A stretch of DNA of 64,000 nucleotides, taken from positions 1,178,001 to 1,242,000 of the forward strand of contig NZ_CP054690.1 of assembly GCF_013348805.1 (NCBI RefSeq), given 5' to 3'. Source of the stretch: Rhodococcus sp. W8901. Its GTDB lineage: Bacteria > Actinomycetota > Actinomycetes > Mycobacteriales > Mycobacteriaceae. This document shows positions 1 to 64,000 of this stretch, one piece after another (position 1 is the stretch's first letter; each line of letters starts with the position of its first letter). The position numbers were made by a program, and so were the translations under genes. The notes beneath the pieces were generated by a model. That model had not been told where the DNA came from. It ran no database searches and saw only the letters and a list, made by a program, of their open reading frames with translations.

Positions 1-455
1 GGGGCGATCGGATCCAGGCCGTGCCGGCGACGGTGATCGGCCGCGACGATCGTCGGCAGCACCGCCATCATGCGAAGCGCCTTCTCGCGGTTGGCCTTCG
101 GCGAGTTGTCCCACTCCTGCGGGTCTTCCGCGCCGAGGAAGCTGATCGCCGTGCGGACCACATCCATCGGATGGCAGTTGTCCGGCATCTTCGCCACGAG
201 CGAGAGCAGCGACCGGTCGGCGCGGCGGGCCGCCCGCTCACGCTGGCAGAACAGCTCGAGCTGGGCGTCCGAGGGCAGTTCGCCGTTCCACAGGAGGTAC
301 GCGACCTGCTCGAAGCTGCAGTTCGCGGCGAGATCCTGGACCGCGTAACCGCGGTAGGTCAGCGAGTTGGTCTCGGGTACGACCTTGGAGATCGCGGTGG
401 TGTCGACGACGACGCCGGCCAGGCCTTCGCAGATCGTCGGGACTGCATTCGTCAT
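1..455 (-). CDS. prpC: 2-methylcitrate synthase, partial (N-terminal part)
   Basis: This is the first 151 residues of a citrate-synthase-fold enzyme; the rest lies beyond base 1. The reading MTNAVPTICEGLAGVV, then ETNSLTYRGYAVQDLA and FEQVAYLLWNGELP, is typical of actinobacterial 2-methylcitrate synthase, which condenses propionyl-CoA with oxaloacetate in the methylcitrate cycle. The ATG at 455 is preceded by GGAGG and overlaps the stop codon of the upstream reading frame (ATGA), which suggests translational coupling to prpB in the ancestral prpDBC operon. That upstream gene is now only a fragment, so this gene probably lacks its original promoter. Ordinary citrate synthase is less likely because of the N-terminal sequence and the prpB-like neighbour. 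Confidence 0.85.
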   Translation of the reverse strand, partial: MTNAVPTICEGLAGVVVDTTAISKVVPETNSLTYRGYAVQDLAANCSFEQVAYLLWNGELPSDAQLELFCQRERAARRADRSLLSLVAKMPDNCHPMDVVRTAISFLGAEDPQEWDNSPKANREKALRMMAVLPTIVAADHRRRHGLDPIA

Positions 456-574
456 TGGTTCCCTCCGAGCATGAAGTTGAAGACTCCGGAATCGAACTCG
501 TTGTAGCGCTCGTACTCGAGCAGTTCGTACAGCCGGGAGCGGGTCTGCATCTGCTGCCGTACCCGCCGGCGTCG
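452..574 (-). pseudogene. 3' remnant of methylisocitrate lyase (prpB)
   Basis: About the last 37-40 codons of a methylisocitrate lyase remain, reading MQTRSRLYELLEYERYNEFD and then SGVFNF, and ending at the TGA that overlaps the prpC start. Upstream of about base 574 the reading frame stays open but its sequence (RLKWGWSRRRR) no longer looks like the enzyme. The DNA there becomes the promoter region of the divergent arsR gene. The family is normally about 300 residues, so the catalytic barrel is missing. I infer that the arsenic genes joined here by deletion or insertion. The assignment to prpB rests on remembered family sequence and on the prpB-prpC gene order. Confidence 0.6.
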
Positions 575-615
575 TGACCACCCCCACTTCAGGCGCTGAC
601 CGGTTGAATGTCTGA

Positions 616-637
616 TTCGATATCTGTCAATATTGAA
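616..637. promoter_or_regulatory. ArsR operator-like inverted repeat
   Basis: TTCGATAT and ATATTGAA form 8-base arms with one mismatch, separated by CTGTCA. The repeat lies immediately upstream of the arsR ATG at 640. ArsR-family repressors bind AT-rich dyads at this position, so autoregulation of the arsR-acr3-arsC operon is likely. Confidence 0.6.
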
Positions 638-639
638 GG

Positions 640-1011
640 ATGTCGAATCAAGATCCGGGCGACGCATGCTGTTCGCCGCTCGCGCGCACGCCACTGACCG
701 AGGACCGGGCCGGTGACCTGGCCCGTATGTTCAAGGCGCTCGGTGACCCGGTGCGGCTGCGGTTGCTGAGCCTGGTGGCCAGTCACGCCGGCGGCGAGGC
801 ATGCGTGTGCGACATCTCCGATACGTTCGACCTGTCGCAGCCGACCATCTCGCACCATCTCAAGGTGCTGCGCGAGGCGGGGCTGCTCGATTGCGAACGC
901 CGCGGAACCTGGGTGTACTACTGGGTGATTCCCGCTGCGTTGCGGCAGCTGTCGGAGGTACTCGTGGCGCAGGGTGGGCCGTCGCGGGCCTGTGCGGAGG
1001 TCACGGCGTGA
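640..1011 (+). CDS. arsR: ArsR-family arsenic-responsive repressor
   Basis: This is a 123-residue winged-helix repressor with the ArsR helix-turn-helix around residues 65-90 (TFDLSQPTISHHLKVLREAG). It has an As(III)-binding type C-x-C pair in ACVCDI, and an extra CC pair near the N-terminus (DACCSP). It should repress the operon until arsenite or antimonite binds. The start at 640 follows directly after the inverted repeat at 616-637. Its stop overlaps the GTG of acr3 (GTGA), so the two genes are translationally coupled. Confidence 0.9.
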   Translation: MSNQDPGDACCSPLARTPLTEDRAGDLARMFKALGDPVRLRLLSLVASHAGGEACVCDISDTFDLSQPTISHHLKVLREAGLLDCERRGTWVYYWVIPAALRQLSEVLVAQGGPSRACAEVTA

Positions 1012-2102
1012 GCGGGGCGACCAGCGTCCCGCAGCCCGCCGTGGTCGGCAGGCTCTCGACCCTGGATCGTTTCCTGCCGGTGTGGATCGGCGTCGCGATG
1101 GTCGTCGGCCTGCTGCTGGGCCGGATGATCCCGGGGCTCGGCGACGCGCTCGGCGCCGTCGAACTCGACGGGATCTCGCTGCCGATCGCGCTCGGCCTGC
1201 TGATCATGATGTACCCGGTGCTCGCGAAGGTGCGCTACGACCGCCTCGACACCGTGACCGGCGACCGCAAGATGCTGATCGGTTCCCTGCTGCTCAACTG
1301 GGTGCTGGGGCCGGCGCTGATGTTCGCCCTCGCCTGGCTGCTGCTGCCCGACCTGCCCGAGTACCGGACGGGCCTGATCATCGTCGGACTCGCCCGGTGC
1401 ATCGCGATGGTCATCATCTGGAACGACCTCGCCTGCGGCGACCGGGAGGCCGCCGCCGTCCTGGTCGCGATCAACTCGGTGTTCCAGGTGCTCATGTTCG
1501 CCGTCCTGGGCTGGTTCTACCTGTCGGTCCTGCCCGGCTGGCTGGGACTCGAGCAGACCACGATCGACACCTCGCCGTGGCAGATCGCGAAATCGGTGCT
1601 GATCTTCCTGGGCATCCCGCTGCTCGCCGGATTCCTCACCCGTCACTTCGGGGAGAAGACGAAGGGGCGCGAGTGGTACGAGTCGACGTTCCTGCCGAAG
1701 ATCGGCCCGTGGGCCCTCTACGGTCTGCTGTTCACCATCGTGATCCTCTTCGCGCTGCAGGGCGACCAGATCACCTCCCGGCCCCTGGACGTCGTGCGGA
1801 TCGCGCTGCCACTGCTGGCGTACTTCGCGATCATGTGGGGCGGCGGCTACGCCCTCGGTGCCGCGATGGGTCTGGGCTACGAGCGCACCACCACGCTCGC
1901 GTTCACCGCTGCCGGCAACAACTTCGAGCTCGCCATCGCCGTGGCCATCGCGACGTACGGGGCGTCGTCCGGTCAGGCGCTGGCCGGTGTCGTGGGGCCT
2001 CTGATCGAGGTGCCCGTGCTGGTCGGCCTCGTCTACGTGTCCCTCGCGCTCCGCACACGTTTCGCGGGGCACGTGCCCGCAGCAGCCCGGAAGGAGTCCT
2101 GA
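1008..2102 (+). CDS. acr3: Acr3-family arsenite efflux permease
   Basis: This is a 364-residue inner-membrane protein with about ten hydrophobic segments. The diagnostic Acr3 stretch GLARCIAMVIIWNDLACGD (near residue 130) contains the conserved membrane Cys. It exports As(OH)3 from the cytoplasm by a secondary mechanism. I chose the GTG at 1008, which overlaps the arsR stop. The frame is open further upstream, but there it only overlaps arsR. arsC follows 3 bases after its stop, which completes an arsR-acr3-arsC operon. Confidence 0.92.
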   Translation: MSGATSVPQPAVVGRLSTLDRFLPVWIGVAMVVGLLLGRMIPGLGDALGAVELDGISLPIALGLLIMMYPVLAKVRYDRLDTVTGDRKMLIGSLLLNWVLGPALMFALAWLLLPDLPEYRTGLIIVGLARCIAMVIIWNDLACGDREAAAVLVAINSVFQVLMFAVLGWFYLSVLPGWLGLEQTTIDTSPWQIAKSVLIFLGIPLLAGFLTRHFGEKTKGREWYESTFLPKIGPWALYGLLFTIVILFALQGDQITSRPLDVVRIALPLLAYFAIMWGGGYALGAAMGLGYERTTTLAFTAAGNNFELAIAVAIATYGASSGQALAGVVGPLIEVPVLVGLVYVSLALRTRFAGHVPAAARKES

Positions 2103-2105
2103 TTC

Positions 2106-2510
2106 GTGTCCACGACCCCGAGTGTGTTGTTCGTCTGCGTCCACAACGCCGGAAGATCACAGATGGCCGCAGCGTTCCTCGTCTACCTGGCGGGGGACAG
2201 GATCGAGGTGCGGTCGGCGGGCTCGGCTCCAGCCGAGTCGGTCAATCCCGCTGCCGTCCAGGCGATGGCCGAGGTCGGCATCGACATCTCGCGGCAGAGC
2301 CCGAAGATTCTCACGCCCGACGCCGTCGAGTCCTCCGACGTCGTGATCACGATGGGGTGCGGCGACACCTGCCCGGTGTTCCCCGGTGTCAGCTACCGCG
2401 ACTGGATGCTCGACGACCCGGCCGGGCAGGGCGTGGACGCGGTGCGCCCGATCCGCGACGAGATTCGGGCCCGGGTCGAGGCGCTGATCGCCGAACTGCT
2501 TCCGGGATAG
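2106..2510 (+). CDS. arsC: Arsenate reductase, low-molecular-weight phosphatase type
   Basis: This 134-residue cytosolic enzyme reduces arsenate to arsenite for export by Acr3. The P-loop CVHNAGRS places the nucleophilic Cys at residue 11 and the Arg at 17. Further cysteines at 85 and 89 in MGCGDTCPVF are the redox cysteines of this class. In actinobacteria such enzymes draw electrons from thioredoxin or mycothiol/mycoredoxin, and the sequence alone does not decide which. The start is GTG at 2106, just after the acr3 stop. Confidence 0.92.
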   Translation: MSTTPSVLFVCVHNAGRSQMAAAFLVYLAGDRIEVRSAGSAPAESVNPAAVQAMAEVGIDISRQSPKILTPDAVESSDVVITMGCGDTCPVFPGVSYRDWMLDDPAGQGVDAVRPIRDEIRARVEALIAELLPG

Positions 2511-2561
2511 CCCAAGTCGTCCATTGATCCCGGTGCACGACCAAACCTCTGCTACCTTACC

Positions 2562-2577
2562 AAGCAAGTGCTTGCTT
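2562..2577. promoter_or_regulatory. KstR2-type operator
   Basis: AAGCAAGTGCTTGCTT has two 7-base arms around TG. It fits the KstR2 consensus AnCAAGnnCTTGnT, which controls the steroid C/D-ring (HIP) catabolic regulon in mycobacteria and rhodococci. It lies about 95 bases upstream of the ipdC-like gene, next to a TACCTT sequence that could be the -10 element. Confidence 0.8.
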
Positions 2578-2669
2578 TGGGAGATCGAGGGGGATGGGAT
2601 GCTCACGCTTGTCCGTGCAGTCGTGATCGGGTCGGACGTGCGCGTTCGGGTGGCTGAGGGGGTGCGGTC

Positions 2670-3725
2670 GTGACACTGAAGACGAGGATCACCGAACTGG
2701 TCGGCGTCGAGCATCCGGTCGTGCAGACCGGCATGGGGTGGGTGTCCGGATCCCGACTGGTCACCGCGACCGCTCGGGCCGGCGGGCTCGGCATTCTCGC
2801 GTCGGCGACGATGACCTACGACGAACTGGCCACGGCGATCCGGGATGTCAAGGAGCGCACCGATGCTCCGTTCGGTGTCAATCTGCGCGCCGACGCCGAG
2901 GATGCACAGAAGCGGGTCGACCTGATCATCCGCGAGGGCGTGCGGGTCGCGTCGTTCGCGTTGGCCCCGCGCGAGGAGATGATCGCTCGGTTCAAAGAGG
3001 CCGGCGTGGTGGTGATTCCGTCCGTCGGCGCCGCGCGCCACGCCGAGAAGGTGGCGCGTTGGGGTGCAGATGCGGTGATCGTGCAGGGCGGCGAGGGTGG
3101 TGGCCACACAGGTGGTGTCGCCACCAGCCTTCTGTTGCCCTCGGTGCTGGACGCCGTGGACATACCGGTGATTGCTTCGGGAGGCTTCTTCGACGGCCGC
3201 GGTCTCGCGTCCGCGTTGGCCTGCGGTGCTTCGGGTATCGCGATGGGGACGCGATTCCTGCTGACGAAGGAGAGCACCGTCCCGGAGTCCGTGAAACGGG
3301 AGTATCTGGCCCGTGGGCTGAATGACACCGTCGTCACGACGAAGGTCGACGGGATCCCGCACCGGGTGTTGCGCACCGAACTCGTCGATGCACTGGAACG
3401 CACCCGGGGCGCCCGCGCGTTGGCGCACGCGGCCGTCAACACCGTCAGGTTCCGGAAGCTGACCGGCATCTCGTGGCGATCGATGATCGCCGAAGGCCTC
3501 ACCATGGTGCGATCCGGTGATCGCACCCTGTCCCAGCTGATGATGTCGGCGAACAGTCCGATGCTGTTGCGGGCAGGGCTCGTCGAGGGCAACGCTCGCG
3601 CGGGCGTCCTCGCCTCCGGTCAGGTGGTCGGAATGATCGACGATCTTCCGAGTGTGGCCGAGTTGATCGACGAGATCGTGAGCCGAGCCGAGCGATGCCT
3701 CGACGAACTCGAGAAGGTCCGCTAG
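2670..3725 (+). CDS. ipdC: IpdC-like flavin enzyme of the nitronate monooxygenase family
   Basis: This is a 351-residue FMN-binding TIM-barrel protein of the 2-nitropropane dioxygenase/NMO superfamily. The sequence closely tracks M. tuberculosis Rv3553 (IpdC) from its start (MTLKTRITELVGVEHPVVQT), through the flavin-site motif VQGGEGGGHTGG and IASGGFFDGRG, to the C-terminal GVLASGQV. IpdC acts in degradation of steroid rings C and D. The KstR2 box upstream supports that role. The gene stands alone here among arsenic genes, not inside an ipd/kstR2 cluster, so it may be a dispersed member or a second copy. The start is GTG at 2670. Confidence 0.82.
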   Translation: MTLKTRITELVGVEHPVVQTGMGWVSGSRLVTATARAGGLGILASATMTYDELATAIRDVKERTDAPFGVNLRADAEDAQKRVDLIIREGVRVASFALAPREEMIARFKEAGVVVIPSVGAARHAEKVARWGADAVIVQGGEGGGHTGGVATSLLLPSVLDAVDIPVIASGGFFDGRGLASALACGASGIAMGTRFLLTKESTVPESVKREYLARGLNDTVVTTKVDGIPHRVLRTELVDALERTRGARALAHAAVNTVRFRKLTGISWRSMIAEGLTMVRSGDRTLSQLMMSANSPMLLRAGLVEGNARAGVLASGQVVGMIDDLPSVAELIDEIVSRAERCLDELEKVR

Positions 3726-3768
3726 GTCCAGGGAAACCGGCGGTGATGCGATCCGGTCCGATACGTGT

Positions 3769-4236
3769 TCAGCAACAGGGGGATTCGCCAGCCGGCGCCT
3801 CGTCGGCAGAGGTGCCGCAGCACACCCCGCTGTCGGTGTTGGACGGATGCTGCGGGCTCGAGCCGAAGGTGTCCGAGTCGGCGAGGACCGTGTAGACCTC
3901 CCACTTCTCGCCCGCCGGACCGGTGACCCACACCTTGTCCTGCGTGGCGAAACAGCAGGTGGTGCCGATCTCCTCGTCGGTGAACAGGCCCTCGCCGGTC
4001 AGTCGGGCGATCTCCTCGTGAACCTTGGTGCTGGACTCGACCTCGACGCCCAGGTGGTTGAGGGTGCCGCCCTTGCCCGGATTTTCGAGCAGTACCAGCT
4101 TGAGTGGGGGTTCGACGATCGCGAAGTTCGCGTAGCCGGGCTTGACCTTCGCGGGCTCGGTGCCGAACAGCTTGGAGTAGAACGTGATCGCCTCCTGCAG
4201 GTCGTCGACGTTGAGAGCGAGCTGGGCGCGTGACAT
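3769..4236 (-). CDS. arsI: ArsI/CadI-like vicinal-oxygen-chelate dioxygenase
   Basis: This 155-residue VOC-fold protein is very like M. tuberculosis CadI (MSRAQLALNVDDLQEAITFY). Family members with a vicinal Cys pair in GTTCCFATQ are C-As lyases (ArsI), which use Fe(II) and O2 to demethylate trivalent organoarsenicals. The likely metal ligands are an early position in the first strand, His in LNHLGVEV, and Glu in EKWEVYT. A Cys-containing tail (CCGTS, SPCC) may also bind metal. I start at the ATG at 4236, not the ATG 12 bases upstream, because MSRAQ is the conserved N-terminus. It is divergent from a second arsR, which probably controls it. Confidence 0.85.
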   Translation of the reverse strand: MSRAQLALNVDDLQEAITFYSKLFGTEPAKVKPGYANFAIVEPPLKLVLLENPGKGGTLNHLGVEVESSTKVHEEIARLTGEGLFTDEEIGTTCCFATQDKVWVTGPAGEKWEVYTVLADSDTFGSSPQHPSNTDSGVCCGTSADEAPAGESPCC

Positions 4237-4330
4237 GACAGCCTCCACTTATGCGACATATATCGAATTACCGACTTCGAGAGTGCCCACCTTTTCGACA
4301 TAAGTCAAGTAAGTGGTTACGATCGTTGTC

Positions 4331-4696
4331 ATGCCCAAGACGCTGCCGATGGTCGATGTCAGTGCCCCGATCTGCTGCGCTCCCGTCTCGGCGGGCCCGA
4401 TGGGCGACGAGGCGGCGCTGCAACTCGCACTGCGGCTGAAGGCTCTCGCCGACCCGGTCCGGATCAAGCTCATGTCGATCCTGCTCACCGCGGACGGCGG
4501 CGAGGTGTGTACGTGCGACCTGGCCACCGGTGTCGGCCTCGCGGAGTCGACCGTCAGTCATCACCTCGGCCAGCTCAAGAAGGCCGGGATGGTCGAGCGC
4601 ACCCGCCGCGGCATGAATGTCTTCTACCGTGCACAGGCCGAGGCGCTCGACGCGCTGCGAGTGGTGCTGGACCCGAACTGCTGCGTTCGGCCCTGA
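4331..4696 (+). CDS. Second ArsR-family metalloregulator
   Basis: This is a 121-residue ArsR/SmtB repressor with a helix-turn-helix around residues 70-95 (GLAESTVSHHLGQLKKAG). Possible thiol ligands are CC near residue 16 (APICCAP), CTCD near residue 59, and CC at the C-terminus (PNCC). It resembles the regulator next to cadI in M. tuberculosis (Rv2642). It is divergent from the arsI-like gene across about 95 bases that include AT-rich half-sites, and it probably controls both. The ATG at 4331 is preferred over an in-frame ATG at 4313. Confidence 0.85.
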   Translation: MPKTLPMVDVSAPICCAPVSAGPMGDEAALQLALRLKALADPVRIKLMSILLTADGGEVCTCDLATGVGLAESTVSHHLGQLKKAGMVERTRRGMNVFYRAQAEALDALRVVLDPNCCVRP

Positions 4697-4793
4697 CCGC
4701 GGGGTGCGCGCGATCGGGGAGCCCCGGCGCTGCAGCGCGCGTTACAGTGGACCGAGCCGTGTTACCGCGTTTCTCGATCGCGAGGAGTCTGCC

Positions 4794-5675
4794 GTGGACG
4801 TCGGATTTCTGGGCATGGGCACGATGGGGCAACCGATGGCGCGCAATCTCGCCCGCGCCGGACATGCCGTGAAGGTGTGGAATCGCACTCCCGGTAGGGC
4901 TGCGGGTGTGGTCGACTACGGAGCCACCGAAGTGTCGGCGGTGTCGGATGCGCTGCACCAGCCGGTGGTGTTCAGCTCACTCGCCGACGACCGGGCGTTC
5001 GCGGACGCGGTGCTGTCGGTGCCGTCGCTGCAGGCCGCGCAGCCCGGTTCGGTGCACGTCAATCTGGCGACCGTGAGCCCGGGGATGTCGACGGAGGCGG
5101 TATCGGCGTTGGGGGAGAGGGGGATCCGCTACGTCGCCGCGCCGGTGTTCGGCCGGGCGGAGGTCGCCGAGGCGGGAGAGCTCACGGTGCTCGCCGCCGG
5201 TGATCCCACCGCGGTGGACGAGGTGGCCCCGCTGCTCGCGGTGATCGGGCGTCGGACGTGGCGGATCGGTGACGATCCGAAGCAGGCCAACGTCGTCAAG
5301 ATCCTCGGAAACTATCTGATCGCCAACGCGATCCAGGCGATGGCCGAGGCGACGACGGTGGCGGAGAAGGTGGGCGGTTCGCCCGAGCTGTTGATGGAGG
5401 TCATGAACGACAGCCTCTTCCCGGGCGGCGTCTACGGCGGTTACGGGAAGATGATCGCGCAGCGCAACTACGAGCCCGCCGGTTTCCGGCTCACGCTGGG
5501 CCTCAAGGATGTTCGACTGGCGCTGTCGGAGGCGCGCGATGCCCGGATCGGCCTGCTGTTCGGCAGCGCGCTCGAGAATGTGTTCCTCGACGCGCTCGCG
5601 CACGGGCAGGCCGACCAGGACTGGTCCGCGATCACCGAGTCCACCCGGCGCCGGGCCGGTTTGACGAACGACTGA
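4794..5675 (+). CDS. NAD(P)-dependent beta-hydroxyacid dehydrogenase
   Basis: This is a 293-residue member of the 3-hydroxyisobutyrate dehydrogenase/glyoxylate reductase/6-phosphogluconate superfamily. It has an N-terminal Rossmann motif (GFLGMGTMGQPMARNL), a substrate-binding motif near residue 118 (APVFGRAEVAEAGELTVLAAG), and the catalytic Lys region (QANVVKILGNYLIA). The substrate cannot be told from sequence; imine reductases and gamma-hydroxybutyrate dehydrogenases share this fold. The GTG at 4794 has GAGGAG 6 bases upstream and begins directly at the Rossmann strand. Confidence 0.8.
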   Translation: MDVGFLGMGTMGQPMARNLARAGHAVKVWNRTPGRAAGVVDYGATEVSAVSDALHQPVVFSSLADDRAFADAVLSVPSLQAAQPGSVHVNLATVSPGMSTEAVSALGERGIRYVAAPVFGRAEVAEAGELTVLAAGDPTAVDEVAPLLAVIGRRTWRIGDDPKQANVVKILGNYLIANAIQAMAEATTVAEKVGGSPELLMEVMNDSLFPGGVYGGYGKMIAQRNYEPAGFRLTLGLKDVRLALSEARDARIGLLFGSALENVFLDALAHGQADQDWSAITESTRRRAGLTND

Positions 5676-5684
5676 GGCGGTCGC

Positions 5685-5996
5685 TCAGCCGACGGCCGCG
5701 GCCTGCCCCGCCCATGCCGACGCCGGCCCCTCGTCGCCGTGGAGCACGAAGTCGATGTCGATCTCCTGCACGTCCGGGCGGTGCGCGCGAATCGTGTAGG
5801 CGCGCATCCACGGACGGATGTCGTCGGGCATCGCGAGATACGTGCGGTGCCAGGTCATGATGTCGTCGTCATCGGGTCGCGGCGGCACCTCGGGCTCGCT
5901 GTCGGTGCGGGAGAAGAACAACTTGACCTGCTGGTCGGGGGAGACCGAGCTGAAGCGGTGGAGGTCTGTGCCGCAGAAGGTGAGCCTGCCGTAACT
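5685..5996 (-). pseudogene. Remnant of a siderophore-interacting FAD-binding protein
   Basis: About 100 codons read like the FAD-binding half of ViuB-type siderophore-interacting proteins: SYGRLTFCGTDLHRFSSV, MRAYTIRAHRPDV (the flavin motif), and DIDFVLHGDEGPASAWA. The family is about 250-290 residues. Here the N-terminus is replaced by the metE terminator and no ATG or GTG precedes the homology. A stop follows just after the WAGQA segment, so the NAD(P)H-binding half is absent. It is a broken gene, although a short 78-residue product from the TTG at 5921 cannot be excluded. Confidence 0.65.
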
Positions 5997-6002
5997 GGGT
6001 GT

Positions 6003-6038
6003 CCGGGCGCACCCCCGTCGGATCGGGGGTGCGCCCGG
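6003..6038 (-). terminator. Intrinsic terminator of metE
   Basis: CCGGGCGCACCCCC (6003-6016) pairs perfectly with GGGGGTGCGCCCGG (6025-6038) around an 8-base loop, 7 bases past the metE stop codon. Confidence 0.8.
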
Positions 6039-6044
6039 AGCTAC

Positions 6045-8306
6045 CTAGATCGCGGCGCGCACCACGTGCGCCGCCTCGACGAGGTTGCGCAGCGACGCCT
6101 CCACCTCGACGGGCCCGCGGGTCTTGAGGCCGCAGTCCGGATTGACCCACAGGCGCTCGGACGGCACCGCCTTGAGCGCGGCCCGCAGCGACCCGGCGAT
6201 CTCGTCGACCGACGGAACGCGCGGCGAGTGGATGTCGTAGACGCCCGGCCCGACACCGAGGTCGAAGCCGACCGCGTTGAGGTCGTCGAGCACCTCCATG
6301 CGCGAGCGAGCGGCCTCGATCGAGGTGACGTCGGCGTCCAGGCCGGCGATCGCCCCGATCACCTCGCCGAACTCGGAGTAGCACAGGTGGGTGTGCACGG
6401 ACGTCGAGTCCTCGATGCCCGACGTCGCCAGCCGGAACGCCCCGACCGCCCAGTCCAGGTAGGCCGGCTGGTCCACCGCGCGCAGCGGCAGCAGTTCGCG
6501 CAGCGCCGGCTCGTCGACCTGGATGACCTGTGCGCCCGACTTCTCGAGGTCGACCGTCTCGTCCCGAATCGCGAGCGCGATCTGATCGGCCGACTCCGCA
6601 AGCGGTTGGTCGTCGCGCACGAACGACCATGCCAGGATCGTCACCGGGCCGGTGAGCATGCCCTTGACCGGCTTTGCGGTGAGGGACTGTGCGTACGACG
6701 TCCAGTCGACGGTCATCGGCCGCGGACGGCGGACGTCGCCGAACAGGATCGGCGGACGCACGCAGCGGCTGCCGTACGACTGCACCCACCCGTTCACGGT
6801 CGCGGAGAAGCCGTCGAGCTGCTCGGCGAAGTACTGCACCATGTCGTTGCGCTCGGGCTCGCCGTGCACCAGCACGTCCAGGCCCAGCTTCTCCTGCAAC
6901 GCAACCACATCGGCGATCTCGGACTGCATCCGCCGCACGTACTCGGCGTCGTCGATCTCGCCTTTGCGCAGCGCCGCGCGGGCGACCCGGATGGCGGTGG
7001 TCTGCGGGTACGAGCCGATCGTGGTGGTGGGCAGCGGGGGCAGCGGCAGCACCGCGGACTGGGCCGCACGACGCTCGGCGGCCGGGCTGCGCCGACGGTC
7101 CGCGTCGGACAGTGCGGCGAGCCGGTCGCGGATCGCCTCGTCGTGCAGACGCGGGTCGGCTACGCGGGTGGCCGCCGCTGCGCGGGCGTCGGTCAGCTCG
7201 GCGGTGATGGCGTCGCGGCCCGACTGCACGCCGGTAGCCAGTGTGGCGACCTCCTTGATCTTCTCGGCACCGAAGGTCAGCCACGACCGCAGCGCGCGAT
7301 CCAGGCCGTCCTCGCCGTCGAGGGTGTACGGGACGTGGAGCAGCGAGCACGACGTGGAGACGGCCACCGAACCGGCGCGCTCGCGCAGGGCCTCGAGGGC
7401 GTCGAGCGAACCGTCGAGATCATTGCGCCAGATGTTGCGGCCGTCGACCACACCGGCGACGACGTGCTTGCGCTCGAGGCCCGGGGTCGCGATCACGGAA
7501 TCGAGCGAGCCCGCGACCAGGTCCACGGCCAGCCCCTCGACACCGGTCTCGGCGAGTACCGGCAGCGCCGGACCCAGGTCGCCGAAGTACGACGCCAGCA
7601 GGATCGCCGGACGGCGATCGAGCGCCGACAGGCGGTTGTACACCGCGCCGACCGCGGCGATCTCGGCGTCGGTGCGGTCCGCGACCAGGGCCGGCTCGTC
7701 GATCTGCACCCACTCGACGCCCGCGTCCTCGAGACGCGCCAGCAGATCGGCGTACAGCGCCACGATCTCGTCGAGGCGATCCAGCGGAGCTCCGCCCTCG
7801 AACTTGGACAGCAGCAGGAACGTGACCGGTCCGATCACGACGGGTCGGACCGGAACACCCAGCGCCAGTGCCTCGTTCACCTCGCCGAGCACCTTCGACG
7901 GGTCGAGCGTGAAGACGGTGTCCGGGGTGATCTCGGGGACCAGATAGTGGTAGTTGGTGTCGAACCACTTCGTCATCTCGAGCGGCGTCACGGTCGCGTT
8001 GCCGCGGGCGGCGGCGAAGTAGCGGTCCAGTGCGTTGTCGATCCCGGCGACCCGCTCCGGCAGCGCGCCGAGCATGACGGCGGTGTCCAGCATCTGGTCG
8101 TAGTACGAGAAGACGTTGACCGGCACGGAGTCGATGCCGGCGTCGACCAGTTCGGTCCAGGTCTGCCTGCGCAGATCCTTCGCCACGGTCTCGAGTGCGG
8201 CGGCGTCGAGGTTCCCGGCCCAGTAGGACTCGACGGCCTTCTTCAGTTCGCGCCGGGGCCCGATGCGCGGGGAGCCCAGCACGGTTGCGGTGAAAGCGAA
8301 TGTCAC
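6045..8306 (-). CDS. metE: Cobalamin-independent methionine synthase
   Basis: This 753-residue cytosolic zinc enzyme transfers a methyl group from 5-methyl-THF-polyglutamate to homocysteine. It closely matches the M. tuberculosis protein in length and motifs: [12 protein letters not shown] at the N-terminus, [19 protein letters not shown] at the start of the second barrel, and the zinc ligands in [11 protein letters not shown] and NPDCGLKTR. The GTG at 8306 is chosen because GGAG lies 6 bases upstream and homology begins there. The open frame to 8387 only runs into the leader. A cobalamin riboswitch precedes it, so expression should fall when B12 is available for MetH. Confidence 0.95.
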
Positions 8307-8444
8307 GGTGTTCTCCAGTTGCTCACAGCGTGGATGGCCACCACCGGCAGACGAGAACAGACCGAGCCCCTGGTGTGCGTCCGCCAACGGGGCAGCACGA
8401 AGTACCGAGCTGATCTACTCGCCTTTTCCTCGAGGCGGTGGACC

Positions 8445-8713
8445 GTCGGGCACGGCGTGCCCGACACAGTCGGCAGGTCTTCGGACTCGTGGACACTTCG
8501 GACAGCGCCGAAACCTACTGGCCGTCGCTTCCCAGACCTTCTCGGTCCAGTGCATGTGACGGCGGTCGTTCCCACTCACCGCTGCGGGACAGTCCCGGAT
8601 TCTCACCGGGTTCCCTCTCACCCCCGTGGTCTCGTGACCGCGGATGCTTCGACGCCGGGCGGTGGTCTTCGGGGCTCCTCACGACCGCGCCTGGCGAACC
8701 AGCTGCACCGCCC
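8445..8713 (-). promoter_or_regulatory. Cobalamin riboswitch (metE leader)
   Basis: Read on the minus strand, the leader contains the conserved core elements of the B12 aptamer: GGGAACCCGGTGAGAATCCGGGAC, here spread over about 8584-8607, then the loop-closing GACTGTCCCGCAGC. It ends in the B12-box-like CCGAAGACCTGCCGACTG near 8468-8485. After the aptamer, GTCGGGCAC/GTGCCCGAC forms a 9-bp hairpin (8445-8465) that may be the expression platform. Its place directly before metE is the expected arrangement: adenosyl- or methylcobalamin switches off the B12-independent isozyme. Exact ends are approximate. Confidence 0.9.
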
Positions 8714-8734
8714 AGCATAAGCCCTCGAAACACA

Positions 8735-8772
8735 CCGATCGGGCGGGCCCGGTGACAGGCCCGCCCGATCGG
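8735..8772 (-). terminator. Terminator after the lipoprotein operon
   Basis: A 15-bp perfect stem (CCGATCGGGCGGGCC, 8735-8749, with 8758-8772) with an 8-base loop lies just past the stop of the substrate-binding lipoprotein gene. It separates that operon from the metE leader. Confidence 0.7.
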
Positions 8773-8800
8773 GGACGGAATGTTCGCTTGTCGCGCCGCC

Positions 8801-10411
8801 CTACGACTCCGAATCCTCGGTGAGCCAGGCGTCTCCGAAGAGCAGGATGCCGTCGGCGCTGGGCGTGATCCCGTGGACGTTCTTGCTCCACGGGATGAAG
8901 TACTTGCCGGCGCCGGTGACGACCATCGGTGCCGTGTCGTTCACGAGGGTCTGGATCTCCTGGACGACCCCGAGCCGGGCCTCGTCCGTCGGGGCGGTCT
9001 GCAGCTTGCCGAGCAGCGCGTCCATCTGCGGGTTCTTGTACCCGAGGGCATTCGAGGGTGATTCGCTGAAGAGATTGCCGTACAGACGCACGAACGGCGA
9101 CTCGTCGAGAACGTTGAACCCCGAGTACGAGACGTCGTAGTCGTACTGCACGAACGTCTTCTTCACGAGATCGTTGATGTTGGTCGCCCACACGATCTCG
9201 ACGGTGAATCCGACCGCCTGCAGCATCGACTGGAAGGCCAGGGCGCCGCGCTGGGCCGCCGGATCGTTGAGCCCGACGTAGGTGAGCTTGCCGTCGTATC
9301 CGTCGGCCTTGGCCTCCGCGAGGTACTTCTTCGCCGCTTCCGGGTCGTAGGCGGGGCCGGCCACGTCGCCGTGCCACTTGGACCCCGACTGGAACATGTC
9401 GCTGCTGGGCAACCCGAAGCCGCCCTCGTAGCGTTCGTTGTAGGACTCGGGGTTGAACGAGGCCACGATCGCCTTGCGAACCCGCTCGTCCGAGCCTGCT
9501 CGACCCTCGCGCTGATTGATCAGACCGATGCCACCCATGTTGGCGGTGTAGACGTATCCGGGGTCGCCCGCTTCGAGGGCGCCGTGCACGACGTCGGCCG
9601 CTCGCAGGTAGGCCGCCTGGATGCCACCAGTGTGCAGGGCGTCGACCTTGGCCTGCTCATTGACGATGGCGGGGAAGCGCAGCTTGTCCAGGTGCGGCTT
9701 GCCGTTCCAGTAGGTCGGGTTCGCGGTCAGGACCAGTTCGTCCTGGGAGGCGAACTTCTCGACTTGGAACGGGCCGGCACCGACCGGAGTGAAGGTGCCG
9801 GTCGCCGTCGAGGCCGGCGAAACGATCATGCCGGGCCCGGTGGTGAACATGATCGGGAACTCGTTCCACGCCTGCTTGAGCGTGAACACCACCGTCGCCG
9901 GATCGGGCGAGGCGACGTCGGCGACACTCGCCTTCCACACCTGGCTGTGCGTGCCCCTCTTCTCCAGGTAGTGGTTGATGCTCCACTGCACCGCCGCGGC
10001 ATTCACCGGGGTTCCGTCACTGAACTTCGCGTCGGGCCGCAGCTTCAACGTCCACACCGTGTTGTCGGCGTTCGCGGTCAGCGACTGCGCGAGTTGTGGC
10101 TGATACTCCTTGCTTTCGGAGTCGTAGCGCATCAACAGGTCGTAGATCGCCGCCATCTCGCTGCCACCGGTGGCGCCGCCGTCCTGGCGGTCGGCCGGAT
10201 CGAGACTGCTCACACCGTTGTACGTGGCGTACGAGACCGTTCCGCCGGACTGCGGATCGCCGCCGTCCGGTTGCTCTCCCACGATCCCGGTCCTCACGTC
10301 GGAGGCGTCGGTCGACGAACCCGACTCGCCGGCACACCCGGCCAGTAGCACGGTGGCGGTGGCGAGTGCCGTGAACATCGTTCCGGCGCGGGCGAGAGAC
10401 GATCGTTTCAT
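8801..10411 (-). CDS. ABC transporter substrate-binding lipoprotein, family 5
   Basis: This 536-residue exported lipoprotein has signal MKRSSLARAGTMFTALATAT and lipobox LLAGC (Cys near 25). It belongs to the peptide/nickel/opine family (SBP_bac_5), seen in LAQSLTANADNTVWTLKLRP and DAKFSDGTPVNAAAV near residues 110-140 and in VGAGPF later. The ligand cannot be read from sequence. No permease or ATPase lies in this operon, so it must share a transporter encoded elsewhere or act alone. It is the last gene of the leftward P450 operon, 50 bases after the preceding gene. The ATG at 10411 starts at the signal peptide. Confidence 0.85.
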   Translation of the reverse strand: MKRSSLARAGTMFTALATATVLLAGCAGESGSSTDASDVRTGIVGEQPDGGDPQSGGTVSYATYNGVSSLDPADRQDGGATGGSEMAAIYDLLMRYDSESKEYQPQLAQSLTANADNTVWTLKLRPDAKFSDGTPVNAAAVQWSINHYLEKRGTHSQVWKASVADVASPDPATVVFTLKQAWNEFPIMFTTGPGMIVSPASTATGTFTPVGAGPFQVEKFASQDELVLTANPTYWNGKPHLDKLRFPAIVNEQAKVDALHTGGIQAAYLRAADVVHGALEAGDPGYVYTANMGGIGLINQREGRAGSDERVRKAIVASFNPESYNERYEGGFGLPSSDMFQSGSKWHGDVAGPAYDPEAAKKYLAEAKADGYDGKLTYVGLNDPAAQRGALAFQSMLQAVGFTVEIVWATNINDLVKKTFVQYDYDVSYSGFNVLDESPFVRLYGNLFSESPSNALGYKNPQMDALLGKLQTAPTDEARLGVVQEIQTLVNDTAPMVVTGAGKYFIPWSKNVHGITPSADGILLFGDAWLTEDSES

Positions 10412-10461
10412 TCGAACCTTCTTCCGTTTCGAGGCTGAGAGGACCGGGGACCGTGAGCGTG

Positions 10462-11562
10462 CTACGGCGCCATGGTCTGGGCGGTGAGGAATCCGGACGG
10501 GTCGTGGCGGCCGGCGACACCGTGCTCGAACATGCCCCAACCCACGTCGCCGTTGCAGGTGGCGCGGGCGATGTGTTCGACGGTGCCGTGCGGAATCCGG
10601 GGCGCGAGTGCGGGATCGGTCAGGTCGTACAGCGAGGAGGAGCTCCAGCTGCGGCCCTTCCACTGCCCGTGATTCCACTCGGGATCACTGCCGTACCCGG
10701 AGCCGATCTGCAGGACGACGAATCCGAGCGGGTCGATGTCGACCACGAGGGGATCGCCGGTCGGCGTGGTGAGATGAATGCGAATCGATTCGGGGGTGCG
10801 GGTTCCGCTGCGGTAGGTGATGTCGAATCGCGGCCAGCCCAACTGCTCGATTCGACCGTCGGGGAAGATTCTGGTGGCGTGGTTGAGCGTCCGGTGTCCG
10901 TCCGGTCCCTCCTGCGCGATGATCATCAGCGCGTAGTCGTCGAATCGCAACGGAACGTACGCCCACCAGAATCCACCGACCGGCTCGTCGGCCATTCGGC
11001 CGAGCGGTTCGCGTTCGCCCACCGGCCGGATGCCCCAGGAGCGGTCGCGGGTGCCCGTCCACACCGAGGGATCCACGGTGAGGTCCGTGCCGTCCACGCT
11101 GATGGTGCCGGCCCAGCTTCCGACCTGAGCGAAGCGGCTGGCGTCGAGCGACGGCCGGTTGCCCGCCATGAGCTCGTGATGCTCCTCGAGCACCGCGGGG
11201 AAGGCGCCCTCCCAGACGAGGTCGGCCGACAGATCCGCGTGGTCACAGATCAGGCGGACGGTCTGCAGGGGTTTGACGACCTCGAGGCGGTACCCGCCGA
11301 CCTCGGCTTCGATCGAGCGGGCGTCCAGCGCGTCGGAGAACCGGACCGACCTCTGAGTGTCACCGCGGCGGACGGTGACGAACGCGTCGCGGACACCTAG
11401 ATTGGGGTACACGCCGAAGCCGGACACGAGGAAGATGCCTCCGGTGCGGTCGTGACCGTTGAAGTAGAAGCGGTCGTAGAAGTTCCGGTCGCTGCTGGCG
11501 ACCCGCGCCATGGACAGCGGCGACTGATGGATGGGGTATTCGTCGAGCGGATCGGGGTTCAC
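10462..11562 (-). CDS. Conserved protein of unknown function
   Basis: This is a 366-residue protein without signal peptide or membrane segments. It contains many Trp/Tyr/Phe-rich beta-strand stretches (DRFYFNGHDRTGGIFLVSG, VGGFWWAYVPLRFDDYALM, RSWSSSSLYDLTDP). The pattern recalls lipocalin-like, CrtC/AttH-type actinobacterial proteins (DUF7064/7065-like), but I cannot assign a function. The GTG at 11562 overlaps the stop of the upstream phosphotransferase-like gene (ATGTGA), which shows tight coupling. In this operon a role in handling a hydrophobic substrate of the P450 is plausible but is inference. Confidence 0.65.
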   Translation of the reverse strand: MNPDPLDEYPIHQSPLSMARVASSDRNFYDRFYFNGHDRTGGIFLVSGFGVYPNLGVRDAFVTVRRGDTQRSVRFSDALDARSIEAEVGGYRLEVVKPLQTVRLICDHADLSADLVWEGAFPAVLEEHHELMAGNRPSLDASRFAQVGSWAGTISVDGTDLTVDPSVWTGTRDRSWGIRPVGEREPLGRMADEPVGGFWWAYVPLRFDDYALMIIAQEGPDGHRTLNHATRIFPDGRIEQLGWPRFDITYRSGTRTPESIRIHLTTPTGDPLVVDIDPLGFVVLQIGSGYGSDPEWNHGQWKGRSWSSSSLYDLTDPALAPRIPHGTVEHIARATCNGDVGWGMFEHGVAGRHDPSGFLTAQTMAP

Positions 11563-12725
11563 ATTGTCTCCCAAGAGTATTCGTTGTCGATCAACCGTCG
11601 GAGCATTCGATGGTGCAGGACGTATTCGTCGGGGTCGTCGGGCGCAGGGCTGTCGCCGAAGTGGATGGACCGCCGTTTGATCCGGGACATGATGATGCCG
11701 TGGCGGATCGCCGCGTACCCGAGGTAGAAGTCGAGGTCGCGTAGCTCGACTCCGGTCGTATTCTCGTAGTGGGCAACCACGTCCGCGCGTTGCAGGAAGC
11801 CGGGTAGCCCCGGCCGGCCGAACTGCTCGGCCATGTCCTGGTACATCCGGTGGAAGAAGACGAACCAGCCGACGTCCAGTTCGCGTGGGGCCAGCGTGGC
11901 CAGTTCCCAGTCGAGGACAGCCGCGGGTGCGAAGTCGCGGTACATGATGTTCCCGATCCGGGAGTCGCCCCAGCACAGCACCGGCTCGGACGGACTGCTG
12001 GGCCAGTTCTCCTCCAGCCAGTCGAAACCTCTCTCCAACAGCGGGATACGCAGTCCGTCGTCCTTCCGCGTCCATTCGTAGTACGCGCGTTCGCCGTCGA
12101 CGTGCCGACGCAGCGCGTCGTCTGCTGTACCGACACCGAGTTCCGGCAGCAGAGAACGGGGATCGGGAATGGAATGAATGCCGGCCAGTACGTCGACCGA
12201 GCCGTGCTGCACGACGTCCAACTGTGCCGCCGTGGCCTCGTGCAGCCAACCGCCGAAGACGTACGGCGGGTTGTCGACCGGGACCACGCCGTCGACGCGA
12301 TCCATCACCACGAACGGCCGCCCCAGGACTGCGGGCGACGATTCGATCCATCTGACCCGCGGTACGGGCACCGTGCTGTGGTCCGCGACGGTCCGCATCA
12401 CCGCGGCCTGACGGTCGAGGTCGTAGCCGGGAAACACCGGAAGCGCCGTGGACTCCGGCGCCAGTCGCGCGACGAGATCGGCGCGCTGCCGCGATCCGTC
12501 CAGGTCCCACTCGACGGTGAACAGCACGGAGATGCTGGACATCCCGGACTCGGATGGCTTCCTCAGGTCGGAGATCCGGGCGGTCGGGGTTGCGAGCCGG
12601 TCCCGGATCCAGCCTTCGAGGCTGCGCTGCAGGCCGGTGACATCGGTAGCGGTGGTGGTGACGGTCGTGTTCACTCCGCGTGGCGGAGCCGGATGGGTGG
12701 TCAGCTTCCCTTCTGTCCCGGTCAC
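11559..12725 (-). CDS. APH-family (aminoglycoside phosphotransferase-like) protein
   Basis: This 388-residue protein has the kinase-like fold of the APH/choline kinase family. It has a Brenner-like motif CWGDSRIGNIMY, in which the usual His is replaced, followed by the metal-binding VLDWELATLAP. Proteins of this subfamily are common beside P450, SDR and acyl-CoA dehydrogenase genes in actinobacterial lipid and steroid catabolic clusters and are not drug-resistance enzymes. They may phosphorylate hydroxylated intermediates. The GTG at 12725 overlaps the SDR stop, and its own stop overlaps the next gene. The substrate is unknown. Confidence 0.8.
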   Translation of the reverse strand: MTGTEGKLTTHPAPPRGVNTTVTTTATDVTGLQRSLEGWIRDRLATPTARISDLRKPSESGMSSISVLFTVEWDLDGSRQRADLVARLAPESTALPVFPGYDLDRQAAVMRTVADHSTVPVPRVRWIESSPAVLGRPFVVMDRVDGVVPVDNPPYVFGGWLHEATAAQLDVVQHGSVDVLAGIHSIPDPRSLLPELGVGTADDALRRHVDGERAYYEWTRKDDGLRIPLLERGFDWLEENWPSSPSEPVLCWGDSRIGNIMYRDFAPAAVLDWELATLAPRELDVGWFVFFHRMYQDMAEQFGRPGLPGFLQRADVVAHYENTTGVELRDLDFYLGYAAIRHGIIMSRIKRRSIHFGDSPAPDDPDEYVLHHRMLRRLIDNEYSWETM

Positions 12726-13531
12726 TGTGCGGCGCTCATAGCGGGTGCGACCAGGGTTCGGAACACGAGAGACCCGTAGCCGCCGTCGACCGGGAGGTCG
12801 ACACCACTGATCCAGGAGGCCTCGTCGGACGCGAGATAGACGATGGCGTCGGCGATCTCCTCCGGTGCCGCGTGCCTGCCGGCCCAGGCCGCCGCACCGT
12901 TGATGACCGCCTCGCCCATTGTCGCGGTGAACTCCGGCAGCAGTGGCGTTCCCACCGTGCCGGGGGAGACGGTGTTGGAGCGCAGGCCGAGGGTCTTGCA
13001 GTCCACCGCCAGGTTGCCCGAGTTCACGATGGCCGCTTCCTTGGACAGCGAGTAGCAGAGTTGGTCGATGCTGGGCAGATCGGCGAGCGAGTCCAGGGCC
13101 TCGTCCCAGTCGTCGATCGCGAGGAATGCGTTGGCACGGGCAAAGTTCCGCTGCCACTGGAAGCCGGCCTGCGACGCGGTGGTGACCACGACCGGTCGCG
13201 GACCGAATTTGGGGAGCAACAGGCGGGTCAGGTCACGAGGTGCGAGCGCGTTGACGGACAGGACCGTCCGCCACGGCTGGGTTGCCGCGACGCCGGCGTT
13301 GTTGACCAGGACATCGATCGGTCCGTCGATGGCGTCGGCGACAGCGCGCACGCCGTCGGAGGTGGAGAGGTCGCCGACGACGGTGCGGGCCACGAGCGGC
13401 CCGGAATCGGCGGCGGCGCGGTCGACACCGATCACGACAGCGCCGAGTTCGGTCAGTTGGGCGGCCGTCGCCGCCCCGATGCCCGACGCGTGGCCGGTGA
13501 CGACGACGGTCTTGCCGTTGAGACTGTGCAC
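12722..13531 (-). CDS. Short-chain dehydrogenase/reductase
   Basis: This 269-residue classical SDR has the NAD(P) motif TGHASGIG at residues 12-19, NNAG near residue 81, catalytic Ser in TTASQAG, and YSLSK as the Tyr-x3-Lys pair. The C-terminal WISGVDLPVDGGYG closes the fold. Conserved sequence after the Rossmann core resembles 3-alpha-hydroxysteroid dehydrogenase-type SDRs (QLCYSLSKEA and the following insert region), but specificity is not certain. The GTG at 13531 has AAGGAG upstream. It probably oxidises the alcohol produced by the neighbouring P450. Confidence 0.82.
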   Translation of the reverse strand: MHSLNGKTVVVTGHASGIGAATAAQLTELGAVVIGVDRAAADSGPLVARTVVGDLSTSDGVRAVADAIDGPIDVLVNNAGVAATQPWRTVLSVNALAPRDLTRLLLPKFGPRPVVVTTASQAGFQWQRNFARANAFLAIDDWDEALDSLADLPSIDQLCYSLSKEAAIVNSGNLAVDCKTLGLRSNTVSPGTVGTPLLPEFTATMGEAVINGAAAWAGRHAAPEEIADAIVYLASDEASWISGVDLPVDGGYGSLVFRTLVAPAMSAAQ

Positions 13532-13550
13532 GAGGGGTCTCCTTGTCGAT

Positions 13551-14804
13551 TCAGTGGGCGACCGGGCAGGAGCCGTAGTCGACGGGCAGTGCCTTGATGC
13601 TGTTGAGCCACCCCGAGTGCATTCGCACCGGAGGGCCGAGAACGCTGATGTCGGGAAGGTGGTCGGCGATCGCGTTGAACATGAGATCGACCTCCAGGCG
13701 GGCGAGGTTGGCTCCGACGCAGTAGTGCACACCGGTGCCGCCGAAGGACAGGTGCGGGTTCAGGGAACGCGTGATGTCGAATCGCCGGGGATCGTCGAAG
13801 ACCTGCTCGTCGTAGTTCGCGGATGCGTACAGCATCACGACGCGGTCGCCCTTGCGGATGTGCTGCCCGCCGAGTTCGGTATCGCAGGTCGCCGTCCGCT
13901 GGAACGACAGCACCGGGCTCGCCCAACGGATGATCTCGTCGACTGCGGTCGTGGGTCGCTCGCGTTTGTACAGTTCCCACTGCTCGGGGTTGTCGACGAA
14001 CGCCATCACCCCCTGGGTGATCGAGTTCCGCGTAGTCTCGCTGCCGGCCACGATGAGCAGGATCACGAAGTGCGCGAACTCCTCCGGCGTGAGGGAGCCG
14101 TCCGCGATCTGCGCCTGGACCAGTTTGGTGACGATGTCGTCGGCGGGCCGCGCGCGCCGATCGGTGGCCATGGCGTGGGCGTATTCCATGACCTCCCGCA
14201 CCGCGACGAGGGGGTCGTCCACGACGTCGGGATCGTCGCGGCTCGTCATCGTGTTGGACCAGTCGAAGATCTTGCGTCTGTCCTCTTGCGGAATACCGAG
14301 GAGGTCGGCGATCGCCTGGAGCGGTAGTTCACACGCGGCCTGCTCGACGAAGTTGCCGCGGCCGAGAGTCGCTGCCGTACGGGCGATGTCCTCGGCCCTG
14401 ACGCGCAGGGCGTCGCGGAGGCTCTTGATGGCTCGCGGTGTGAACCCGCGTGTGATGATCCGGCGAAGTGTCGCGTGTTCCGGCCCGTCCTTGTTCAACA
14501 GGGTCAGCCGGCCGGCCTCGACCTGGGCCCGGGGGCAGTCGTCCTCGTTGCGCACCAATGCGGTGTTCTCCCACGAGGAGAACACCCCGTCGGAGCGGGA
14601 CACCTCCTGGACGAGGTCGTGGGTGGACACCACCCAGAATCCGTCGTCCTGGTAGCCGGCGGCGCCGCGGCGCTGGGGATTCCACCACACCGGCGCCGAC
14701 CGACGAAGTTCGGCGAAGAGGTCGTGCGGTATCCCGTCCTCGAATGTCGACGGATGGGTGAAGTCGATTCCTTCGGGAAGATCTATTGGTGCTCGAAGAT
14801 CCAT
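13551..14804 (-). CDS. CYP125-like cytochrome P450
   Basis: This 417-residue heme monooxygenase carries the I-helix IVAGSETTRNSITQG, the E-x-x-R in DEIIRW, and the heme ligand Cys in FGGTGVHYCVGANLAR. The whole chain tracks M. tuberculosis CYP125 (FVEQAACELPLQAIADLLGI; SGWLNSIKALPVDY), the steroid C26/27 hydroxylase, so a sterol, steroid acid or terpenoid substrate is likely. The C-terminal CPVAH is also shared. The ATG at 14804 is chosen because GAAGGA lies 7 bases upstream. It is the first gene of the operon and faces a TetR gene across two matching operators. Confidence 0.88.
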   Translation of the reverse strand: MDLRAPIDLPEGIDFTHPSTFEDGIPHDLFAELRRSAPVWWNPQRRGAAGYQDDGFWVVSTHDLVQEVSRSDGVFSSWENTALVRNEDDCPRAQVEAGRLTLLNKDGPEHATLRRIITRGFTPRAIKSLRDALRVRAEDIARTAATLGRGNFVEQAACELPLQAIADLLGIPQEDRRKIFDWSNTMTSRDDPDVVDDPLVAVREVMEYAHAMATDRRARPADDIVTKLVQAQIADGSLTPEEFAHFVILLIVAGSETTRNSITQGVMAFVDNPEQWELYKRERPTTAVDEIIRWASPVLSFQRTATCDTELGGQHIRKGDRVVMLYASANYDEQVFDDPRRFDITRSLNPHLSFGGTGVHYCVGANLARLEVDLMFNAIADHLPDISVLGPPVRMHSGWLNSIKALPVDYGSCPVAH

Positions 14805-14911
14805 TTGCTGATCCTTCAGAGTCGTCGGAGAAGGGACCGTGGAGTTTGGGAACAAGCGTGTGGCGCGGGATCTACGCAGGTGAGAGCGTCGAACCCGGAA
14901 GAAAGATCCAG

Positions 14912-14962
14912 TTAACGGAACCTGTTAAGAGTGATGCGGAACACACTAACGGAGTTTGTTAG
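14912..14962. promoter_or_regulatory. Paired TetR operators in the P450-tetR intergenic region
   Basis: Two 17-base dyads share the pattern yTAACGGAnyyTGTTAr: TTAACGGAACCTGTTAA at 14912-14928 and CTAACGGAGTTTGTTAG at 14946-14962. Their centres are 34 bases apart. They lie between the P450 and tetR starts and are the obvious sites for the adjacent regulator to control both directions. Confidence 0.8.
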
Positions 14963-14972
14963 GCTGTCAAGC

Positions 14973-15611
14973 ATGGTGGCGGACATTCCCGCGAAAGAGC
15001 GATTGATGCGAGCCGGGGAGTACCTGTTCGCGCGCGAAGGTATCGATCGGGCCCGCATCCGGGACCTCAATGATTTGGCCGAGGTTCGCAACGACTCCGC
15101 GGTCCACTACTACTTCGGCTCGCGGGAGGGTCTGCTCGAAGCAATCGTTGTTCGCCACATGGGGGACATCAAGGAGCGCATCGAAGAGATGGTCGAGCGA
15201 TACTGCGTGGGCCGGGAGCCTTCGAAGTCCGCTCTTCGCGACTCGATCGGCGCGCTGACGGTCCCGTTCGCTGCGAAGCTCCTCGACGATCGCGGACGGG
15301 ACTTCATGCAGATCGTGGCCGAGGTGTACGAGCGGCGCGGCGGTCTGGCCGACGCGCAGTACATACCGACCAGCGAGATCGCGAAGGACCTCGTCCGCCG
15401 ATCGATGGTCGGTATGAGCGACGCCGTGCGGGAGGAACGCTATCGCCTGACGATCAACTTCATGGTCTCCGGTATGGCCGCGCGGGCCCGAGCGTACGAC
15501 GCCGAACGTGAGTTTCCGCTCGACCACGACACTTTCGTCGTCAACCTCGTCGAAATGGGCACGATGGCGTGCCTGGCCGAACTGCCCGACGGCCCGCTCT
15601 TCCCGGGCTAG
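14973..15611 (+). CDS. TetR-family regulator of the P450 operon
   Basis: This 212-residue regulator has an N-terminal TetR DNA-binding domain (RLMRAGEYLFAREGIDRARI, then VRNDSAVHYYFGSREGLLEAIV). Its larger helical C-terminal region is ligand-binding. The ATG at 14973 is preferred over an open frame from 14931, because the latter would place the second operator inside the gene and homology begins after 14973. It probably represses the divergent CYP125-like operon and itself. Its stop overlaps the stop of the convergent response-regulator gene by 4 bases. Confidence 0.85.
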   Translation: MVADIPAKERLMRAGEYLFAREGIDRARIRDLNDLAEVRNDSAVHYYFGSREGLLEAIVVRHMGDIKERIEEMVERYCVGREPSKSALRDSIGALTVPFAAKLLDDRGRDFMQIVAEVYERRGGLADAQYIPTSEIAKDLVRRSMVGMSDAVREERYRLTINFMVSGMAARARAYDAEREFPLDHDTFVVNLVEMGTMACLAELPDGPLFPG

Positions 15612-16216
15612 AGCCAGCCGTTCGCGTCGGCGATGCGCGCGGCCTCGGTGCGGGTGCCTGCGCCCGTCTTGCCGATCGCCGAGGACAGATGGTTGCGGAC
15701 GGTGCCCGCGGACAGGAACAGCGCCGCCGCGATCGATGCCACCGGCGCTCCGTCGCGCGCGGCCCGCAGCACCTCGGTCTCGCGTTCGGTGAGCGGCGAC
15801 TCGCCGCTGACGAGGCTGTCCGCGGCCAGCGTCGGGTCGACGACACGCAGCCCCGCGTGCACGCGCCGGACGGCGTCGGCGAGTTGACGGGCGGGGGTGT
15901 CCTTGACGACGAAGCCGGACGCCCCGGCCTGCAGTGCGCGTCGCAGATAGCCCGGCCGGCCGAACGTCGTGACGATCAGCACGCGGGTCGACGGCATCGC
16001 CTCCCGCAGCGCCGCGGTGGCCGAGATACCTTCCAGCCCCGGCATTTCCACGTCGAGCAATGCGACGTCCGGGCAGTGTTCGACGGCGGCCGCCACCACC
16101 TCGTCACCGCGACCCACCTCGGCGACCACGTCCAGATCGGGTTCCAGGTCGAGTAGAGCGGCCAACGCCCCCCGGACCAGCGCTTGATCGTCGGCCAGCA
16201 GCAGTCGGATGGTCAC
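15608..16216 (-). CDS. NarL/DesR-type response regulator
   Basis: This 202-residue regulator has a receiver domain with the phosphorylated Asp in DVALLDVEMPG (about residue 54) and Lys in GFVVKDTPA. The C-terminal LuxR helix-turn-helix is LTERETEVLRAARDG, then LFLSAGTVRNHLSSAIGK. The GTG at 16216 overlaps the stop of the sensor kinase gene (GTGA). Together with the kinase and the ABC exporter upstream it forms one leftward operon, so it probably tunes that exporter. Confidence 0.88.
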   Translation of the reverse strand: MTIRLLLADDQALVRGALAALLDLEPDLDVVAEVGRGDEVVAAAVEHCPDVALLDVEMPGLEGISATAALREAMPSTRVLIVTTFGRPGYLRRALQAGASGFVVKDTPARQLADAVRRVHAGLRVVDPTLAADSLVSGESPLTERETEVLRAARDGAPVASIAAALFLSAGTVRNHLSSAIGKTGAGTRTEAARIADANGWL

Positions 16217-17337
16217 GGGGCCTCCTCGGCGATCACCTGCAGCGAGAAACCGTGCGGCTGGGGATGGGTCATGATCACCCGTGCCCCTGCGGCGGCGGCG
16301 CGTTCGCGCAGCCCGGTGAGCCCGTTTCCGCTCCCGGTTCCCGTGGCGCCCACTCCGTCGTCGAGGATCGTGATGCAGCGTTCGTCGACCGTCACGGTGC
16401 ACTGCCGGGCGCCGCTGTGCCGCAGCACATTCGTGACTCCCTCCCGGACCGACCACGCGAACAACTCGCGCAGCCGTGACGGCACGGCGTCCGTGCTGTT
16501 CGGTAGGTCGGCCTCGATCCCCGCGACGCGCAATGCCTCACGGGCGCGGGCAATCTCGACAGGGAGCGAGACCCCGCGGAATCCTTCGACCGTCGAGCGG
16601 ACGTCGGTGAGGGCGTCCCGCGAGAGCCGCTCGAGGTCGTCGAGTTCGGCCCGGGCTCTGCCGAGGTCCACGTCGAGCAGTCGATTCGCCAGCTCGGCCT
16701 TGACGGTGATCACGGTGAGGGAATGCCCGAGGATGTCGTGAAGGTCGCGAGCCATGCGGGCACGCTCCTCCTGCACCGCACGGCGCTCGTCCTCCTCGCG
16801 CTGGTTCAGCAGGACGATGTTGCGGTTCATCAACGCGATCACGCCCGCCATCGCGAAGGCGGCGGCGCACACCGCGAGCGGCAGGCTCGACACGTTCCAC
16901 CCGGCGCGCGACGCGAGCAGTTCCACGACGCCCGCGACGGCGAGCGCGAAAGCGCCGCCGGCGATGGTAGGCAGCAGCGTCACCGCGGAGACGGCGAGGA
17001 ACACCGTCGAGGCCAGCCCGGATTCGCCGAGCGTGACGGTCATGACGACTGCGAGTCCGGTGAGCACCGCCATGTCGACGACCGCCCGGCGCAGCGGCGG
17101 CCGGATCTGGCGCCGCCGGGTTCGGCCGAGCCGGGCGTCGGAGAAGACACGCAGGAAGTACACGGCGAAGGAAACGGTGGCCACGATCCCGAGCCATCCA
17201 TTCGGCTCGTCCCGCTGCTCCCATCCGCGGGCGAGCGGTTCGAGCAGGAACACCAGCCATACGGCCGCGAAGACGATGCCGAAACGACCCCACCGCTGGA
17301 CGACGGTGGGCTGTTCGGTGTTGTTCACGCGGAACAC
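16213..17337 (-). CDS. DesK-like sensor histidine kinase
   Basis: This membrane histidine kinase (about 374 residues) has an N-terminal set of about five or six hydrophobic segments, a HisKA_3 dimerisation segment with the phospho-accepting His in RMARDLHDILGHSLTVI, and a short HATPase_c domain (REGVTNVLRHSGA; TILDDGVGATG; GNGLTGLRERAAAAGA). The input domain lacks a large extracellular loop, which is typical of kinases that sense membrane state or work with a transporter. The start is uncertain among several GTGs between 17328 and 17346; I take 17337, just after the permease stop. Confidence 0.85.
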   Translation of the reverse strand: MFRVNNTEQPTVVQRWGRFGIVFAAVWLVFLLEPLARGWEQRDEPNGWLGIVATVSFAVYFLRVFSDARLGRTRRRQIRPPLRRAVVDMAVLTGLAVVMTVTLGESGLASTVFLAVSAVTLLPTIAGGAFALAVAGVVELLASRAGWNVSSLPLAVCAAAFAMAGVIALMNRNIVLLNQREEDERRAVQEERARMARDLHDILGHSLTVITVKAELANRLLDVDLGRARAELDDLERLSRDALTDVRSTVEGFRGVSLPVEIARAREALRVAGIEADLPNSTDAVPSRLRELFAWSVREGVTNVLRHSGARQCTVTVDERCITILDDGVGATGTGSGNGLTGLRERAAAAGARVIMTHPQPHGFSLQVIAEEAP

Positions 17338-17338
17338 G

Positions 17339-18115
17339 CTATACACGGGCGGTGTCGCGCCGGAACCGCCACACGGCACCGCCGACGAAGATCGTCAACC
17401 ACACGACGACGTTGACGATCCACGTCCACTGCACCGCATCTCCGGTGAGCGGGGCGTGCACGAGGTTGCCGATGCCGTACATGGGGGTGAACCGGGCGAT
17501 CGTCGCCCACACCGAACCGCCCTGCAGTGGCACGAACAGGCCGCCGCCGAACGCCAGCAGCGCCAGCCCGGGGCCGAGGATCTGCATGACGTTCTCGCTG
17601 GGGAGCAGGTAGCCCATGAACAGTCCGAAGGCCGCGAAGATCGACGAGCCGAGCCACGCGATCGCCGCAGTGGTCAACCACAGCGTGCCGTCCATGTGCG
17701 CCGAGGTGAACGCGCCGACCGCGTAGACGACCACGAGCGCGGCCAGTCCGAGCGTCATCGCGACGACGAGCTTGACGGCGATGTATGTGACGGGGGACAG
17801 GGGCGTCAGGCGCAGCTGTCGACTCCAGCCGGAAGCACGTTCCACCGAGACCATCGCGCCGCCGCCGGTGGTGGCGATCATCGCGCCGTACAGCGCCATG
17901 CTGATCATGATGTACGCGGTGACGTTTCCGCGCCCGGCACTCTCGTCCGCGTAGTCCTGGCCCAGCCCGAAGACGAGGAAGAACACGACCGGCATCACCA
18001 GTGTGAAGATCATGGTGCGGCGGTTGCGAAACAGGCGACGCAGTTCCAGGCGCAGCAGTGTGGGGTTGCAACCGCCCCAGCGGACGTTCCGGCATTCGGC
18101 GGCGAGGATGGTCAT
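17339..18115 (-). CDS. ABC-2 type exporter permease
   Basis: This 258-residue integral membrane protein of the ABC-2/DrrB family has a cytoplasmic N-terminal segment (LLRLELRRLFRNRRTMIF) followed by six hydrophobic spans. The last is followed by RFRRDTARV. It pairs with the ATPase encoded just upstream, with the two genes overlapping as ATGA. Such exporters carry antibiotics, lipids or peptides; the substrate is unknown. Confidence 0.87.
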   Translation of the reverse strand: MTILAAECRNVRWGGCNPTLLRLELRRLFRNRRTMIFTLVMPVVFFLVFGLGQDYADESAGRGNVTAYIMISMALYGAMIATTGGGAMVSVERASGWSRQLRLTPLSPVTYIAVKLVVAMTLGLAALVVVYAVGAFTSAHMDGTLWLTTAAIAWLGSSIFAAFGLFMGYLLPSENVMQILGPGLALLAFGGGLFVPLQGGSVWATIARFTPMYGIGNLVHAPLTGDAVQWTWIVNVVVWLTIFVGGAVWRFRRDTARV

Positions 18116-19056
18116 CGAATCTGTCCTTCGGCATGGTCGGTGGTGAGCGCGATGAATGCGTCTTCGAGCCCGCGGGAGACGATCTCGAGATCATGGGCAT
18201 CGGTGTGGGTGAGCAGGAATCGGGCGACGCCGTCGGTGTCCGACGAGTGCACCACGACGGACTGACCGCGCAGTTCGACGGCGTCGGCGTGCGGGATGGA
18301 CTGCAGCAGTTCGGTGCTCGCGCCGGGGAGCGTCGCGCGCAGGATACGGCCGGCCGTCAGCGCCTTGATCTCGGCGGTGGCGCCGTCCGCGACCACCCGG
18401 CCCTGCCGCACCAGCACGATGCGGTCGGCGTAGGCGTCGGCCTCCTCGAGGTAGTGGGTCGCGAATACGACGGTGCGGCCCGCGTCGGCGTCGGCACGGA
18501 TCGCCGACCAGAACTCGCGGCGCCCCTCGGCATCCATGCCGGCCGTCGGTTCGTCGAGCATGATCAGCGACGGGTCGGGCAGCAGCGCCATCGCGAACCG
18601 CAGACGCTGCTGCTGTCCACCGGAGCACTTGCGGACCGGGCGGGACGCGATGTCGAGGATCCCGGCCCGGCGCAGCACCTCGTCCACCGGGCGAGCGTTC
18701 GCGTACAGGCTCGCGGTCAACTGCACCGTCTCGCCGACCGTCAGCTCGGGAAGTAGGCCACCGGTCTGCATCACCGCCGACACCAGCCCGCGTGCGATGG
18801 CGGCGCGAGGGGTCGTCCCGCACACCTCGACGGTTCCCGAATCCGGTTGCGAGAGCCCGAGGATCATGTCGATCGTCGTGGTCTTCCCGGCGCCGTTGGG
18901 GCCGAGGAACGCCACCACCTCGCCGGGGCGGATCGCCAGGTCCAGGCCGCGAACGGCATGCACCCGGCCGAAATGCTTGTGGACGCCGGCCAGGTGCACC
19001 GCGTCGCTGCGGTGTGGGTCCCGTCGGGGCGTGGAGATCGGCTGCGCTGTGGTCAT
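18112..19056 (-). CDS. ABC exporter ATP-binding protein
   Basis: This 314-residue DrrA-like ATPase has Walker A GPNGAGKTT, Q-loop QTGGLLPELTV, signature CSGGQQQRLRF, Walker B LIMLDEPTAGMD and switch His in VFATHYLEEAD. A C-terminal extension (residues about 225-314) is typical of the drug/lipid exporter group. It is the first gene of the exporter-kinase-regulator operon. A TGACA-TT-TGTCA dyad lies 60 bases upstream of its start. Confidence 0.9.
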   Translation of the reverse strand: MTTAQPISTPRRDPHRSDAVHLAGVHKHFGRVHAVRGLDLAIRPGEVVAFLGPNGAGKTTTIDMILGLSQPDSGTVEVCGTTPRAAIARGLVSAVMQTGGLLPELTVGETVQLTASLYANARPVDEVLRRAGILDIASRPVRKCSGGQQQRLRFAMALLPDPSLIMLDEPTAGMDAEGRREFWSAIRADADAGRTVVFATHYLEEADAYADRIVLVRQGRVVADGATAEIKALTAGRILRATLPGASTELLQSIPHADAVELRGQSVVVHSSDTDGVARFLLTHTDAHDLEIVSRGLEDAFIALTTDHAEGQIR

Positions 19057-19115
19057 GCCTCCAATCTGCGCAATGCCGACCCGATCGCCCTCACACTTCC
19101 GTCACGAGCTACCCA

Positions 19116-19127
19116 TGACATTTGTCA
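19116..19127. promoter_or_regulatory. Operator-like dyad upstream of the ABC/two-component operon
   Basis: TGACATTTGTCA has 5-base arms TGACA/TGTCA around TT, at the position expected for a regulator of the leftward operon starting at 19056. DesR-like regulators beside ABC-2 exporters commonly bind dyads of this kind, so autoregulation is likely but inferred. Confidence 0.5.
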
Positions 19128-19228
19128 GGGATCGTCGGTAGCTCACCGACCTGCACCTCGGTGGGTCGCGGGAGTGTGATCGTCGTCTCGTTCGAGGGGG
19201 TCGGTGTGCGGCCGGCCGGGGCTGCCGC

Positions 19229-19234
19229 TACCCT
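19229..19234 (+). promoter_or_regulatory. -10 element of the aroG leader
   Basis: TACCCT fits the actinobacterial TAnnnT -10 box. It ends 7 bases before the GTG of the leader peptide, so transcription would start at or next to that codon and the leader peptide would be translated from a leaderless mRNA. Confidence 0.5.
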
Positions 19235-19241
19235 GGCAAAC

Positions 19242-19310
19242 GTGTCAGCGACCTATTTCTGGTTTAGCAGGCCGGCCCCGGGTGGGTCGGTCGGCGTAAC
19301 CACGCGCTGA
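19242..19310 (+). CDS. Aromatic-amino-acid leader peptide of DAHP synthase
   Basis: This 22-codon reading frame starts at GTG and encodes VSATYFWFSRPAPGG followed by SVGVTTR. The run Tyr-Phe-Trp-Phe at residues 5-8 senses all three aromatic amino acids. A GC-rich stem and terminator-like hairpin follow, and then aroG. Leader peptides with runs of aromatic residues control DAHP synthase genes by ribosome-mediated attenuation in Corynebacterium glutamicum. The same logic fits here: scarcity stalls the ribosome on the run and prevents the terminator from forming. Confidence 0.8.
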   Translation: MSATYFWFSRPAPGGSVGVTTR

Positions 19311-19317
19311 CAATCCA

Positions 19318-19357
19318 CCCCAGAGCCGGATGACAGACCGGCTCGCTGGGATTCTTC
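19318..19357 (+). terminator. Attenuator hairpin before aroG
   Basis: CCCAGAGCCGG (19319-19329) pairs with CCGGCTCGCTGGG (19338-19350) with a 2-base bulge, and ATTCTTC follows. GGGTGG within the leader-peptide coding region can pair with CCACCC (19315-19320), which overlaps the left arm, so it could act as an anti-terminator. Confidence 0.65.
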
Positions 19358-19399
19358 ACAGTCTTCGAGGGTCGGCCTGAGAACAGGAAACCGAACCCC

Positions 19400-20473
19400 A
19401 TGACCGTTATCGCCAATGATCAGCGTCTCGATGATCAGCGCACCGTCAGTATCAGCCCACTGGTCGCGCCGTCCGTCGTGCGTGCCGAGCACACCCCCGA
19501 CGAGGTGGCCGCCGCCACCGTGCGCTCGGGCCGTGCCGACACCGTCAACATCCTCAACGGCGACGACGACCGCCTCGTCGTCGTCGTGGGCCCGTGCTCG
19601 GTGCACGATCCCGAGGCTGCGATGGACTACGCGCGTCGTCTCGCCGCGAAGGCCGAGGAACTGCGCGACGACCTGCAGATCGTGATGCGCGTGTACTTCG
19701 AGAAGCCGCGCACCACGCTGGGCTGGAAGGGCCTGCTCAACGATCCGCACCTCGACGGCACCTACGACATCAACACCGGCCTGCGGATGGGCCGCAAGCT
19801 GCTGCTCGACATCTCCCGGCTGGGCCTGCCGGTCGGCTGCGAGTTCCTCGACCCGATCATCCCGCAGTACATCGCGGACCTGGTGACCTACGGCGCGATC
19901 GGTGCCCGGACCGCGGCCAGCCAGGTGCACCGTCAGCTGTGCAGCGCGCTGTCCATGCCGGTCGGCATCAAGAACTCCACCGAGGGCGACATCCAGGTCG
20001 CGGTCGACGGCACCCGCGCGGCGGCCGCCAGCCACGTGTTCCCCGGCACCGATCTCGAGGGCCAGGCGGCGCTGATCCACACGGTCGGCAACCCGGACTG
20101 CCACGTGATCCTGCGCGGTGGCACCGACGGACCGAACTACGACGCCGAGACGGTCGCGGACACCCTTGCGCGCCTGCGTAAGTCGGGTCTGCCCGAGCGC
20201 GTCGTGGTCGATGCCAGCCACGGCAACAGCCGCAAGGACCACAACAAGCAGGTCGACGTGGTCACCGACATCGCCGAGCGTATCGAGGCCGGCGAGAAGG
20301 GCATCGTCGGCATCATGCTCGAGAGCTTCATCGAGGCCGGGCGTCAGGACCTGACCCTCGGGCAGGCCGACGAACTCACCTACGGCCAGTCCATCACCGA
20401 CGCGTGCATCGACTGGGACACCACCGCAACGACCCTGGATCGACTCGCTGCCGCGGTGGCCGCGCGCCGCTGA
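19400..20473 (+). CDS. aroG: Class I 3-deoxy-7-phosphoheptulonate (DAHP) synthase
   Basis: This 357-residue enzyme condenses PEP and erythrose-4-phosphate in the first step of the shikimate pathway. It is the type I (AroFGH) class, shown by VVVVGPCSVHDPEAAMDYA, MRVYFEKPRTTLGWKGL, KNSTEGD, the HVILRGG strand, VDASHGNSRKDH and the metal-binding GIMLESFIEAG. Its expression should follow the aromatic leader peptide and attenuator upstream. No other shikimate gene is adjacent. A strong terminator lies 20 bases past the stop. Confidence 0.95.
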   Translation: MTVIANDQRLDDQRTVSISPLVAPSVVRAEHTPDEVAAATVRSGRADTVNILNGDDDRLVVVVGPCSVHDPEAAMDYARRLAAKAEELRDDLQIVMRVYFEKPRTTLGWKGLLNDPHLDGTYDINTGLRMGRKLLLDISRLGLPVGCEFLDPIIPQYIADLVTYGAIGARTAASQVHRQLCSALSMPVGIKNSTEGDIQVAVDGTRAAAASHVFPGTDLEGQAALIHTVGNPDCHVILRGGTDGPNYDAETVADTLARLRKSGLPERVVVDASHGNSRKDHNKQVDVVTDIAERIEAGEKGIVGIMLESFIEAGRQDLTLGQADELTYGQSITDACIDWDTTATTLDRLAAAVAARR

Positions 20474-20492
20474 GCCGAACACCGCACGCCAC

Positions 20493-20520
20493 GCACCCAC
20501 CCCGTGCCCGGGGTGGGTGC
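20493..20520 (+). terminator. Terminator of aroG
   Basis: GCACCCACCCC (20493-20503) pairs perfectly with GGGGTGGGTGC (20510-20520) around a 6-base loop just past the aroG stop. Confidence 0.75.
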
Positions 20521-20722
20521 GGCGGGTGTCTTCCGCACATGGTGGCGGATGCCACCATCGGCGCTTCGCGCGGCCGAGGCCAGCAGGTATCGGCGGTTCG
20601 GGGTGGTCGGTATCCCGATCGAGTCGGGCGAATGCCGCGAAGGACCCCTACGTTGGACAAGTGCCTTCTGCCGTCTGCACCCGATTCCGGCGCGCAGATA
20701 GCGCGGAAGGGAGTTCGCAGAA

Positions 20723-22567
20723 GTGAATCTGCGCAATGCTTGGCGTGCGATGAAGAAACCGGTGTTCGTGCCGGCCTCGATCGTGATCTTCGCGATGATC
20801 GCGTTTGCGGTGGTGTACTCGAGCGCCGCGGAGGGTGCGTTCGAATCGCTCAATCGGGTGATCTCCGACGGTGTCGGATGGTGGTACATCCTCGCCGCCA
20901 CCGGATTCGTGGTGTTCGCGCTGTACTGCGGGGTGAGCCGGATCGGCAACATCCGACTCGGGCGGGACGACGAGGAACCTGAATTCTCGGTCCTGTCCTG
21001 GTTCGCGATGCTCTTCAGTGCCGGTATGGGCATCGGTCTCGTGTTCTACGGTGTGGCAGAACCGCTTTCACACTACGTGAAACCGCCGGAGGCCGGTCGG
21101 GTCGCCGGCTCGTCCGACGCCGCCGCCAACCAGGCCATGGAACTGACCCTGTTCCACTGGGGCCTGCACGCGTGGGCCATCTACGTCGTCGTCGGCCTGG
21201 GTCTGGCGTACATGACCTACCGCAAGGGCCGTCCGCTCTCGGTGCGATGGCTGCTCGAGCCGCTTCTGGGTCGACGCCGTATCGAGGGCCCGATCGGGCA
21301 CGCGATCGACGTGGTCGCGATCGTGGGCACCCTGTTCGGTGTCGCGACCTCGCTCGGATTCGGGATCCAGCAGATCACCGCGGGTCTCGAGTACCTGGGG
21401 TGGGTGGAGGTCGACAACTGGCTGATCATTGCGCTGATCGCCGGCGTCACCGCGCTCGCGACGTTCTCGGTGGTGTCCGGGGTATCCAAGGGCCTCAAGT
21501 GGCTCTCCAACATCAACATGCTGCTCGCGGTGGCGCTCGCCGTGTTCGTCCTGCTGCTGGGGCCGACGCTGTTCATCATGCAGTCGTGGGTCCAGAACCT
21601 CGGCGGCTACATGCAGGCCCTGCCGAAGATGGCGCTGCGGACATCTCCGTTCGCGGAGGACGGATGGGCCGGGGCCTGGACCATCTTCTACTGGGGTTGG
21701 TGGATGAGTTGGGCGCCGTTCGTCGGCATGTTCATCGCCCGTATCTCCCGGGGCCGCACCATCCGCGAGTTCGTCTTCGGCGTGCTGCTCGCCCCCACCC
21801 TCGTCGGCTCGCTGTGGTTCACGATCTTCGGCGGCTCCGGCATTCTCCGCCAGCGCAACGACGGCGACATGCTCGGCGCCGACGGCGTCGTCGACACCAA
21901 CACGAGCCTGTTCACGCTCCTCGGCGGACTGCCACTGGCGACCGTGACCTGCCTCCTGGCGATCGCGATCGTGATCTTCTTCTTCGTGACCTCGGCCGAC
22001 TCGGGTTCCCTCGTCATCGACATCCTGTCGACGGGCGGCGACATGGGCACGCCGGTGCTGACGCGCGTCTACTGGGCGGTGCTCCAGGGGGTGGTCGCGG
22101 CGGTGCTGCTGCTGGTCGGCGGCAGCGGATCGCTGACGGTGTTGCAGACGGCGTCGATCGCGACGGCGGTGCCGTTCTCGGTGGTGCTGGTCCTCGCCTG
22201 CATCTCGATGCTCAAGGCGTTCCGATACGAGGTGGCCGCCGCACCGCGGTACGTCCGGATCTCGTCGGCCGGCGGGGACCGACCGGCCGAGGAGCGCGGG
22301 CGCCGGTCGGGCGTCTCGGCGACGCTGGCAGGGCTGACGGCGCCCCCGGCCGGGCGATCCGGCCCTGCCGGCGCACGGCACCGGGTCTTCGCGGTGCACG
22401 AGGTTCCGACCGGTGCGGTGAGCGTCGACCCGGACTCGGGTGCGGTGACGCTCGACGACGCCGCGCGGGCGACCGACCCGCTCGGCGGCGAGGTGTTCGA
22501 CACCCCGGAGTTCGCGGACTCGGCCGAGGGGCAGTCGCGGCAGCCTGCACGCGCAGAAACGCCGTAG
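20723..22567 (+). CDS. BCCT-family betaine/carnitine/choline transporter
   Basis: This 614-residue membrane protein has twelve hydrophobic spans and the BCCT hallmarks: SAGMGIGLVFYGVAEPL (unwound TM3 Gly-rich motif), the Trp-rich substrate segment FYWGWWMSWAPFVGMF, and FFVTSADSGSLV. The GMGIG motif is that of sodium-coupled betaine carriers such as BetP. The N-terminus lacks BetP's long acidic extension. The C-terminal tail of about 100 residues is acidic and disordered and may carry osmosensing regulation. The GTG at 20723 follows GGAAGGGAG. It is probably monocistronic. Confidence 0.9.
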   Translation: MNLRNAWRAMKKPVFVPASIVIFAMIAFAVVYSSAAEGAFESLNRVISDGVGWWYILAATGFVVFALYCGVSRIGNIRLGRDDEEPEFSVLSWFAMLFSAGMGIGLVFYGVAEPLSHYVKPPEAGRVAGSSDAAANQAMELTLFHWGLHAWAIYVVVGLGLAYMTYRKGRPLSVRWLLEPLLGRRRIEGPIGHAIDVVAIVGTLFGVATSLGFGIQQITAGLEYLGWVEVDNWLIIALIAGVTALATFSVVSGVSKGLKWLSNINMLLAVALAVFVLLLGPTLFIMQSWVQNLGGYMQALPKMALRTSPFAEDGWAGAWTIFYWGWWMSWAPFVGMFIARISRGRTIREFVFGVLLAPTLVGSLWFTIFGGSGILRQRNDGDMLGADGVVDTNTSLFTLLGGLPLATVTCLLAIAIVIFFFVTSADSGSLVIDILSTGGDMGTPVLTRVYWAVLQGVVAAVLLLVGGSGSLTVLQTASIATAVPFSVVLVLACISMLKAFRYEVAAAPRYVRISSAGGDRPAEERGRRSGVSATLAGLTAPPAGRSGPAGARHRVFAVHEVPTGAVSVDPDSGAVTLDDAARATDPLGGEVFDTPEFADSAEGQSRQPARAETP

Positions 22568-22682
22568 CCCACCACCGGGAGCGACCGGCGTAAGGTGAGC
22601 GGCGTTCGGGTCTGTCGACTCCACGGAGTGCGGGCATCACCGATCTCGTGCCCACGCATCCGTGATTCGGAAAGGATGCACT

Positions 22683-23735
22683 GTGGCGGAAAGTAAGCGG
22701 ACGATGCGCGCGGCGCGATTTCATGCGGATACGAAAACCAATGTGGTGGAGGATGTTCCGATCCCCGAGCCGGGTCCCGGTGAGGTCCTGGTCAAGGTCG
22801 CATTCTGCGGCATCTGTCATTCCGACCTGAGCCTGCTCGACGGTACCTTCCCGGCGATGCTGCCGGTGGTGACCCAGGGGCACGAATCGTCGGGCACCAT
22901 CGCCGCGCTGGGTCCCGGCGTCCAGGGCTGGCAGGTGGGCGACCGGGTGATCCCGTCCGCCGGCAAACCGGACATGAAGTGCCGCAACTGTCGTCGCGGC
23001 GACTTCACCAATTGTCTGAACATCCAGCTGATGGCCTTCGCCTACGACGGCGCCTGGGCCGAGTACACGGTGGCGCAGGCGGGTGGGCTCACGAGGGTGC
23101 CCGACAACGTTCCGCTCGAGCAGGCGGCACTGTTGGCCGACGCGGTCTCCACGCCGTTCGGCGCCGTGGTGGGGACCGGCCAGGTCAAGGTCGGCGAGTC
23201 CGTCGGAGTGTGGGGTGTCGGCGGGATCGGCACGCACATCGTGCAACTCGCGCGCCTGGTCGGGGCGGTCCCCATCATCGCCTTCGACATCAATCCCGTG
23301 GTCCGTGAGCGGGCCCTCGAACTCGGCGCCGACTTCGCATTCGACTCGCGTGACGAAAACCTGCGGGAGAAGGTGAGGGAGGCTACCGGCGGCAAGATGC
23401 TCGACGTCGCGTTCGATGCGGCCGGCCTCAAGGTCACCTCCGAGCAGGCCCTGAGCTGCCTGGACGTCGGCGGCCGGCTGGTGGTTGTCGGCATGAGCGG
23501 ACAGGACGTCTCGCTGGGATCGACCGCGGCGTTGGTGCTGTCCAAGAAGCACGTCATGGGGCACCTCGGCTACAACGTCGCCGACATCGAGACGCTGGCC
23601 CAGCTGGTGTCGCGCGGACGCCTGGACCTGTCCCGGTCGGTGAGCGAGATCATCCCGCTCGAGGATGTCGCGAAGGGCATCGAGAAGCTGCTGGGCCACG
23701 AGGGGAGCCCGATCCGAATTCTCGTGCAGCCCTGA
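22683..23735 (+). CDS. Zinc-dependent alcohol dehydrogenase (MDR family)
   Basis: This 350-residue medium-chain dehydrogenase has the catalytic zinc Cys and following His-Ser-Asp in CGICHSD, GHESSG with the second ligand, and a structural-zinc lobe (MKCRNCRRGDFTNC). In that lobe one of the usual four Cys positions appears to be Asp, so the second zinc may be weak or absent. The Rossmann motif is VWGVGGIGTHIVQLA. The substrate is unknown. The GTG at 22683 has AAAGGA 7 bases upstream, which favours it over the ATG at 22662. Confidence 0.85.
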   Translation: MAESKRTMRAARFHADTKTNVVEDVPIPEPGPGEVLVKVAFCGICHSDLSLLDGTFPAMLPVVTQGHESSGTIAALGPGVQGWQVGDRVIPSAGKPDMKCRNCRRGDFTNCLNIQLMAFAYDGAWAEYTVAQAGGLTRVPDNVPLEQAALLADAVSTPFGAVVGTGQVKVGESVGVWGVGGIGTHIVQLARLVGAVPIIAFDINPVVRERALELGADFAFDSRDENLREKVREATGGKMLDVAFDAAGLKVTSEQALSCLDVGGRLVVVGMSGQDVSLGSTAALVLSKKHVMGHLGYNVADIETLAQLVSRGRLDLSRSVSEIIPLEDVAKGIEKLLGHEGSPIRILVQP

Positions 23736-23787
23736 GTATCGGTCCCGTGCGCCGGATTCTGTCGGTGCCCGGCAGTAGCGTCGGCGC

Positions 23788-24213
23788 ATGGGATACGAAA
23801 TTCAGATCACAGTCGATTCGAAGGACCCGCACCTGCAGGCCAAGTGGTGGGCGAACGCGCTGGGCTGGCAGGTCGAGCCCAGCGACGAGCAGTTCATCCG
23901 AGGTCTCGTGGCGGCCGGTCACGCGCAGGAGTCCGACACCCTGGTGTTCGAGGGCGTACTCGTCTGGAGGGAGGGCGCGGCGATCCGCGACCCCGAGCAT
24001 CCGCAACGCCCGCGAATGCTCTTCCAGTTGGTTCCGGAGAGCAAGTCGGTGAAGAACCGGCTGCACCTCGATCTCCGCGTGGGGGATCGTCGCGAGGAGG
24101 TGGCGACCGAACTCGTCGCCGCCGGGGCGTCGATCCTCCACCGCGGGCAGCAGGGGCCGAGCATCTGGATCACGATGACGGACCCGGAGGGCAACGAGTT
24201 CTGCGTGAGCTGA
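23788..24213 (+). CDS. VOC-superfamily (glyoxalase-like) protein
   Basis: This 141-residue single-domain protein has the glyoxalase/bleomycin-resistance fold: the N-terminal strand QITVDSKDPHLQAKWWANALGW, RLHLDLRV in the second half, and a terminal ITMTDPEGNEFCVS with the family's typical Glu. It resembles Glyoxalase_6 (DUF-like) actinobacterial proteins of unknown substrate. It follows the alcohol dehydrogenase by 52 bases and is convergent with the esterase gene. Confidence 0.75.
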   Translation: MGYEIQITVDSKDPHLQAKWWANALGWQVEPSDEQFIRGLVAAGHAQESDTLVFEGVLVWREGAAIRDPEHPQRPRMLFQLVPESKSVKNRLHLDLRVGDRREEVATELVAAGASILHRGQQGPSIWITMTDPEGNEFCVS

Positions 24214-24229
24214 GCGGTCAGGCGGTCAG

Positions 24230-25306
24230 TCAGTGGCTTCCATGGGGCGCGAACGACAGACCCACCCGCAGGGCGCCGGCCGCCTCGAGCAGCGCGTCGA
24301 CGCCGGCGCGACCGTAGCCGGTGAGGTTCACGAAGGCGTGGACCAGTCCGCGGTGGACGCGCAGGGTCGTCGGCACCCCCGCTGCGCGGAGTCGCTCGGC
24401 GTACTCGAGGCCCTCGTCCCGCAGCACGTCGAAGCCCGAGATCGCGACGTAGGCGGGCGGCAGCCCGGTGAGGTCCGCGGCGAGGATCGGTGATGCGCGC
24501 GGATCGGTGCGGTCCTGTTCGTCGGGAACGTAGTGGCCTGTGTACCAATCCATCTGGGCTTCGGTGAGGAAGAAGCCGTCACTGAACAACCCGTACGACG
24601 GCCGCTTGGCCGTCATGTCCAGCCACGGGAAGAACAGCATCTGGAACGCCGGCCGGGTCGCGTCGGCGCGGGTGATCTGGGAGACCACCGCGGCGAGATT
24701 GCCGCCGGCGCTGTCACCGGCCACCGCAACACGGCCCGGGTCGATGCCGAGCGTGGACGCGTTCTGCACCGCGAAGCGGAATGCGGCCACCGCATCGTCC
24801 GCCGCGGCGGGAAACGCGTGTTCGGGCGCCAGTCGGTAGTCCACCGCCAGTACCGCGATCTCGGCGTGCCGGGCGAGGAACCGGCACAGCGAGTCGTGGC
24901 TGTCGAGGCTGCCGAGAACGAAACCGCCACCGTGGAAGTACACGAGGAGCGGCGCCGCCGCGGGCAGGCCCGCCGGACGGTACAGACGCGCGGGGATCGG
25001 TCCCGCGGGACCGGGAATCGTCACGGTCTCCACCGACGCCATCGGGATCGGGCGCCCGCTGACCAGCCTTGCCTCCATGTCGATCTGGGCACGGGACTGC
25101 TCGAGGGGCAGTTCCTCGAAGTCCGAGTCCGGGATCAGCGCGAGCATGCGCAGCATCAACTGGATCTCGGTGTTCAGTTCCTGGCCGTCGACCCGGATCG
25201 GACGGCCGGCGAGGGCCCGCTGGATCGGGGAGGGCAGCGAGCCGGCGATCGTGGCCGCGGTGCGGACCGCCGATTCGAGCAGCGACTCCAGCAGTGTCGT
25301 CTTCAT
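24230..25306 (-). CDS. Alpha/beta hydrolase, hormone-sensitive-lipase (family IV) esterase
   Basis: This 358-residue esterase has the oxyanion motif YFHGGGFVLGS, nucleophile Ser in GDSAGGNLAA, and the catalytic Asp and His in the C-terminal third (SGFDVLRDEGLEYA; LVHAFVNL). The first 80 residues form a helical cap region. There is no signal peptide, so it is cytosolic. Substrates of LipH/LipI-type relatives are short-chain esters. The ATG at 25306 lies 9 bases after AGAGGA. It is divergent from a TetR gene that may control it. Confidence 0.87.
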   Translation of the reverse strand: MKTTLLESLLESAVRTAATIAGSLPSPIQRALAGRPIRVDGQELNTEIQLMLRMLALIPDSDFEELPLEQSRAQIDMEARLVSGRPIPMASVETVTIPGPAGPIPARLYRPAGLPAAAPLLVYFHGGGFVLGSLDSHDSLCRFLARHAEIAVLAVDYRLAPEHAFPAAADDAVAAFRFAVQNASTLGIDPGRVAVAGDSAGGNLAAVVSQITRADATRPAFQMLFFPWLDMTAKRPSYGLFSDGFFLTEAQMDWYTGHYVPDEQDRTDPRASPILAADLTGLPPAYVAISGFDVLRDEGLEYAERLRAAGVPTTLRVHRGLVHAFVNLTGYGRAGVDALLEAAGALRVGLSFAPHGSH

Positions 25307-25507
25307 CGATGTTGGTCCTCTCACGGCGGGGCCCGAACGTCCGGCGTGCGGGTCTGCAAGCGAAGTCTGTCAACTGACCGACTTGGAAACAAGGGTGAAA
25401 GTGGACATCGGTCGAGTCGGCACATTCATTGCGCTTAACTCTGGTCCCCGGCGGGACCGGACACTACGCTGCCGACAACATTTGTGCGATGGTCGGGAAG
25501 GGTTGCA

Positions 25508-26116
25508 ATGCCATACGTTTCGGTCGAACAACGACGCAGAGACCTGATCGATGCAGCGATCCGCGTGACGGCCGACGTGGGGCTGGCAGCCGCCAGCACC
25601 CGGGCGATCTGCGCCGAGGCCGGCGTGCAGCAGAGCGTGTTCCACTACTGCTTCTCCTCGAAGGAGGAGTTGCTGCGAGAACTCACCCGTGAGGTGGTCG
25701 CGGGGATGGTCGAGACCGCGGTCGCGACCCTGCCACCCGGTGTCGACGTCCGGGAGTCGATCCACAAGGGGCTCTACGGGTTGTGGCGGATGGTGAGCGT
25801 ACAGCCCGAGAAACAGTTGGTGTTCTACGAATTGACGGTCGGGGCACTGCGTGAACCCAATCGCAGCGACATCCCCGAGTGGCAGTACCGCGAGTACTAC
25901 GCGTCGACCGGCACGTTCCTCGAGCGGCTCGCGGAGACTGCGGAAATCGAATGGACCGTACCGATTCCCGTGCTCAGTCGGATGGTTACGACGGCCATCG
26001 ACGGTCTCATCCTGGGATGGTTGGCAGACCGCCGGGCCGACGAGGTGGAGGCGTCGCTCGAGGCGTTCGCCGAGATGTTCGCCGGGCTGGCGGTTCGGCC
26101 CGTGGTGGTCGCCTAG
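25508..26116 (+). CDS. TetR-family transcriptional regulator
   Basis: This 202-residue regulator has a TetR N-terminal helix-turn-helix (QRRRDLIDAAIRVTADVGLA, then AEAGVQQSVFHYCFSSKEELL). The C-terminal helical domain is unlike the other TetR proteins in the window. I use the ATG at 25508 (MPYVSVEQ), not a GTG/ATG 24 bases upstream. The esterase gene diverges from it across about 200 bases in which I see no convincing dyad, so the regulatory link is contextual only. Confidence 0.8.
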   Translation: MPYVSVEQRRRDLIDAAIRVTADVGLAAASTRAICAEAGVQQSVFHYCFSSKEELLRELTREVVAGMVETAVATLPPGVDVRESIHKGLYGLWRMVSVQPEKQLVFYELTVGALREPNRSDIPEWQYREYYASTGTFLERLAETAEIEWTVPIPVLSRMVTTAIDGLILGWLADRRADEVEASLEAFAEMFAGLAVRPVVVA

Positions 26117-26242
26117 CCGTGTTCTGGGAACGTTGTGATCAAGCTGTCGTGCAGCAGGATTCGGTCGGTGCCGCGACTGTTGCTGTTGCGGGTCGTGACG
26201 TTGTTGACGAGAAGGTGCGTACATGCGAGCTCAGCTTGCTGG

Positions 26243-26830
26243 TCAACGTCCGTATGCGGCGAGGAAGACATCCACGCCCTCAGTAACAACGTGCTCGATA
26301 TCGGTTGCGGAGGCGATTGAGTTGACCGTGCCGGCGGTGAGTTGGATCAGGTGAACGGCAGCGATCTGGCCATCCTCCACCCTCAGTAGGCGTTGGCTGC
26401 TCATGACGAGTAGATGTTCGGCGATGGCGGACCGGACGCGCTCCGGACCGGCATGGCGCCACGCCGCCAGGACGTCCGGGTCGATGTGATCGGCGTCGGC
26501 GGCCACCTGCCGGATCATGGCGAAGTGGGACTGCGATGCCGGATCCGGTGTCGCCCAAGCGACACCGAACGCGATCAGGTCACGGCGGAGGTCCGCGATG
26601 CGGCCGAGTAGCCGATCCGCCAGTGCGATCTCACGCTCGGCGACGCGGTTGGCGCTGTCGAGGATGACCGCCAGGAACAGCGCTTCCTTGCTGCCGTATC
26701 GGTTGTAGATCGTCCGAGTGGAGACGCCGGCCTCGGTCGCCAACGACTGGATGCTTGCCCTGCTGTAGCCATCGCGCGCAAATACGCGCAGGGCTCCGTC
26801 GAGCAATGCCCGCTCCTTGTAGCCACTCAC
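26243..26830 (-). CDS. TetR-family repressor of the flavin-reductase/MFS operon
   Basis: This 195-residue regulator has a TetR domain (YKERALLDGALRVFARDGYS, then AGVSTRTIYNRYGSKEALF) and a TetR_C-type ligand domain. The GTG at 26830 has GGGAGG 6 bases upstream. It faces the flavin reductase gene across 66 bases that contain a large dyad at 26849-26887. By position it should repress itself and the reductase-exporter pair until an inducer binds. Confidence 0.87.
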   Translation of the reverse strand: MSGYKERALLDGALRVFARDGYSRASIQSLATEAGVSTRTIYNRYGSKEALFLAVILDSANRVAEREIALADRLLGRIADLRRDLIAFGVAWATPDPASQSHFAMIRQVAADADHIDPDVLAAWRHAGPERVRSAIAEHLLVMSSQRLLRVEDGQIAAVHLIQLTAGTVNSIASATDIEHVVTEGVDVFLAAYGR

Positions 26831-26848
26831 ACTAGACCTCCCAATCGG

Positions 26849-26887
26849 GTACAACGAGCATTGTACTAAGTGCAATGTTCGTTGTAC
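26849..26887. promoter_or_regulatory. TetR operator, 15-base arms
   Basis: GTACAACGAGCATTG (26849-26863) and CAATGTTCGTTGTAC (26873-26887) are reverse complements with one mismatch, separated by 9 bases. The left arm also begins a smaller GTACAA-N6-TTGTAC dyad. The site fills the divergent promoter between tetR and the flavin reductase gene. Confidence 0.85.
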
Positions 26888-26896
26888 TTTGGGTGC

Positions 26897-27514
26897 ATGG
26901 ATACCCATACCGCAACCACGTCCGTACCCCGAATCGCCGTCATCGTCGGATCCACCCGCCCCCACCGGCGGGCGAGACTCGTCGCCGACTGGGTGCACGA
27001 GAACGCTGAAGAACACCTTCGTGGGCGCGCCAAGGTCGAGATGGTGGATCTCGCCGAGTACCACCTGCCTCTGTTGGACGAACCGGTGCCCGCCGCCATT
27101 GGCGCCTACGCGAAGCCGCACACTCGTCGCTGGGCCGAACGGATCGCTACCTACGACGGTTTCGTGTTCATCACTCCCGAGTACAACCACTCGTTTCCGG
27201 CCGCGTTGAAGAACGCCGTCGATTTTCTGTTCTCGGAGTGGAACGACAAGGCGGCGGGCTTCGTGAGCTACGGCCTCAATGGCGGTGTGCGCGCGGTCGA
27301 ACATCTGCGCCTGACGCTCGCCGAGGTCAAGATTGCGTGTGTCCGCAGCCAGGTCGCGCTCAGTCTCTTCACGGACTTCGACCTCCCGGAAATTCAGCAG
27401 CCGGGCCGGCTCACTCCCGCGCCCCACCACGAGGAGATTCTCGAGCGGATGCTCGAAGAGGTCGCGGACTGGTCCGAGGCACTGGGCGCGCTTCGAGCGG
27501 GGCGCAGGCCGTGA
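26897..27514 (+). CDS. NADPH-dependent FMN reductase / quinone reductase
   Basis: This 205-residue flavodoxin-like reductase has a phosphate-binding loop in VIVGSTRPHRRA and the family motif ITPEYNHSFPAALKNAVDFL. Such enzymes reduce quinones, azo dyes, chromate or nitro compounds, or supply reduced FMN. It starts at the ATG at 26897, just inside the promoter dyad region. Its TGA overlaps the GTG of the MFS exporter, so the two are co-translated; detoxification of a redox-active compound fits the pair. Confidence 0.87.
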   Translation: MDTHTATTSVPRIAVIVGSTRPHRRARLVADWVHENAEEHLRGRAKVEMVDLAEYHLPLLDEPVPAAIGAYAKPHTRRWAERIATYDGFVFITPEYNHSFPAALKNAVDFLFSEWNDKAAGFVSYGLNGGVRAVEHLRLTLAEVKIACVRSQVALSLFTDFDLPEIQQPGRLTPAPHHEEILERMLEEVADWSEALGALRAGRRP

Positions 27515-28944
27515 CCTCGGCGGCGGTGAGCGGCGCCGGAGAGCAATCCGATCGTATCGATGCACGGACGTGGCGGCTGTGCTGGGTGATCGTGCTCGGC
27601 GCGTTCGCGAGTGGCCTGGATGCCTCGATCGTCAATGTCGGCATGGACTCGATCAGCCATGCGTTGGGATCTTCGCTGGCGGCCACGCAATGGGTTGCGA
27701 GCGGTTACCTGCTGGCTCTGGCTGTCTCTCTTCCACTGGCGGGATGGCTCGCCCGTCGCTTCGGCAGTAGGCGACTGTGGCTGGCATCCCTCGCGGCTTT
27801 CACTGTGGCGTCCATCGGGTGCACCGCTGCGCCCACAATCGAGCTCCTCATCGTGGCGCGCGTGCTCCAAGGCCTCGCCGGAGGTGTCCTCATTCCGACC
27901 GGCCAAACTGTCCTGGGTCAAGCAGTCGGACCCGACCGTCTGGGGAGGGTGATGGGCACCCTCGGCATCGCCGTCAGCGCGGCGCCCGCAATCGGGTCCC
28001 TATTGGGTGGATTCATCCTGCATAGCGCCGCCTGGCCGTATCTCTTCCTGATCAACATCCCCATTGGTGTGGCCGGGCTCCTACTGGGTAACCGCCTGCT
28101 CCCCCGAGACGTCGGATCATCGACGACCTCCCCGATACACCGGACCGGGCTCGGGCTGATCAGCGTCGGGCTCCCCGCCCTGGTGTTCGCGGCCAGCCGG
28201 TGGGGAGACGCCGGCCAATTGGCCCCCGACATCGTCGCGGCCGCAGGTTTCGCGGCCCTCGCGTTGACGGCGTTTGTCGCTGTCACCCTCACATCCACCC
28301 ATCCGCTACTCAACCTCAAGATGTTCCGGGTGCCAGGATTCCGTGCCGGTGCCGTGACCGCGTTCTTCTCGGGAGCGCTGATCTTCGGAAGTGGTGTCCT
28401 GTTCGCCCTGTACTTTCAGGTCGGTCGCGGGCAGACACCACTCGATGCCGGGGTCAGCCTCCTCGGCTTCGCAGGCGCAACTGCGGTCACTGCCCCGATC
28501 ACCGGCCGCTGGATCGACCGCAGCGGTCCCAGTCGCGTGGCGCTCGCCGGTGGTGTGCTGGCTGCAGCCACCATCACAGTTCTGACGGCTCTGCCCTTGA
28601 ATGCGCCGATCTGGGTGCTCCAACCCCCACTCATCGTCTTCGGCGCTGCTGTCAACATGGTGGCGATGCCGGCTGGCATCACTGCCTACAAGTCCGTCAG
28701 CGCTACGCATCTCCCCGACGCGATCGCCCAGATCAACATCCTCCAACGTATCGGCGGATCCCTCGGCGGAGCGATCTGCGCGGTACTCGTCGCCAGCAAT
28801 CAGACAGGTCTCGCAGCAGCTTTCACTCGCGCCCATCTGGCGCTTCTGGTCGCTTCCCTGGGAGCCACCACCGGAGCTTGGCTCATCTACCGCGCAACAA
28901 GACCAGCCCGGACCCCACAACCATCGGACAAGGATCACTGGTGA
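27511..28944 (+). CDS. MFS drug exporter, DHA2 (EmrB/QacA) family
   Basis: This 477-residue membrane protein has about fourteen hydrophobic spans. It has the DHA2 motifs LDASIVNVGMDSI in TM1, a motif-A like LAGWLARRFGSRRLW, and a motif-C stretch (GIAVSAAPAIGSLLGGF). It should expel a hydrophobic drug or quinone using the proton gradient. The GTG at 27511 overlaps the reductase stop. Its TGA in turn overlaps the GTG of a decayed IS481 transposase, so the insertion abuts its 3' end and may have altered the last residues. Confidence 0.88.
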   Translation: MTSAAVSGAGEQSDRIDARTWRLCWVIVLGAFASGLDASIVNVGMDSISHALGSSLAATQWVASGYLLALAVSLPLAGWLARRFGSRRLWLASLAAFTVASIGCTAAPTIELLIVARVLQGLAGGVLIPTGQTVLGQAVGPDRLGRVMGTLGIAVSAAPAIGSLLGGFILHSAAWPYLFLINIPIGVAGLLLGNRLLPRDVGSSTTSPIHRTGLGLISVGLPALVFAASRWGDAGQLAPDIVAAAGFAALALTAFVAVTLTSTHPLLNLKMFRVPGFRAGAVTAFFSGALIFGSGVLFALYFQVGRGQTPLDAGVSLLGFAGATAVTAPITGRWIDRSGPSRVALAGGVLAAATITVLTALPLNAPIWVLQPPLIVFGAAVNMVAMPAGITAYKSVSATHLPDAIAQINILQRIGGSLGGAICAVLVASNQTGLAAAFTRAHLALLVASLGATTGAWLIYRATRPARTPQPSDKDHW

Positions 28945-29350
28945 CGAGATTGCAAGCAAACGCACCACTGTCAGTCGAGGGACGCAGGCTGCTGATCGAG
29001 CGATGCAAAACCAGACCGATCGCACACGTCGCCGCGGAAATGGGCATCTCGCGTGCCTGCGCGAGCAAGTGGGTGGGCTCGGCGGTCGATGGCTTCTCCC
29101 GCCTCGCCTACATCGAATCACTGCCCGATGAGAAGTCAGTCACCGCAATCGGTTTCATGCACCGCGCCCGCGCATTCTTCACAGCCCACGGGCATCCTGC
29201 ACATTCAGCGGATCGTCACCGACAACGGCAGCTGTTATCGGGCCAAGGACTTCGCCAAGGTCCTCCACAGGCCACACTCTGCCGTCGGCGACCGTCCGCC
29301 GACCTCGAAACTCCACGTTCGGTGTAACCAACGTCCTGGCTTCATACAAC
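28941..29350 (+). mobile_element. Decayed IS481-family transposase remnant
   Basis: The start (TRLQANAPLSVEGRRLLIER, then CKTRPIAHVAAEMGISRACASKW) is the helix-turn-helix end of an IS481 transposase. After SKW the sequence jumps directly to the catalytic domain (VDGFSRLAYIESLPDEKSVT). It then shifts frame, so that IQRIVTDNGSCYRAKDFAKV lies in another frame. It jumps again to the C-terminal HRPHSAVGDRPPTSKL. At least two internal deletions and one frameshift are therefore present; the family is normally about 320 residues. A TGTAACCAACGTCCTGG sequence near 29324 may be the inner part of the right end. It is not functional. Confidence 0.8.
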
Positions 29351-29454
29351 TAGCCGGACTTGTCGGTCACGAGTCGGTAGATCACGTAGACGCAGAACCA
29401 AGTCGTCATCAGAACGGCGAGTGCGAGGAGAGCTTCGATCACAATCGCGAGCAT
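29350..29454 (-). CDS. 34-residue single-span membrane peptide
   Basis: MLAIVIEALLALAVLMTTW starts at the ATG at 29454 and continues FCVYVIYRLVTDKSG. GGAGG precedes the start at ideal spacing. About 24 hydrophobic residues form one membrane span with a short charged tail. Peptides of this size are often small subunits of secondary transporters or ATPases, but no partner gene remains here: the IS481 remnant follows directly. It is divergent from a LysR gene, which suggests regulated expression. Family unknown. Confidence 0.55.
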   Translation of the reverse strand: MLAIVIEALLALAVLMTTWFCVYVIYRLVTDKSG

Positions 29455-29644
29455 GGTTGCCTCCAGGGCATCGGTTGGATTGTGGACTCCGGATGTGGTG
29501 TGTGCTGTGGACGGTGCCGGAAGGCCGTGAGACTGGTGGGGCGGAGTCGCGACCACGTGTGCATTCACGACCTCAGTCCCTTCCCGAAACGGCCTCCGAT
29601 ACCCCTGTGGCAGCCGACGCTAGATCCCCGAATCCGATATCTCC

Positions 29645-29674
29645 AATGCATTCAAACCATCGACCTAATGCATT
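29645..29674. promoter_or_regulatory. Twin AATGCATT palindromes upstream of lysR
   Basis: The perfect 8-base palindrome AATGCATT occurs at 29645-29652 and again at 29667-29674, 22 bases apart (two helical turns), just before the lysR start. This spacing suits a LysR tetramer contacting two sites. Confidence 0.55.
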
Positions 29675-29680
29675 TACGCT

Positions 29681-30616
29681 ATGGGCGTGACCCTGGATCA
29701 ATTGGCCTGCTTTGTTGCAGTCACGAGAAGTGGGCATTTCACCCGGGCAGCCGACGAGGTCGGCATCGCTCAGCCGTCCCTCAGCCGCCAGATTGCCGCA
29801 CTCGAAAAGGATGTCGGCACCCGACTGTTCGACCGAGGGGCGGGAACCGTCACACTCACCGATGCCGGCGAAGCACTGCTGCCCGTCGCTATTCGCATGC
29901 TCGAAGACCGCGCGGAGGCATATCGGCAGATCGCGGAACTCAACGGATTGATCAAAGGCAGGCTCCGGCTGGGGGCGACCCCAAGTCTGTGCATCAGCCT
30001 TGTCGCCGACGTACTCAGCCAGTTCCATGCGAAGTACCCCGGCATCGAGCTACACCTCACGGAGGCCGGATCGCGCACCCTCGTAACCAAACTCGATCAG
30101 GGCGAGCTCGACCTGGCGCTGGTTGTCGCGGAACGAACCGACAAGGGGTCCGGACTCGTCCTGACACCCCTCCTGAGCGAGGAACTTGTGATTGTCTCCT
30201 CTGCGAGCAAACCACCGTTGACATCCCACCATTCGATGACGCTCGCGGAGCTCGCCAACGAAGGACTCGTGGCATGTCACGACAACTACGACCTGCGCGT
30301 CACCGTCGACCACGCCTTCGCCACCGCTGGACTGCAAACGCACACCGTCGTGGAAGGTGCCGAATTGGATGCAGTTCTACGATTCGTCGCCCACGGAATA
30401 GGGGTGAGCGTCGCACCCATGATGGCGGCCCTCCACTACCCGGGCTTGAGGATTACGCGCCTGACCGCACCACAACTGACTCGCACTGTCAGCCTCGCGC
30501 ACCGCTCGAACCTGGCTCCGACTCGCGTGTCCGCCGCGTTCCACGCCCTGCTCGACGACGCGATCGCTGAAAACACCGCTCGAGCGATCGCGTCGTTCTC
30601 GCCGGCATCGTCGTAG
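29681..30616 (+). CDS. LysR-family transcriptional regulator
   Basis: This 311-residue regulator has an N-terminal LysR helix-turn-helix (LDQLACFVAVTRSGHFTRAA, then VGIAQPSLSRQIAALEKDVG) and a periplasmic-binding-like effector domain from about residue 90 to 295. The AATGCATT pair lies directly upstream. The divergent neighbour is the 34-residue membrane peptide. Any larger target operon on that side has been lost or displaced by the IS481 remnant. Confidence 0.88.
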   Translation: MGVTLDQLACFVAVTRSGHFTRAADEVGIAQPSLSRQIAALEKDVGTRLFDRGAGTVTLTDAGEALLPVAIRMLEDRAEAYRQIAELNGLIKGRLRLGATPSLCISLVADVLSQFHAKYPGIELHLTEAGSRTLVTKLDQGELDLALVVAERTDKGSGLVLTPLLSEELVIVSSASKPPLTSHHSMTLAELANEGLVACHDNYDLRVTVDHAFATAGLQTHTVVEGAELDAVLRFVAHGIGVSVAPMMAALHYPGLRITRLTAPQLTRTVSLAHRSNLAPTRVSAAFHALLDDAIAENTARAIASFSPASS

Positions 30617-30690
30617 TGTGTGGGCGTCAGGGGGAACGACTTTCACGGCATCTTCGGAGATCCCAGCAGCGCCTCGGTTAACCTGTCTTG

Positions 30691-31221
30691 ATGTTCCTCA
30701 CCAGGATCGTCGCCGGGCGCATGCCGAGTCGGTTGTTGTCTGTGTTCGTACGCAACGCGGAACTGTTGAAATTCCTGACAGTGGGATCGATCGCGTTCGT
30801 CGTCACGTGCGTGCTGTTCTTCGGTTTGAAGTGGACGATCCTGGACGGCAAGCCGGTAACAGCCAATGTTGTGGCGGTGCTGCTGGCCACCGTGCTGTCA
30901 TACGTCCTCAATCGAGAGTGGGCATTCACCGCCCGCGGAGGTCGAGAGCGTCGGCACGAGGCAGCCCTGTTCTTCGTCGTAGCAGCTGTCGGGCTGGTGA
31001 TCAACCAGCTACCGCTGGCGGTGTCGCGGTATGTCTTCGCTCTCCAGACACCACATGTGTCGCTGGTCGTGGAGAACCTTGCCGACTTCATCAGCGCCAT
31101 AATCGTGGGCACCCTCCTCGCGACAGTGTTCCGTTGGTGGGCAATGCGCAAGTTCGTGTTCCCGGATCCTGTGACGCCGCAACAGGAGTGTGACGAACCG
31201 GTGCTGGAAGCCGGACGCTGA
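30691..31221 (+). CDS. GtrA-family membrane protein
   Basis: This 176-residue protein has four hydrophobic spans in the GtrA arrangement, including LKFLTVGSIAFVVTCVLFFGL, YVLNREWAFTARGG (the family's N-R-x-W-x-F signature) and WWAMRKFVFPD. Family members assist transfer of lipid-linked sugars across the membrane; the mycobacterial Rv3789 functions with arabinan synthesis. Here it stands alone, without a glycosyltransferase. The ATG at 30691 is preferred over a TTG just before it. Confidence 0.82.
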   Translation: MFLTRIVAGRMPSRLLSVFVRNAELLKFLTVGSIAFVVTCVLFFGLKWTILDGKPVTANVVAVLLATVLSYVLNREWAFTARGGRERRHEAALFFVVAAVGLVINQLPLAVSRYVFALQTPHVSLVVENLADFISAIIVGTLLATVFRWWAMRKFVFPDPVTPQQECDEPVLEAGR

Positions 31222-31372
31222 CGTCGTCGCCGCAAGCGGCATCGGGGCCGGGGCCGCGGGGGATTCAGTATCGCCTGGCTGTACGACGCGATGAATTCCG
31301 TGGCCGGCCCGGGTCAGTACCCGGTGGACACGGGAGCACCCCCGTGCCGTGAATCGAGGAGGCGCGGTCCAC

Positions 31373-31786
31373 ATGATCGTCATCGAGGTAGGCCGACCAC
31401 GCCACGGGAACTGCTCACTTCCCGTCGGACCGGGGACCGGCGGGGCAGCCGACCGGAAGTTACCCTGCAGGGCAGGTGATCCCGATCTGTGGTTCGCCGA
31501 GTCGCCGGCCGATCTCGAACGTGCCAAGGGGCTGTGTGGGGGATGCGCTGTCCGTTCCCGCTGTCTGAGTGACGCGCTCGATCGCGCCGAGCCGTGGGGT
31601 GTGTGGGGTGGTGAGATCTTTCGACAGGGGGTTGTCGTCGCCCGCAAGCGGTCCCGAGGTCGACCGCGCAGGAACACGGTGGTCGGATGCAGTCGAGTCG
31701 GAAGGTCGGGTGTCTCTCACTGCGGTGGCGACTCGGGATCGAGCGGCATCGTGTCGGCGTCCCCGTCCCGAACGGATCGGCGGTAG
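31373..31786 (+). CDS. whiB7: WhiB7-like iron-sulfur transcriptional activator
   Basis: This 137-residue WhiB protein has [4Fe-4S] ligands at Cys32, Cys55, Cys58 and Cys64 (LPCRAGDPDLWF; KGLCGGCAVRSRC), the sigma-binding turn EPWGVWGGEIF, and the AT-hook RGRPRR. That AT-hook is specific to the WhiB7 group, which activates intrinsic antibiotic-resistance genes. The ATG at 31373 has GAGGAGG upstream. WhiB7 proteins usually end soon after the AT-hook, but this frame runs on about 40 residues (residues 98-137) into the convergent pentapeptide-repeat gene. Either a longer tail is real or the original stop was lost. Confidence 0.88.
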   Translation: MIVIEVGRPRHGNCSLPVGPGTGGAADRKLPCRAGDPDLWFAESPADLERAKGLCGGCAVRSRCLSDALDRAEPWGVWGGEIFRQGVVVARKRSRGRPRRNTVVGCSRVGRSGVSHCGGDSGSSGIVSASPSRTDRR

Positions 31787-32493
31787 CGGTCGAGGTACTC
31801 GTCTTCGAGTTCCTGCGCGGCGGATTGTCCCTCCCATCGGTCCGGCACGGGAACGCCGTCGTGGGTGCAGCGGGTGCGCCGCGCGGCATCCAGGCTGGGC
31901 AGGGAGCCGCGAAACTCGCACCGGTCGAACGTGGTCAGCGGCGAGACGGTGACCCCGTCGAACGTGCAGTCCACGAAGCGCCCGCCGATGAGCGTGGCGT
32001 CGGTGAGGTCGGCCGCGTCGAGGGAGCACCGCTCGAACACGGTGTTCTCGCCGAGGGTGAGCTTCCGGAGCGACGCTCCGGTGAAATCGCAGTCGACAAG
32101 TCGACGCCCGATCCGCGACTTCGAGAGGCGGGCCGAGCGGAAGCTGCATCGCTCGAATAGTCGGTCCAGCAGGCTGTCCGCCGCCGAGATCCTGTCGAAG
32201 CAACTGTCTCGGACCTCCGTCTCGAAGACGTGCAACCGTCCCCGTGCGTGACTGAGATCGAGACGCTCCACGGACAGGTGCCTGATGGACAGATCGTCCA
32301 CGGTCCCCGGCGTCAGGCCACGCAGGTCCAGCAGGCCCTGCGGTGTGGTGCCCTGTGGCGACGCGATCAGGTGCGGACCCCGGACGATGCGGGCCTGCAA
32401 CTCCAGTTGCCGCCGCACGTCGGCCAGTTGATCCGGGTCCCACCGGCGGCGAAGCACCGCAGCGCTTTCGCCTGCACTCCTGCGCGTCGTCAC
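31717..32493 (-). CDS. Pentapeptide-repeat protein
   Basis: This 258-residue protein has a central region (about residues 55-200) of semi-regular A(D/N)LxX pentapeptide repeats, for example LVDCDFTGASLRKLTLGENT and SLDAADLTDATLIGGRFVDC. These fold as a right-handed quadrilateral helix. MfpA/Qnr proteins with this fold mimic DNA and protect gyrase, but many relatives have other roles and this one is interrupted by non-canonical stretches. The GTG at 32493 is used. Its last 70 bases overlap the 3' end of whiB7 on the other strand. Confidence 0.78.
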   Translation of the reverse strand: MTTRRSAGESAAVLRRRWDPDQLADVRRQLELQARIVRGPHLIASPQGTTPQGLLDLRGLTPGTVDDLSIRHLSVERLDLSHARGRLHVFETEVRDSCFDRISAADSLLDRLFERCSFRSARLSKSRIGRRLVDCDFTGASLRKLTLGENTVFERCSLDAADLTDATLIGGRFVDCTFDGVTVSPLTTFDRCEFRGSLPSLDAARRTRCTHDGVPVPDRWEGQSAAQELEDEYLDRYRRSVRDGDADTMPLDPESPPQ

Positions 32494-32521
32494 GCGCCCA
32501 CTATAGGAGTCGGAGCGGGAT

Positions 32522-33538
32522 CTAGCGGTAGGCGCCGGGCGTCGATCCGGTCCAGCGTTTGAACGCGCGGCGGAAGGCGCTGGGCTCCGAGAAGCCGAGG
32601 CGGGTCGAGAGTTCGTCGACGGGTTCGCCGCGTCGCAGCGCGGCGATGGCGGCGTCGCGCAGCACTTCCTCACGAAGGGTGTTGAGCGAGGTGCCCTCCT
32701 GGCGCAGCAACCGGCGCAGGTGCGGCACGCTGATGGAGAGCATTTCCGCGATCTCCTCCGCGGTGCACGTCCGCCCGCGCACACCCATCTCCAGGACCCG
32801 GCGGACCTGTGCGGACGCGGTGCTGTCGTAGTCGCGTGCGGAGAGAAGGAGATTCGGCGACTCGCGCAGGTACTCGGCGAGGCTCTGCTCGTCCTGGATG
32901 AGCGGCGCGCGCAGGATCGCGTTGTCGAACTCGAGTGAGGCCACGCTCGCGTCGAACGTGACGGGGACACCGAAGATGGTGTCGTAGTGCTTCGCGAACT
33001 GAGCCTCGGGCTGCGGGTAGGGGATGAGCACGGACCGCAGCTTGACGCGCCGGCCCACCAGCCAGGCTGCGAACCGGTGCAGCAGGATCAGTTCGAAGTC
33101 CGTGACCAGCCGGAAGGCCTCGTCGGCGAACTCGGGGGAGACGGCGCCGTCGCGGACCTCGACGCGTACCTCGAGACGGGTCGACTCGTCGCCGGGGACG
33201 AGGGTGAGTGGCGGCACCGGCAGCGCCCGTGTCACGTCGGCCATCCGTTCGAGGGCACTACCGAGATCGGGTCGGTGGATCAGCGACAGGCAGATCAGCC
33301 GGAACGTCCCGCGCGGCACCGGCGACACGCCGATACCGAACAGTTCGTCGTCGGTGAGTTGCCACGTGGCCTGGGTGAACGCCGTGACCTGCTCCGGTGT
33401 CAGTCGGGTGCGGGGATCCTCGAGCGAGGCCACGTCGATCCCCGAAGCCTCGAGCATGCCGGCCAGGTCGGCCCCGGCCGTTTTGGCGAGATGCAGCGCA
33501 CGACGGAGGAAGTCTGCCGGGATCGTTGCCAGACTCAC
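32522..33538 (-). CDS. AraC-family transcriptional regulator
   Basis: This 338-residue regulator has an Arabinose_bd-type N-terminal domain (residues about 10-190; LTPEQVTAFTQATWQLTDDE, FGIGVSPVPRGTF). Its C-terminal AraC double helix-turn-helix contains AEEIAEMLSISVPHLRRLLR and LGFSEPSAFRRAFKRWTG. Relatives with this N-terminus (OruR/ArgR-like) respond to amino acids or fatty acids. The GTG at 33538 overlaps the dapC stop codon, so it is co-transcribed with that aminotransferase. Confidence 0.87.
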   Translation of the reverse strand: MSLATIPADFLRRALHLAKTAGADLAGMLEASGIDVASLEDPRTRLTPEQVTAFTQATWQLTDDELFGIGVSPVPRGTFRLICLSLIHRPDLGSALERMADVTRALPVPPLTLVPGDESTRLEVRVEVRDGAVSPEFADEAFRLVTDFELILLHRFAAWLVGRRVKLRSVLIPYPQPEAQFAKHYDTIFGVPVTFDASVASLEFDNAILRAPLIQDEQSLAEYLRESPNLLLSARDYDSTASAQVRRVLEMGVRGRTCTAEEIAEMLSISVPHLRRLLRQEGTSLNTLREEVLRDAAIAALRRGEPVDELSTRLGFSEPSAFRRAFKRWTGSTPGAYR

Positions 33539-34719
33539 CGCGGCACCTCGAGCCGGCGCAGGCGCGACACCGCCTCCGACAGCACGTCCTCGCGCTTGCA
33601 GAACGCGAAGCGCACCAGGTGATTCCACTGATCGGGGCGGTCGGTGAACGCACTGATCGGCACCGCCGCGACCCCCACCCGCTGCGGCAGCGTCCGGCAG
33701 AACTCGACGCCGTCGCGGGTACCGAACGCGCTGATGTCGGCGCACAGGAAGTACGTGCCGCCGCCCGAATAGACGTCGAATCCGGTGTCCCGCAGCGCCG
33801 TCGCGAGCAGATCGCGTTTGCGCTGCAGTTCGTCGCGCATGGACCGCACCCATGCCTGCTCGTGCTCGAGCGCGTACGCGACGGCGGGCTGGAACGGGCC
33901 GCCGGCGACGAACGACATGAACTGCTTGGCGGCGCGGACGGCGTCGATCAGTTCCGCGGGCCCGAGCGCCCAGCCGGTCTTCCAACCGGTGACGTTGAAC
34001 GTCTTCGCGGCGCTCGATACGGTGACGGTGCGCTCGTACATCCCCGGCAGCGACGCCATCGGGGTGTGCGTGCGGCCGTCGAAGACCAGGTGTTCGTACA
34101 CCTCGTCGCTGATGACCAACAGGTCGTGCTCGCACGCCAGTTCGGCGACCGCCATCAACTCGGCCTCGGTGAGCACCGTCCCGGTGGGGTTGTGCGGCGA
34201 ATTGACCACCAGCATCCGGGTGTTCGGGGTGATCGCGGCCCGCAGGGCGTCGAGGTCGAGGGCGAAGCTGTCGCCGTCCCGCACCATCGGCACGGCCCGG
34301 CGGACCGCCCCGGCCAGCGCGACGGCGGCGGCGTACGAGTCGTAGTACGGCTCGATCAGCACCACCTCCTCGCCGGGCTCGACGAGCCCGAGGATCGCGG
34401 CACTGATCGCCTCGGTGGCGCCGACGGTGACCAGGACCTCGGAGTTGGGGTCGTGCGAGATGCCGTACCGGACGGCGCGGTCGGCGACGATGGCCTGCCG
34501 CAGCACCGGCATGCCCGGACCCGGCGGGTACTGGTTGAGGCCGTCCGCGATGGCACGGCGCGCCGTCTCGAGCATCGCCGCCGGGCCGTCGGTGTCCGGG
34601 TAGCCCTGGCCCAGGTTGATCGCGTCGTGCTCGGTGGCCAGCGCTGTCATCTCGGCGAAGATGGTGGACGCGAACGGTTGCAGTCGCGAGACGGTGCGGG
34701 AACGTGGCGCTGCGGGCAT
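33535..34719 (-). CDS. dapC: Class I PLP aminotransferase, DapC-like (N-succinyldiaminopimelate aminotransferase)
   Basis: This 394-residue fold-type I aminotransferase is close in sequence to M. tuberculosis Rv0858c (DapC): VSRLQPFASTIFAEMTALA, NLGQGYPDTDGP and VNSPHNPTGTVL, with the PLP Lys in VSSAAKTFNVTGWK and RFAFCKREDVL at the end. It transaminates an intermediate of lysine/diaminopimelate synthesis; relatives also act on methionine or kynurenine. As in M. tuberculosis it lies on the same side of the XPB helicase locus. Here a 14-kb block separates the two. Confidence 0.87.
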   Translation of the reverse strand: MPAAPRSRTVSRLQPFASTIFAEMTALATEHDAINLGQGYPDTDGPAAMLETARRAIADGLNQYPPGPGMPVLRQAIVADRAVRYGISHDPNSEVLVTVGATEAISAAILGLVEPGEEVVLIEPYYDSYAAAVALAGAVRRAVPMVRDGDSFALDLDALRAAITPNTRMLVVNSPHNPTGTVLTEAELMAVAELACEHDLLVISDEVYEHLVFDGRTHTPMASLPGMYERTVTVSSAAKTFNVTGWKTGWALGPAELIDAVRAAKQFMSFVAGGPFQPAVAYALEHEQAWVRSMRDELQRKRDLLATALRDTGFDVYSGGGTYFLCADISAFGTRDGVEFCRTLPQRVGVAAVPISAFTDRPDQWNHLVRFAFCKREDVLSEAVSRLRRLEVPR

Positions 34720-34847
34720 TTGTCCAGCGTAGCGGCGTGGACGTCGTCGAACGAACTCGGTGTGTCACGTTCTCGGGTGCTGCATCGTCCTAGGGGTGGA
34801 CGGGCGCGCACCGGCGCCCGACGACGGTCGAGACCACGGAGGAGATC

Positions 34848-35450
34848 ATGCCTCGTATTGCCCCTGTGTCCCCGCAGGAAGCCGGCCCCCTGATCAAGGC
34901 CGCGTACAAGTACGTGGGTCGCCGGTACGGCGAGGTGCCCGAGCCCTTCGCGGTGGTCGCCAACCATCGCAAGCTGTTCGCGGTGTCGGCCGCTCACGAG
35001 ATGGGCGCCCAGAAGGCCTCGACCGTGCTGCCGCCCAATGTCCGCGACATCGCGGTGTACCGGGTGGCATGGACCGTCGGCTGCTCGTGGTGTATCGACT
35101 TCGGCACGATGCTCCAGCGGTTCGAGGGACTGGACGTGGAGCGCCTGCAGCACATCGCCGACTATGCGGACTCGCCCCTGTACACCGAGGACGAGCGGAT
35201 CGCGATCGCGTACGCCGACGCCATGACCGAGACTCCCACGACCGCGACCGACGAGCAGGTGGCCGAGCTCGAACGGCGGTTCGGACGCGACGGCGTCGTG
35301 GAGCTGACCTACCAGATCGGGCTCGAGAACATGCGGTCGCGGATGTACTCGGCGCTCGGCATCCACGACCAGGGGTTCGACTCCGGCGATGCGTGCCGGG
35401 TGCCCTGGGCGACGGATCAGGGGACGGCGGATCGGGAACGGAAAGCCTGA
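34848..35450 (+). CDS. Carboxymuconolactone decarboxylase-family (AhpD-like) protein
   Basis: This 200-residue all-helical protein has the redox motif C-x-x-C in TVGCSWCIDFG and a following proton-relay region, as in AhpD-like CMD proteins. Such proteins act as alkylhydroperoxidases or thiol-disulfide enzymes. The gene has its own start at ATG 34848 with GGAG upstream. It overlaps the 3' end of the convergent sigma-factor gene by 34 bases, a sign of rearrangement in this block. In many actinobacteria a CMD gene pairs with an ECF41 sigma factor gene, which this neighbour resembles. Confidence 0.85.
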   Translation: MPRIAPVSPQEAGPLIKAAYKYVGRRYGEVPEPFAVVANHRKLFAVSAAHEMGAQKASTVLPPNVRDIAVYRVAWTVGCSWCIDFGTMLQRFEGLDVERLQHIADYADSPLYTEDERIAIAYADAMTETPTTATDEQVAELERRFGRDGVVELTYQIGLENMRSRMYSALGIHDQGFDSGDACRVPWATDQGTADRERKA

Positions 35451-36205
35451 TCCCGCGCAACTTCTCGCGGTTCGCGATGTCTTGGGCGGCCCACACCCTG
35501 CCATCGCCGGCCGTGAACGCGGTGACCAGCCCCGGAGAACCGGGGTGGACGTCGTCGCCGGGGGAGCCGTGGCCGAGGACCCCGGTTGGTCGTCGACCGA
35601 TACGGGTGCAGCGCGGCGACGACCGCGTCGAGGTCGCCGGCCGCCATCGCGGAGAGCAGTCGGGTGACGACCTCCGCGTGCGCGGCATCGGGGACCGGCG
35701 GCGGTGCGGCGGCGACCGCGCGCCGGGCGCGGGACGCGAGCTGCCGAGCGGACGGAACGTTCACCGACAGCACGCCCGCGATCTCGTCGAACGGCACCGC
35801 GAAGCCGTCGTGCAGGACGAACGCCACCCGCTGGGCGGGGGAGAGGGCGTCCAGCACGACCATCGCCGCCATACGGTTTGCTTCTTGCCGGACAACCGAT
35901 TCCAGTGGATCCGGCGGGTTCGACGGCGTCAGGTCGGTGCCGATCGGCTCGGGCGGCCACTGTCCGACGTACCGTTCGCGGCGCGCCGTCGCCGACCGGA
36001 GGCGGTCCAGGCAGATTCGGTCGACGACGGTGGTCAGCCACGCGCGCAGGTCGCGGATGGCCGCGGTGTCGGCAGCGGCCAGTCGAAGCCAGGCGTCCTG
36101 CACGGCGTCCTCGGCGTCGCTCACGCTGCCGGTGAGGCGGTACGCCGCGGACAGCAGGTGGCTGCGGTGCGACTCGAACGACTCCGCGAGTGGCGCGACG
36201 CTCAT
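35417..36205 (-). CDS. ECF sigma factor (SigJ/ECF41-like) with degraded C-terminal domain
   Basis: This 262-residue frame has intact sigma region 2 (LLSAAYRLTGSVSDAEDAVQ, DAWLRLA, LRAWLTTVVDRICLDRLRS) and region 4 (VVLDALSPAQRVAFVLHD, FDEIAGVLSVNVPSARQLA). ECF41 factors carry a C-terminal SnoaL-like domain that regulates them. Here it starts correctly (TRLLSAMAAGDLDAVVAAL) and then leaves the frame. Pieces such as AQDIANREKLRG occur in another frame, and part of the domain is missing. The product may be an unregulated sigma factor or a pseudogene. The convergent CMD gene is the usual partner of this group. Confidence 0.75.
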   Translation of the reverse strand: MSVAPLAESFESHRSHLLSAAYRLTGSVSDAEDAVQDAWLRLAAADTAAIRDLRAWLTTVVDRICLDRLRSATARRERYVGQWPPEPIGTDLTPSNPPDPLESVVRQEANRMAAMVVLDALSPAQRVAFVLHDGFAVPFDEIAGVLSVNVPSARQLASRARRAVAAAPPPVPDAAHAEVVTRLLSAMAAGDLDAVVAALHPYRSTTNRGPRPRLPRRRRPPRFSGAGHRVHGRRWQGVGRPRHREPREVARDQAFRSRSAVP

Positions 36206-36379
36206 GCCGTGATCCTACGTCCGCCCCCATGTTGGACAAATGTCCACTTTGTAAGCCCGATCACATTAATGTGAACATCGGTAACGGCTACCGCTAGCGT
36301 GTTGTCCGGGTAACAGCAGGGCGGTTCCGGTGATCTCGCCGACATGCTTTGAGTGGCGAGTGGTGGAGGGCCGTCGACG

Positions 36380-37636
36380 TTGAACACGGTGTCGAAGCTG
36401 GCCAGGTGGCAGCTGAGCGCGTTCGTGGTGCTCGCGATCCTGAGCGTGATCTTCGTGGGCGGACGCTATGTTCGGCTCGACAACCTGATGGGTTTCGGGC
36501 AGTACTCCGTCTACGTGGACCTGCCGTCGTCGGGTGGCATCTTCACCAACGCCGAGGTGACGTACCGGGGTGTGCCGGTGGGCCGGGTCGGCGACCTCAC
36601 GCTCACTGCCGACGGGGTCCGGGTGGAACTGCACCTCGACAACGACGGGCCGGACGTGCCCGCGTCCGCGGCGGCGGTGGTCGCCAACCGGTCGGCGATC
36701 GGTGAGCAGTACGTGGATCTGCGGCCCGACCGAGACTCCGGGCCGTACCTGCGGGACGGGTCGGTGATCGACGTCGACGACGCCGCAGTCCCGATCCCGG
36801 TCGAGGACCTCATCGCATCGGTCGACTCGCTCGCGCGATCAGTCCCGACCGACAGCCTGCACGCCGTCGCGACCGAACTCGGGAAGGCGTTCGACGGCCA
36901 GGGCGACAACCTGCGGACCGTCGTCGACTCGCTGGCCGACTTCACCCGCGTGGCCTCCGCCGCGTTGCCGCAGACCCTCGACCTCGTGTCCGACGGTCGC
37001 ACCGTGCTCGACAGCCAGGCGGACCAGGCGTCGTCGATCCGTTCGTTCAGTTCCGACCTCGACGCGCTCACCGCGCAGTTGCGCTCGAGCGACCCGGACG
37101 TGCGCCGGCTGATCGGCACCGGCGCCGCCACCAGTGAGCAGGTGGGGGCGCTGGTCCGTGACAGCGGCGCCGACCTCACCGAGGTGCTGTCGAACACCCG
37201 GCAGATCGTCTCGCTCGCGCCGGGGCGCGAGGCCTACCTGCGGACCGCGCTGCAGTTGCTGCCGGCGCTGCCGGTGGCGGCGCGTGCCGTGGCGCCGGGC
37301 GACGGCACCATCCACTTCGGCCTCGTCCTCGAGACCAACAACCCGCCGGCGTGCACCCTCGGCTACGAGAGCACCCACGAGACGCTCGCCGAGATGAAGC
37401 GTCGCGACCCGGACTTCGGCGACACCCGCGACGACTTCCCGTTCTCCTCCGATGTCCGGTGCCTCGTCCCGCAGGGTAGCGCCACCGGTGTCCGCAACGC
37501 CGAGCGTGCGGTGCTCGCCGACCCGACGGTGTCGCAGCCGTGGGACGCGAAGCCCAAGCAGGCCCCGGATGCGTTGAACCTCAACCCGATTGCGTCCGTG
37601 CTCGCGACCGTCATGGGCATCGCTCCGCCGCACTGA
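36380..37636 (+). CDS. Orphan Mce-family (MlaD-domain) protein
   Basis: This is a 418-residue protein with one N-terminal membrane span (LSAFVVLAILSVIFVGG) and an MlaD domain at about residues 35-115 (VYVDLPSSGGIFTNAEVTYR, GVPVGRVGDL). A long helical region (to about 290) and a C-terminal part with PPACTLGYES follow, as in MceF-type proteins. Mce proteins build lipid-transport channels in the cell envelope and normally come in sets of six behind yrbE genes; no partner is present here. The start is uncertain: TTG at 36380 has GGAGGG upstream, and a GTG at 36353 is also in frame. Confidence 0.82.
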   Translation: MNTVSKLARWQLSAFVVLAILSVIFVGGRYVRLDNLMGFGQYSVYVDLPSSGGIFTNAEVTYRGVPVGRVGDLTLTADGVRVELHLDNDGPDVPASAAAVVANRSAIGEQYVDLRPDRDSGPYLRDGSVIDVDDAAVPIPVEDLIASVDSLARSVPTDSLHAVATELGKAFDGQGDNLRTVVDSLADFTRVASAALPQTLDLVSDGRTVLDSQADQASSIRSFSSDLDALTAQLRSSDPDVRRLIGTGAATSEQVGALVRDSGADLTEVLSNTRQIVSLAPGREAYLRTALQLLPALPVAARAVAPGDGTIHFGLVLETNNPPACTLGYESTHETLAEMKRRDPDFGDTRDDFPFSSDVRCLVPQGSATGVRNAERAVLADPTVSQPWDAKPKQAPDALNLNPIASVLATVMGIAPPH

Positions 37637-37741
37637 TGACCCGATCCGTGAACGGGACACAGTGGGAAATGCGGAACCGGCCTGCGAAATCCGCCGATGT
37701 GCGAGAGACTGAGCTGACCCCCTAGTAGGAGGTCACCTCGT

Positions 37742-37978
37742 ATGGAACTCCGATCGAACGGGTCTCTACCCGGGGAAATTCGTCCAGCCTTGTTGCAGGA
37801 CTTCGATCTTCGGAGGTCGAACACGATTCCGGCCGTGCTGTGGTGGGTCGTTCTGATGCTCATGGTTGCCGCGGTGCCGGCTGTCGCGACGGTTCTGCTG
37901 ATGGGTTCGGTGACCCTCGCAATGACAATGGCTCTCGTTACCGTCGGCGGGGTCGGCCTTGCGGCGCTGATGATCTGA
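37742..37978 (+). CDS. Small membrane protein, function unknown
   Basis: This 78-residue protein has a polar N-terminal third (GEIRPALLQDFDLRRSN) followed by two hydrophobic spans (VLWWVVLMLMVAAVPAVATV; LAMTMALVTVGGVGLAALMI). The ATG has a strong AGGAGG upstream at good spacing, so translation is credible. It lies 105 bases after the Mce gene on the same strand and could be co-expressed with it. I do not recognise the family. Confidence 0.6.
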   Translation: MELRSNGSLPGEIRPALLQDFDLRRSNTIPAVLWWVVLMLMVAAVPAVATVLLMGSVTLAMTMALVTVGGVGLAALMI

Positions 37979-38088
37979 CGACGTCACCATCCGAATTGGG
38001 GTGGGGTGAATCCCATCAGTGCAATTCATTCGGCGGCCCGGCCGAGACCAGTGCAACCAATTGGTTGTTCGATGCCGGAGCGTGGCGC

Positions 38089-38925
38089 TCACAGTGCGAT
38101 CGAGTCGAGTCCGTCCGCCTCTATGCCGATGGAGGCTCGATCCAAGGTCGCGTCGAGGACCCGGAAGAGTCGCTCGGCGTCACCGGCCGGCCAGTTTTCT
38201 GGAAGCAGCGACATCGGCAACAGTGGGTCGGTCTGTGTGATGGAGAGCCACTCGGCCTGGACCCGGATTCGGGTGGCGAAGGCATGTTCGCGACTCGATC
38301 CGGACGTTTCGTCGTTCTGCCACCGCGACGTGAACCCGGTATAGCGGGCAGCGATCTCGTCGAGGTCGAATGCCGAGGTCACGAGCGCTTCGTCGGTGGT
38401 GGGCGGGAGGACCCGCCCGACCATCACGGTGAGGTCCACGTCGGCGAACTCGGGGCCGAGGATCGTCGCTACGTTATGCCGGCGGGGTGCCACCCACAGT
38501 CCAGAGGCGGTGTTCCCGAAGCCGGCCCAGCTCAGTCGCGACCGTGCCCGGTGGCGAAGATGGCGCGAGTCCTCGGGCACCGACAGCGCGACCGTCGTCC
38601 ACACGCCGTCCCAGTCCGCGCCACCCATGCTGCGCCAGATCTTCTTCGAGCCTTCCTCGAACACTGACGTTCCGTGTTCGGTGAGGGCGTAGTAGGTCTT
38701 GCGACCCACCTTGTGCCGCTCCAGCAGGCCTCGGTCCGTCATTCGGGCGAGCAGCGACCGAGTGGCCGACTGGCCGACATCCAGCCAGCCGAACAGCTCG
38801 ACAAGGGACGCGCCACTGATGGCGATCGGTTTCCAGAGAAGGTGCATTCCAAGGAACGCGAGAAGGAGCGACTTGGGGGTGATGTCGACCTTGTCGACGG
38901 GCTCTGCAGTGAGGTTATACCGCAT
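38089..38925 (-). CDS. PaaX-like transcriptional regulator
   Basis: This 278-residue regulator has a winged-helix N-terminus (ISGASLVELFGWLDVGQSAT, SLLARMTDRGLLERHKVGRK, TYYALTEHG), a central domain with WDGVWTTVALSVPEDSRHLR (a PaaX hallmark) and a PaaX C-terminal domain. PaaX proteins repress aromatic-acid catabolic genes and release DNA when an aryl-CoA binds. It faces the MHS transporter/acyl-CoA operon across about 175 bases with a dyad, so the operon's CoA intermediate is the likely inducer. Confidence 0.85.
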   Translation of the reverse strand: MRYNLTAEPVDKVDITPKSLLLAFLGMHLLWKPIAISGASLVELFGWLDVGQSATRSLLARMTDRGLLERHKVGRKTYYALTEHGTSVFEEGSKKIWRSMGGADWDGVWTTVALSVPEDSRHLRHRARSRLSWAGFGNTASGLWVAPRRHNVATILGPEFADVDLTVMVGRVLPPTTDEALVTSAFDLDEIAARYTGFTSRWQNDETSGSSREHAFATRIRVQAEWLSITQTDPLLPMSLLPENWPAGDAERLFRVLDATLDRASIGIEADGLDSIAL

Positions 38926-38980
38926 GCCGTGGAGTCTAGTTGTCGCCTACTGGGGGTGGCCCGCCAAGTCAATTGCAACT

Positions 38981-39009
38981 CATCTTATTGACGCAACGCA
39001 ATGAAGATG
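38981..39009. promoter_or_regulatory. Operator-like dyad between paaX-like gene and catabolic operon
   Basis: CATCTTATTG (38981-38990) and CAATGAAGATG (38999-39009) are inverted repeats with one extra base in the right arm and an 8-base spacer. The site lies about 90 bases upstream of the transporter start and 56 from the regulator start. It is the best candidate for the PaaX-like repressor. Confidence 0.55.
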
Positions 39010-39099
39010 CATAGTATTCGGCCCGTCAGATGAGTGAGGTGGATCACGGTTCGGCCCGGATTCGCCGTCCGTTCAGAGCACTCCCAGTGAGGTTTTCCC

Positions 39100-40464
39100 A
39101 TGGATCAGAGCTATCCCGAGGCTGCAAAGGATCCGGCGATGCTCAAGCGCGCCGCCGCATCCAGCTTCCTCGGCAGCGTCATCGAGTACTTCGACTTCTT
39201 CGTCTACGCCACCTGCGCTGCGGTGGTCTTCAAGGACGTCTTCTTCTCCAACATGAGCCCGCTGGCGGGCACCCTCGCGAGCCTGGCCACGTTCGCTGCG
39301 GGCTACCTGGCGCGGCCCTTCGGCGGTGTCATCTTCGGCCACTACGGCGACCGACTCGGCCGCAAGCGGATGCTCGTTCTGACAATGTCGATCATGGGCA
39401 TCGCCAGCGCCCTCATCGGCGTCCTGCCCACGTACGCCACGGCCGGAGCGATCGCACCGATCCTGCTCGTGCTTCTGCGCGTGGTCCAGGGCATAGCGCT
39501 GGGCGGCGAGTGGGGCGGCGCGGTACTGATGTCGGCGGAGCACGCAGATTCCCGACGCGGCTTCTGGGCAAGTTTCACCAACGCGGGTGCCCCGACTGGC
39601 ACGCTGATCTCCACCGTCGTCATCACCTCGACCATCGCGATCCTGGGCAACGACGCCTTCGTCGAGTGGGGCTGGCGTCTGCCGTTCCTGTTCAGCCTCC
39701 TGCTTCTCGTGCTCGGTCTCGTGGTCCGTGCCAAGGTCGACGAGTCGCCCGAGTTCATTGCAGCCACCGATCGCGCGCCGGACACCGGCATCCCGCTGCT
39801 GCGGCTGCTCAAGGCGCAGCCCAAGGTGCTGTTCCTCTCTGTCGGAGTCGGGCTGGGGGCCTTTGTCTTCCAAGGCGCCTTGACCACCTACTCCATCGCC
39901 TACGGCGTACAGTCCGGGGTCCCGCGCCAGGAGATCCTCAACGCGCTCACCATTTCGTCGTTCCTGTCGATCTTCGGCATCATCGGGTGGTCGGCCCTGT
40001 CCGACAAGATCGGCCGGCGGCCGATGGTCATCGCCGGCTCCGTCGGCATCATCGCGTGGGGATTCGCGCTCTTCCCCCTGATCGGATCGAAGAGCTTTCC
40101 GTTGATCGTCCTCGCCATGGTGGTCGGCCAGGCGATCGTCCACCCGATGGTCTACGGCCCCCTCGCCGGCCTGTACACGGAGCTGTTCAGCACCGAATAC
40201 CGATACACCGGAGCTTCGCTCGGTTATCAGCTCGCCGGGATCGGTGCGGGTGTCTCCCCGGTACTGTTCGCCGAGATCATGCGCTCGAACGGCGGCACGA
40301 GCACCCTCGGGCTGTCTGCGGTCATCGCACTGACCGCCCTGGTGAGCATCGCCTGCATCATCAAGCTCGGTGAGACCAAGAACCGAAGACTCTCGCGCGT
40401 CGCCTCCGACGGGGCTGACACGCAGTCCGTCGCCGCCGATGTATCCGCGGCGGGGGTGGCGTGA
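39100..40464 (+). CDS. MHS-family (metabolite:H+ symporter) MFS transporter
   Basis: This 454-residue protein has twelve hydrophobic spans and MHS-type motifs: SFLGSVIEYFDFFVYAT in TM1 and the loop motif FGHYGDRLGRKRMLV. A second DRxGR-like motif occurs after TM8 (SDKIGRRPMV). MHS carriers take up carboxylates such as ketoglutarate, shikimate or aromatic acids. As first gene of the catabolic operon it probably imports the operon's acid substrate. Its stop overlaps the start of the ligase gene. Confidence 0.88.
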   Translation: MDQSYPEAAKDPAMLKRAAASSFLGSVIEYFDFFVYATCAAVVFKDVFFSNMSPLAGTLASLATFAAGYLARPFGGVIFGHYGDRLGRKRMLVLTMSIMGIASALIGVLPTYATAGAIAPILLVLLRVVQGIALGGEWGGAVLMSAEHADSRRGFWASFTNAGAPTGTLISTVVITSTIAILGNDAFVEWGWRLPFLFSLLLLVLGLVVRAKVDESPEFIAATDRAPDTGIPLLRLLKAQPKVLFLSVGVGLGAFVFQGALTTYSIAYGVQSGVPRQEILNALTISSFLSIFGIIGWSALSDKIGRRPMVIAGSVGIIAWGFALFPLIGSKSFPLIVLAMVVGQAIVHPMVYGPLAGLYTELFSTEYRYTGASLGYQLAGIGAGVSPVLFAEIMRSNGGTSTLGLSAVIALTALVSIACIIKLGETKNRRLSRVASDGADTQSVAADVSAAGVA

Positions 40465-42020
40465 TGCGGGGCGGCTACCGTCCGGGCCTGGCCACACTGT
40501 CCGAGCGGCGGGCTCGGATGAGCGGTGACTCGGTGGCGCTGGTCTACCGGGACACCGCGCTCAGCTACCGCGAGGTCCACAACCGCGTCCTCGTCCGGGC
40601 CGCACAGCTCGCGCGGTGCGGGGTGGGACAGGGGGACCGGGTCGCCTATCTGGGTCCCAACCACCCGGCATTCGTCGAAACGATGCTCGCGGTGGTCCGG
40701 CTCGGGGGCGTCTTCCTTCCGCTCAACCACCGCCTCTCGGCTCCCGAGCTGGACTACCAGCTGACCGATGCCGGGGTCTCTGTGCTCCTCGTCGCCCCCG
40801 AGTCGCGGGCGACCGCGGGTTCGCTAGGAGTCGACGGCGTCGTCGTCGAGGACGTGGTGTGGTCGACCGAATCGGTGGATACGCCCGGTGATCCGATCGG
40901 CGCCGCCGAGGTCGGCGGGCACGATCCCGCCTTCGTCCTGTACACCTCCGGCACGACGGGTCGTCCGAAGGGCGCGATCCTCACCCACGAGAACCTGTTG
41001 TGGAACAGCTTCAACCTCCTCCTCGATCTCGACGTCGCCTCCGACGAGGTGACCCTGGTGTCGGCTCCGCTCTTCCACGTGGCGGCGCTCGACCAACTGG
41101 TGCTGACGGTGTACCTCAAGGGCGGTACCAGCGTCCTCGTCCCGAAATGGGAAGTCGATCTCGCCTTCGATCTCATCGAACGTCACAGGGTCACGTGGAT
41201 GTTCGGCGTCACCACGATGTACGCCGACCTCGCGCAGTCGCCGCGCTGGCCGCAAGCCGACCTGAGCTCCATCCGTAGCGTCATGTCGGGCGGTGCGCCG
41301 ATCCCGGTGCATCTCATCGACACCTACCGGGCGAAGGGTGTCACCTTCTGTCAGGGGTACGGCCTCACCGAGACCGCGCCCGGCGCAACCTTCCTCGCTC
41401 CCGGGGACGCGGTCCGCAAGGCCGGTTCGGCGGGACAGCAGGTGATGTTCGACGAGGTCAAGATCGTCGACGACATAGGTGTGGAGTGCCCCCGCGGCAC
41501 CGCCGGCGAGGTGATCATCCGGGGCCCCAACGTCACGCCCGGCTACTGGCGGAACGACGCGGCGACCGCTGCGGCCTTCACCGCCGGCGGCTGGTTCCAC
41601 TCCGGCGACATCGCGTACATGGACGACGACGGGTTCGTCTTCGTCGTCGACCGCATGAAGGACATGTACATCTCGGGCGGTGAGAACGTCTACCCGGCCG
41701 AGGTCGAAAGCGTGCTGTTCCAGCACCCCGACGTTCTCGAGGCCGCGGTCGTCGGCGCCCCGGACGACCGTTGGGGCGAGGTGGGTCATGCCCACGTCGT
41801 CCGGCGGGAGGGCTCGGATCTCGACCGGGACGCCCTCCTGGCCTTCGCGACCGAGCGACTGGCCCGGTACAAGGTCCCGAAACTGGTGTCGTTCGTTCCT
41901 GCCCTACCTCGCACCGGCTCCGGAAAGGTGCGCAAGCAAGACCTCCGCGCCGGCACCGCGCTCGGCGCTCACTCCGATTCCGTACAACAGATCTGCACGA
42001 TCAGCAAGGCGATGAATTGA
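40461..42020 (+). CDS. Acyl-CoA ligase (ANL superfamily)
   Basis: This 519-residue ligase has the AMP-binding motif LYTSGTTGRPKGAILTHEN, the YGLTETAPG motif, and a hinge/C-terminal motif with SGGENVYPAEVE. The catalytic Lys is in RTGSGKVRKQDL. It activates a carboxylic acid to its CoA thioester via an acyl-adenylate. The gene order transporter-ligase-hydratase resembles the rhodococcal p-coumarate (cou) cluster, in which the ligase is CouL, but substrate identity is inferred. The start is GTG at 40461 or ATG at 40464, overlapping the transporter stop. Confidence 0.88.
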   Translation: MMRGGYRPGLATLSERRARMSGDSVALVYRDTALSYREVHNRVLVRAAQLARCGVGQGDRVAYLGPNHPAFVETMLAVVRLGGVFLPLNHRLSAPELDYQLTDAGVSVLLVAPESRATAGSLGVDGVVVEDVVWSTESVDTPGDPIGAAEVGGHDPAFVLYTSGTTGRPKGAILTHENLLWNSFNLLLDLDVASDEVTLVSAPLFHVAALDQLVLTVYLKGGTSVLVPKWEVDLAFDLIERHRVTWMFGVTTMYADLAQSPRWPQADLSSIRSVMSGGAPIPVHLIDTYRAKGVTFCQGYGLTETAPGATFLAPGDAVRKAGSAGQQVMFDEVKIVDDIGVECPRGTAGEVIIRGPNVTPGYWRNDAATAAAFTAGGWFHSGDIAYMDDDGFVFVVDRMKDMYISGGENVYPAEVESVLFQHPDVLEAAVVGAPDDRWGEVGHAHVVRREGSDLDRDALLAFATERLARYKVPKLVSFVPALPRTGSGKVRKQDLRAGTALGAHSDSVQQICTISKAMN

Positions 42021-42021
42021 T

Positions 42022-42819
42022 ATGACCACCGCCATCTCCGAATCCCTCGTCTTCGACCAGCGCGGCGACATCGGCATCCTCACCCTGGATCGACCGCACA
42101 AGCGAAATGCCCTCGACGACAAGACCGTTCTCTCCCTCGGCGACTTCTTCCGGACGCCCCCCGAGGGTGTGCGTGCCATCGTCCTGACCTCGTCCGGCGA
42201 TCACTTCTGCGCCGGCCTCGACCTCTCGGAGCTCTCGGACCGGGACGCCGTCGCCGGACTCCATCACTCCCGTATGTGGCACAAGTCGCTCGGCGAGATG
42301 GCGGGCGGCACGATCCCCGTGGTCGCGGTCCTGCGCGGTGCGGTCGTCGGTGGCGGACTCGAACTCGCCAGCGCCGCGCACATCCGAGTGGCGGAGCGAA
42401 GCGCGTTCTTCGCGCTGCCGGAAGGACAGCGCGGGCTGTTCGTGGGCGGCGGGGCCTCGGTGCGGGTTCCGCGGTTGATCGGCGTCGCCCGGATGCAGGA
42501 CATGATGCTCACGGGTCGGGTCCTCACCGCAGACGAGGGCGAACGTGTCGGCCTCGCAACCTATCTCGTCGACAACGGTGGTGGCGACAACCTGGCCTGC
42601 GAGCTCGCCGAGAAGATCGCCTCGAACTCTCCTGTCACCAACTACTCGGTGATGCACGCCCTTCCACGGATCGCCGAGGTCGGCCCGGACGAGGGGCTGA
42701 TGATGGAGTCGCTCATGGCCGCCGTCGCGCAGTCCAGCCAGGAAGCCAAGCATCGGATGAACGAGTTCCTCACCGGCCGTGGGCCAAAGGTCCGCACCGC
42801 GGACGGAGGGGCGAACTGA
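42022..42819 (+). CDS. Enoyl-CoA hydratase/isomerase (crotonase family)
   Basis: This 265-residue crotonase-fold enzyme has the oxyanion-hole segment SSGDHFCAGLDLSEL (about residues 55-70) and the second one VVGGGLELASAAHIRVA, with an acidic catalytic position around ALPEGQRG. It should hydrate a 2,3-enoyl-CoA made from the ligase product, giving the 3-hydroxyacyl-CoA used by the dehydrogenase three genes on. A CouM-like role is possible. It starts one base after the ligase stop. Its own stop overlaps the next start (TGATG). Confidence 0.87.
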   Translation: MTTAISESLVFDQRGDIGILTLDRPHKRNALDDKTVLSLGDFFRTPPEGVRAIVLTSSGDHFCAGLDLSELSDRDAVAGLHHSRMWHKSLGEMAGGTIPVVAVLRGAVVGGGLELASAAHIRVAERSAFFALPEGQRGLFVGGGASVRVPRLIGVARMQDMMLTGRVLTADEGERVGLATYLVDNGGGDNLACELAEKIASNSPVTNYSVMHALPRIAEVGPDEGLMMESLMAAVAQSSQEAKHRMNEFLTGRGPKVRTADGGAN

Positions 42820-44792
42820 TGGCGGCGATCCTGCGGTCCGTGCCCGCCGACGCCCGGGACACCACGCGGGTCGGGGCCTTCATGGACTGGCTCGGAGCCG
42901 AGCGCGGTGTGCGGGTGGAGAACTGGGACGACCTCTACCGGTGGTCGGTCGAGGACGTCGAGGGATTCTGGGCGGCGATCTGGGACCATTTCGGCGTCGT
43001 CACCCACCGCCCGTACCGCCAGGTGCTCGAGGCCCGGGTGATGCCCGGCGCGCGGTGGTTCACCGGCGCACTCCTCAACTACACCGAGCACTCTCTCGGA
43101 ACCGAAGTGGACCTGGACGCGGTCGCCGTGGTGGCCACGTCGCAGACCCGCGCCGACATCACGATGACCTTCGGTCAACTGCGCGACGAGGTCCGCCGCG
43201 TGCGGGCCGGCCTCGTCGACCTCGGGGTGGGCCGCGGCGACCGGGTCGCCGGCTACCTGCCCAACGCCCCCGAGGCGCTCGTCGCGTTCCTCGCCACGGT
43301 GAGCCTCGGCGCGATCTGGGCGGCATGCGCACCCGAGTTCGGCGCCCACAGCGTCGTGGACCGGTTCGGTCAGATCGGCCCCAAGGTGCTGTTCGTCGTC
43401 GGCGGCTACACATACGGATCCAAGACCGTCGATCGTCGTGACGAGGTCGCCCACATCCGCGAGAATCTCCCGGGGGTCTCCACGGTGGTCTCGGTCGCCT
43501 ACGGCGAGCACGTCGTCACCGACGACGTCGTGGCCTGGAACGACCTCGGGCGCGGTGAGGCCGGTGCACCGGGGTCGATGCCCGATGTCGAGCCGGTCCC
43601 GTTCGACCACCCGCTCGTGGTGCTGTTCTCGTCCGGCACCACCGGCAAGCCCAAGGCCATCGTGCACGGCCACGGCGGCATTCTGCTCGAGACCCTCAAG
43701 AACCACGCCCTCCACTTCGATCTCGGGCCTGGGGACACGTTCTCCTGGTTCAGCACCACGGCGTGGATGATGTGGAACTCCCTGGTCGGCGGACTGCTGG
43801 TGCGGTCGTCGATCGTCATGATCGACGGCAACCCCATGTACCCGGACTCGGGTCACCAGTGGCGGGTGGCCGCTGAGACCGGGGCGACGGTGATGGGCAT
43901 GAGCCCGGGCGTGGTCATGGCGTGCCGACGCGAAGGTCTCGATCCCGCAACCGAATTCGATCTCTCGGCCGTCCGGCAGTTCGGCGCCGCCGGCAGCCCG
44001 CTGCCGCGGGAGGGCTACGAGTGGATCTCCGACCGCTTCGGCCCCGGCGTGCTCCTCAACGTCGGTAGCGGCGGCACGGACGTGTGCACCGGCATCATCC
44101 AGGCCTCGCCGATGACCCCGGTCTACGCGGGCGAGATGTCCGGGCCGAGCCTCGGTTTCGCGGCAGCCGCGTACGACGGGGACGGCAACGAGGTGGTCGG
44201 TGAGCTCGGCGAACTCGTCATCACGCTGCCGGTGCCGTCGATGCCGGTGAAGTTCTGGGGCGACGACGACGGCTCCCGATACCGAAGCGCATACTTCGAC
44301 ACCTATCCGGGGGTGTGGCGGCACGGCGACTGGATCCGCTTCGACCCGGAGGGCGGTGCAGTCATCACCGGCCGGTCCGATGCGACCCTCAACCGTGGTG
44401 GTGTCCGGCTCGGCACCGCCGAGTTCTACCGCGTGGTCGAGGAGCTGCCCGGCATCGCCGACTCCCTCGTCGTCCACCTCGAGGGCGCCGACGGCGGGAT
44501 GGGCCGCCTGGTCCTGTTCGTCGTCACCGACCCCGGCGTGGAGGTCGACGACGCGCTGAGGAGGACCGTCTCGACGACTCTGCGAACGGCGCTGTCGCCG
44601 CGGCACATCCCGGACGAGATCCATCCCGTCGCGGTGGTGCCGTACAACCGGACCGGGAAGAAGCTCGAGATCCCGGTCAAACGGATCCTTCTCGGGGCCT
44701 CGCCGGACAGCGTCGCGGCACCCGGTTCGCTGGCGCAACCGGAGGCCCTCGACGCGTTCGTCGCGTGGAGCGTCACGGGAGCGATCGGATGA
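42819..44792 (+). CDS. Acetoacetyl-CoA synthetase-like ligase
   Basis: This 657-residue ligase of the acetoacetyl-CoA synthetase subgroup is longer than simple acyl-CoA ligases. Its N-terminal ACAS_N segment has FMDWLGAERGVRVENWDDLY and GARWFTGALLNYTEHSLG. The AMP motif is VLFSSGTTGKPKAIVHGHGG, SGGTDVCTG follows, and the C-terminal Lys is in YNRTGKKLEIPVKRILLG. It would thioesterify a beta-keto acid. In this operon it might recapture a keto acid lost from its CoA form, or act on the primary substrate; this is inference. Confidence 0.88.
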   Translation: MAAILRSVPADARDTTRVGAFMDWLGAERGVRVENWDDLYRWSVEDVEGFWAAIWDHFGVVTHRPYRQVLEARVMPGARWFTGALLNYTEHSLGTEVDLDAVAVVATSQTRADITMTFGQLRDEVRRVRAGLVDLGVGRGDRVAGYLPNAPEALVAFLATVSLGAIWAACAPEFGAHSVVDRFGQIGPKVLFVVGGYTYGSKTVDRRDEVAHIRENLPGVSTVVSVAYGEHVVTDDVVAWNDLGRGEAGAPGSMPDVEPVPFDHPLVVLFSSGTTGKPKAIVHGHGGILLETLKNHALHFDLGPGDTFSWFSTTAWMMWNSLVGGLLVRSSIVMIDGNPMYPDSGHQWRVAAETGATVMGMSPGVVMACRREGLDPATEFDLSAVRQFGAAGSPLPREGYEWISDRFGPGVLLNVGSGGTDVCTGIIQASPMTPVYAGEMSGPSLGFAAAAYDGDGNEVVGELGELVITLPVPSMPVKFWGDDDGSRYRSAYFDTYPGVWRHGDWIRFDPEGGAVITGRSDATLNRGGVRLGTAEFYRVVEELPGIADSLVVHLEGADGGMGRLVLFVVTDPGVEVDDALRRTVSTTLRTALSPRHIPDEIHPVAVVPYNRTGKKLEIPVKRILLGASPDSVAAPGSLAQPEALDAFVAWSVTGAIG

Positions 44793-45745
44793 GCGCCCCG
44801 GCTGCGGCGCAGATCCGGACCGTCGCGGTGATCGGGACCGGCGTCATCGGCGCGGCGTGGGTGGCAGGCTTCCTCGCCGCCGGTCTCGACGTCGTCGCCA
44901 CCGACCCGGCCGACGGAGCCGAGGCGCGGCTCCGGTCCTATCTCGACGAAACCAGCGATCTCGTCACCGAACTCACCGGATCCGCGGTGTCCGAGCGTGG
45001 TGAGCTCCGGTTCGTCGCGACCGCCGCCGAGGCTGCGCGCGACGCCGATTTCGTCCAGGAGAACGGCCCCGAGAGACTGGACGCGAAGGGTGCGCTGCTC
45101 GCGGAGATCGACGCCGCGGCGCGCCCGGGCGTGATCATCGCGTCGTCGACGTCCGGTCTCGAGCCGAGCGCGCTGCAGGCCGCGTGTTCGGTCGATCCCG
45201 GCCGTGTGCTGGTGGGCCACCCGTTCAACCCCGCGCACATCATTCCGCTCGTCGAGGTGGTACCGGGCGGGGCCACGCCGCCCGAGACGGCGCAGGTGGC
45301 GCTCGACTTCTACCGCCTGGTCGGCAAGAAGCCGATCCTCGTCCGCGCCGAGATCCCCGGGCACGTCACCAACCGGTTGCAAGCCGCCCTCTGGCGCGAG
45401 GCCTACTCGCTGGTGGACCGCGGTGTGGTATCCGTCGCCGACATCGACACCGCCATCTCGAACGGGCCGGGACTGCGCTGGGCCATCATCGGACCACTTA
45501 CCGCACAGCACCTTTCCGGTGGGAAGGGCGGCCTGCGGCATCTGCTGGAACACCTGGGCCCACCCACCCAGAAGTGGATGGACGACCTCGGGACGCCGCA
45601 GCTCACCCCGGAACTCGCCGACAAACTCGTCGCCGGCATGGACGACGAGATGGCGGGGGTAGACCAGGCAGGCCTGGTCGCGGACCGCGACCGATTGCTG
45701 GTCGACATCATGCGACTCAAACGCGCCGGCCGAAACCTGCCCTGA
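44789..45745 (+). CDS. 3-hydroxyacyl-CoA dehydrogenase (carnitine-dehydrogenase-like)
   Basis: This 318-residue NAD-dependent enzyme has the Rossmann motif VAVIGTGVIGAAWVAGFLAAG and the catalytic region ASSTSGLEPSALQ, then VGHPFNPAHIIPLVEVV. A C-terminal dimerisation domain begins GHVTNRLQAALWREA. The sequence is of the short single-function type seen in carnitine and 3-hydroxybutyryl-CoA dehydrogenases. Here it probably oxidises the hydratase product to a 3-keto thioester. Its ATG overlaps the preceding stop (ATGA). Confidence 0.87.
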   Translation: MSAPAAAQIRTVAVIGTGVIGAAWVAGFLAAGLDVVATDPADGAEARLRSYLDETSDLVTELTGSAVSERGELRFVATAAEAARDADFVQENGPERLDAKGALLAEIDAAARPGVIIASSTSGLEPSALQAACSVDPGRVLVGHPFNPAHIIPLVEVVPGGATPPETAQVALDFYRLVGKKPILVRAEIPGHVTNRLQAALWREAYSLVDRGVVSVADIDTAISNGPGLRWAIIGPLTAQHLSGGKGGLRHLLEHLGPPTQKWMDDLGTPQLTPELADKLVAGMDDEMAGVDQAGLVADRDRLLVDIMRLKRAGRNLP

Positions 45746-45776
45746 CAGTTCCCACCCGATCCACAGAGGATTAACG

Positions 45777-46676
45777 ATGTACTCTCCCGCAATCGATCTC
45801 GACGCCATCACCGCCATCGACGTGCACACCCACGTCGAAGCGGACGGTGCGCACCACTGCTCGCTCGACCAGGAACTGCTCGACGCCTCGGCCAAGTACT
45901 TCAAGCCCGGGGTCAACCGCACGCCCACCGTCGACGACCTCGCCGAGTACTACCGCGAGCGCAACATGGCCGCCGTGGTGTTCACCGTCGACGCGCGCAC
46001 CGCACTCGGCGGGCACCCGCCGGTCTCCAGTGAGGAGATCGCGGCGAAGGCCGCCGAGCACCCCGACGTCCTGATCCCCTTCGGATCCGTGGACCCGCAC
46101 GACGTCGGCACTGCCGTCGCCCGGATCACGACCCTGGCGAGGGACTACGGCGTTCGGGGCATGAAGTTCCACCCCAGCCTGCAGGGATTTCTGCCCAACG
46201 ACCCGATCTACTACCCGATCTACGAGGCGTGCGCCGAGCACGGGCTCGTGACGCTCTTCCACACCGGGCAGACCGGGATCGGTGCCGGTCTGCCAGGTGG
46301 CCGCGGCATCAAACTGCGGTACTCGGACCCGATGCTGCTCGACGACGTCGCAGCCGACTTCCCGACGCTGACGATGATCCTCGCCCACCCCTCGGTCCCG
46401 TGGGTCGACTCCTCGATCTCCATGGCCACCCACAAGGCGAACGTGTACGTCGACCTGTCGGGTTGGTCGCCGAAGTACTTCCCGCCGCCGCTCGTTCGCA
46501 ACATCAACTCGCTGCTCAAGCACAAGGCGCTCTTCGGATCCGACTATCCGGTGCTGACGCCGGATCGGTGGATGGCCGACTTCGCGGAACTGGGCATCAA
46601 GGACGACGTCATGCCCCTGGTGATGAGGGAGAACGCTATCCGGGTGCTCGGACTCGACCGACCCACGGGGCGGTGA
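45777..46676 (+). CDS. Amidohydrolase-family protein (ACMSD/CouO-like)
   Basis: This 299-residue metal-dependent hydrolase has the first metal motif H-x-H in IDVHTHVE, a further His in GMKFHPSLQG, then FHTGQTG, LAHPSVPW and the Asp ligand in FGSDYPVL. This is the amidohydrolase_2 group. In the rhodococcal p-coumarate pathway an amidohydrolase (CouO) cleaves the aryl-3-ketoacyl-CoA hydrolytically, replacing a thiolase. No thiolase gene is present in this operon, so the same role is likely. The start is 31 bases after the dehydrogenase stop, with GAGGA upstream. Confidence 0.82.
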   Translation: MYSPAIDLDAITAIDVHTHVEADGAHHCSLDQELLDASAKYFKPGVNRTPTVDDLAEYYRERNMAAVVFTVDARTALGGHPPVSSEEIAAKAAEHPDVLIPFGSVDPHDVGTAVARITTLARDYGVRGMKFHPSLQGFLPNDPIYYPIYEACAEHGLVTLFHTGQTGIGAGLPGGRGIKLRYSDPMLLDDVAADFPTLTMILAHPSVPWVDSSISMATHKANVYVDLSGWSPKYFPPPLVRNINSLLKHKALFGSDYPVLTPDRWMADFAELGIKDDVMPLVMRENAIRVLGLDRPTGR

Positions 46677-46683
46677 TGCAGCG

Positions 46684-47853
46684 GTGAGGACGAGTGCCGA
46701 GGCCGAATGGCTCCTCGACGACGAGCACCGGGACCTCCGGGAGATGGCCGCCGAGATAGCGAATCGTCAGGTGGCGCCGCACGCCGCCGCGGTAGACGAG
46801 TCGGGAGAGTTCCCGGAGCGGTCACTGGCGGCGGTGACCGCGAGCGGGTTGCACGCGATCGGCATCCCCGAGGCGTACGGCGGGCAGGGCGGAGACCACC
46901 TCGCCTCCGCGATCGTCGCCGAGGAGATCGCCCGCGCGTGCGCAACTACGCAGCAGGTCGCCGGCGGCAACGAACTCTTCGCCATCCCGCTCCTGCTCGC
47001 GGGCTCGGAGGAACTCAAGGCCCGGTACCTGCCGAGGATCGCGTCCGGCGAGCATCTCGGGGCCTTCGCGCTGAGCGAGCCCGAGGCCGGCAGCGACATC
47101 GCGAGCATCAAGGTCCGGGCCAGGCAGACGGACGGCGGCTGGCTGCTGAAGGGCACGAAGCGGTGGATCACCAACGCGGGCCGTGCCGACGTCTACGTCG
47201 TGTTCGCCTCGACCGATCCGGCCGCCGGCGCCAAGGGGATCTCTGCGTTCGTCGTGGAGGCCGCGGACGAGGGGATCGTGTTCGGGGCGCCGGAGCGGAA
47301 GATGGGCCTGAAGGGATCTCCGACCCGGGAGGTCACGTTCGAGGACGTGTTCGTTCCCGGCGACCGCATGGTCGGTGAGCCCGGCCGTGGCATGCGCATC
47401 GCCCTCGGGACGCTGGACCGGACCCGGACGGCCGTGGCGGCGCAGGCAGTCGGTATCGCACAGGGCGCCCTGGACGCCGCGGTGTCCTACGCGGCCGAAC
47501 GTGAGCAGTTCGGTTCCCCGATCTCCGAGTTCCAGGGCATCCAGTTCATGGCGGCCGACATGGAGACGAAGGTCCGGGCGTCGCGGCTGCTCACGTGGGC
47601 TGCCGCGATCGCCTGCGATCGTGGACACCGGGAGATCGGGTCGGCGGGCGCGATGGCCAAGTGCTTCGCCTCCGACACCGCCATGGCGGTGACCACCGAC
47701 GCTGTTCAAATCCTCGGTGGCGCAGGGTATGTCAAGGACTTTCCGGTGGAGCGAATGATGCGCGACGCGAAGATCACCCAGATCTACGAGGGAACCAATC
47801 AGATCCAGCGGATCGTCATCGCCCGCCACCTCTTCCACGGACGAGCTCGATAG
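46684..47853 (+). CDS. Acyl-CoA dehydrogenase
   Basis: This 389-residue FAD enzyme has the family signatures FALSEPEAGSDIASI and WITNAGRADVYVVFA, and the C-terminal MMRDAKITQIYEGTNQIQR with the catalytic Glu region. It would introduce the 2,3-double bond, so the operon could also use a saturated acid (for example an arylpropionate) as well as the enoic acid. The GTG at 46684 begins 7 bases after the amidohydrolase stop. It appears to be the last catabolic gene of the operon. Confidence 0.88.
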   Translation: MRTSAEAEWLLDDEHRDLREMAAEIANRQVAPHAAAVDESGEFPERSLAAVTASGLHAIGIPEAYGGQGGDHLASAIVAEEIARACATTQQVAGGNELFAIPLLLAGSEELKARYLPRIASGEHLGAFALSEPEAGSDIASIKVRARQTDGGWLLKGTKRWITNAGRADVYVVFASTDPAAGAKGISAFVVEAADEGIVFGAPERKMGLKGSPTREVTFEDVFVPGDRMVGEPGRGMRIALGTLDRTRTAVAAQAVGIAQGALDAAVSYAAEREQFGSPISEFQGIQFMAADMETKVRASRLLTWAAAIACDRGHREIGSAGAMAKCFASDTAMAVTTDAVQILGGAGYVKDFPVERMMRDAKITQIYEGTNQIQRIVIARHLFHGRAR

Positions 47854-47873
47854 CACACAGAATGGAGCAACCA

Positions 47874-49109
47874 ATGTCAGGTACGGCGCAGCACGCACCA
47901 TCGGCCGTCGCCAAGGCGGCCGTCGCCTTCTCGGTCGCGGCCTTCACACTCACCGCCTGTGGCGGCGCGAACGCATCCGAGCCCGAGTCGATCTCGCTGT
48001 CCGCGCCCGCGGGACCGGCCGGGACGACCTTCTGGGACGTCGGGGAGCAGCCGCCCGCCGACGCGAAGCCGGGCGATGTTCACTCGGTCCAGCCCCGGTC
48101 CGACGCTCCGGAGGGAAGTCAGGGCTGGAACATCGTCTACGTCTCCGAAATCCAGCCCGGAGTCCGGAAGTACGTATCCGGGGAGATCTACGTTCCGCTG
48201 TCCAAGGGCGACGGTCCCCGCGACATGGTGCTGTGGAACCACGAGACCACCGGGCTGGCCGACAACTGTGCCCCGTCCAGACGGAGCTTGGGGGAGGGGG
48301 ATCAGTCCCGCGTTCCGGCGATCGGCGAACTTCTCGACCAGGGATATGTGGTCGCCATGAGTGACTATCCGGGACAAGCCCTTCCGGGGCCGTCCTACTA
48401 CATGGCCGGTGAGGTCAACGCCCGGGCTTCTCTCGACGTCCTGCGCGCTGTGCACAACCTCCCCGAGATCGACGCCTCGAACCGGTTCGTCGAATACGGC
48501 TGGTCGCAGGGCGGACAGACGACGATGCACGTCGAATCGATCCTGGATTCGTACGCCCCCGAATTCGACGGTGTGGGAGCTGGATTGATCGCGCCGGCGG
48601 TCCGCATCCGTGAACTGACCCTCAACTCGATGCAGAGTCCGGAGTTGGCGGGCTACGTCATTTCCACCCTGCCGGGCATCAAGGCGGCCTACCCGGATCT
48701 GCGTTACGGCGACTTCCTCACGGCCCCGGCGATGGAGCAGCTTCCGGTGCTCAGTGACGGCTGCTTCGACATCTGGAGCAGCGCTGCATCTTTGCGTGAC
48801 GCGTACCAGCCGGGCGCGATGTCGCCGGACGGTAGTTGGTGGAAGGCCTTCACCGCCGTCGACGACTTCCGGCCCGCAGGGTCCATGCCGTTCGTCATCT
48901 ATCAGGGATCGGACGACACGACCACCCCCGTTGCACTGACGTCACGCGAGCAGGAGGGACTGTGCCGCACCGGAACCGAGTCCGACTACCGCGAGTTCCC
49001 CGGGCTCGACCACGAGTCCGTCGTTCCCGAGGCGGCGAAGCAGTTCCCCGCATGGGCCGCAGACCGGTTCGCCGGGAAGGCCGCACCGAGCAACTGCCCG
49101 CAGCCGTGA
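47874..49109 (+). CDS. Secretory lipase-like alpha/beta hydrolase, lipoprotein
   Basis: This 411-residue exported hydrolase has an N-terminal signal with a lipobox-like LTAC (Cys near 30), so it may be lipid-anchored. The nucleophile elbow is YGWSQGGQTT, and Asp and His follow in YQGSDDTTTPVAL and PGLDHESV. The layout fits the fungal/actinobacterial secretory lipase family (LIP, PF03583 type). It might release the operon's substrate from an ester outside the cell. The ATG at 47874 is preferred for its GGAG and because it starts the signal sequence; an ATG at 47862 is also in frame. Confidence 0.82.
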   Translation: MSGTAQHAPSAVAKAAVAFSVAAFTLTACGGANASEPESISLSAPAGPAGTTFWDVGEQPPADAKPGDVHSVQPRSDAPEGSQGWNIVYVSEIQPGVRKYVSGEIYVPLSKGDGPRDMVLWNHETTGLADNCAPSRRSLGEGDQSRVPAIGELLDQGYVVAMSDYPGQALPGPSYYMAGEVNARASLDVLRAVHNLPEIDASNRFVEYGWSQGGQTTMHVESILDSYAPEFDGVGAGLIAPAVRIRELTLNSMQSPELAGYVISTLPGIKAAYPDLRYGDFLTAPAMEQLPVLSDGCFDIWSSAASLRDAYQPGAMSPDGSWWKAFTAVDDFRPAGSMPFVIYQGSDDTTTPVALTSREQEGLCRTGTESDYREFPGLDHESVVPEAAKQFPAWAADRFAGKAAPSNCPQP

Positions 49110-49178
49110 TCGCCGGTCCCGGACCCGGTTGCTGACGCCCGGTCCGCCCCGTGCCTCTCGGGGGCGGGTCGGACCGGG

Positions 49179-49850
49179 CTATCCGCGCAGTTCGTTCGGC
49201 AGCTCTGCCGGATCGACCAGGACGAACTGGTTGCTCGACCCGCGCACCTTCTCCGACATCGAGATGTTCTTGCGCAGCAGATTCCACTCCACATCGTCGA
49301 TGCGGGCGGTGGCCTGCGTGAGCACCTTGCTGTCGCGGGTGCCCCAGGCGATCGGCATGAAACTCACCATCTGCCACGTGTCGCCGTTGCCCCGCGAGCT
49401 GCGGTCGCCCAGCACCGACACCGACGGGATCTTCTTGCCCACGGTCCAGCCCCGGCCGGGCAGGGCGCGGACGGTGCGGGTCGCGAGCGCGTAGTGCGGT
49501 TCGGTGGCGTCGGGCTTGGCGATGTCGAGCAACGAGAGCAGCGTGTACCCGCGGGGGTGGATCTCCGACACCACGGCCGGCACCAGGTTGCCCTTGGCGT
49601 ACAGCTCGTCGATGCTGCCGACCTTGCGCGGCGTCCACACCACCATCCACAGCGACGTCACCGCGCACACCGCGAGGACGGCGCCGAGGATGTACGACCA
49701 CGGCTGGCCCAGGACGAACAGTCCGGCGGCGCCGGCGCCGAGGGCGACCGCCATCACCGCGGCCGACCACTGCAGCCGCCGGAGATCTGCGAGGGTCTCG
49801 TTGACGGACTTGGCGTGAAGCTTGTCGACGGGGAACTCGAAGCGTCGCAC
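49179..49850 (-). CDS. DUF3239-like membrane protein
   Basis: This 223-residue protein has two adjacent hydrophobic spans (AAVMAVALGAGAAGLFVLG; YILGAVLAVCAVTSLWMVVW). A cytoplasmic or external beta-rich domain follows, with GNLVPAVVSEIHPRGYTLL and DTWQMVSFMPIAWGT. It matches DUF3239 proteins found in Corynebacterium and Rhodococcus, whose role is unknown. It lies 12 bases downstream of the XPB helicase gene and is probably co-transcribed with it. Confidence 0.75.
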   Translation of the reverse strand: MRRFEFPVDKLHAKSVNETLADLRRLQWSAAVMAVALGAGAAGLFVLGQPWSYILGAVLAVCAVTSLWMVVWTPRKVGSIDELYAKGNLVPAVVSEIHPRGYTLLSLLDIAKPDATEPHYALATRTVRALPGRGWTVGKKIPSVSVLGDRSSRGNGDTWQMVSFMPIAWGTRDSKVLTQATARIDDVEWNLLRKNISMSEKVRGSSNQFVLVDPAELPNELRG

Positions 49851-49862
49851 GGGGGTGAAGTC

Positions 49863-51521
49863 CTATCCGATGGTCGGGCCGAGCAGGTCGTCGGCGTCCG
49901 TGATGCGGTACGCGTAGCCCTGTTCGGCGAGGAAGCGTTGGCGGTGGGCGGCGTACTCGGCGTCGAGCGTGTCCCGAGCGACCACCGAGTAGAAGTGTGC
50001 CTGACCGCCGTCGTGCTTCGGCCGCAGGAGTCGGCCCAGCCGCTGCGCCTCCTCCTGCCGGGAGCCGAACGTGCCCGACACCTGCACCGCCACCGATGCC
50101 TCCGGCAGGTCGATGGAGAAGTTCGCGACCTTGCTGACCACGAGGGTCTGGATCTCGCCGGCACGGAACTTGTCGAAGAGGAGCTCGCGTTCCTTGTTTC
50201 GCGTGGAACCCTGGATGACCGGGGCGTCGAGTTCCTCGCCCAGCTCCTCGAGCTGGTCCAGGTAGGCGCCGATCACCAGGGTCGGCGCACCGGGGTGCCG
50301 GTCCAGGATCGACTTCACGACGGCGTGCTTGGTCCGGGCCGTCGAGCACAGCTTGTAGCGCTCCTCCGGCTCGGCCGTCGCGTACGCCATGCGTTCGGCG
50401 TCGGTGAGCGTGACCCGCACCTCGATGCAGTCGGCGGGCGCGATCCACCCCTGCGCCTCGATGTCCTTCCACGGCGCGTCGTACCGCTTGGGGCCGATGA
50501 GGGAGAACACGTCGCCCTCGCGGCCGTCCTCGCGGACCAGCGTCGCGGTGAGGCCGAGGCGTCGACGCGACTGTAGGTCGGCGGTCATCCGGAACACCGG
50601 GGCGGGCAGCAGGTGCACCTCGTCGTAGATCACCAGGCCCCAGTCGCGGGAGTCGAACAGCTCGAGGTGCTTGTACTCGCCCTTCGACTTGCGGGTGATC
50701 ACCTGGTAGGTCGCGATGGTGACCGGGCGGATCTCCTTCTTCTCGCCCGAGTACTCGCCGATCTCCTCCTCGGTGAGCGACGTGCGCGCGATCAGCTCGC
50801 GCTTCCACTGCCGGCCCGCGACGGTGTTGGTGACCAGGATCAGCGTCGTCGCCTTGGCCTTGGCCATCGCCGCCGCGCCCACCATGGTCTTGCCGGCGCC
50901 GCAGGGGAGCACGACGACGCCGGAGCCGCCGGCCCAGAACGAGTCGGCCGCCATCTCCTGGTAGTCGCGCAGGTGCCAGTGCCCCTCCTCGAACGCGAGG
51001 TCGATGGGGTGGGCCTCGCCGTCGACGTACCCGGCGAGGTCCTCGGCGGGCCAGCCGATCTTGAGCAGCATCTGCTTGAGGTGCCCGCGCTCGCTGGGAT
51101 GCACGATCACGGTGTCGTCGTCGACCATGGCGCCGAGCATCGGGGCGATCTTCTTGTGCCGCATCACCTCGGTGAGCACCGCCCGGTCCAGGCTGATCAG
51201 CGTCAGCCCGTGCACGGGACTCTTCACCAGTTGCAGGCGGCCGTACCGGGCCATGGTGTCGACGATGTCGACCAGCAGCGGCTGCGGCACCGCGAAGCGG
51301 GAGTAGCTGACGAGGGCGTCCACCACCTGCTCGGCGTCGTGCCCGGCGGCGCGGGCATTCCACAGCGCGAGCGGAGTGATCCGGTAGGTGTGGACGTGCT
51401 CGGGGGCGCGCTCGAGTTCGGCAAACGGGGCGATCGCCTGCCGGGCGTCGTTCGCGCGCTCGTGATCGACCTCGAGCAGCAGTGTCTTGTCGGACTGGAC
51501 GATCAGCGGGCCGTCGGTCAC
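49863..51521 (-). CDS. XPB/Ercc3-type DNA repair helicase
   Basis: This 552-residue superfamily 2 helicase is nearly collinear with M. tuberculosis Rv0861c. The N-terminal domain includes VHTYRITPLALWNARAAGHD. Walker A is VLPCGAGKTMVGAAAMAKA, the DEAH-type box is IYDEVHLLPAPVF, LGLTATLVRED is motif III, and motif VI is GSRQEEAQRLGRLLRP. Bacterial XPB has 3'-5' helicase activity and is linked to DNA repair. The GTG at 51521 has AGGAGG 5 bases upstream. The helicase-associated gene at 52280-54583 is its conserved neighbour. Confidence 0.93.
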   Translation of the reverse strand: MTDGPLIVQSDKTLLLEVDHERANDARQAIAPFAELERAPEHVHTYRITPLALWNARAAGHDAEQVVDALVSYSRFAVPQPLLVDIVDTMARYGRLQLVKSPVHGLTLISLDRAVLTEVMRHKKIAPMLGAMVDDDTVIVHPSERGHLKQMLLKIGWPAEDLAGYVDGEAHPIDLAFEEGHWHLRDYQEMAADSFWAGGSGVVVLPCGAGKTMVGAAAMAKAKATTLILVTNTVAGRQWKRELIARTSLTEEEIGEYSGEKKEIRPVTIATYQVITRKSKGEYKHLELFDSRDWGLVIYDEVHLLPAPVFRMTADLQSRRRLGLTATLVREDGREGDVFSLIGPKRYDAPWKDIEAQGWIAPADCIEVRVTLTDAERMAYATAEPEERYKLCSTARTKHAVVKSILDRHPGAPTLVIGAYLDQLEELGEELDAPVIQGSTRNKERELLFDKFRAGEIQTLVVSKVANFSIDLPEASVAVQVSGTFGSRQEEAQRLGRLLRPKHDGGQAHFYSVVARDTLDAEYAAHRQRFLAEQGYAYRITDADDLLGPTIG

Positions 51522-51603
51522 GTGCGCCTCCTAGCAACGGTAACCAGACCATTGTCCAGACGGCGGCGCTGTCCCGCCATACGGCGGTGCCTCGGCGGCC
51601 GCG

Positions 51604-51650
51604 GATCGTGAAGGATTTCCGTCGGCAGCCGCCGGAAATCCTTCACGATC
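51604..51650 (-). terminator. Hairpin terminator before the XPB gene
   Basis: GATCGTGAAGGATTTCC (51604-51620) pairs perfectly with GGAAATCCTTCACGATC (51634-51650), a 17-bp stem with a 13-base loop. It lies just downstream of the small gene ending at 51654 and should end that transcript. Confidence 0.75.
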
Positions 51651-51653
51651 GGA

Positions 51654-51818
51654 TCAGCGTCCGGCGGTGAGGGATTTCTTGGTCTCCATCACCTGGACGA
51701 GTGCCTCGGAAATTCCGGCGCGATATCCGACGTCCCGTTCGCTGTGCACGGCGGTGGTGTCGAGCTCGTTTTCCAGTCGCGCCTGAATTTTGTCCAGGGC
51801 GAGCAGGGTCCGCTTCAC
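51654..51818 (-). CDS. Small conserved-looking protein, 54 residues
   Basis: A GTG start at 51818 gives VKRTLLALDKIQARLENELD, then TTAVHSERDVGYRAGISEAL and VQVMETKKSLTAGR. The sequence is amphipathic and helical, with no membrane span. GAAGGA precedes the start and a 17-bp hairpin terminator follows the stop, which supports a real gene. The segment RDVGYRAGISEALV resembles FRSGIASAKLFV of the upstream small gene, so the two may be related. Function unknown. Confidence 0.55.
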   Translation of the reverse strand: MKRTLLALDKIQARLENELDTTAVHSERDVGYRAGISEALVQVMETKKSLTAGR

Positions 51819-51831
51819 GATAGGGGGTCCT

Positions 51832-52038
51832 TCACTTTTTTTCGTGCGTCGGCGGGAAAGGAAATCCGGAATGCTGGGCGCGCTCGTCGAGAACGAAAAG
51901 TTTCGCCGACGCGATGCCGGACCGGAAGCCGTCGGCGCGGGGTTGCGGCAGGGTGCTGTCGCCGAGCAGATGGTCCAGTTTCCGGTGCAGGTGGTCCAGC
52001 ACACCCGGTGCGTCACGCGCCGGTGCCTCGCGGGTCAT
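51832..52038 (-). CDS. Small protein, 68 residues
   Basis: The ATG at 52038 starts MTREAPARDAPGVLDHLHRK, followed by LDHLLGDSTLPQPRADGFRS. The middle (HLHRKLDHLLG, then FRSGIASAKLFVLDERAQ) resembles the layout of the 54-residue protein encoded next. It is leucine- and histidine-containing, soluble and without known motifs. It lies 14 bases upstream of that gene and 11 bases after a 41-residue basic peptide gene, so a three-gene mini-operon is likely. Confidence 0.45.
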   Translation of the reverse strand: MTREAPARDAPGVLDHLHRKLDHLLGDSTLPQPRADGFRSGIASAKLFVLDERAQHSGFPFPPTHEKK

Positions 52039-52049
52039 GGCGAGGTCCG

Positions 52050-52175
52050 TCAGTGGCGCTTACGCTTTTTGATCAACTCACCGGCATCAACAGCGCGCTC
52101 GCGCTTTTCCGCCCGCTTTTCCTTGATCGACTGACTTGGTTTCTTCAGATTTTTGCCAGGTTTCTTGTCGGCCAT
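52050..52175 (-). CDS. Small lysine/arginine-rich protein, 41 residues
   Basis: The ATG at 52175, with TTAGGAGC upstream at ideal spacing, gives MADKKPGKNLKKPSQSIKEK, then RAEKRERAVDAGELIKKRKRH. Sixteen of 41 residues are Lys or Arg. The middle (SIKEKRAEKRERAVDAGELI) should be one charged helix. Short basic peptides of this form occur widely in actinobacteria and may bind nucleic acid or ribosomes, but the function is unknown. It is the first gene of the small leftward cluster. Confidence 0.65.
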   Translation of the reverse strand: MADKKPGKNLKKPSQSIKEKRAEKRERAVDAGELIKKRKRH

Positions 52176-52279
52176 TGTCGCTCCTAATTCGAAGTGGCAA
52201 TCACTCGATCGAGACCATACGTCATTTCCAGGAAAATGCCAGTCGTGCAGTTCGGAGCTTTTTCCGGGGCGGGAGAAAG

Positions 52280-54583
52280 TCAGTCGACGAGCGCGACGGA
52301 GGTGATGCGGTGCAGTGTGAAGCGACGCATCTCACCGGTCGCCGGGTCGAGCGCGTCGAGCTGACCGCCGCCGACGCTGACCGGTTCCACGATGCGCTGC
52401 GACGCGATGCCCTGCGCGTCGACGTAACCGATCGACACGCTGCGCCGGACCTGCGCGGCGGTCTGCAGCAGCGTCATCGTCGCCGCGCTGGACGCGCGCG
52501 TGCCGTCGCTGCGCAGTCCGGCACCGGTGGACGCGGCGGCGCGGTCACCGGCGCGGAGCGAGCGGACCAGCGTCGCGAGCTGCTCGTCGGTGGGGACGGC
52601 CGGGGTGCGCAGCCGCGGCACCCGGGCCGCCGGCACGCGGGCCCCGCGCGGGCGCAGGTCGACGATCGCGCCGGACGAGTCCTCGCCGGCCGGGGCGAAC
52701 CCGACCGCACGCAGCTCGGTGAGGACCTCCTTGAGCGGGGCCTGCGAGATGACGACGGTGGGAGCCAGGGCCCGCAGCGCCAGCTGCTCGGCCACGGGGG
52801 AGGCCAGAACCTCCGCGAGCAGCGCCGGGTCCTCGCAGCGGATGAACGACGACGCGACCCCGGCCCGCAGCCGGCCGTGGCGGCGGGCGACGTCGTCGAT
52901 GAGGTAGCTCAGCGACTGCGGCACCGGCGTCTTGGAGCGGGTCGAGAACAGCGTCTGCAGCTCGGACGCTGAGAGCCCGGCGTCGAGCGCGCGCCGGATG
53001 CTGTTCTCGCTGACCCGGTACATCGACGCCGCGCCCGCGGACTCGATGTCGGCGACGAGCGTGATCTGATCGAGCAGCTCCGGGATGAGCGGCCCGGGCG
53101 CGACGACGGTGAGGTCGGCCTGCACCAGGAAGTAGTCGATGGGCGCGGGCAGCGCGGCGTCCATCTCGGACTCGGGGTCGCCGCCGTGCAGCAGCGCCTT
53201 GCCCGGCGAACTGAGGACGCCGTGCGCCACCAGCCCGAGCGTGCGCGCCTCCCCGAGGGTCCGCTCCACGACGCGCGGCCCCAGCCGACCCGCCCAGCGC
53301 GGACGACGCCACGCGAGCAGCCGGCTGGCCTCGGACGCGGACACCGACTTCCCGCCGCCCGCCTCGGTGAGCAGTTCCAACAGCAGCCGGCGTTCCAGGG
53401 CGGCGCCCGGCGCGCGCACCTCCTCGGACAGCGCCGAGATGGGCTTGTCGGTGGCGTCGCGGCTACCGATGATCCATGGCCGGCGCGGCAGCGTCAGCCA
53501 TGCCCCGGCGAGGGTGGCCCAGCGCCGGGCGGTGCCCGAGTTGAGCCAGCCGTCCACGGCGACGGTGGGGGCCCAGTAGTCGTCGATGTCGGTGAGCGGT
53601 GCGGGGTCGGGGCTGCCGCTCGCGATCAGTCCGGCACCGGCCAGCAGTTCGAGCAGCAGGCCGATGCGGGCCTCGTCGATGCCGGTCGACTTGGACAGCC
53701 GCCGCACCTCCCGCACACCCAGGCCGCCGGCCTTGAGCGCGGGCGCCGGCCCGTCACCGAGCGCGGCCACCAGGTCCTCACAGTGCCGCACCAGTTCGAG
53801 GGCCTCGCCCGCTGCGGTCGCGTTGACGTCGGAGAGCTTCTGCTTGCGTCCGGTGAGCGGGGGCGGGGTGGGTGACGCGGGATCGAAGACGGCCTCGCCG
53901 CGCAGCACCTGACCCACCTGGACGGGCAGCTCCACCGTCTCGGCGTCGATCCAGTGCAGCAGCCCGCGGGCGAGCAGACGTTGGACGGGGCGGTCCGGTG
54001 AGGTGCCGGGCGCGGCGTCGCGGGTGCGGCCGATGGGCGACGACCGGGCCAGCGTGGTCAGCAGGTCGCGCTCACCCGGTTCGATCCCGTCGAGCGCGGC
54101 CCGGATCTCGTCCTCGGTCATCGCCTCGGACTCGGCGGTGATACGGCCGATGCGCCACGGGATGGCGTCGGCCGCGGCGCGCACGATCCGCAGCCGGTCG
54201 TCGTCGCCCCACGTCAGCGCCAGGGCGCGCAGCCGGTCCAGCGCCTTGTCGACGGTCTTGGCCGGCACCCGGCCGCCGAGGGCGTCGTCGACGTGCCGGC
54301 GCGCGACCGGCATCTGATCGGCCTGTTCCAGCGCCAGGACCTCGAGGACGGTGAATTCGAGGGATCCCAGGGTGTCGGCGGCCCGCATCACCGACGCGCG
54401 CTGCTCGGCGCGCCCGGCCAGCACCGCGGCCGTGGCGGGTGGAGGCACGGCGAGATCCGGGCGCAGCCGCAACAGGTCGGTCAGTTCGGCGTCCTTGCGG
54501 GCGCTCAACCAGCCGGTCAGTGTGGGTGCTGCCACGGGGTTTGCGGTTTCCGGGGCGCCCTCGGTGCCATGCGTGGAGGTCAT
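52280..54583 (-). CDS. Helicase-associated protein (Rv0862c-like, Helicase_C_3/WYL)
   Basis: This 767-residue protein corresponds to M. tuberculosis Rv0862c, the constant neighbour of bacterial XPB. It has an N-terminal winged-helix-like region (LTGWLSARKDAELTDLLRLR), a central XPB/Ssl2-like helicase domain 3 with LTVVAPGPLIPELLDQITLVA and VSENSIRRALDAGLSASELQ, and a C-terminal WYL-like module (RRSVSIGYVDAQG, then FTLHRITSVALV). No Walker motif is present, so it is not an ATPase itself. It probably works with XPB in DNA repair. It is set apart here from XPB by three tiny genes. Confidence 0.85.
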   Translation of the reverse strand: MTSTHGTEGAPETANPVAAPTLTGWLSARKDAELTDLLRLRPDLAVPPPATAAVLAGRAEQRASVMRAADTLGSLEFTVLEVLALEQADQMPVARRHVDDALGGRVPAKTVDKALDRLRALALTWGDDDRLRIVRAAADAIPWRIGRITAESEAMTEDEIRAALDGIEPGERDLLTTLARSSPIGRTRDAAPGTSPDRPVQRLLARGLLHWIDAETVELPVQVGQVLRGEAVFDPASPTPPPLTGRKQKLSDVNATAAGEALELVRHCEDLVAALGDGPAPALKAGGLGVREVRRLSKSTGIDEARIGLLLELLAGAGLIASGSPDPAPLTDIDDYWAPTVAVDGWLNSGTARRWATLAGAWLTLPRRPWIIGSRDATDKPISALSEEVRAPGAALERRLLLELLTEAGGGKSVSASEASRLLAWRRPRWAGRLGPRVVERTLGEARTLGLVAHGVLSSPGKALLHGGDPESEMDAALPAPIDYFLVQADLTVVAPGPLIPELLDQITLVADIESAGAASMYRVSENSIRRALDAGLSASELQTLFSTRSKTPVPQSLSYLIDDVARRHGRLRAGVASSFIRCEDPALLAEVLASPVAEQLALRALAPTVVISQAPLKEVLTELRAVGFAPAGEDSSGAIVDLRPRGARVPAARVPRLRTPAVPTDEQLATLVRSLRAGDRAAASTGAGLRSDGTRASSAATMTLLQTAAQVRRSVSIGYVDAQGIASQRIVEPVSVGGGQLDALDPATGEMRRFTLHRITSVALVD

Positions 54584-54643
54584 CGACTATGAGATTAGTG
54601 ACCTGGGCTGTACGGCGGCGAACGCTCCTGTCAAAATGGGCGC

Positions 54644-54832
54644 GTGGCTAACAATTCGAAGAAGCGCTATGTCGATCCAGGGTGGCCGGAAACTGCGGAT
54701 GGAGATCACGCGGTGACCGAGTTGTCTTCCAGCCGTGCAGGCAATCTCTCGCCGTTCGGCGAGGACACGGAGTTCCCGCTTCCGGTGGACTCGCTGCCCT
54801 ACGTGCACCCGCACACCGTGATCAACCGCTGA
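54644..54832 (+). CDS. Small conserved protein (Rv0863-like)
   Basis: This 62-residue frame from GTG 54644 gives [20 protein letters not shown] and ends [17 protein letters not shown]. It has no membrane span or recognised motif. It sits where Rv0863 lies in M. tuberculosis, divergent from the helicase-associated gene. A strong bidirectional terminator follows. The conserved position and neat terminator support a real gene of unknown function. Confidence 0.7.
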
Positions 54833-54847
54833 CGCGCAAACACAGAA

Positions 54848-54882
54848 AAGTGGGCCCCTCGCCATCGGCGAGGGGCCCACTT
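54848..54882. terminator. Bidirectional terminator between the small gene and rpf
   Basis: AAGTGGGCCCCTCGCC (54848-54863) pairs perfectly with GGCGAGGGGCCCACTT (54867-54882) around ATC. It lies between two convergent genes and can end transcripts from both. Confidence 0.85.
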
Positions 54883-54903
54883 CGTGTTTCGGGGGGGAGC
54901 GGC

Positions 54904-55521
54904 TCAGCTCTGCGAGAGGTTCGCCACGCCGGCGACGTCCTGCAGGTTCAGCTTGCTGAGGTCGATCGTCTTCGCGACGTCGTAGGCGTCGAGGATCGGC
55001 TGGCCGATGACGATGCCCTGATCGGCGGCGGCGTCGATGAGCGAGTCGATCTGGTCGAAGACGCCCTGCGCGGGGTGCACCGGTGCCTGGGCGACCGGGG
55101 CGGGAGTGACGACCCGCGGGGCCTCGGTGGCTGGGGCGCTGCGCTGCGACGGCGCGCTGCTCAGGCCGAGCTTGGACGAGCAGGACGGCCAGGCGCCCCA
55201 ACCCTGGTTGGCGAGCACGCGCTCAGCGACGACGATCTGCTGCTCACGGGTGGCCTGGTTCGCGGTGGCAGCGAACTGTCCGCCACCATGGCTGGTCCAG
55301 GTGCTCGGCGAGAACTGCAGGCCACCGTGGTAGCCGTTGCCGGTGTTGATGCCCCAGTTGCCGCCGGCCTCGCACTGCGCGAGCTTGTCCCAGTCGGAGT
55401 CGGGGGCCGCGCTGGCCGTGCCGGCGAAGGCGACACCGCCCACGCCCATGATGGCGCCGGTGACGGCGACCTTGGCTACGGTGCGGCCGGTGGTAGACGG
55501 CTTGCGATGGCGTCCGCTCAT
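54904..55521 (-). CDS. rpfA: Resuscitation-promoting factor (RpfA-like)
   Basis: This 205-residue secreted muralytic enzyme has a signal peptide ([20 protein letters not shown], cleavage after TASAA) and then the Rpf domain [20 protein letters not shown], with the catalytic Glu, continuing [12 protein letters not shown]. Its paired Cys are QCEAG and WPSCSS. The Rpf domain cleaves peptidoglycan and promotes regrowth of dormant cells. After it comes an Ala/Pro linker and a helical tail ([20 protein letters not shown]). The name follows the position of M. tuberculosis Rv0867c, although that protein is longer. A c-di-AMP riboswitch and a CRP-type site lie upstream. Confidence 0.9.
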
Positions 55522-55538
55522 GTCGGTTGGTTCCTCTC

Positions 55539-55722
55539 CGCACGCGCCTGCGAGGTCAGCTGTCGGGTTCGGACTGAGAGGTCGCCCGGCCTCGCCGCTC
55601 ATGGATGGAGCGGGTCTGGCTTCACCCCCAGGGAGATTGCTCTCCCGATGCCCTGCGGGGTTGTCCCTTTCGGGACCTTCTACCCCGGAGGACCTTTGGG
55701 TCCCCCGTCCCCGTCCATGGAT
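55539..55722 (-). promoter_or_regulatory. Cyclic-di-AMP (ydaO/yuaA) riboswitch before rpf
   Basis: Read on the minus strand, the leader has the ydaO-class elements: ACGGGGACGGGGGACCCA near 55697-55714, GGGGGTGAAGCC near 55619-55630, then CAGTCCGAACCCGACAGCTG and ACCTCGCAGGCG near 55543-55574. GGTCCCGAAAGGGAC forms a GAAA-capped stem between them. Riboswitches of this class commonly precede rpf genes in actinobacteria and switch them off when c-di-AMP is high. Boundaries are approximate. Confidence 0.88.
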
Positions 55723-55957
55723 GGTTCGTGGGTGTTCCGGACCCACTGGACGGGGTTTGGCGCGGCGGGCCCGGATGTGGCCGAAGTTCCGGCCGGACAC
55801 GACGGTACGACGATCGAGCGCCAAACGTCACCGGTTGATAACGCGGCGCGTCTTGTGTTGCTCGACTGCGGGATTCGACTGAGACGGCTTAGCCCCAGCT
55901 AGTCGCGTTGGGGCAGGGTTGATCACGGTTCGACACCGCTCCGTTATCGGGGCGTAA

Positions 55958-55973
55958 TGTGAGTGAGATCACA
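55958..55973. promoter_or_regulatory. CRP-type cAMP receptor protein site
   Basis: TGTGAGTGAGATCACA matches the TGTGA-N6-TCACA consensus exactly. It lies upstream of the rpf riboswitch. In M. tuberculosis rpfA is a known target of CRP (Rv3676), so cAMP control of rpf is probable. The divergent or downstream yccF-like gene on the same strand reads away and ends at 56010. Confidence 0.75.
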
Positions 55974-56009
55974 CTCTGAACGGGCGGTCTGTCCCACTTT
56001 TCGGAACGG

Positions 56010-56414
56010 TCAGGCCGTCGACCACTGGGCCTGATCGCGGCGGTCGACGTCCACGATCTCCTTACCGAGCGGCATCAGACAGACAGGGATCATCTTGAGA
56101 TTGGCGATCGCGAGCGGGATACCGATGATCGTGATCGCCATGGCGACGGCGGTGACGATGTGGCCGATCGCGATCCAGACGCCCGCGAGGATGAGCCAGA
56201 TGACATTGCCGATGAGCGACCCGACGCCTGCGGTGGGTTTGTCGACCACCGTCTTGCCGAACGGCCACAGCGCGTACACCCCGATCCGGAAGGACGCGAT
56301 GCCGAACGGGATCGTGATGATGAGGATGCACATGATCACGCCGGCCAGGAAGTAGCCGAGCGCCAGCCACAGGCCACCGAAGATCAGCCAGATGATGTTC
56401 AGCAGGATCCTCAT
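56010..56414 (-). CDS. YccF-domain inner membrane protein
   Basis: This 134-residue protein is made of two related YccF halves, each with two hydrophobic stretches. The first is LLNIIWLIFGGLWLALGYFL with ITIPFGIASFRIGVYALWPFG; the second is NVIWLILAGVWIAIGHIVTA with ITIIGIPLAIANLKMIPVCL. Function is unknown across bacteria. I use the ATG at 56414 with GGAAGGA upstream, not one 15 bases earlier. It follows the next small membrane gene by 34 bases. Confidence 0.85.
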   Translation of the reverse strand: MRILLNIIWLIFGGLWLALGYFLAGVIMCILIITIPFGIASFRIGVYALWPFGKTVVDKPTAGVGSLIGNVIWLILAGVWIAIGHIVTAVAMAITIIGIPLAIANLKMIPVCLMPLGKEIVDVDRRDQAQWSTA

Positions 56415-56448
56415 GGTGATTCCTTCCAATGGTTGGGGAGCCTCCGGC

Positions 56449-56688
56449 TCAGCGACTCCGGCGTCCGGAGCGGAGGGCGTAGGCGATCGCGAGCACGAAG
56501 CCGAGCGGGCACGCGAGCGTGAGGAAGTACAGAACCAGGCCGGGGTCGCCCTCGGAGAGTGAATGGACGAAGAAGATGGCGACGATCGCCGCGATCCCGA
56601 TCAGGAAGCTGGCGACTGCTGCGTAGAACAGTCCTTTGCCGGCCCGGCCGGGGGTGTCGGTGTCGCTGCGGTTCGAATCGTTCGTCAC
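56449..56688 (-). CDS. Small membrane protein, unknown
   Basis: This frame of 79-85 residues has a polar N-terminus (SNRSDTDTPGRAGKG), a first span (LFYAAVASFLIGIAAIVAIFF), a short loop (SLSEGDPG) and a second span (LVLYFLTLACPLGFVLAIAYA), ending RSGRRSR. The start may be GTG at 56688 or ATG at 56706; neither has a strong ribosome site. It is probably co-transcribed with the yccF-like gene. Confidence 0.6.
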   Translation of the reverse strand: MTNDSNRSDTDTPGRAGKGLFYAAVASFLIGIAAIVAIFFVHSLSEGDPGLVLYFLTLACPLGFVLAIAYALRSGRRSR

Positions 56689-56803
56689 AACACAACGGTA
56701 GGCCACCCGCGGGCGTGAGGCGCACGCGCTTCCCGAAGTGGCGGCCGGAGAAATATCTCCGAATTGGACGTTTGATTACATTCGCTGCCCTAGGCTCCGC
56801 GCC

Positions 56804-57400
56804 ATGACTGCTTCCACTCGTGTGCCCGGATCGCTGGCGTGGCAGGGCAAGATTCTGGGTGGGGTGCTGCTCGCGCTCTTCCTCGCGGCCGTCGCCGTGA
56901 TCGCGGTGCCGTCGCTGGCTCGCGCCGACGAGCCGGCCCCCACCGTCGAGTACTCGTCCGACAACAGTGTCACCTGGGGCGGCATCGGGGAGATCGACTG
57001 GAATCTCGGTGAGCTGGTCCCCGGGCGGGAGCTCGCGACCACCTTCCAGGTCCGCAACATCGCCGGCGTGGAGGGCTTCGTCGGCTTCTCGGTGGGCCCG
57101 TACACCCTGTCCCAGGGCATGACCGCGACCGCGCGTGTCGACATCGACGGCAAGGCCGGCGACGCAGTGACACTGACCGAGCCCCGCGTGGTGGCTCCCG
57201 GAACGCGGATCGGCTCGGTCCACCTCGGTCCGAACGAGACCGCCGCGATCTCTCTGGTCGTCGGAATGCCCTCCAACGTAGGTAACCAGGCGCAGAACGG
57301 CCACGTGAAGCCGATGTGGGCGGTCGGCTTCGTGCCCGGGCCCGGCCCCGCCTCCACCGGTCCCCTCGGCTCCCTCGGCAGCGGCAGCTTCGCTTCCTGA
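56804..57400 (+). CDS. Secreted beta-rich protein, possible surface partner
   Basis: This 198-residue protein has a membrane-type signal (WQGKILGGVLLALFLAAVAV, cleavage near LARADEP) and then a beta-sandwich-like domain with ELATTFQVRNIAGVEGFVGF and GPNETAAISLVVGMP. The pattern 'charged strand, mid-domain PG turn, N-rich strand' recalls the TasA/camelysin-like fold of the nearby operon proteins, and like them it lacks Cys in the mature part. The C-terminus is Gly/Pro/Ser-rich (GPGPASTGPLGSLGSGSFAS). It is convergent with the SipW/TasA-like operon and is separated from it by two hairpins. Confidence 0.65.
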   Translation: MTASTRVPGSLAWQGKILGGVLLALFLAAVAVIAVPSLARADEPAPTVEYSSDNSVTWGGIGEIDWNLGELVPGRELATTFQVRNIAGVEGFVGFSVGPYTLSQGMTATARVDIDGKAGDAVTLTEPRVVAPGTRIGSVHLGPNETAAISLVVGMPSNVGNQAQNGHVKPMWAVGFVPGPGPASTGPLGSLGSGSFAS

Positions 57401-57425
57401 CCGGGTGCCGGTAGCCCCGACGAAC

Positions 57426-57480
57426 GAACGGGCGGTTGCCTGACTCGGCTCTCGGCCGATGGTCGGACAACCGCCCGTTC
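57426..57480. terminator. First hairpin in the convergent intergenic region
   Basis: GAACGGGCGGTTG (57426-57438) pairs perfectly with CAACCGCCCGTTC (57468-57480), with a 29-base inner loop that can fold again. It lies 26 bases past the stop of the secreted protein gene. Confidence 0.65.
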
Positions 57481-57517
57481 GTGTTCCGATGCGAGTTGCC
57501 GGCACCGCTGACCGAGA

Positions 57518-57558
57518 AGCGCCGGCTGTTCTCCGTCTGCGGGAGAACAGCCGGCGCT
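57518..57558. terminator. Second hairpin in the convergent intergenic region
   Basis: AGCGCCGGCTGTTCTCC (57518-57534) pairs perfectly with GGAGAACAGCCGGCGCT (57542-57558), a 17-bp stem. It probably stops read-through between the two convergent operons. The rest of 57559-57714 shows no gene; it is G-rich with no clear signal. Confidence 0.7.
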
Positions 57559-57714
57559 GTGCGGCGTGCGTCGATCCGGAACGCACGTGCCCGTTTCCCC
57601 GCGCACGTCGTCCACCCGACCTCCGGTGCAGGATCGGGGAGTTGCGGGAAGTGGGGGATCAGGGCCGCCCGATGGGAGGGGGGACCGACGGTGGCCCTGA
57701 GATTGTGGGGGGGG

Positions 57715-58314
57715 TTAGGAGAGGACCTGCTCGAGACGAATTCTGAAGTCGCCGAATGTTGCCGAATCCGACTGCCCGACAATGCCTGACGTCTGCGGAT
57801 CGAAGATGAACCTGGCTGCCACGTCGACAACCGCGTTGTTCTGTGCGGTGTCGACCACGATGCCGGCAGGGCCGGACGGGACGACGGTACCCCCGATGGT
57901 CGCGGTGACCTGAGGCTGTAGCTTGCCCTTGAGCTGGCCGCCGCCGGTGAAGGCGATGTCGTCGGCCGTCAGCCGCGCCTGCAGACCGGTGCCGTTGACG
58001 GTGAGCCGGTAGCTGCCTCGGTACGTCAGAACGTCGCCGGGTACCACCCGGAACGTCGCGATGTCGATGGGACCGTTCCGGTCGCTCCAGCCCGGCGTCG
58101 TCACCTGGGTGAGAGCGAGGGAGCCCGAACCGTTGCCCCCACCACCGATCGTGGTGGGGGGTGCGGTGGTGGTGGGCGCCGACGGCGTCGTGGTCGTTGC
58201 GCCACCGGCGCTACCGCTGCCGAGGCTGCCGAAGTCGCACGCGGACAGCATCAGTGTGGAGCCGAGTGTGGCGGCCGCGACGGCGACCCTGAAGCCCTTG
58301 GTCTGTGTCTTCAT
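57715..58314 (-). CDS. Lipoprotein paralogue of the SipW-type exported protein
   Basis: This 199-residue protein starts MKTQTKGFRVAVAAATLGST with lipobox MLSAC (Cys near 25). A Thr/Pro linker (TTTTPSAPTTTAPP) and a Gly stretch follow. The domain begins TPGWSDRNGPIDIATFRVVP, then GDVLTYRGSYRLTVNGTGLQ. It parallels TPGW, KAVPGDVLVYNAKAKIGAVG and LQAxL of the RER_14450-like protein encoded at 61888-62412. The signal here is ordinary Sec/lipoprotein type, so the same fold would be anchored to the membrane and could be the base for a fibre. The ATG at 58314 is chosen; it lies 27 bases inside a longer frame. It is the last gene of the operon. Confidence 0.75.
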   Translation of the reverse strand: MKTQTKGFRVAVAAATLGSTLMLSACDFGSLGSGSAGGATTTTPSAPTTTAPPTTIGGGGNGSGSLALTQVTTPGWSDRNGPIDIATFRVVPGDVLTYRGSYRLTVNGTGLQARLTADDIAFTGGGQLKGKLQPQVTATIGGTVVPSGPAGIVVDTAQNNAVVDVAARFIFDPQTSGIVGQSDSATFGDFRIRLEQVLS

Positions 58315-58399
58315 CGGACTACTTTCATTCCCCTCGTGCAAGATTCGCCGGCCCCGACCCGATTGGACTTCCCGGCGGTGAGGCCGGGCAGCAGGAGCG

Positions 58400-60082
58400 T
58401 CATTCGATCAGGGCCGCGATGTCGGCCGGCACGTCGGTGGACGACGGGTCGACGGCGGTCTTGTTCCATGTGGAACCCGTTGCCTTGTAGAGCTTCCCGT
58501 TATCCACAATCCACAGGGCGTCTGTGGATGAATCCCACTCGTAGTGGGCCGATGCCGACGCTGGAATCCGCTCCAGTTCTTCACCGTTCGCGTCCTCGAT
58601 CACGATCGCGGTCTCCGAGGTTTCGGCCGAGTTCACCAACAGCGCCGAGTAGTCGCGGGACTGCGACTTCTCCGACGTGCCCAGGGGGGTGTCGGCGGCA
58701 GTGGCCGTCGTAGCCGGAGGCGTGGTTGTAGTGGTAGTGGTTGTCGTGGATTCCGATGTCTCCGACGCCGTTGTCGGAGGCGTGGTTGTCGTGGTGGTGG
58801 TGCTTGCCGTCGTGTCGGACGTCGTCGGAGCGGTCGTTGTGGTGCTAGTGGTGGTCTGAGGCGACGTCGTGCTCGACGGTGCGGCGGTTGTCGAGGACGG
58901 CGTCGTGGTGGTCTCGACGGGTCCCGCCATCCGGGCGTTCAGCGCTTCGGTTCCGGCGGTTAGTCCCTGCACCTGGTTGCCGTCGGAGGTAGCGCCGTCG
59001 CACTTGATGTTCCAGAGGGTGAACGCCCACATGTTCTCGCCTACCCAGCCGGAGCCAATCTGCCCGTCTCGCTTCGCGCGCACCTCGATTCGGGAGGACG
59101 AGGCCGTCTCGTAGACGTTGTCGTATGCGCTCACGCTGATGGAGACTACGTCTCCCTTGTTCTGCGGGATCGTGGGATTCCAGGATCCGCCCCATCCGCT
59201 CACCAGCTTGACATCATAGGTGTACCCGGGTCCGAGATGCGCCCACTTCATCGTGACGGAGCCACCGCTACCGCTGCACCCCAACCACTTCGGTGCCGCC
59301 AACATATCGGCGGGCGTCGAGAACGACGCTGCCGCCGTGGCATTGTCGGTGAGCGCCGCAGCGGTCATCGTGGCCTGGGTGATGCCGAGGACAGACAGGG
59401 CGGCGGCGCTGATCGCAAGTATCGATCGAGCGGAGGGGACCGAGAATCGCTTTGTGGGAGACATGGGTTCGACCTTCGACTCGATGACTGGCACGAATTC
59501 GGTGGTGGCAGCGTCCTCGATAGACGAACCCGGGCCGGTCGCCTGGTCGTCGTCGCTGTCGTCGTCATTCTTCTTGGCTGGGCGTACCACGATCATCAGT
59601 AGAGCGCCGACGAAAGCGCCGCCGAGGAGGAGTGCAGCGGGGCTCGACAGCCACGCCACCACGTAGCCGAGTCCGCCGACGCTCGTGAAGACGCGATCGG
59701 CTTCGGTGATTGCGTAGGGTTCGATGTCGGGGTCCTGGTTGGCATCGCCCTTGAGTGTGACGAGCACGGTGCCACCGGCCTGTGGATCGAGCGCGTGCAC
59801 GCGGTGCGTGATGCGGGTGCCCTGCGTATTCTCGACGCTGACAACGTCACCAACCTTCAGATCGGTGGCTGGGACGTTGCGAGACAACGCGAGTGAACCG
59901 GTTGTGATCTCGGGCGACATCGAACCGGACCGGAAGATCAGCGGCTTGACGCCGAACACCATTGCGGCGACGGTCGCCACTATGCAGATCACGCCAGCGA
60001 CGGCACCGATGGTGAGCGCGGTTTCTCGGCAGAGCCAGCTGATTGATCTTGGCCGGCGCGAAGCCTTCTCATTGTCAGACAT
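58400..60082 (-). CDS. Fusion of SipW-like signal peptidase with exported substrate-like domain
   Basis: This is a 560-residue protein. Residues 20-45 are a span. An S26B (ER/SipW-type) peptidase follows, with the Ser in FRSGSMSPEI (S54), His in ITHRVHALD (H93) and Asp in VTLKGDANQDPD (D112). A second span lies at about 135-162. After an acidic linker, residues 207 on (MSPTKRFSVPSARSIL) start a new signal-like segment (AISAAALSVLGITQATMTAA), then an exported beta domain with KWLGCSGSGGSVTMKWAHLG. A Thr-rich stalk (about 400-475) and a C-terminal domain (LWIVDNGKLYKATGSTWNK) complete it. SipW-like peptidases are normally about 190-220 residues, so this is an unusual enzyme-substrate fusion. 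The ATG at 60082 follows GAGGT. Confidence 0.8.
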   Translation of the reverse strand: MSDNEKASRRPRSISWLCRETALTIGAVAGVICIVATVAAMVFGVKPLIFRSGSMSPEITTGSLALSRNVPATDLKVGDVVSVENTQGTRITHRVHALDPQAGGTVLVTLKGDANQDPDIEPYAITEADRVFTSVGGLGYVVAWLSSPAALLLGGAFVGALLMIVVRPAKKNDDDSDDDQATGPGSSIEDAATTEFVPVIESKVEPMSPTKRFSVPSARSILAISAAALSVLGITQATMTAAALTDNATAAASFSTPADMLAAPKWLGCSGSGGSVTMKWAHLGPGYTYDVKLVSGWGGSWNPTIPQNKGDVVSISVSAYDNVYETASSSRIEVRAKRDGQIGSGWVGENMWAFTLWNIKCDGATSDGNQVQGLTAGTEALNARMAGPVETTTTPSSTTAAPSSTTSPQTTTSTTTTAPTTSDTTASTTTTTTTPPTTASETSESTTTTTTTTTPPATTATAADTPLGTSEKSQSRDYSALLVNSAETSETAIVIEDANGEELERIPASASAHYEWDSSTDALWIVDNGKLYKATGSTWNKTAVDPSSTDVPADIAALIE

Positions 60083-60089
60083 TGCTACC

Positions 60090-60683
60090 TCACGCCGTGG
60101 TCGCCGCAAAGGCGAATGAGACGTTGACCGTCTTGTTCTGCGAGGCGACTGTCACGGTGGGGTCGAGTGCGACGCGGAAACACAGTGTCTCCGAACCGGT
60201 CGACGGGGCGAGGTTGCGGCCGACGGTGATGATCGGCTTGGCTGCGCTGGTGGACAGGGCCGTGGGGGCGATGATCTGGTTTGCGCACGCGGCGTCGAGG
60301 ACAGTGACCTTGAGGAATCCGGCCAGGGTGGCGTCGCCGGTTGCAGAGGCCGACATCGTATAGCTGAACGGGGCAGTGCCCTTGTTCTGGATCGGCAGGG
60401 CGGCCTGGACACTGTCGCCCGGCATCATGTCGGTCTTGTTCAGCGTTGTGAACGCGTACGCGGGATTGCCCTGATTGTTGTTGAGCTGCAGGTCGATCGA
60501 GGCAACGCTGAAAACACCCGACGTCGCGGTTGCGGTGTCACTCCACGCGGCCATAGTGCCGACCGCACCCAGACCGAGCACGATTCCGAGGGAGAGTGCG
60601 GCGCGCACTCGGCCGCCACCTAACGCCTTGCGCACGCGGGTACCGGAGGTGGGAGTCGATGAGGAGTGCTCGGGGCGAGGCAT
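60090..60683 (-). CDS. SipW-type exported protein (TasA-like), third member
   Basis: This 197-residue protein has a basic N-terminal 27 residues, a hydrophobic segment (RAALSLGIVLGLGAVGTMAA) and then WSDTATATSGVFS, the W-S-D-T/S pattern seen after the signal of SipW-cognate exported proteins. The mature part (FSVASIDLQLNNNQGN, LNKTDMMPGDSVQAALPIQN) is a beta-sandwich with alternating strands like camelysin/TasA. It lies between the two peptidase genes, 7 bases before the fusion gene. The ATG at 60683 has AAGGA upstream. Confidence 0.8.
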   Translation of the reverse strand: MPRPEHSSSTPTSGTRVRKALGGGRVRAALSLGIVLGLGAVGTMAAWSDTATATSGVFSVASIDLQLNNNQGNPAYAFTTLNKTDMMPGDSVQAALPIQNKGTAPFSYTMSASATGDATLAGFLKVTVLDAACANQIIAPTALSTSAAKPIITVGRNLAPSTGSETLCFRVALDPTVTVASQNKTVNVSFAFAATTA

Positions 60684-60694
60684 CGCGGTCCTTC

Positions 60695-61330
60695 TTACTT
60701 CGTCGTGGCCGGCGCGTCGGCGTCGACAACGGGGATTACGGCAGTGACGGTGGAGTCGTCGTCGGAGGCCGACTCGGGTCGGCGCTTGCGGGCCTTGTCC
60801 AGGCCTGAGCTGACGAACATCGACACCGCGTAGATCAGCAGACCGCCGACGACCACCACGAGGAGGACCGAGCGCTGCTTGCCGGTGATGTAGTTGTTGA
60901 CATACCCCACATAGGACACGGAGTACCAGACCTTGCCCCGAACCTGCTCGGGTACAACCGGTCTCTCGTCGGGTGACGGGTTGTTGTCGCCGTGCGTCAC
61001 AAACGTCAGTTCGCCCTGAGACGTGCGCCGCACCTGGGTGATCCGGTGGGTCACAACATCCGGCTTGCCGGACTCCCACTGAAAGGTGATGGGGTCGCCG
61101 ACCGCGAGTGTCTGCGGGTCCTGCGGTCGCACAACGATGAGCGTTCCCGGAGGATACGTGGGCTTCATCGAACCGGTCAGCACCGTATATGGGGTGGCGC
61201 CGACGATTCGTGGAATCACGATCGTCAGCGCCAGGATGCCGACCATCGCGATGAGCAGCAGCCAAGAGACGACGGACTTCACCCACCACCAAATGGTGGT
61301 GGGCTCGTCCCTCCCGACCGCGTTACTCAT
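60695..61330 (-). CDS. SipW-like signal peptidase I
   Basis: This 211-residue membrane peptidase has an N-terminal span (VVSWLLLIAMVGILALTIV) and the ER/archaeal-type Ser-His-Asp arrangement: S54 in TVLTGSMKPTYPPG, H95 in VVTHRITQV, D115 in VTHGDNNPSPDE. The use of His in place of the bacterial Lys is the mark of SipW. A second span (VLLVVVVGGLLIYAVSMFV) and an acidic tail follow. It should cut the special signal peptides of the small exported proteins in this operon. Its ATG overlaps the stop of the second exported-protein gene (TGATG). Confidence 0.88.
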   Translation of the reverse strand: MSNAVGRDEPTTIWWWVKSVVSWLLLIAMVGILALTIVIPRIVGATPYTVLTGSMKPTYPPGTLIVVRPQDPQTLAVGDPITFQWESGKPDVVTHRITQVRRTSQGELTFVTHGDNNPSPDERPVVPEQVRGKVWYSVSYVGYVNNYITGKQRSVLLVVVVGGLLIYAVSMFVSSGLDKARKRRPESASDDDSTVTAVIPVVDADAPATTK

Positions 61331-61884
61331 CAGGACTCCGAAGCGAAGGTGAATGTTGCCGTGGTGCTGGCGCCTTGAATTGCTGCAGCGCCGACTGTGC
61401 CGCGAAGACACAGCACCTCGGACGCACCTGAGCCGAGAGTGCGCCATTGCGGCGACGTGGGAGTCTGCGCACCGACCATCGCCCCGCTGTAAAGCTGCGT
61501 TGCCCCAGTCGGGTTGGCGTCTGCGGGGCATGCCGCCTCTGAGCCGACGGTCGATACCGTGAGCGTCAGGGGCACAGCAGCATCGGATTGCGCGACGTTC
61601 TGCAGTCGGTACTTCATTGGCACGTTGCCGGAGTTGCGCACCGTCAGCGGAGCCTGCGCGAAGCCTCCGGGTATCAGGTTGGTCTTGCCCAGGGCCGAGA
61701 ACGCGAAGTTGCTCTGCGTCGTGCCGCCGGCACCGACACCGATGTCGAGGGTTCCGGAGGTGATGGTTCCCCCGGCGAGGCTCTTGGAGTCACTCCACAG
61801 GGCGCCGGTCTGCTGGGTGGAGAAGAAGATCAGACCCAGGGCCGGCACCGCTGCGAGTGCCCACCAACGGTGGTTTTTGGACAA
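61330..61884 (-). CDS. SipW-type exported protein (TasA-like), second member
   Basis: This 184-residue protein starts MSKNHRWWALAAVPALGLIF and has FSTQQTGALWSDSKSLAGGT at its cleavage region. A beta-sandwich mature part includes TSGTLDIGVGAGGTTQSNFA and LTVRNSGNVPMKYRLQNVAQ. It differs from the third member mainly in the middle (EAACPADANPTGATQL) but shares the A-x-W-S-D motif. It probably starts at TTG 61884, 3 bases after the previous stop, because no ATG or GTG lies near; AGGA is 10 bases upstream. Confidence 0.78.
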   Translation of the reverse strand: MSKNHRWWALAAVPALGLIFFSTQQTGALWSDSKSLAGGTITSGTLDIGVGAGGTTQSNFAFSALGKTNLIPGGFAQAPLTVRNSGNVPMKYRLQNVAQSDAAVPLTLTVSTVGSEAACPADANPTGATQLYSGAMVGAQTPTSPQWRTLGSGASEVLCLRGTVGAAAIQGASTTATFTFASES

Positions 61885-61887
61885 CTG

Positions 61888-62412
61888 TCAGGAATCCTGC
61901 GTGAGGGTGAGGTTGAAGTTTGCGAGGTTCACGCTCTGGGTCTGCGCCGTCGTGCCGGTCGCGTTGAATGTGAAGGTGACCTGGACGTCGACCGTCTGGC
62001 CGTCGTTGTCCTGGTTGATCGCCACTCCCGTGGCACCGGTGGCCAGGGCGTCGCCGTTAAGGGTTGCGGTGGTCTGAGGAGCGAGGGCGGCAAGAAGCTC
62101 TGGGTCGCCGGTGATGCTGCTGGCATCTGCCTTGAGCGTCGCGTGCAGGTTGTCGCCAACCGCGCCGATCTTGGCCTTTGCGTTGTAGACGAGGACATCG
62201 CCGGGAACGGCCTTGTAGCTGGAGATGGTGACCGGGCTTCCGCCCTTGGTCCAACCGGGAGTTCCCACGGTCTCGAGGGAGAGCTTGCCGGAGGAGATCG
62301 TGCCGCCGTTGAGCGTCTCGGTGTCGCTCCACAGCGCGAATGTGCCGGCACCACCGGCGAGGAGCAGCGCCGCTGCGCCGGCGGCGATTGCGCCCTTGGT
62401 CTGCTTGTTCAT
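61888..62412 (-). CDS. SipW-type exported protein, RER_14450-like, first member
   Basis: This 174-residue protein has the alternate signal MNKQTKGAIAAGAAALLLAG, then GAGTFALWSDTETLNGGTIS, and a mature domain (TPGWTKGGSPVTISSYKAVP, GDVLVYNAKAKIGAVGDNLH). The signal and the length match the 'alternate signal-mediated exported protein, RER_14450' group of rhodococci. It is the first gene of the leftward operon, so it is likely to be the most abundant product. The final lipoprotein of the operon is its paralogue. The ATG at 62412 follows GAGAACACC weakly. Confidence 0.82.
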   Translation of the reverse strand: MNKQTKGAIAAGAAALLLAGGAGTFALWSDTETLNGGTISSGKLSLETVGTPGWTKGGSPVTISSYKAVPGDVLVYNAKAKIGAVGDNLHATLKADASSITGDPELLAALAPQTTATLNGDALATGATGVAINQDNDGQTVDVQVTFTFNATGTTAQTQSVNLANFNLTLTQDS

Positions 62413-62735
62413 GCGGGTGTTCTCGTTTCTTCTGGCCCCAGGACAGGGGTCGTTACAAGGGGTGGTGCGTCGGCACTCAGACACTTGGACCAGTCAAAAC
62501 TTTGTTTCACGCATACACCTGGTCGGCGCTTGTCCGGCGCTGGCAGAGCTGGTGGAGCAGATGAACTGGTGGAACAGATCGGCACAACCCCCGCGCTGCG
62601 CCGGAGTAATTTGTAGCACCTTCTGCGCCTGGTTGAAGGTGAAACTGGTCAAATGTCCAGTAGAAAGGTTTGTCCTGATCGGTTCAGCTGGTGCGGCAAC
62701 GCCGACCAGCACCGACAGCCAGCACTGAACCCCCG
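62413..62735. other. 323-base intergenic region upstream of the SipW/TasA-like operon
   Basis: No gene is seen here. The stretch is unusually AT-rich for the window (CAAAACTTTGTTTC, AGTAATTTGTAGCACC) and holds a 14-base direct repeat (CTGGTGGAGCAGAT at 62549-62562; CTGGTGGAACAGAT at 62566-62579) plus a CTGGT half-site at several more places. The operon promoter and its control sites should lie in it. The ThDP enzyme gene ends at 62736. Confidence 0.6.
62549..62579. repeat. Direct repeat CTGGTGG(A/G)..CAGAT in the operon promoter region
   Basis: Two 14-base copies with one mismatch start 17 bases apart. Their location upstream of the exported-protein operon suggests a binding site for an unknown regulator. 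Confidence 0.5.
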
Positions 62736-64000
62736 TCAGTGCCCCTTGAACGCCTCGGCGAGCCACCACGCGCCGCCGTCGGAGGCGACCTTCGCGTCGA
62801 TCAGCAGCGGACGGGTTCGCGGACCCGCGACCCATGCGCGCACCGCGTCGAGGTCGCCGACCGACCGCACCGTGACCGCCTCGGCGCCGTACCCACGGGC
62901 GATGGCCGCAATGTCGGTGTCGGGGAAGGTGACCGCCGAATGGTCGGTGCCGGGAGAGTCGAAGTGGTGCACCTCGGCGCCGTACGCGCTGTCGTTGTAG
63001 ACCACCAGCACCATCGGCAGTCCCAGGCGCACCACGGTCTCCAACTCGGAGATCCCCATGAGGAATCCGCCGTCACCGAGCGCCGCGACCGGCAGCCGAT
63101 CCGGTTGTGCCAGTGCGGTGCCGACCGCCGTGGCCAGGCCCAGCCCGATCGACTGGAACGCCTGCGTGAAGCAGAAGCCGAACTCGTCCGGCACCGACAG
63201 GTACGCGCTGGGGTAACCCATGAAGTTGCCGGAGTCCACCGACACCGTCCGCTCCCGCGGCAGGATCACGTCCAGCTCCCGTGAGAGCAGGCGCGGGTCG
63301 ATCGTCGTCGCGGTGGACAGGTCGTCGAACGGCACGTCGTTCCAACGGCCCTGCGCCGCAATGCGCGAGTGCACCTCGTCGCTGCGGTAGCCGCGACCGC
63401 CCTCACGCACCCGCTCGAGCGCGACGGCCGCGGTCTCCCCCGGCAGTCGCCCAGCACACCGAGGTCGATCGGCCGGTTCGCGCCCAGCGCCGAGTCCTCG
63501 ATGTCCACCTGCACGACGGTGGCCTCCGGGCCGATGAGCGACCCGTGCCGCATGGTCCACATGTTCAACGCGCAGCCCCAGCCCACGATCACGTCGGCGC
63601 CGGCGATCAGTTCCGCGGTGAGCGGGCTCGAGAAGCCGCCGGAGATGCCGAGCGAGAACGGATCTCCCTCGAACAAACCGTTGGCCACCGCCGACGTCGC
63701 GACCAGCGCGCCGACCTCATCCGCGAGCGCCGCGATCTGCGGGCCGGCATCGCGGGCGCCGCGCCCGGCGACGAACACCGGCCGCTGCGCCTTGTCCAGC
63801 ACCGACACCAGCGCGTGGAGCGCGTCCACGTCGGGTCGGATGCGCTGCACCGGCGGCAGCAGCGGAACCGTCCACGAATCCGGCGCCGGCGCCTCCTGCA
63901 CGTCCAGCGGCAGGCTCAGTACCACCGTCCGGCGCTCCCGCACCGCCGTGCGGTACGCGCGGACGGTGTCGGCCACCGCCGACGCCGCCGAATGCACCCG
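62736..64000 (-). pseudogene. ThDP-dependent enzyme (acetolactate-synthase-like), frameshifted and partial
   Basis: The C-terminal ThDP-binding domain (ALGDGGFLMGISELETVVRL, then LVVYNDSAYGAE) reads in one frame up to about 63440. The central domain (VFVAGRGARDAGPQIAALAD, SLGISGGFSSPLTAELIAGA, VVQVDIEDSALGANRPIDLG) reads in another. They join at a missing base near 63436-63445, between GVLGDC and ETAAVALERV. The N-terminal part lies beyond base 64000. The fold matches acetolactate synthase, benzoylformate decarboxylase or benzaldehyde lyase, and the substrate is not clear. A sequencing error cannot be separated from a true mutation. Confidence 0.75.

Follow-up and report, generated by a model that had tools for sequence, protein, structure and literature searches.

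A SipW/TasA-like locus of Rhodococcus sp. W8901 with two signal peptidases, three related substrates and a lipoprotein copy, predicted to encode surface fibres

Background

Among the known systems closest to the locus described here is the tapA-sipW-tasA operon of Bacillus subtilis. As described in PMC9674648 and PMC10151520, this operon has a dedicated ER-type signal peptidase with substrates carrying an aromatic P2' residue, and a beta-sandwich subunit, TasA, with an N-terminal register similar to that found here. The donor strand of TasA comprises residues 28-38, and its contacts include F29, I32 and F39 (PMC9674648). TapA, a minor component that is also processed by SipW, has a complete Ig-like fold, and its N-terminus starts the fibre (PMC9674648, PMC10151520). 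The present locus differs from this operon in having three shaft-like substrates, two peptidases, one of them apparently fused to its own substrate, and a lipoprotein copy; moreover, it belongs to a different phylum, Actinomycetota, and its first substrate falls into a separate family (TIGR04089).

Bacillus cereus (sipW-tasA/calY/capP) offers a second, sortase-free parallel with several SipW substrates and mixed filaments plus a helper (PMC13082335; PMC4292775). According to PMC13082335 that system has one SipW, separate transcription units and a cell-wall helper, CapP, instead of which the present locus has the lipoprotein copy and the fused peptidase. The sipW-bsaABCRSD operon of Clostridium perfringens is likewise of the SipW type with several exported proteins, of which BsaA forms filaments without a sortase; it has one SipW and a two-component system within the operon, and the portion of its description drawn on here makes no mention of a lipoprotein copy (PMC7395162).

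Results and discussion

Layout of the locus

The window, i.e. the whole stretch of 64,000 nucleotides that was analysed, contains seven genes of interest, which are listed below with their main features.

Gene A, 61888-62412, minus strand: 174 aa, junction ...TFA|LWSD
A residues 27-41 (LWSDTETLNGGTISS), 62290-62334, minus strand: predicted mature N-terminus, candidate donor strand
Gene B, 61330-61884, minus strand: 184 aa, TTG start, junction ...TGA|LWSD
Gene C, 60695-61330, minus strand: 211 aa, SipW-like ER-type signal peptidase, Ser54/His95
Gene D, 60090-60683, minus strand: 197 aa, camelysin/TasA-type substrate, junction ...TMA|AWSD
Gene E, 58400-60082, minus strand: 560 aa, SipW-type peptidase, linker (predicted cytosolic), SipW-type signal and exported ectodomain
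E residues 218-242, third membrane segment, 59357-59431, minus strand: resembles a SipW-type signal, with a predicted cut after Ala242
E residues 259-355, 59018-59308, minus strand: FN3-like beta-sandwich (predicted)
E Thr-rich stalk, 58700-58921, minus strand: read in the sequence; low confidence, without structure in the model
E residues 460-560, C-terminal beta domain, 58403-58705, minus strand: resembles beta-propeller blades (predicted)
Gene F, 57715-58314, minus strand: 199 aa, lipobox LSAC, Thr/Gly stalk, then the domain of A
F lipobox LSAC, Cys26, 58237-58248, minus strand: read in the sequence
Gene G, 56804-57400, plus strand: small secreted protein with a GSLGSGS tail, facing operon A-F

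A preliminary description of this DNA had seen one leftward run in 56804-62412; this holds for A to F (57715-62412), and not for G, which opens the range on the plus strand. From the coordinates, A and B are 3 nt apart, B and C overlap by 1 nt, and the following gaps are 11 nt (C-D), 7 nt (D-E) and 85 nt (E-F). The three small proteins with A-x-W-S-D type signals of that description were recovered, by reading the junctions, as A, B and D. Judged by family-model scores against their cut-offs, the composition of the locus is far beyond chance. We take the locus to correspond, within Actinomycetota, to the SipW/TasA/CalY system of Bacillus, with A, B and D forming donor-strand fibres, and give this reading a probability of roughly 0.6.

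Signal peptidases and substrates

By sequence, C is a signal peptidase of the ER (Ser-His) type, and so is the N-terminal part of E. Both exceed the cut-off of TIGR02228 (99.8 and 60.7 bits, respectively, versus 51.85), and both score below that of the Bacillus SipW equivalog NF046067 (96.1 and 52.3 versus 190). S54 and H95 of C are invariant across 17 rows, and the SM and THR motifs of the Ser-His dyad are present in C and in E. The preliminary description correctly saw in C a SipW-like peptidase with His for Lys, and was mistaken in treating it as the sole bearer of this trait: the His motif occurs in 91/91 named C-class proteins and in 77/78 named E-class peptidases. The second peptidase fused to a large exported part, as already described, is E.

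Among the substrates, A clearly belongs to TIGR04089 (RER_14450/exp_by_SipW_III; 156.2 bits versus a cut-off of 60), a model matched by 90/90 A/F rows at E<=0.01, and its signal passes the SipW-dependent signal model TIGR04088 (30.3 bits versus 19); in Pfam it remains below the gathering score of PF12389 (16.3 versus 22.5). D passes TIGR04088 (28 bits versus 19) and PF12389, the camelysin/TasA family (26.8 bits versus 22.5), in keeping with the kinship proposed earlier. Of the D rows, 37/74 match PF12389 and 11/74 the BsaA family model, each at E<=0.01. D reaches 17 bits on the TasA equivalog NF046066 (cut-off 450), and is therefore TasA-like rather than TasA itself. B scores under every NCBIfam cut-off (at best 16.7 versus 60) and has no PF12389 match in Pfam; TIGR04088 reports nothing for it at E<=1 and matches 2/60 B rows at E<=0.01. 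B and D are nevertheless homologous according to hhalign (probability 99.7, E 2e-26). Compared with the PDB, the B profile finds immunoglobulin-type proteins and one cell-surface match, all at 0.017 or weaker, and the D profile gives weak matches to a flagellar protein (0.002), AbpX (0.0078) and TasA (0.6-0.77). It is well supported by these comparisons that A, B and D follow a SipW-type export route and are related to each other.

The idea of SipW export is already present in NCBIfam annotation: TIGR04089 covers A and F, and TIGR04088 (cognate_SipW) recognises the signals of A and D. The names of these models are silent on the fold, a fibre, the internal signal of E and the lipidation of F.

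Conservation of the cassette

Iterated profiles did not keep A apart from F, B from D, or C from the peptidase of E, and protein classes were therefore taken by best score, which mislabels some Micrococcaceae B proteins as D and some lone peptidases as C; in the gene-order strings, F of loci L102, L113 and L169 is labelled as A. With classes assigned in this manner, the core set A-E occurs together in 69/80 named loci across Actinomycetota. Genes found apart from each other in related genomes had been named as evidence against a common system; for the core the linkage gave no such evidence, and the expectation of a conserved set of six holds for A-E and fails for F, which forms a single clade and is missing from most loci. 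The C-type SipW and TIGR04089 are confined to the identical 45/121 genomes of the host's family. Arthrobacter, Glutamicibacter and Nocardioides carry the cassette as well, and to our knowledge all three lack mycolates, so the earlier argument that a mycolate envelope would require a different anchor is not general.

A proposed route to fibres

If the locus is such a counterpart of the Bacillus system, C and the peptidase domain of E would remove the SipW-type signals from A, B and D, and also from E's own ectodomain. Each cut would free a mature N-terminus; in A, B and D it opens with x-Trp (or Phe), and hydrophobic residues follow at set intervals ahead of the first domain strand. These three proteins would then polymerise in the manner of TasA, each subunit lending its free N-terminal strand to complete the beta-sandwich of the next, and would make up the shaft of the fibre. 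In this main reading, too, the ectodomain of E would be an adhesive, donor-only end of the fibre, and F an acceptor-only base held at the membrane by its lipid.

A more specific version, which we put forward tentatively and hold to be doubtful, gives the fibre two distinct ends. The ectodomain of E, released from its own peptidase, would be a donor-only end of TapA-like build, with a free N-terminal strand, a closed FN3 domain, a Thr stalk and a beta head; A, B and D would both donate and accept; and F, in which the donor segment would have been swapped for a lipid anchor and stalk, would be an acceptor-only base that traps the last strand at the membrane. Through the fusion in E, fibre initiation would be tied to cleavage of the first subunit.

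If true, fibres of the TasA type, which have been studied in Bacillus and in archaea, would extend to a widespread actinobacterial group, and the locus would hold a built-in answer to the open question of how such a fibre is started and anchored. The peptidase-substrate fusion and the subunit copy switched to a lipid anchor would also be clean tools for donor-strand tests by single gene removals.

The lipoprotein F

As the preliminary description had it, F is a lipoprotein that repeats the domain of the first substrate: it scores 79.0 bits on TIGR04089 (cut-off 60), covering profile positions 32-179 only, and in its sequence keeps the domain of A but has neither the SipW signal nor the N-terminal segment of that protein. 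A lipobox is present in all 11 named F orthologues, including those of L128 and L114. Among the loci read, those with F belong to Prescottella, to the R. erythropolis group and to R. tukisamuensis; R. erythropolis NBRC 15567 (L110) is one bearer of the F-type cassette. In a tree from which seven rows of L154, L171, L175, L176 and L178, most on long branches, were excluded, and with signals assigned from the N-termini, the 12 lipoproteins form one clade with one change of signal (support 98/82, a bootstrap that the program itself calls rough).

Instead of a fibre base, F may be a lipoprotein with another role, such as a chaperone or ligand receptor, in which A's binding domain has been retained, and we regard this as a serious possibility, if somewhat short of even odds. 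Consistent with it are the restriction of F to that one clade and its absence from most loci, which implies that the cassette does not need F, and also its position: 85 nt separate it from E in the window, it follows C in L102, L104 and L128, and in L169 it is on the opposite strand. Against it, F adjoins the cassette in 12/12 loci that have it (window included), in 8/12 of them behind E, and the protein most closely related to it in other Rhodococcus species is a copy of A with SipW export that likewise lies behind E.

The mature N-terminus and the predicted fold of A

A, B and D share an N-terminal register that resembles the TasA donor strand, and F lacks it. In aligned A rows, Ala26 and Trp/Phe28 are each found in 81/81, versus 0/9 of the F rows. 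Counted from the P2' aromatic residue, where the way the search was built fixes the value at 1.0, a hydrophobic residue stands at +11/+16 in fractions of 0.91/0.94 for A (n=94), 0.81/0.92 for B (n=64/65) and 0.85/0.80 for D (n=92/96). A longer N-terminal signature is found in 89/94 A, 57/65 B and 73/96 D proteins (the window's own D not being among them), versus 0/11 F proteins. In most A, B and D rows the spacing equals that of F29-F39 in TasA plus one residue. Archaeal bundling pili are donor-strand filaments, and we know of no fused peptidase in them or in thread filaments. The likeness to these archaeal systems (PMC9715654) lies in the mature start: in the solved structure (9sj2/9rhp) the chain of the archaeal pilus protein AbpX begins WSETLSLSATISTGSLDV, matching the A/B/D register.

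The AF2 monomer model of A has a mean pLDDT of 85.6, with 89-98 per ten-residue block from residue 41 on, 73 at residues 31-40 and 48 at residues 21-30, and it shows no secondary structure ahead of residue 43. In a Foldseek search of the PDB with this model, the TasA fibre 8aur ranks first (E 1.4e-3, prob 1.00), no match being at E 0.001 or better; the top 25 also hold donor-strand pilins (CFA/I, PapA, FimA) and the Tafi pilus. VIA-align places TasA at rank 38, with many beta-sandwiches about equally near. TasA is not among the PDB matches of the A family sequence profile; the top match of that profile, an LPXTG protein (E 0.004), covers one stretch only and was judged to be due to chance. The predicted fold of A thus appears TasA-like with a modest score, and the kinship with TasA/camelysin suggested earlier survives the fold prediction, which among the substrates covered A. 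A is a predicted fibre subunit, i.e. a SipW-exported beta-sandwich.

That A, B and D are instead exported as monomers or small oligomers, such as binding proteins or camelysin-like enzymes, with the operon as a dedicated export cassette, seems rather improbable to us. Beta-sandwich folds are common, VIA-align finds A about equally near many of them, and Pfam names the family of D (PF12389) a metallo-endopeptidase. However, the register is conserved across a segment that is unstructured in the monomer model of A, a pattern difficult to account for unless the segment has a partner; Foldseek ranks a fibre form first; and F retains the domain without that segment.

The predicted internal signal and the ectodomain of E

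From its sequence, E appears to join a peptidase and that peptidase's own substrate in one chain, a feature that is new here and was overlooked by the preliminary description. The D profile aligns to E residues 215-258 (hhalign 90.9), the predicted P1 residue A242 is invariant in 53 rows, and a strict SipW-type motif is found at 31/60 E junctions versus 2/290 other membrane segments used as control. A looser junction motif, found at 52/60 E junctions and also in 74/82 first membrane segments of C, does not discriminate. Where the ectodomain is encoded separately, as in the split loci L101, L103 and L104, its gene opens with the same kind of segment; L128 departs from this.

These observations argue against the view, which we consider unlikely, that the third membrane segment of E is an uncut stop or anchor, so that the ectodomain would be a membrane-bound adhesin or an assembly platform with its peptidase. 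In favour of an uncut segment, P2' is Leu in the window's E, TIGR04088 reports nothing at E<=1 for the inner segment of this protein and detects 2/53 E rows at E<=0.01, and the strict motif occurs in 2/10 ORFs labelled as separate ectodomains. If cut, the ectodomain might resemble TapA, as described in PMC9674648 and PMC10151520, by its make-up of a SipW-type start followed by an FN3-like domain. No TapA-named model is among the NCBIfam and Pfam matches of the locus proteins.

Other pilus types and neighbouring features

A sortase-type pilus, with covalently linked, wall-held subunits, is very improbable, since an LPxTG or NPxTN motif occurs in 0/8 proteins tested, the signals are of the SipW type and, of the three sortases matched in the genome, the closest lies about 0.5 Mb off. 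In its favour are the presence of these three sortases and the many sortase-pilus domains that VIA-align lists near A. No type IV pilus family is among the NCBIfam and Pfam matches of the eight proteins, and this type was rejected.

A promoter scan gave 1 site versus 0.5 expected, and a terminator scan 10 sites versus 3.2 expected, none of these 10 being behind F on its strand. The profile of G finds nothing in the PDB at E<=1, and its comparison with D (hhalign 32) leaves kinship unproven. An ORF of the G class is present in 27/80 named loci, and on this sequence evidence G is a neighbour of the operon in part of the family.

Gene organization and protein families

Six genes (A to F) lie on one strand and a seventh (G) faces them:

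62412 down to 57715, minus strand, six genes, A to F
56804-57400, plus strand, seventh gene, G, encoding a small secreted protein

From the coordinates, A and B are 3 nt apart, B and C overlap by 1 nt, and the following gaps are 11 nt (C-D), 7 nt (D-E) and 85 nt (E-F). Given this spacing, genes A to E look translationally coupled as a single unit, and F follows directly downstream. The signal at the start of proteins A, B and D is short and hydrophobic, its last residue is Ala, and x-Trp-Ser-Asp comes directly after it; their mature N-termini share a register of hydrophobic residues at fixed steps from the P2' aromatic residue. C is a SipW-like signal peptidase, and E a second one, lengthened by about 380 residues that include an ectodomain. 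F has a lipobox (LSAC), then a Thr/Gly stalk, and then the domain of A.

Family profiles agree with this division. TIGR04089 (NCBIfam, cut-off 60) matches A with 156.2 bits and F with 79.0 bits, the match in F spanning profile positions 32-179 only, so that the signal part is missing. TIGR04088 (cut-off 19) matches A (30.3 bits) and D (28.0 bits), and TIGR02228 (cut-off 51.85) matches C (99.8 bits) and E (60.7 bits). The Pfam camelysin profile PF12389 (gathering threshold 22.5) is exceeded by D (26.8 bits); A stays below it (16.3 bits) and B has no match. The predicted fold of A appears TasA-like, at a modest score. Matches above cut-off to TIGR04089 and TIGR02228 (two each) occur in the window's genome at this locus only.

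C and E both belong to the Ser-His (ER) class of signal peptidases. All 91 named C-class proteins and 77 of the 78 named E-class peptidases carry the His motif; the Lys motif, sought in the same 169 proteins, was found in none. An excerpt of PMC10269814 states that signal peptidase I of E. coli cleaves poorly when P2' is aromatic, and that TasA, with Phe at P2', is cleaved by SipW.

Distribution and composition of the cassette

Within the family, 58 of the 121 genomes hold a peptidase that matches C at E<=1e-8. Defining a C-type match as a best match above 150 bits (the next best being 59) leaves 45 of the 121, and comparison of the sets showed that the identical 45 genomes hold TIGR04089. The other 76 have neither, and 13 of these have a weaker peptidase match. 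In seven of the 13 the loci were read, and all eight loci found there carry a peptidase and at least one D-like protein in the same stretch, with no A-class gene. A simple set of D plus peptidase thus occurs independently and can stand alone. In the class sample, TIGR04089 was above cut-off in 33 of 394 genomes.

Named genomes were scanned with an alignment of C, and the best 80 of 124 loci were kept, in which C is present by construction. Hosts among these 80 are Rhodococcus, Prescottella, Rhodococcoides, Williamsia, Gordonia, Nocardia and Dietzia, as well as Arthrobacter, Glutamicibacter, Psychromicrobium, Nocardioides, Aeromicrobium and others. All but one of the loci (79/80) have an A-type gene upstream in the same orientation; at least two B/D-type genes and an E-type peptidase, each counted anywhere within a stretch of up to 14.6 kb, are present in 74/80 each. 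The full set (C, upstream A, at least two B/D genes and E peptidase) is found in 69/80. Among the 11 misses, L122, L163 and L175 stop at a contig end, the fused E of L108 is labelled by its ectodomain, B and C of L145 are read as a single ORF, several ORFs of L128 are apparently broken, L149, L154 and L157 have a single B/D gene each, and no E match was obtained in L176 and L178. In 62 of the 80 loci the E peptidase lies within an ORF of at least 300 residues (trimmed length), and L108 makes one more; ten ORFs carried the label of a separate ectodomain, wrongly so in L108. Gene order is variable while the gene set is kept: the order A B C D E occurs in 24/80, several Rhodococcus loci have A D E A B C, and in a few (e.g. 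L102, L104) some cassette genes lie on the opposite strand.

Two such cassettes each are present in P. equi DSM 20307 (L100, L152) and R. erythropolis NBRC 15567 (L110, L146). One relative (L049:97-6548, G110:C1) has tandem copies, 84% identical in an ungapped comparison, of a unit of 3226 bases that contains D, B, A and an E ectodomain, with three equal A matches at 3226-base spacing, an amplification of substrate genes. Many Rhodococcoides-type loci (L115-L127) have an extra, weakly G-like gene between C and D, often of 165-172 residues. In L128 (record Prescottella defluvii SampleD3_15) each peptidase gene is divided over two ORFs, as if frame-shifted or misread. The A of L129, from a record named Kitasatospora arboriphila NRRL B-24581, clusters with Williamsia; this genome is perhaps mislabelled.

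The lipoprotein F

F retains the first strand (SGSLAL...) and the remainder of A's domain, and the N-terminal register is absent from all 11 named F sequences. In a tree of 100 A/F domains (seven rows left out; bootstrap rough), these 11 and the window's F form one clade (support 98/82). In the first A/F tree, the lipoproteins group with SipW-exported copies of A from other Rhodococcus (15 rows, support 96), which are likewise located behind E; F itself lies behind E in 8 of 12 loci. This placement implies that a single change between a SipW signal and a lipid anchor suffices to explain the clade, the tree alone giving no direction. Among the loci read, F was found in Prescottella, the R. erythropolis group and R. 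tukisamuensis, and being limited to these few groups it cannot be a general component of the system.

F-like matches below cut-off (about 53 bits, profile 36/38-177) were seen distant from cassettes in two genomes of one genus, at G083:C1:5306515-5306910 and G097:C43:32057-32458.

Proposed assembly

SipW-dependent filament operons are known in B. subtilis, B. cereus (PMC13082335, excerpt) and C. perfringens (PMC7395162, excerpt). Among the matches listed from the open full-text literature (titles and abstract starts), we found no Actinomycetota paper on a RER_14450, SipW, camelysin or TasA system, or on Rhodococcus pili or fimbriae of this kind. As far as these matches show, therefore, the TIGR04089/RER_14450 family has names in annotation but no description as a fibre system. 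The locus is a real, conserved, TasA-related system, and its new features are the apparent fusion of peptidase and substrate (E) and the donor-less lipidated copy (F).

We propose that the substrates would be exported by Sec, that C and E would cleave the SipW-type signals to leave free N-termini, and that the subunits would then be linked through donor-strand exchange, in which the free N-terminal strand of one subunit completes the beta-sandwich of the next, as in TasA fibres. According to an excerpt of PMC10151520, B. subtilis TapA is processed by SipW, has a complete Ig-like fold, and donates its N-terminus to the first TasA while being unable to accept one. In its predicted make-up (SipW-type start, closed FN3-like domain, disordered tail) the E ectodomain may be comparable to TapA, with an extra head. 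F would be its mirror image, with a domain that could accept a strand, a non-donating start and a lipid. These features point to a fibre that ends in E on one side and in F at the membrane, with A, B and D in the middle. The analysis shows the signals, the families, the linkage, the predicted fold of A, the N-terminal register and its absence from F; assembly, polarity, adhesion and the share of each peptidase in the cutting are inferred.

Gene G and other neighbours

G often accompanies the operon, with a G-class ORF in 27 of the 80 loci (best 80 of 124), and the four aligned Dietzia sequences (L134, L148, L156, L166) have a lipobox-like start. A GSLGSGS stretch is common to G and F, and the kinship of G with D is weak (hhalign 32). 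Beyond G lie:

55529-55685, minus strand, c-di-AMP riboswitch RF00379 (41.4 bits)
54904-55824, minus strand, ORF following this riboswitch

The ORF resembles a resuscitation-promoting factor, and its arrangement downstream of the riboswitch is ordinary.
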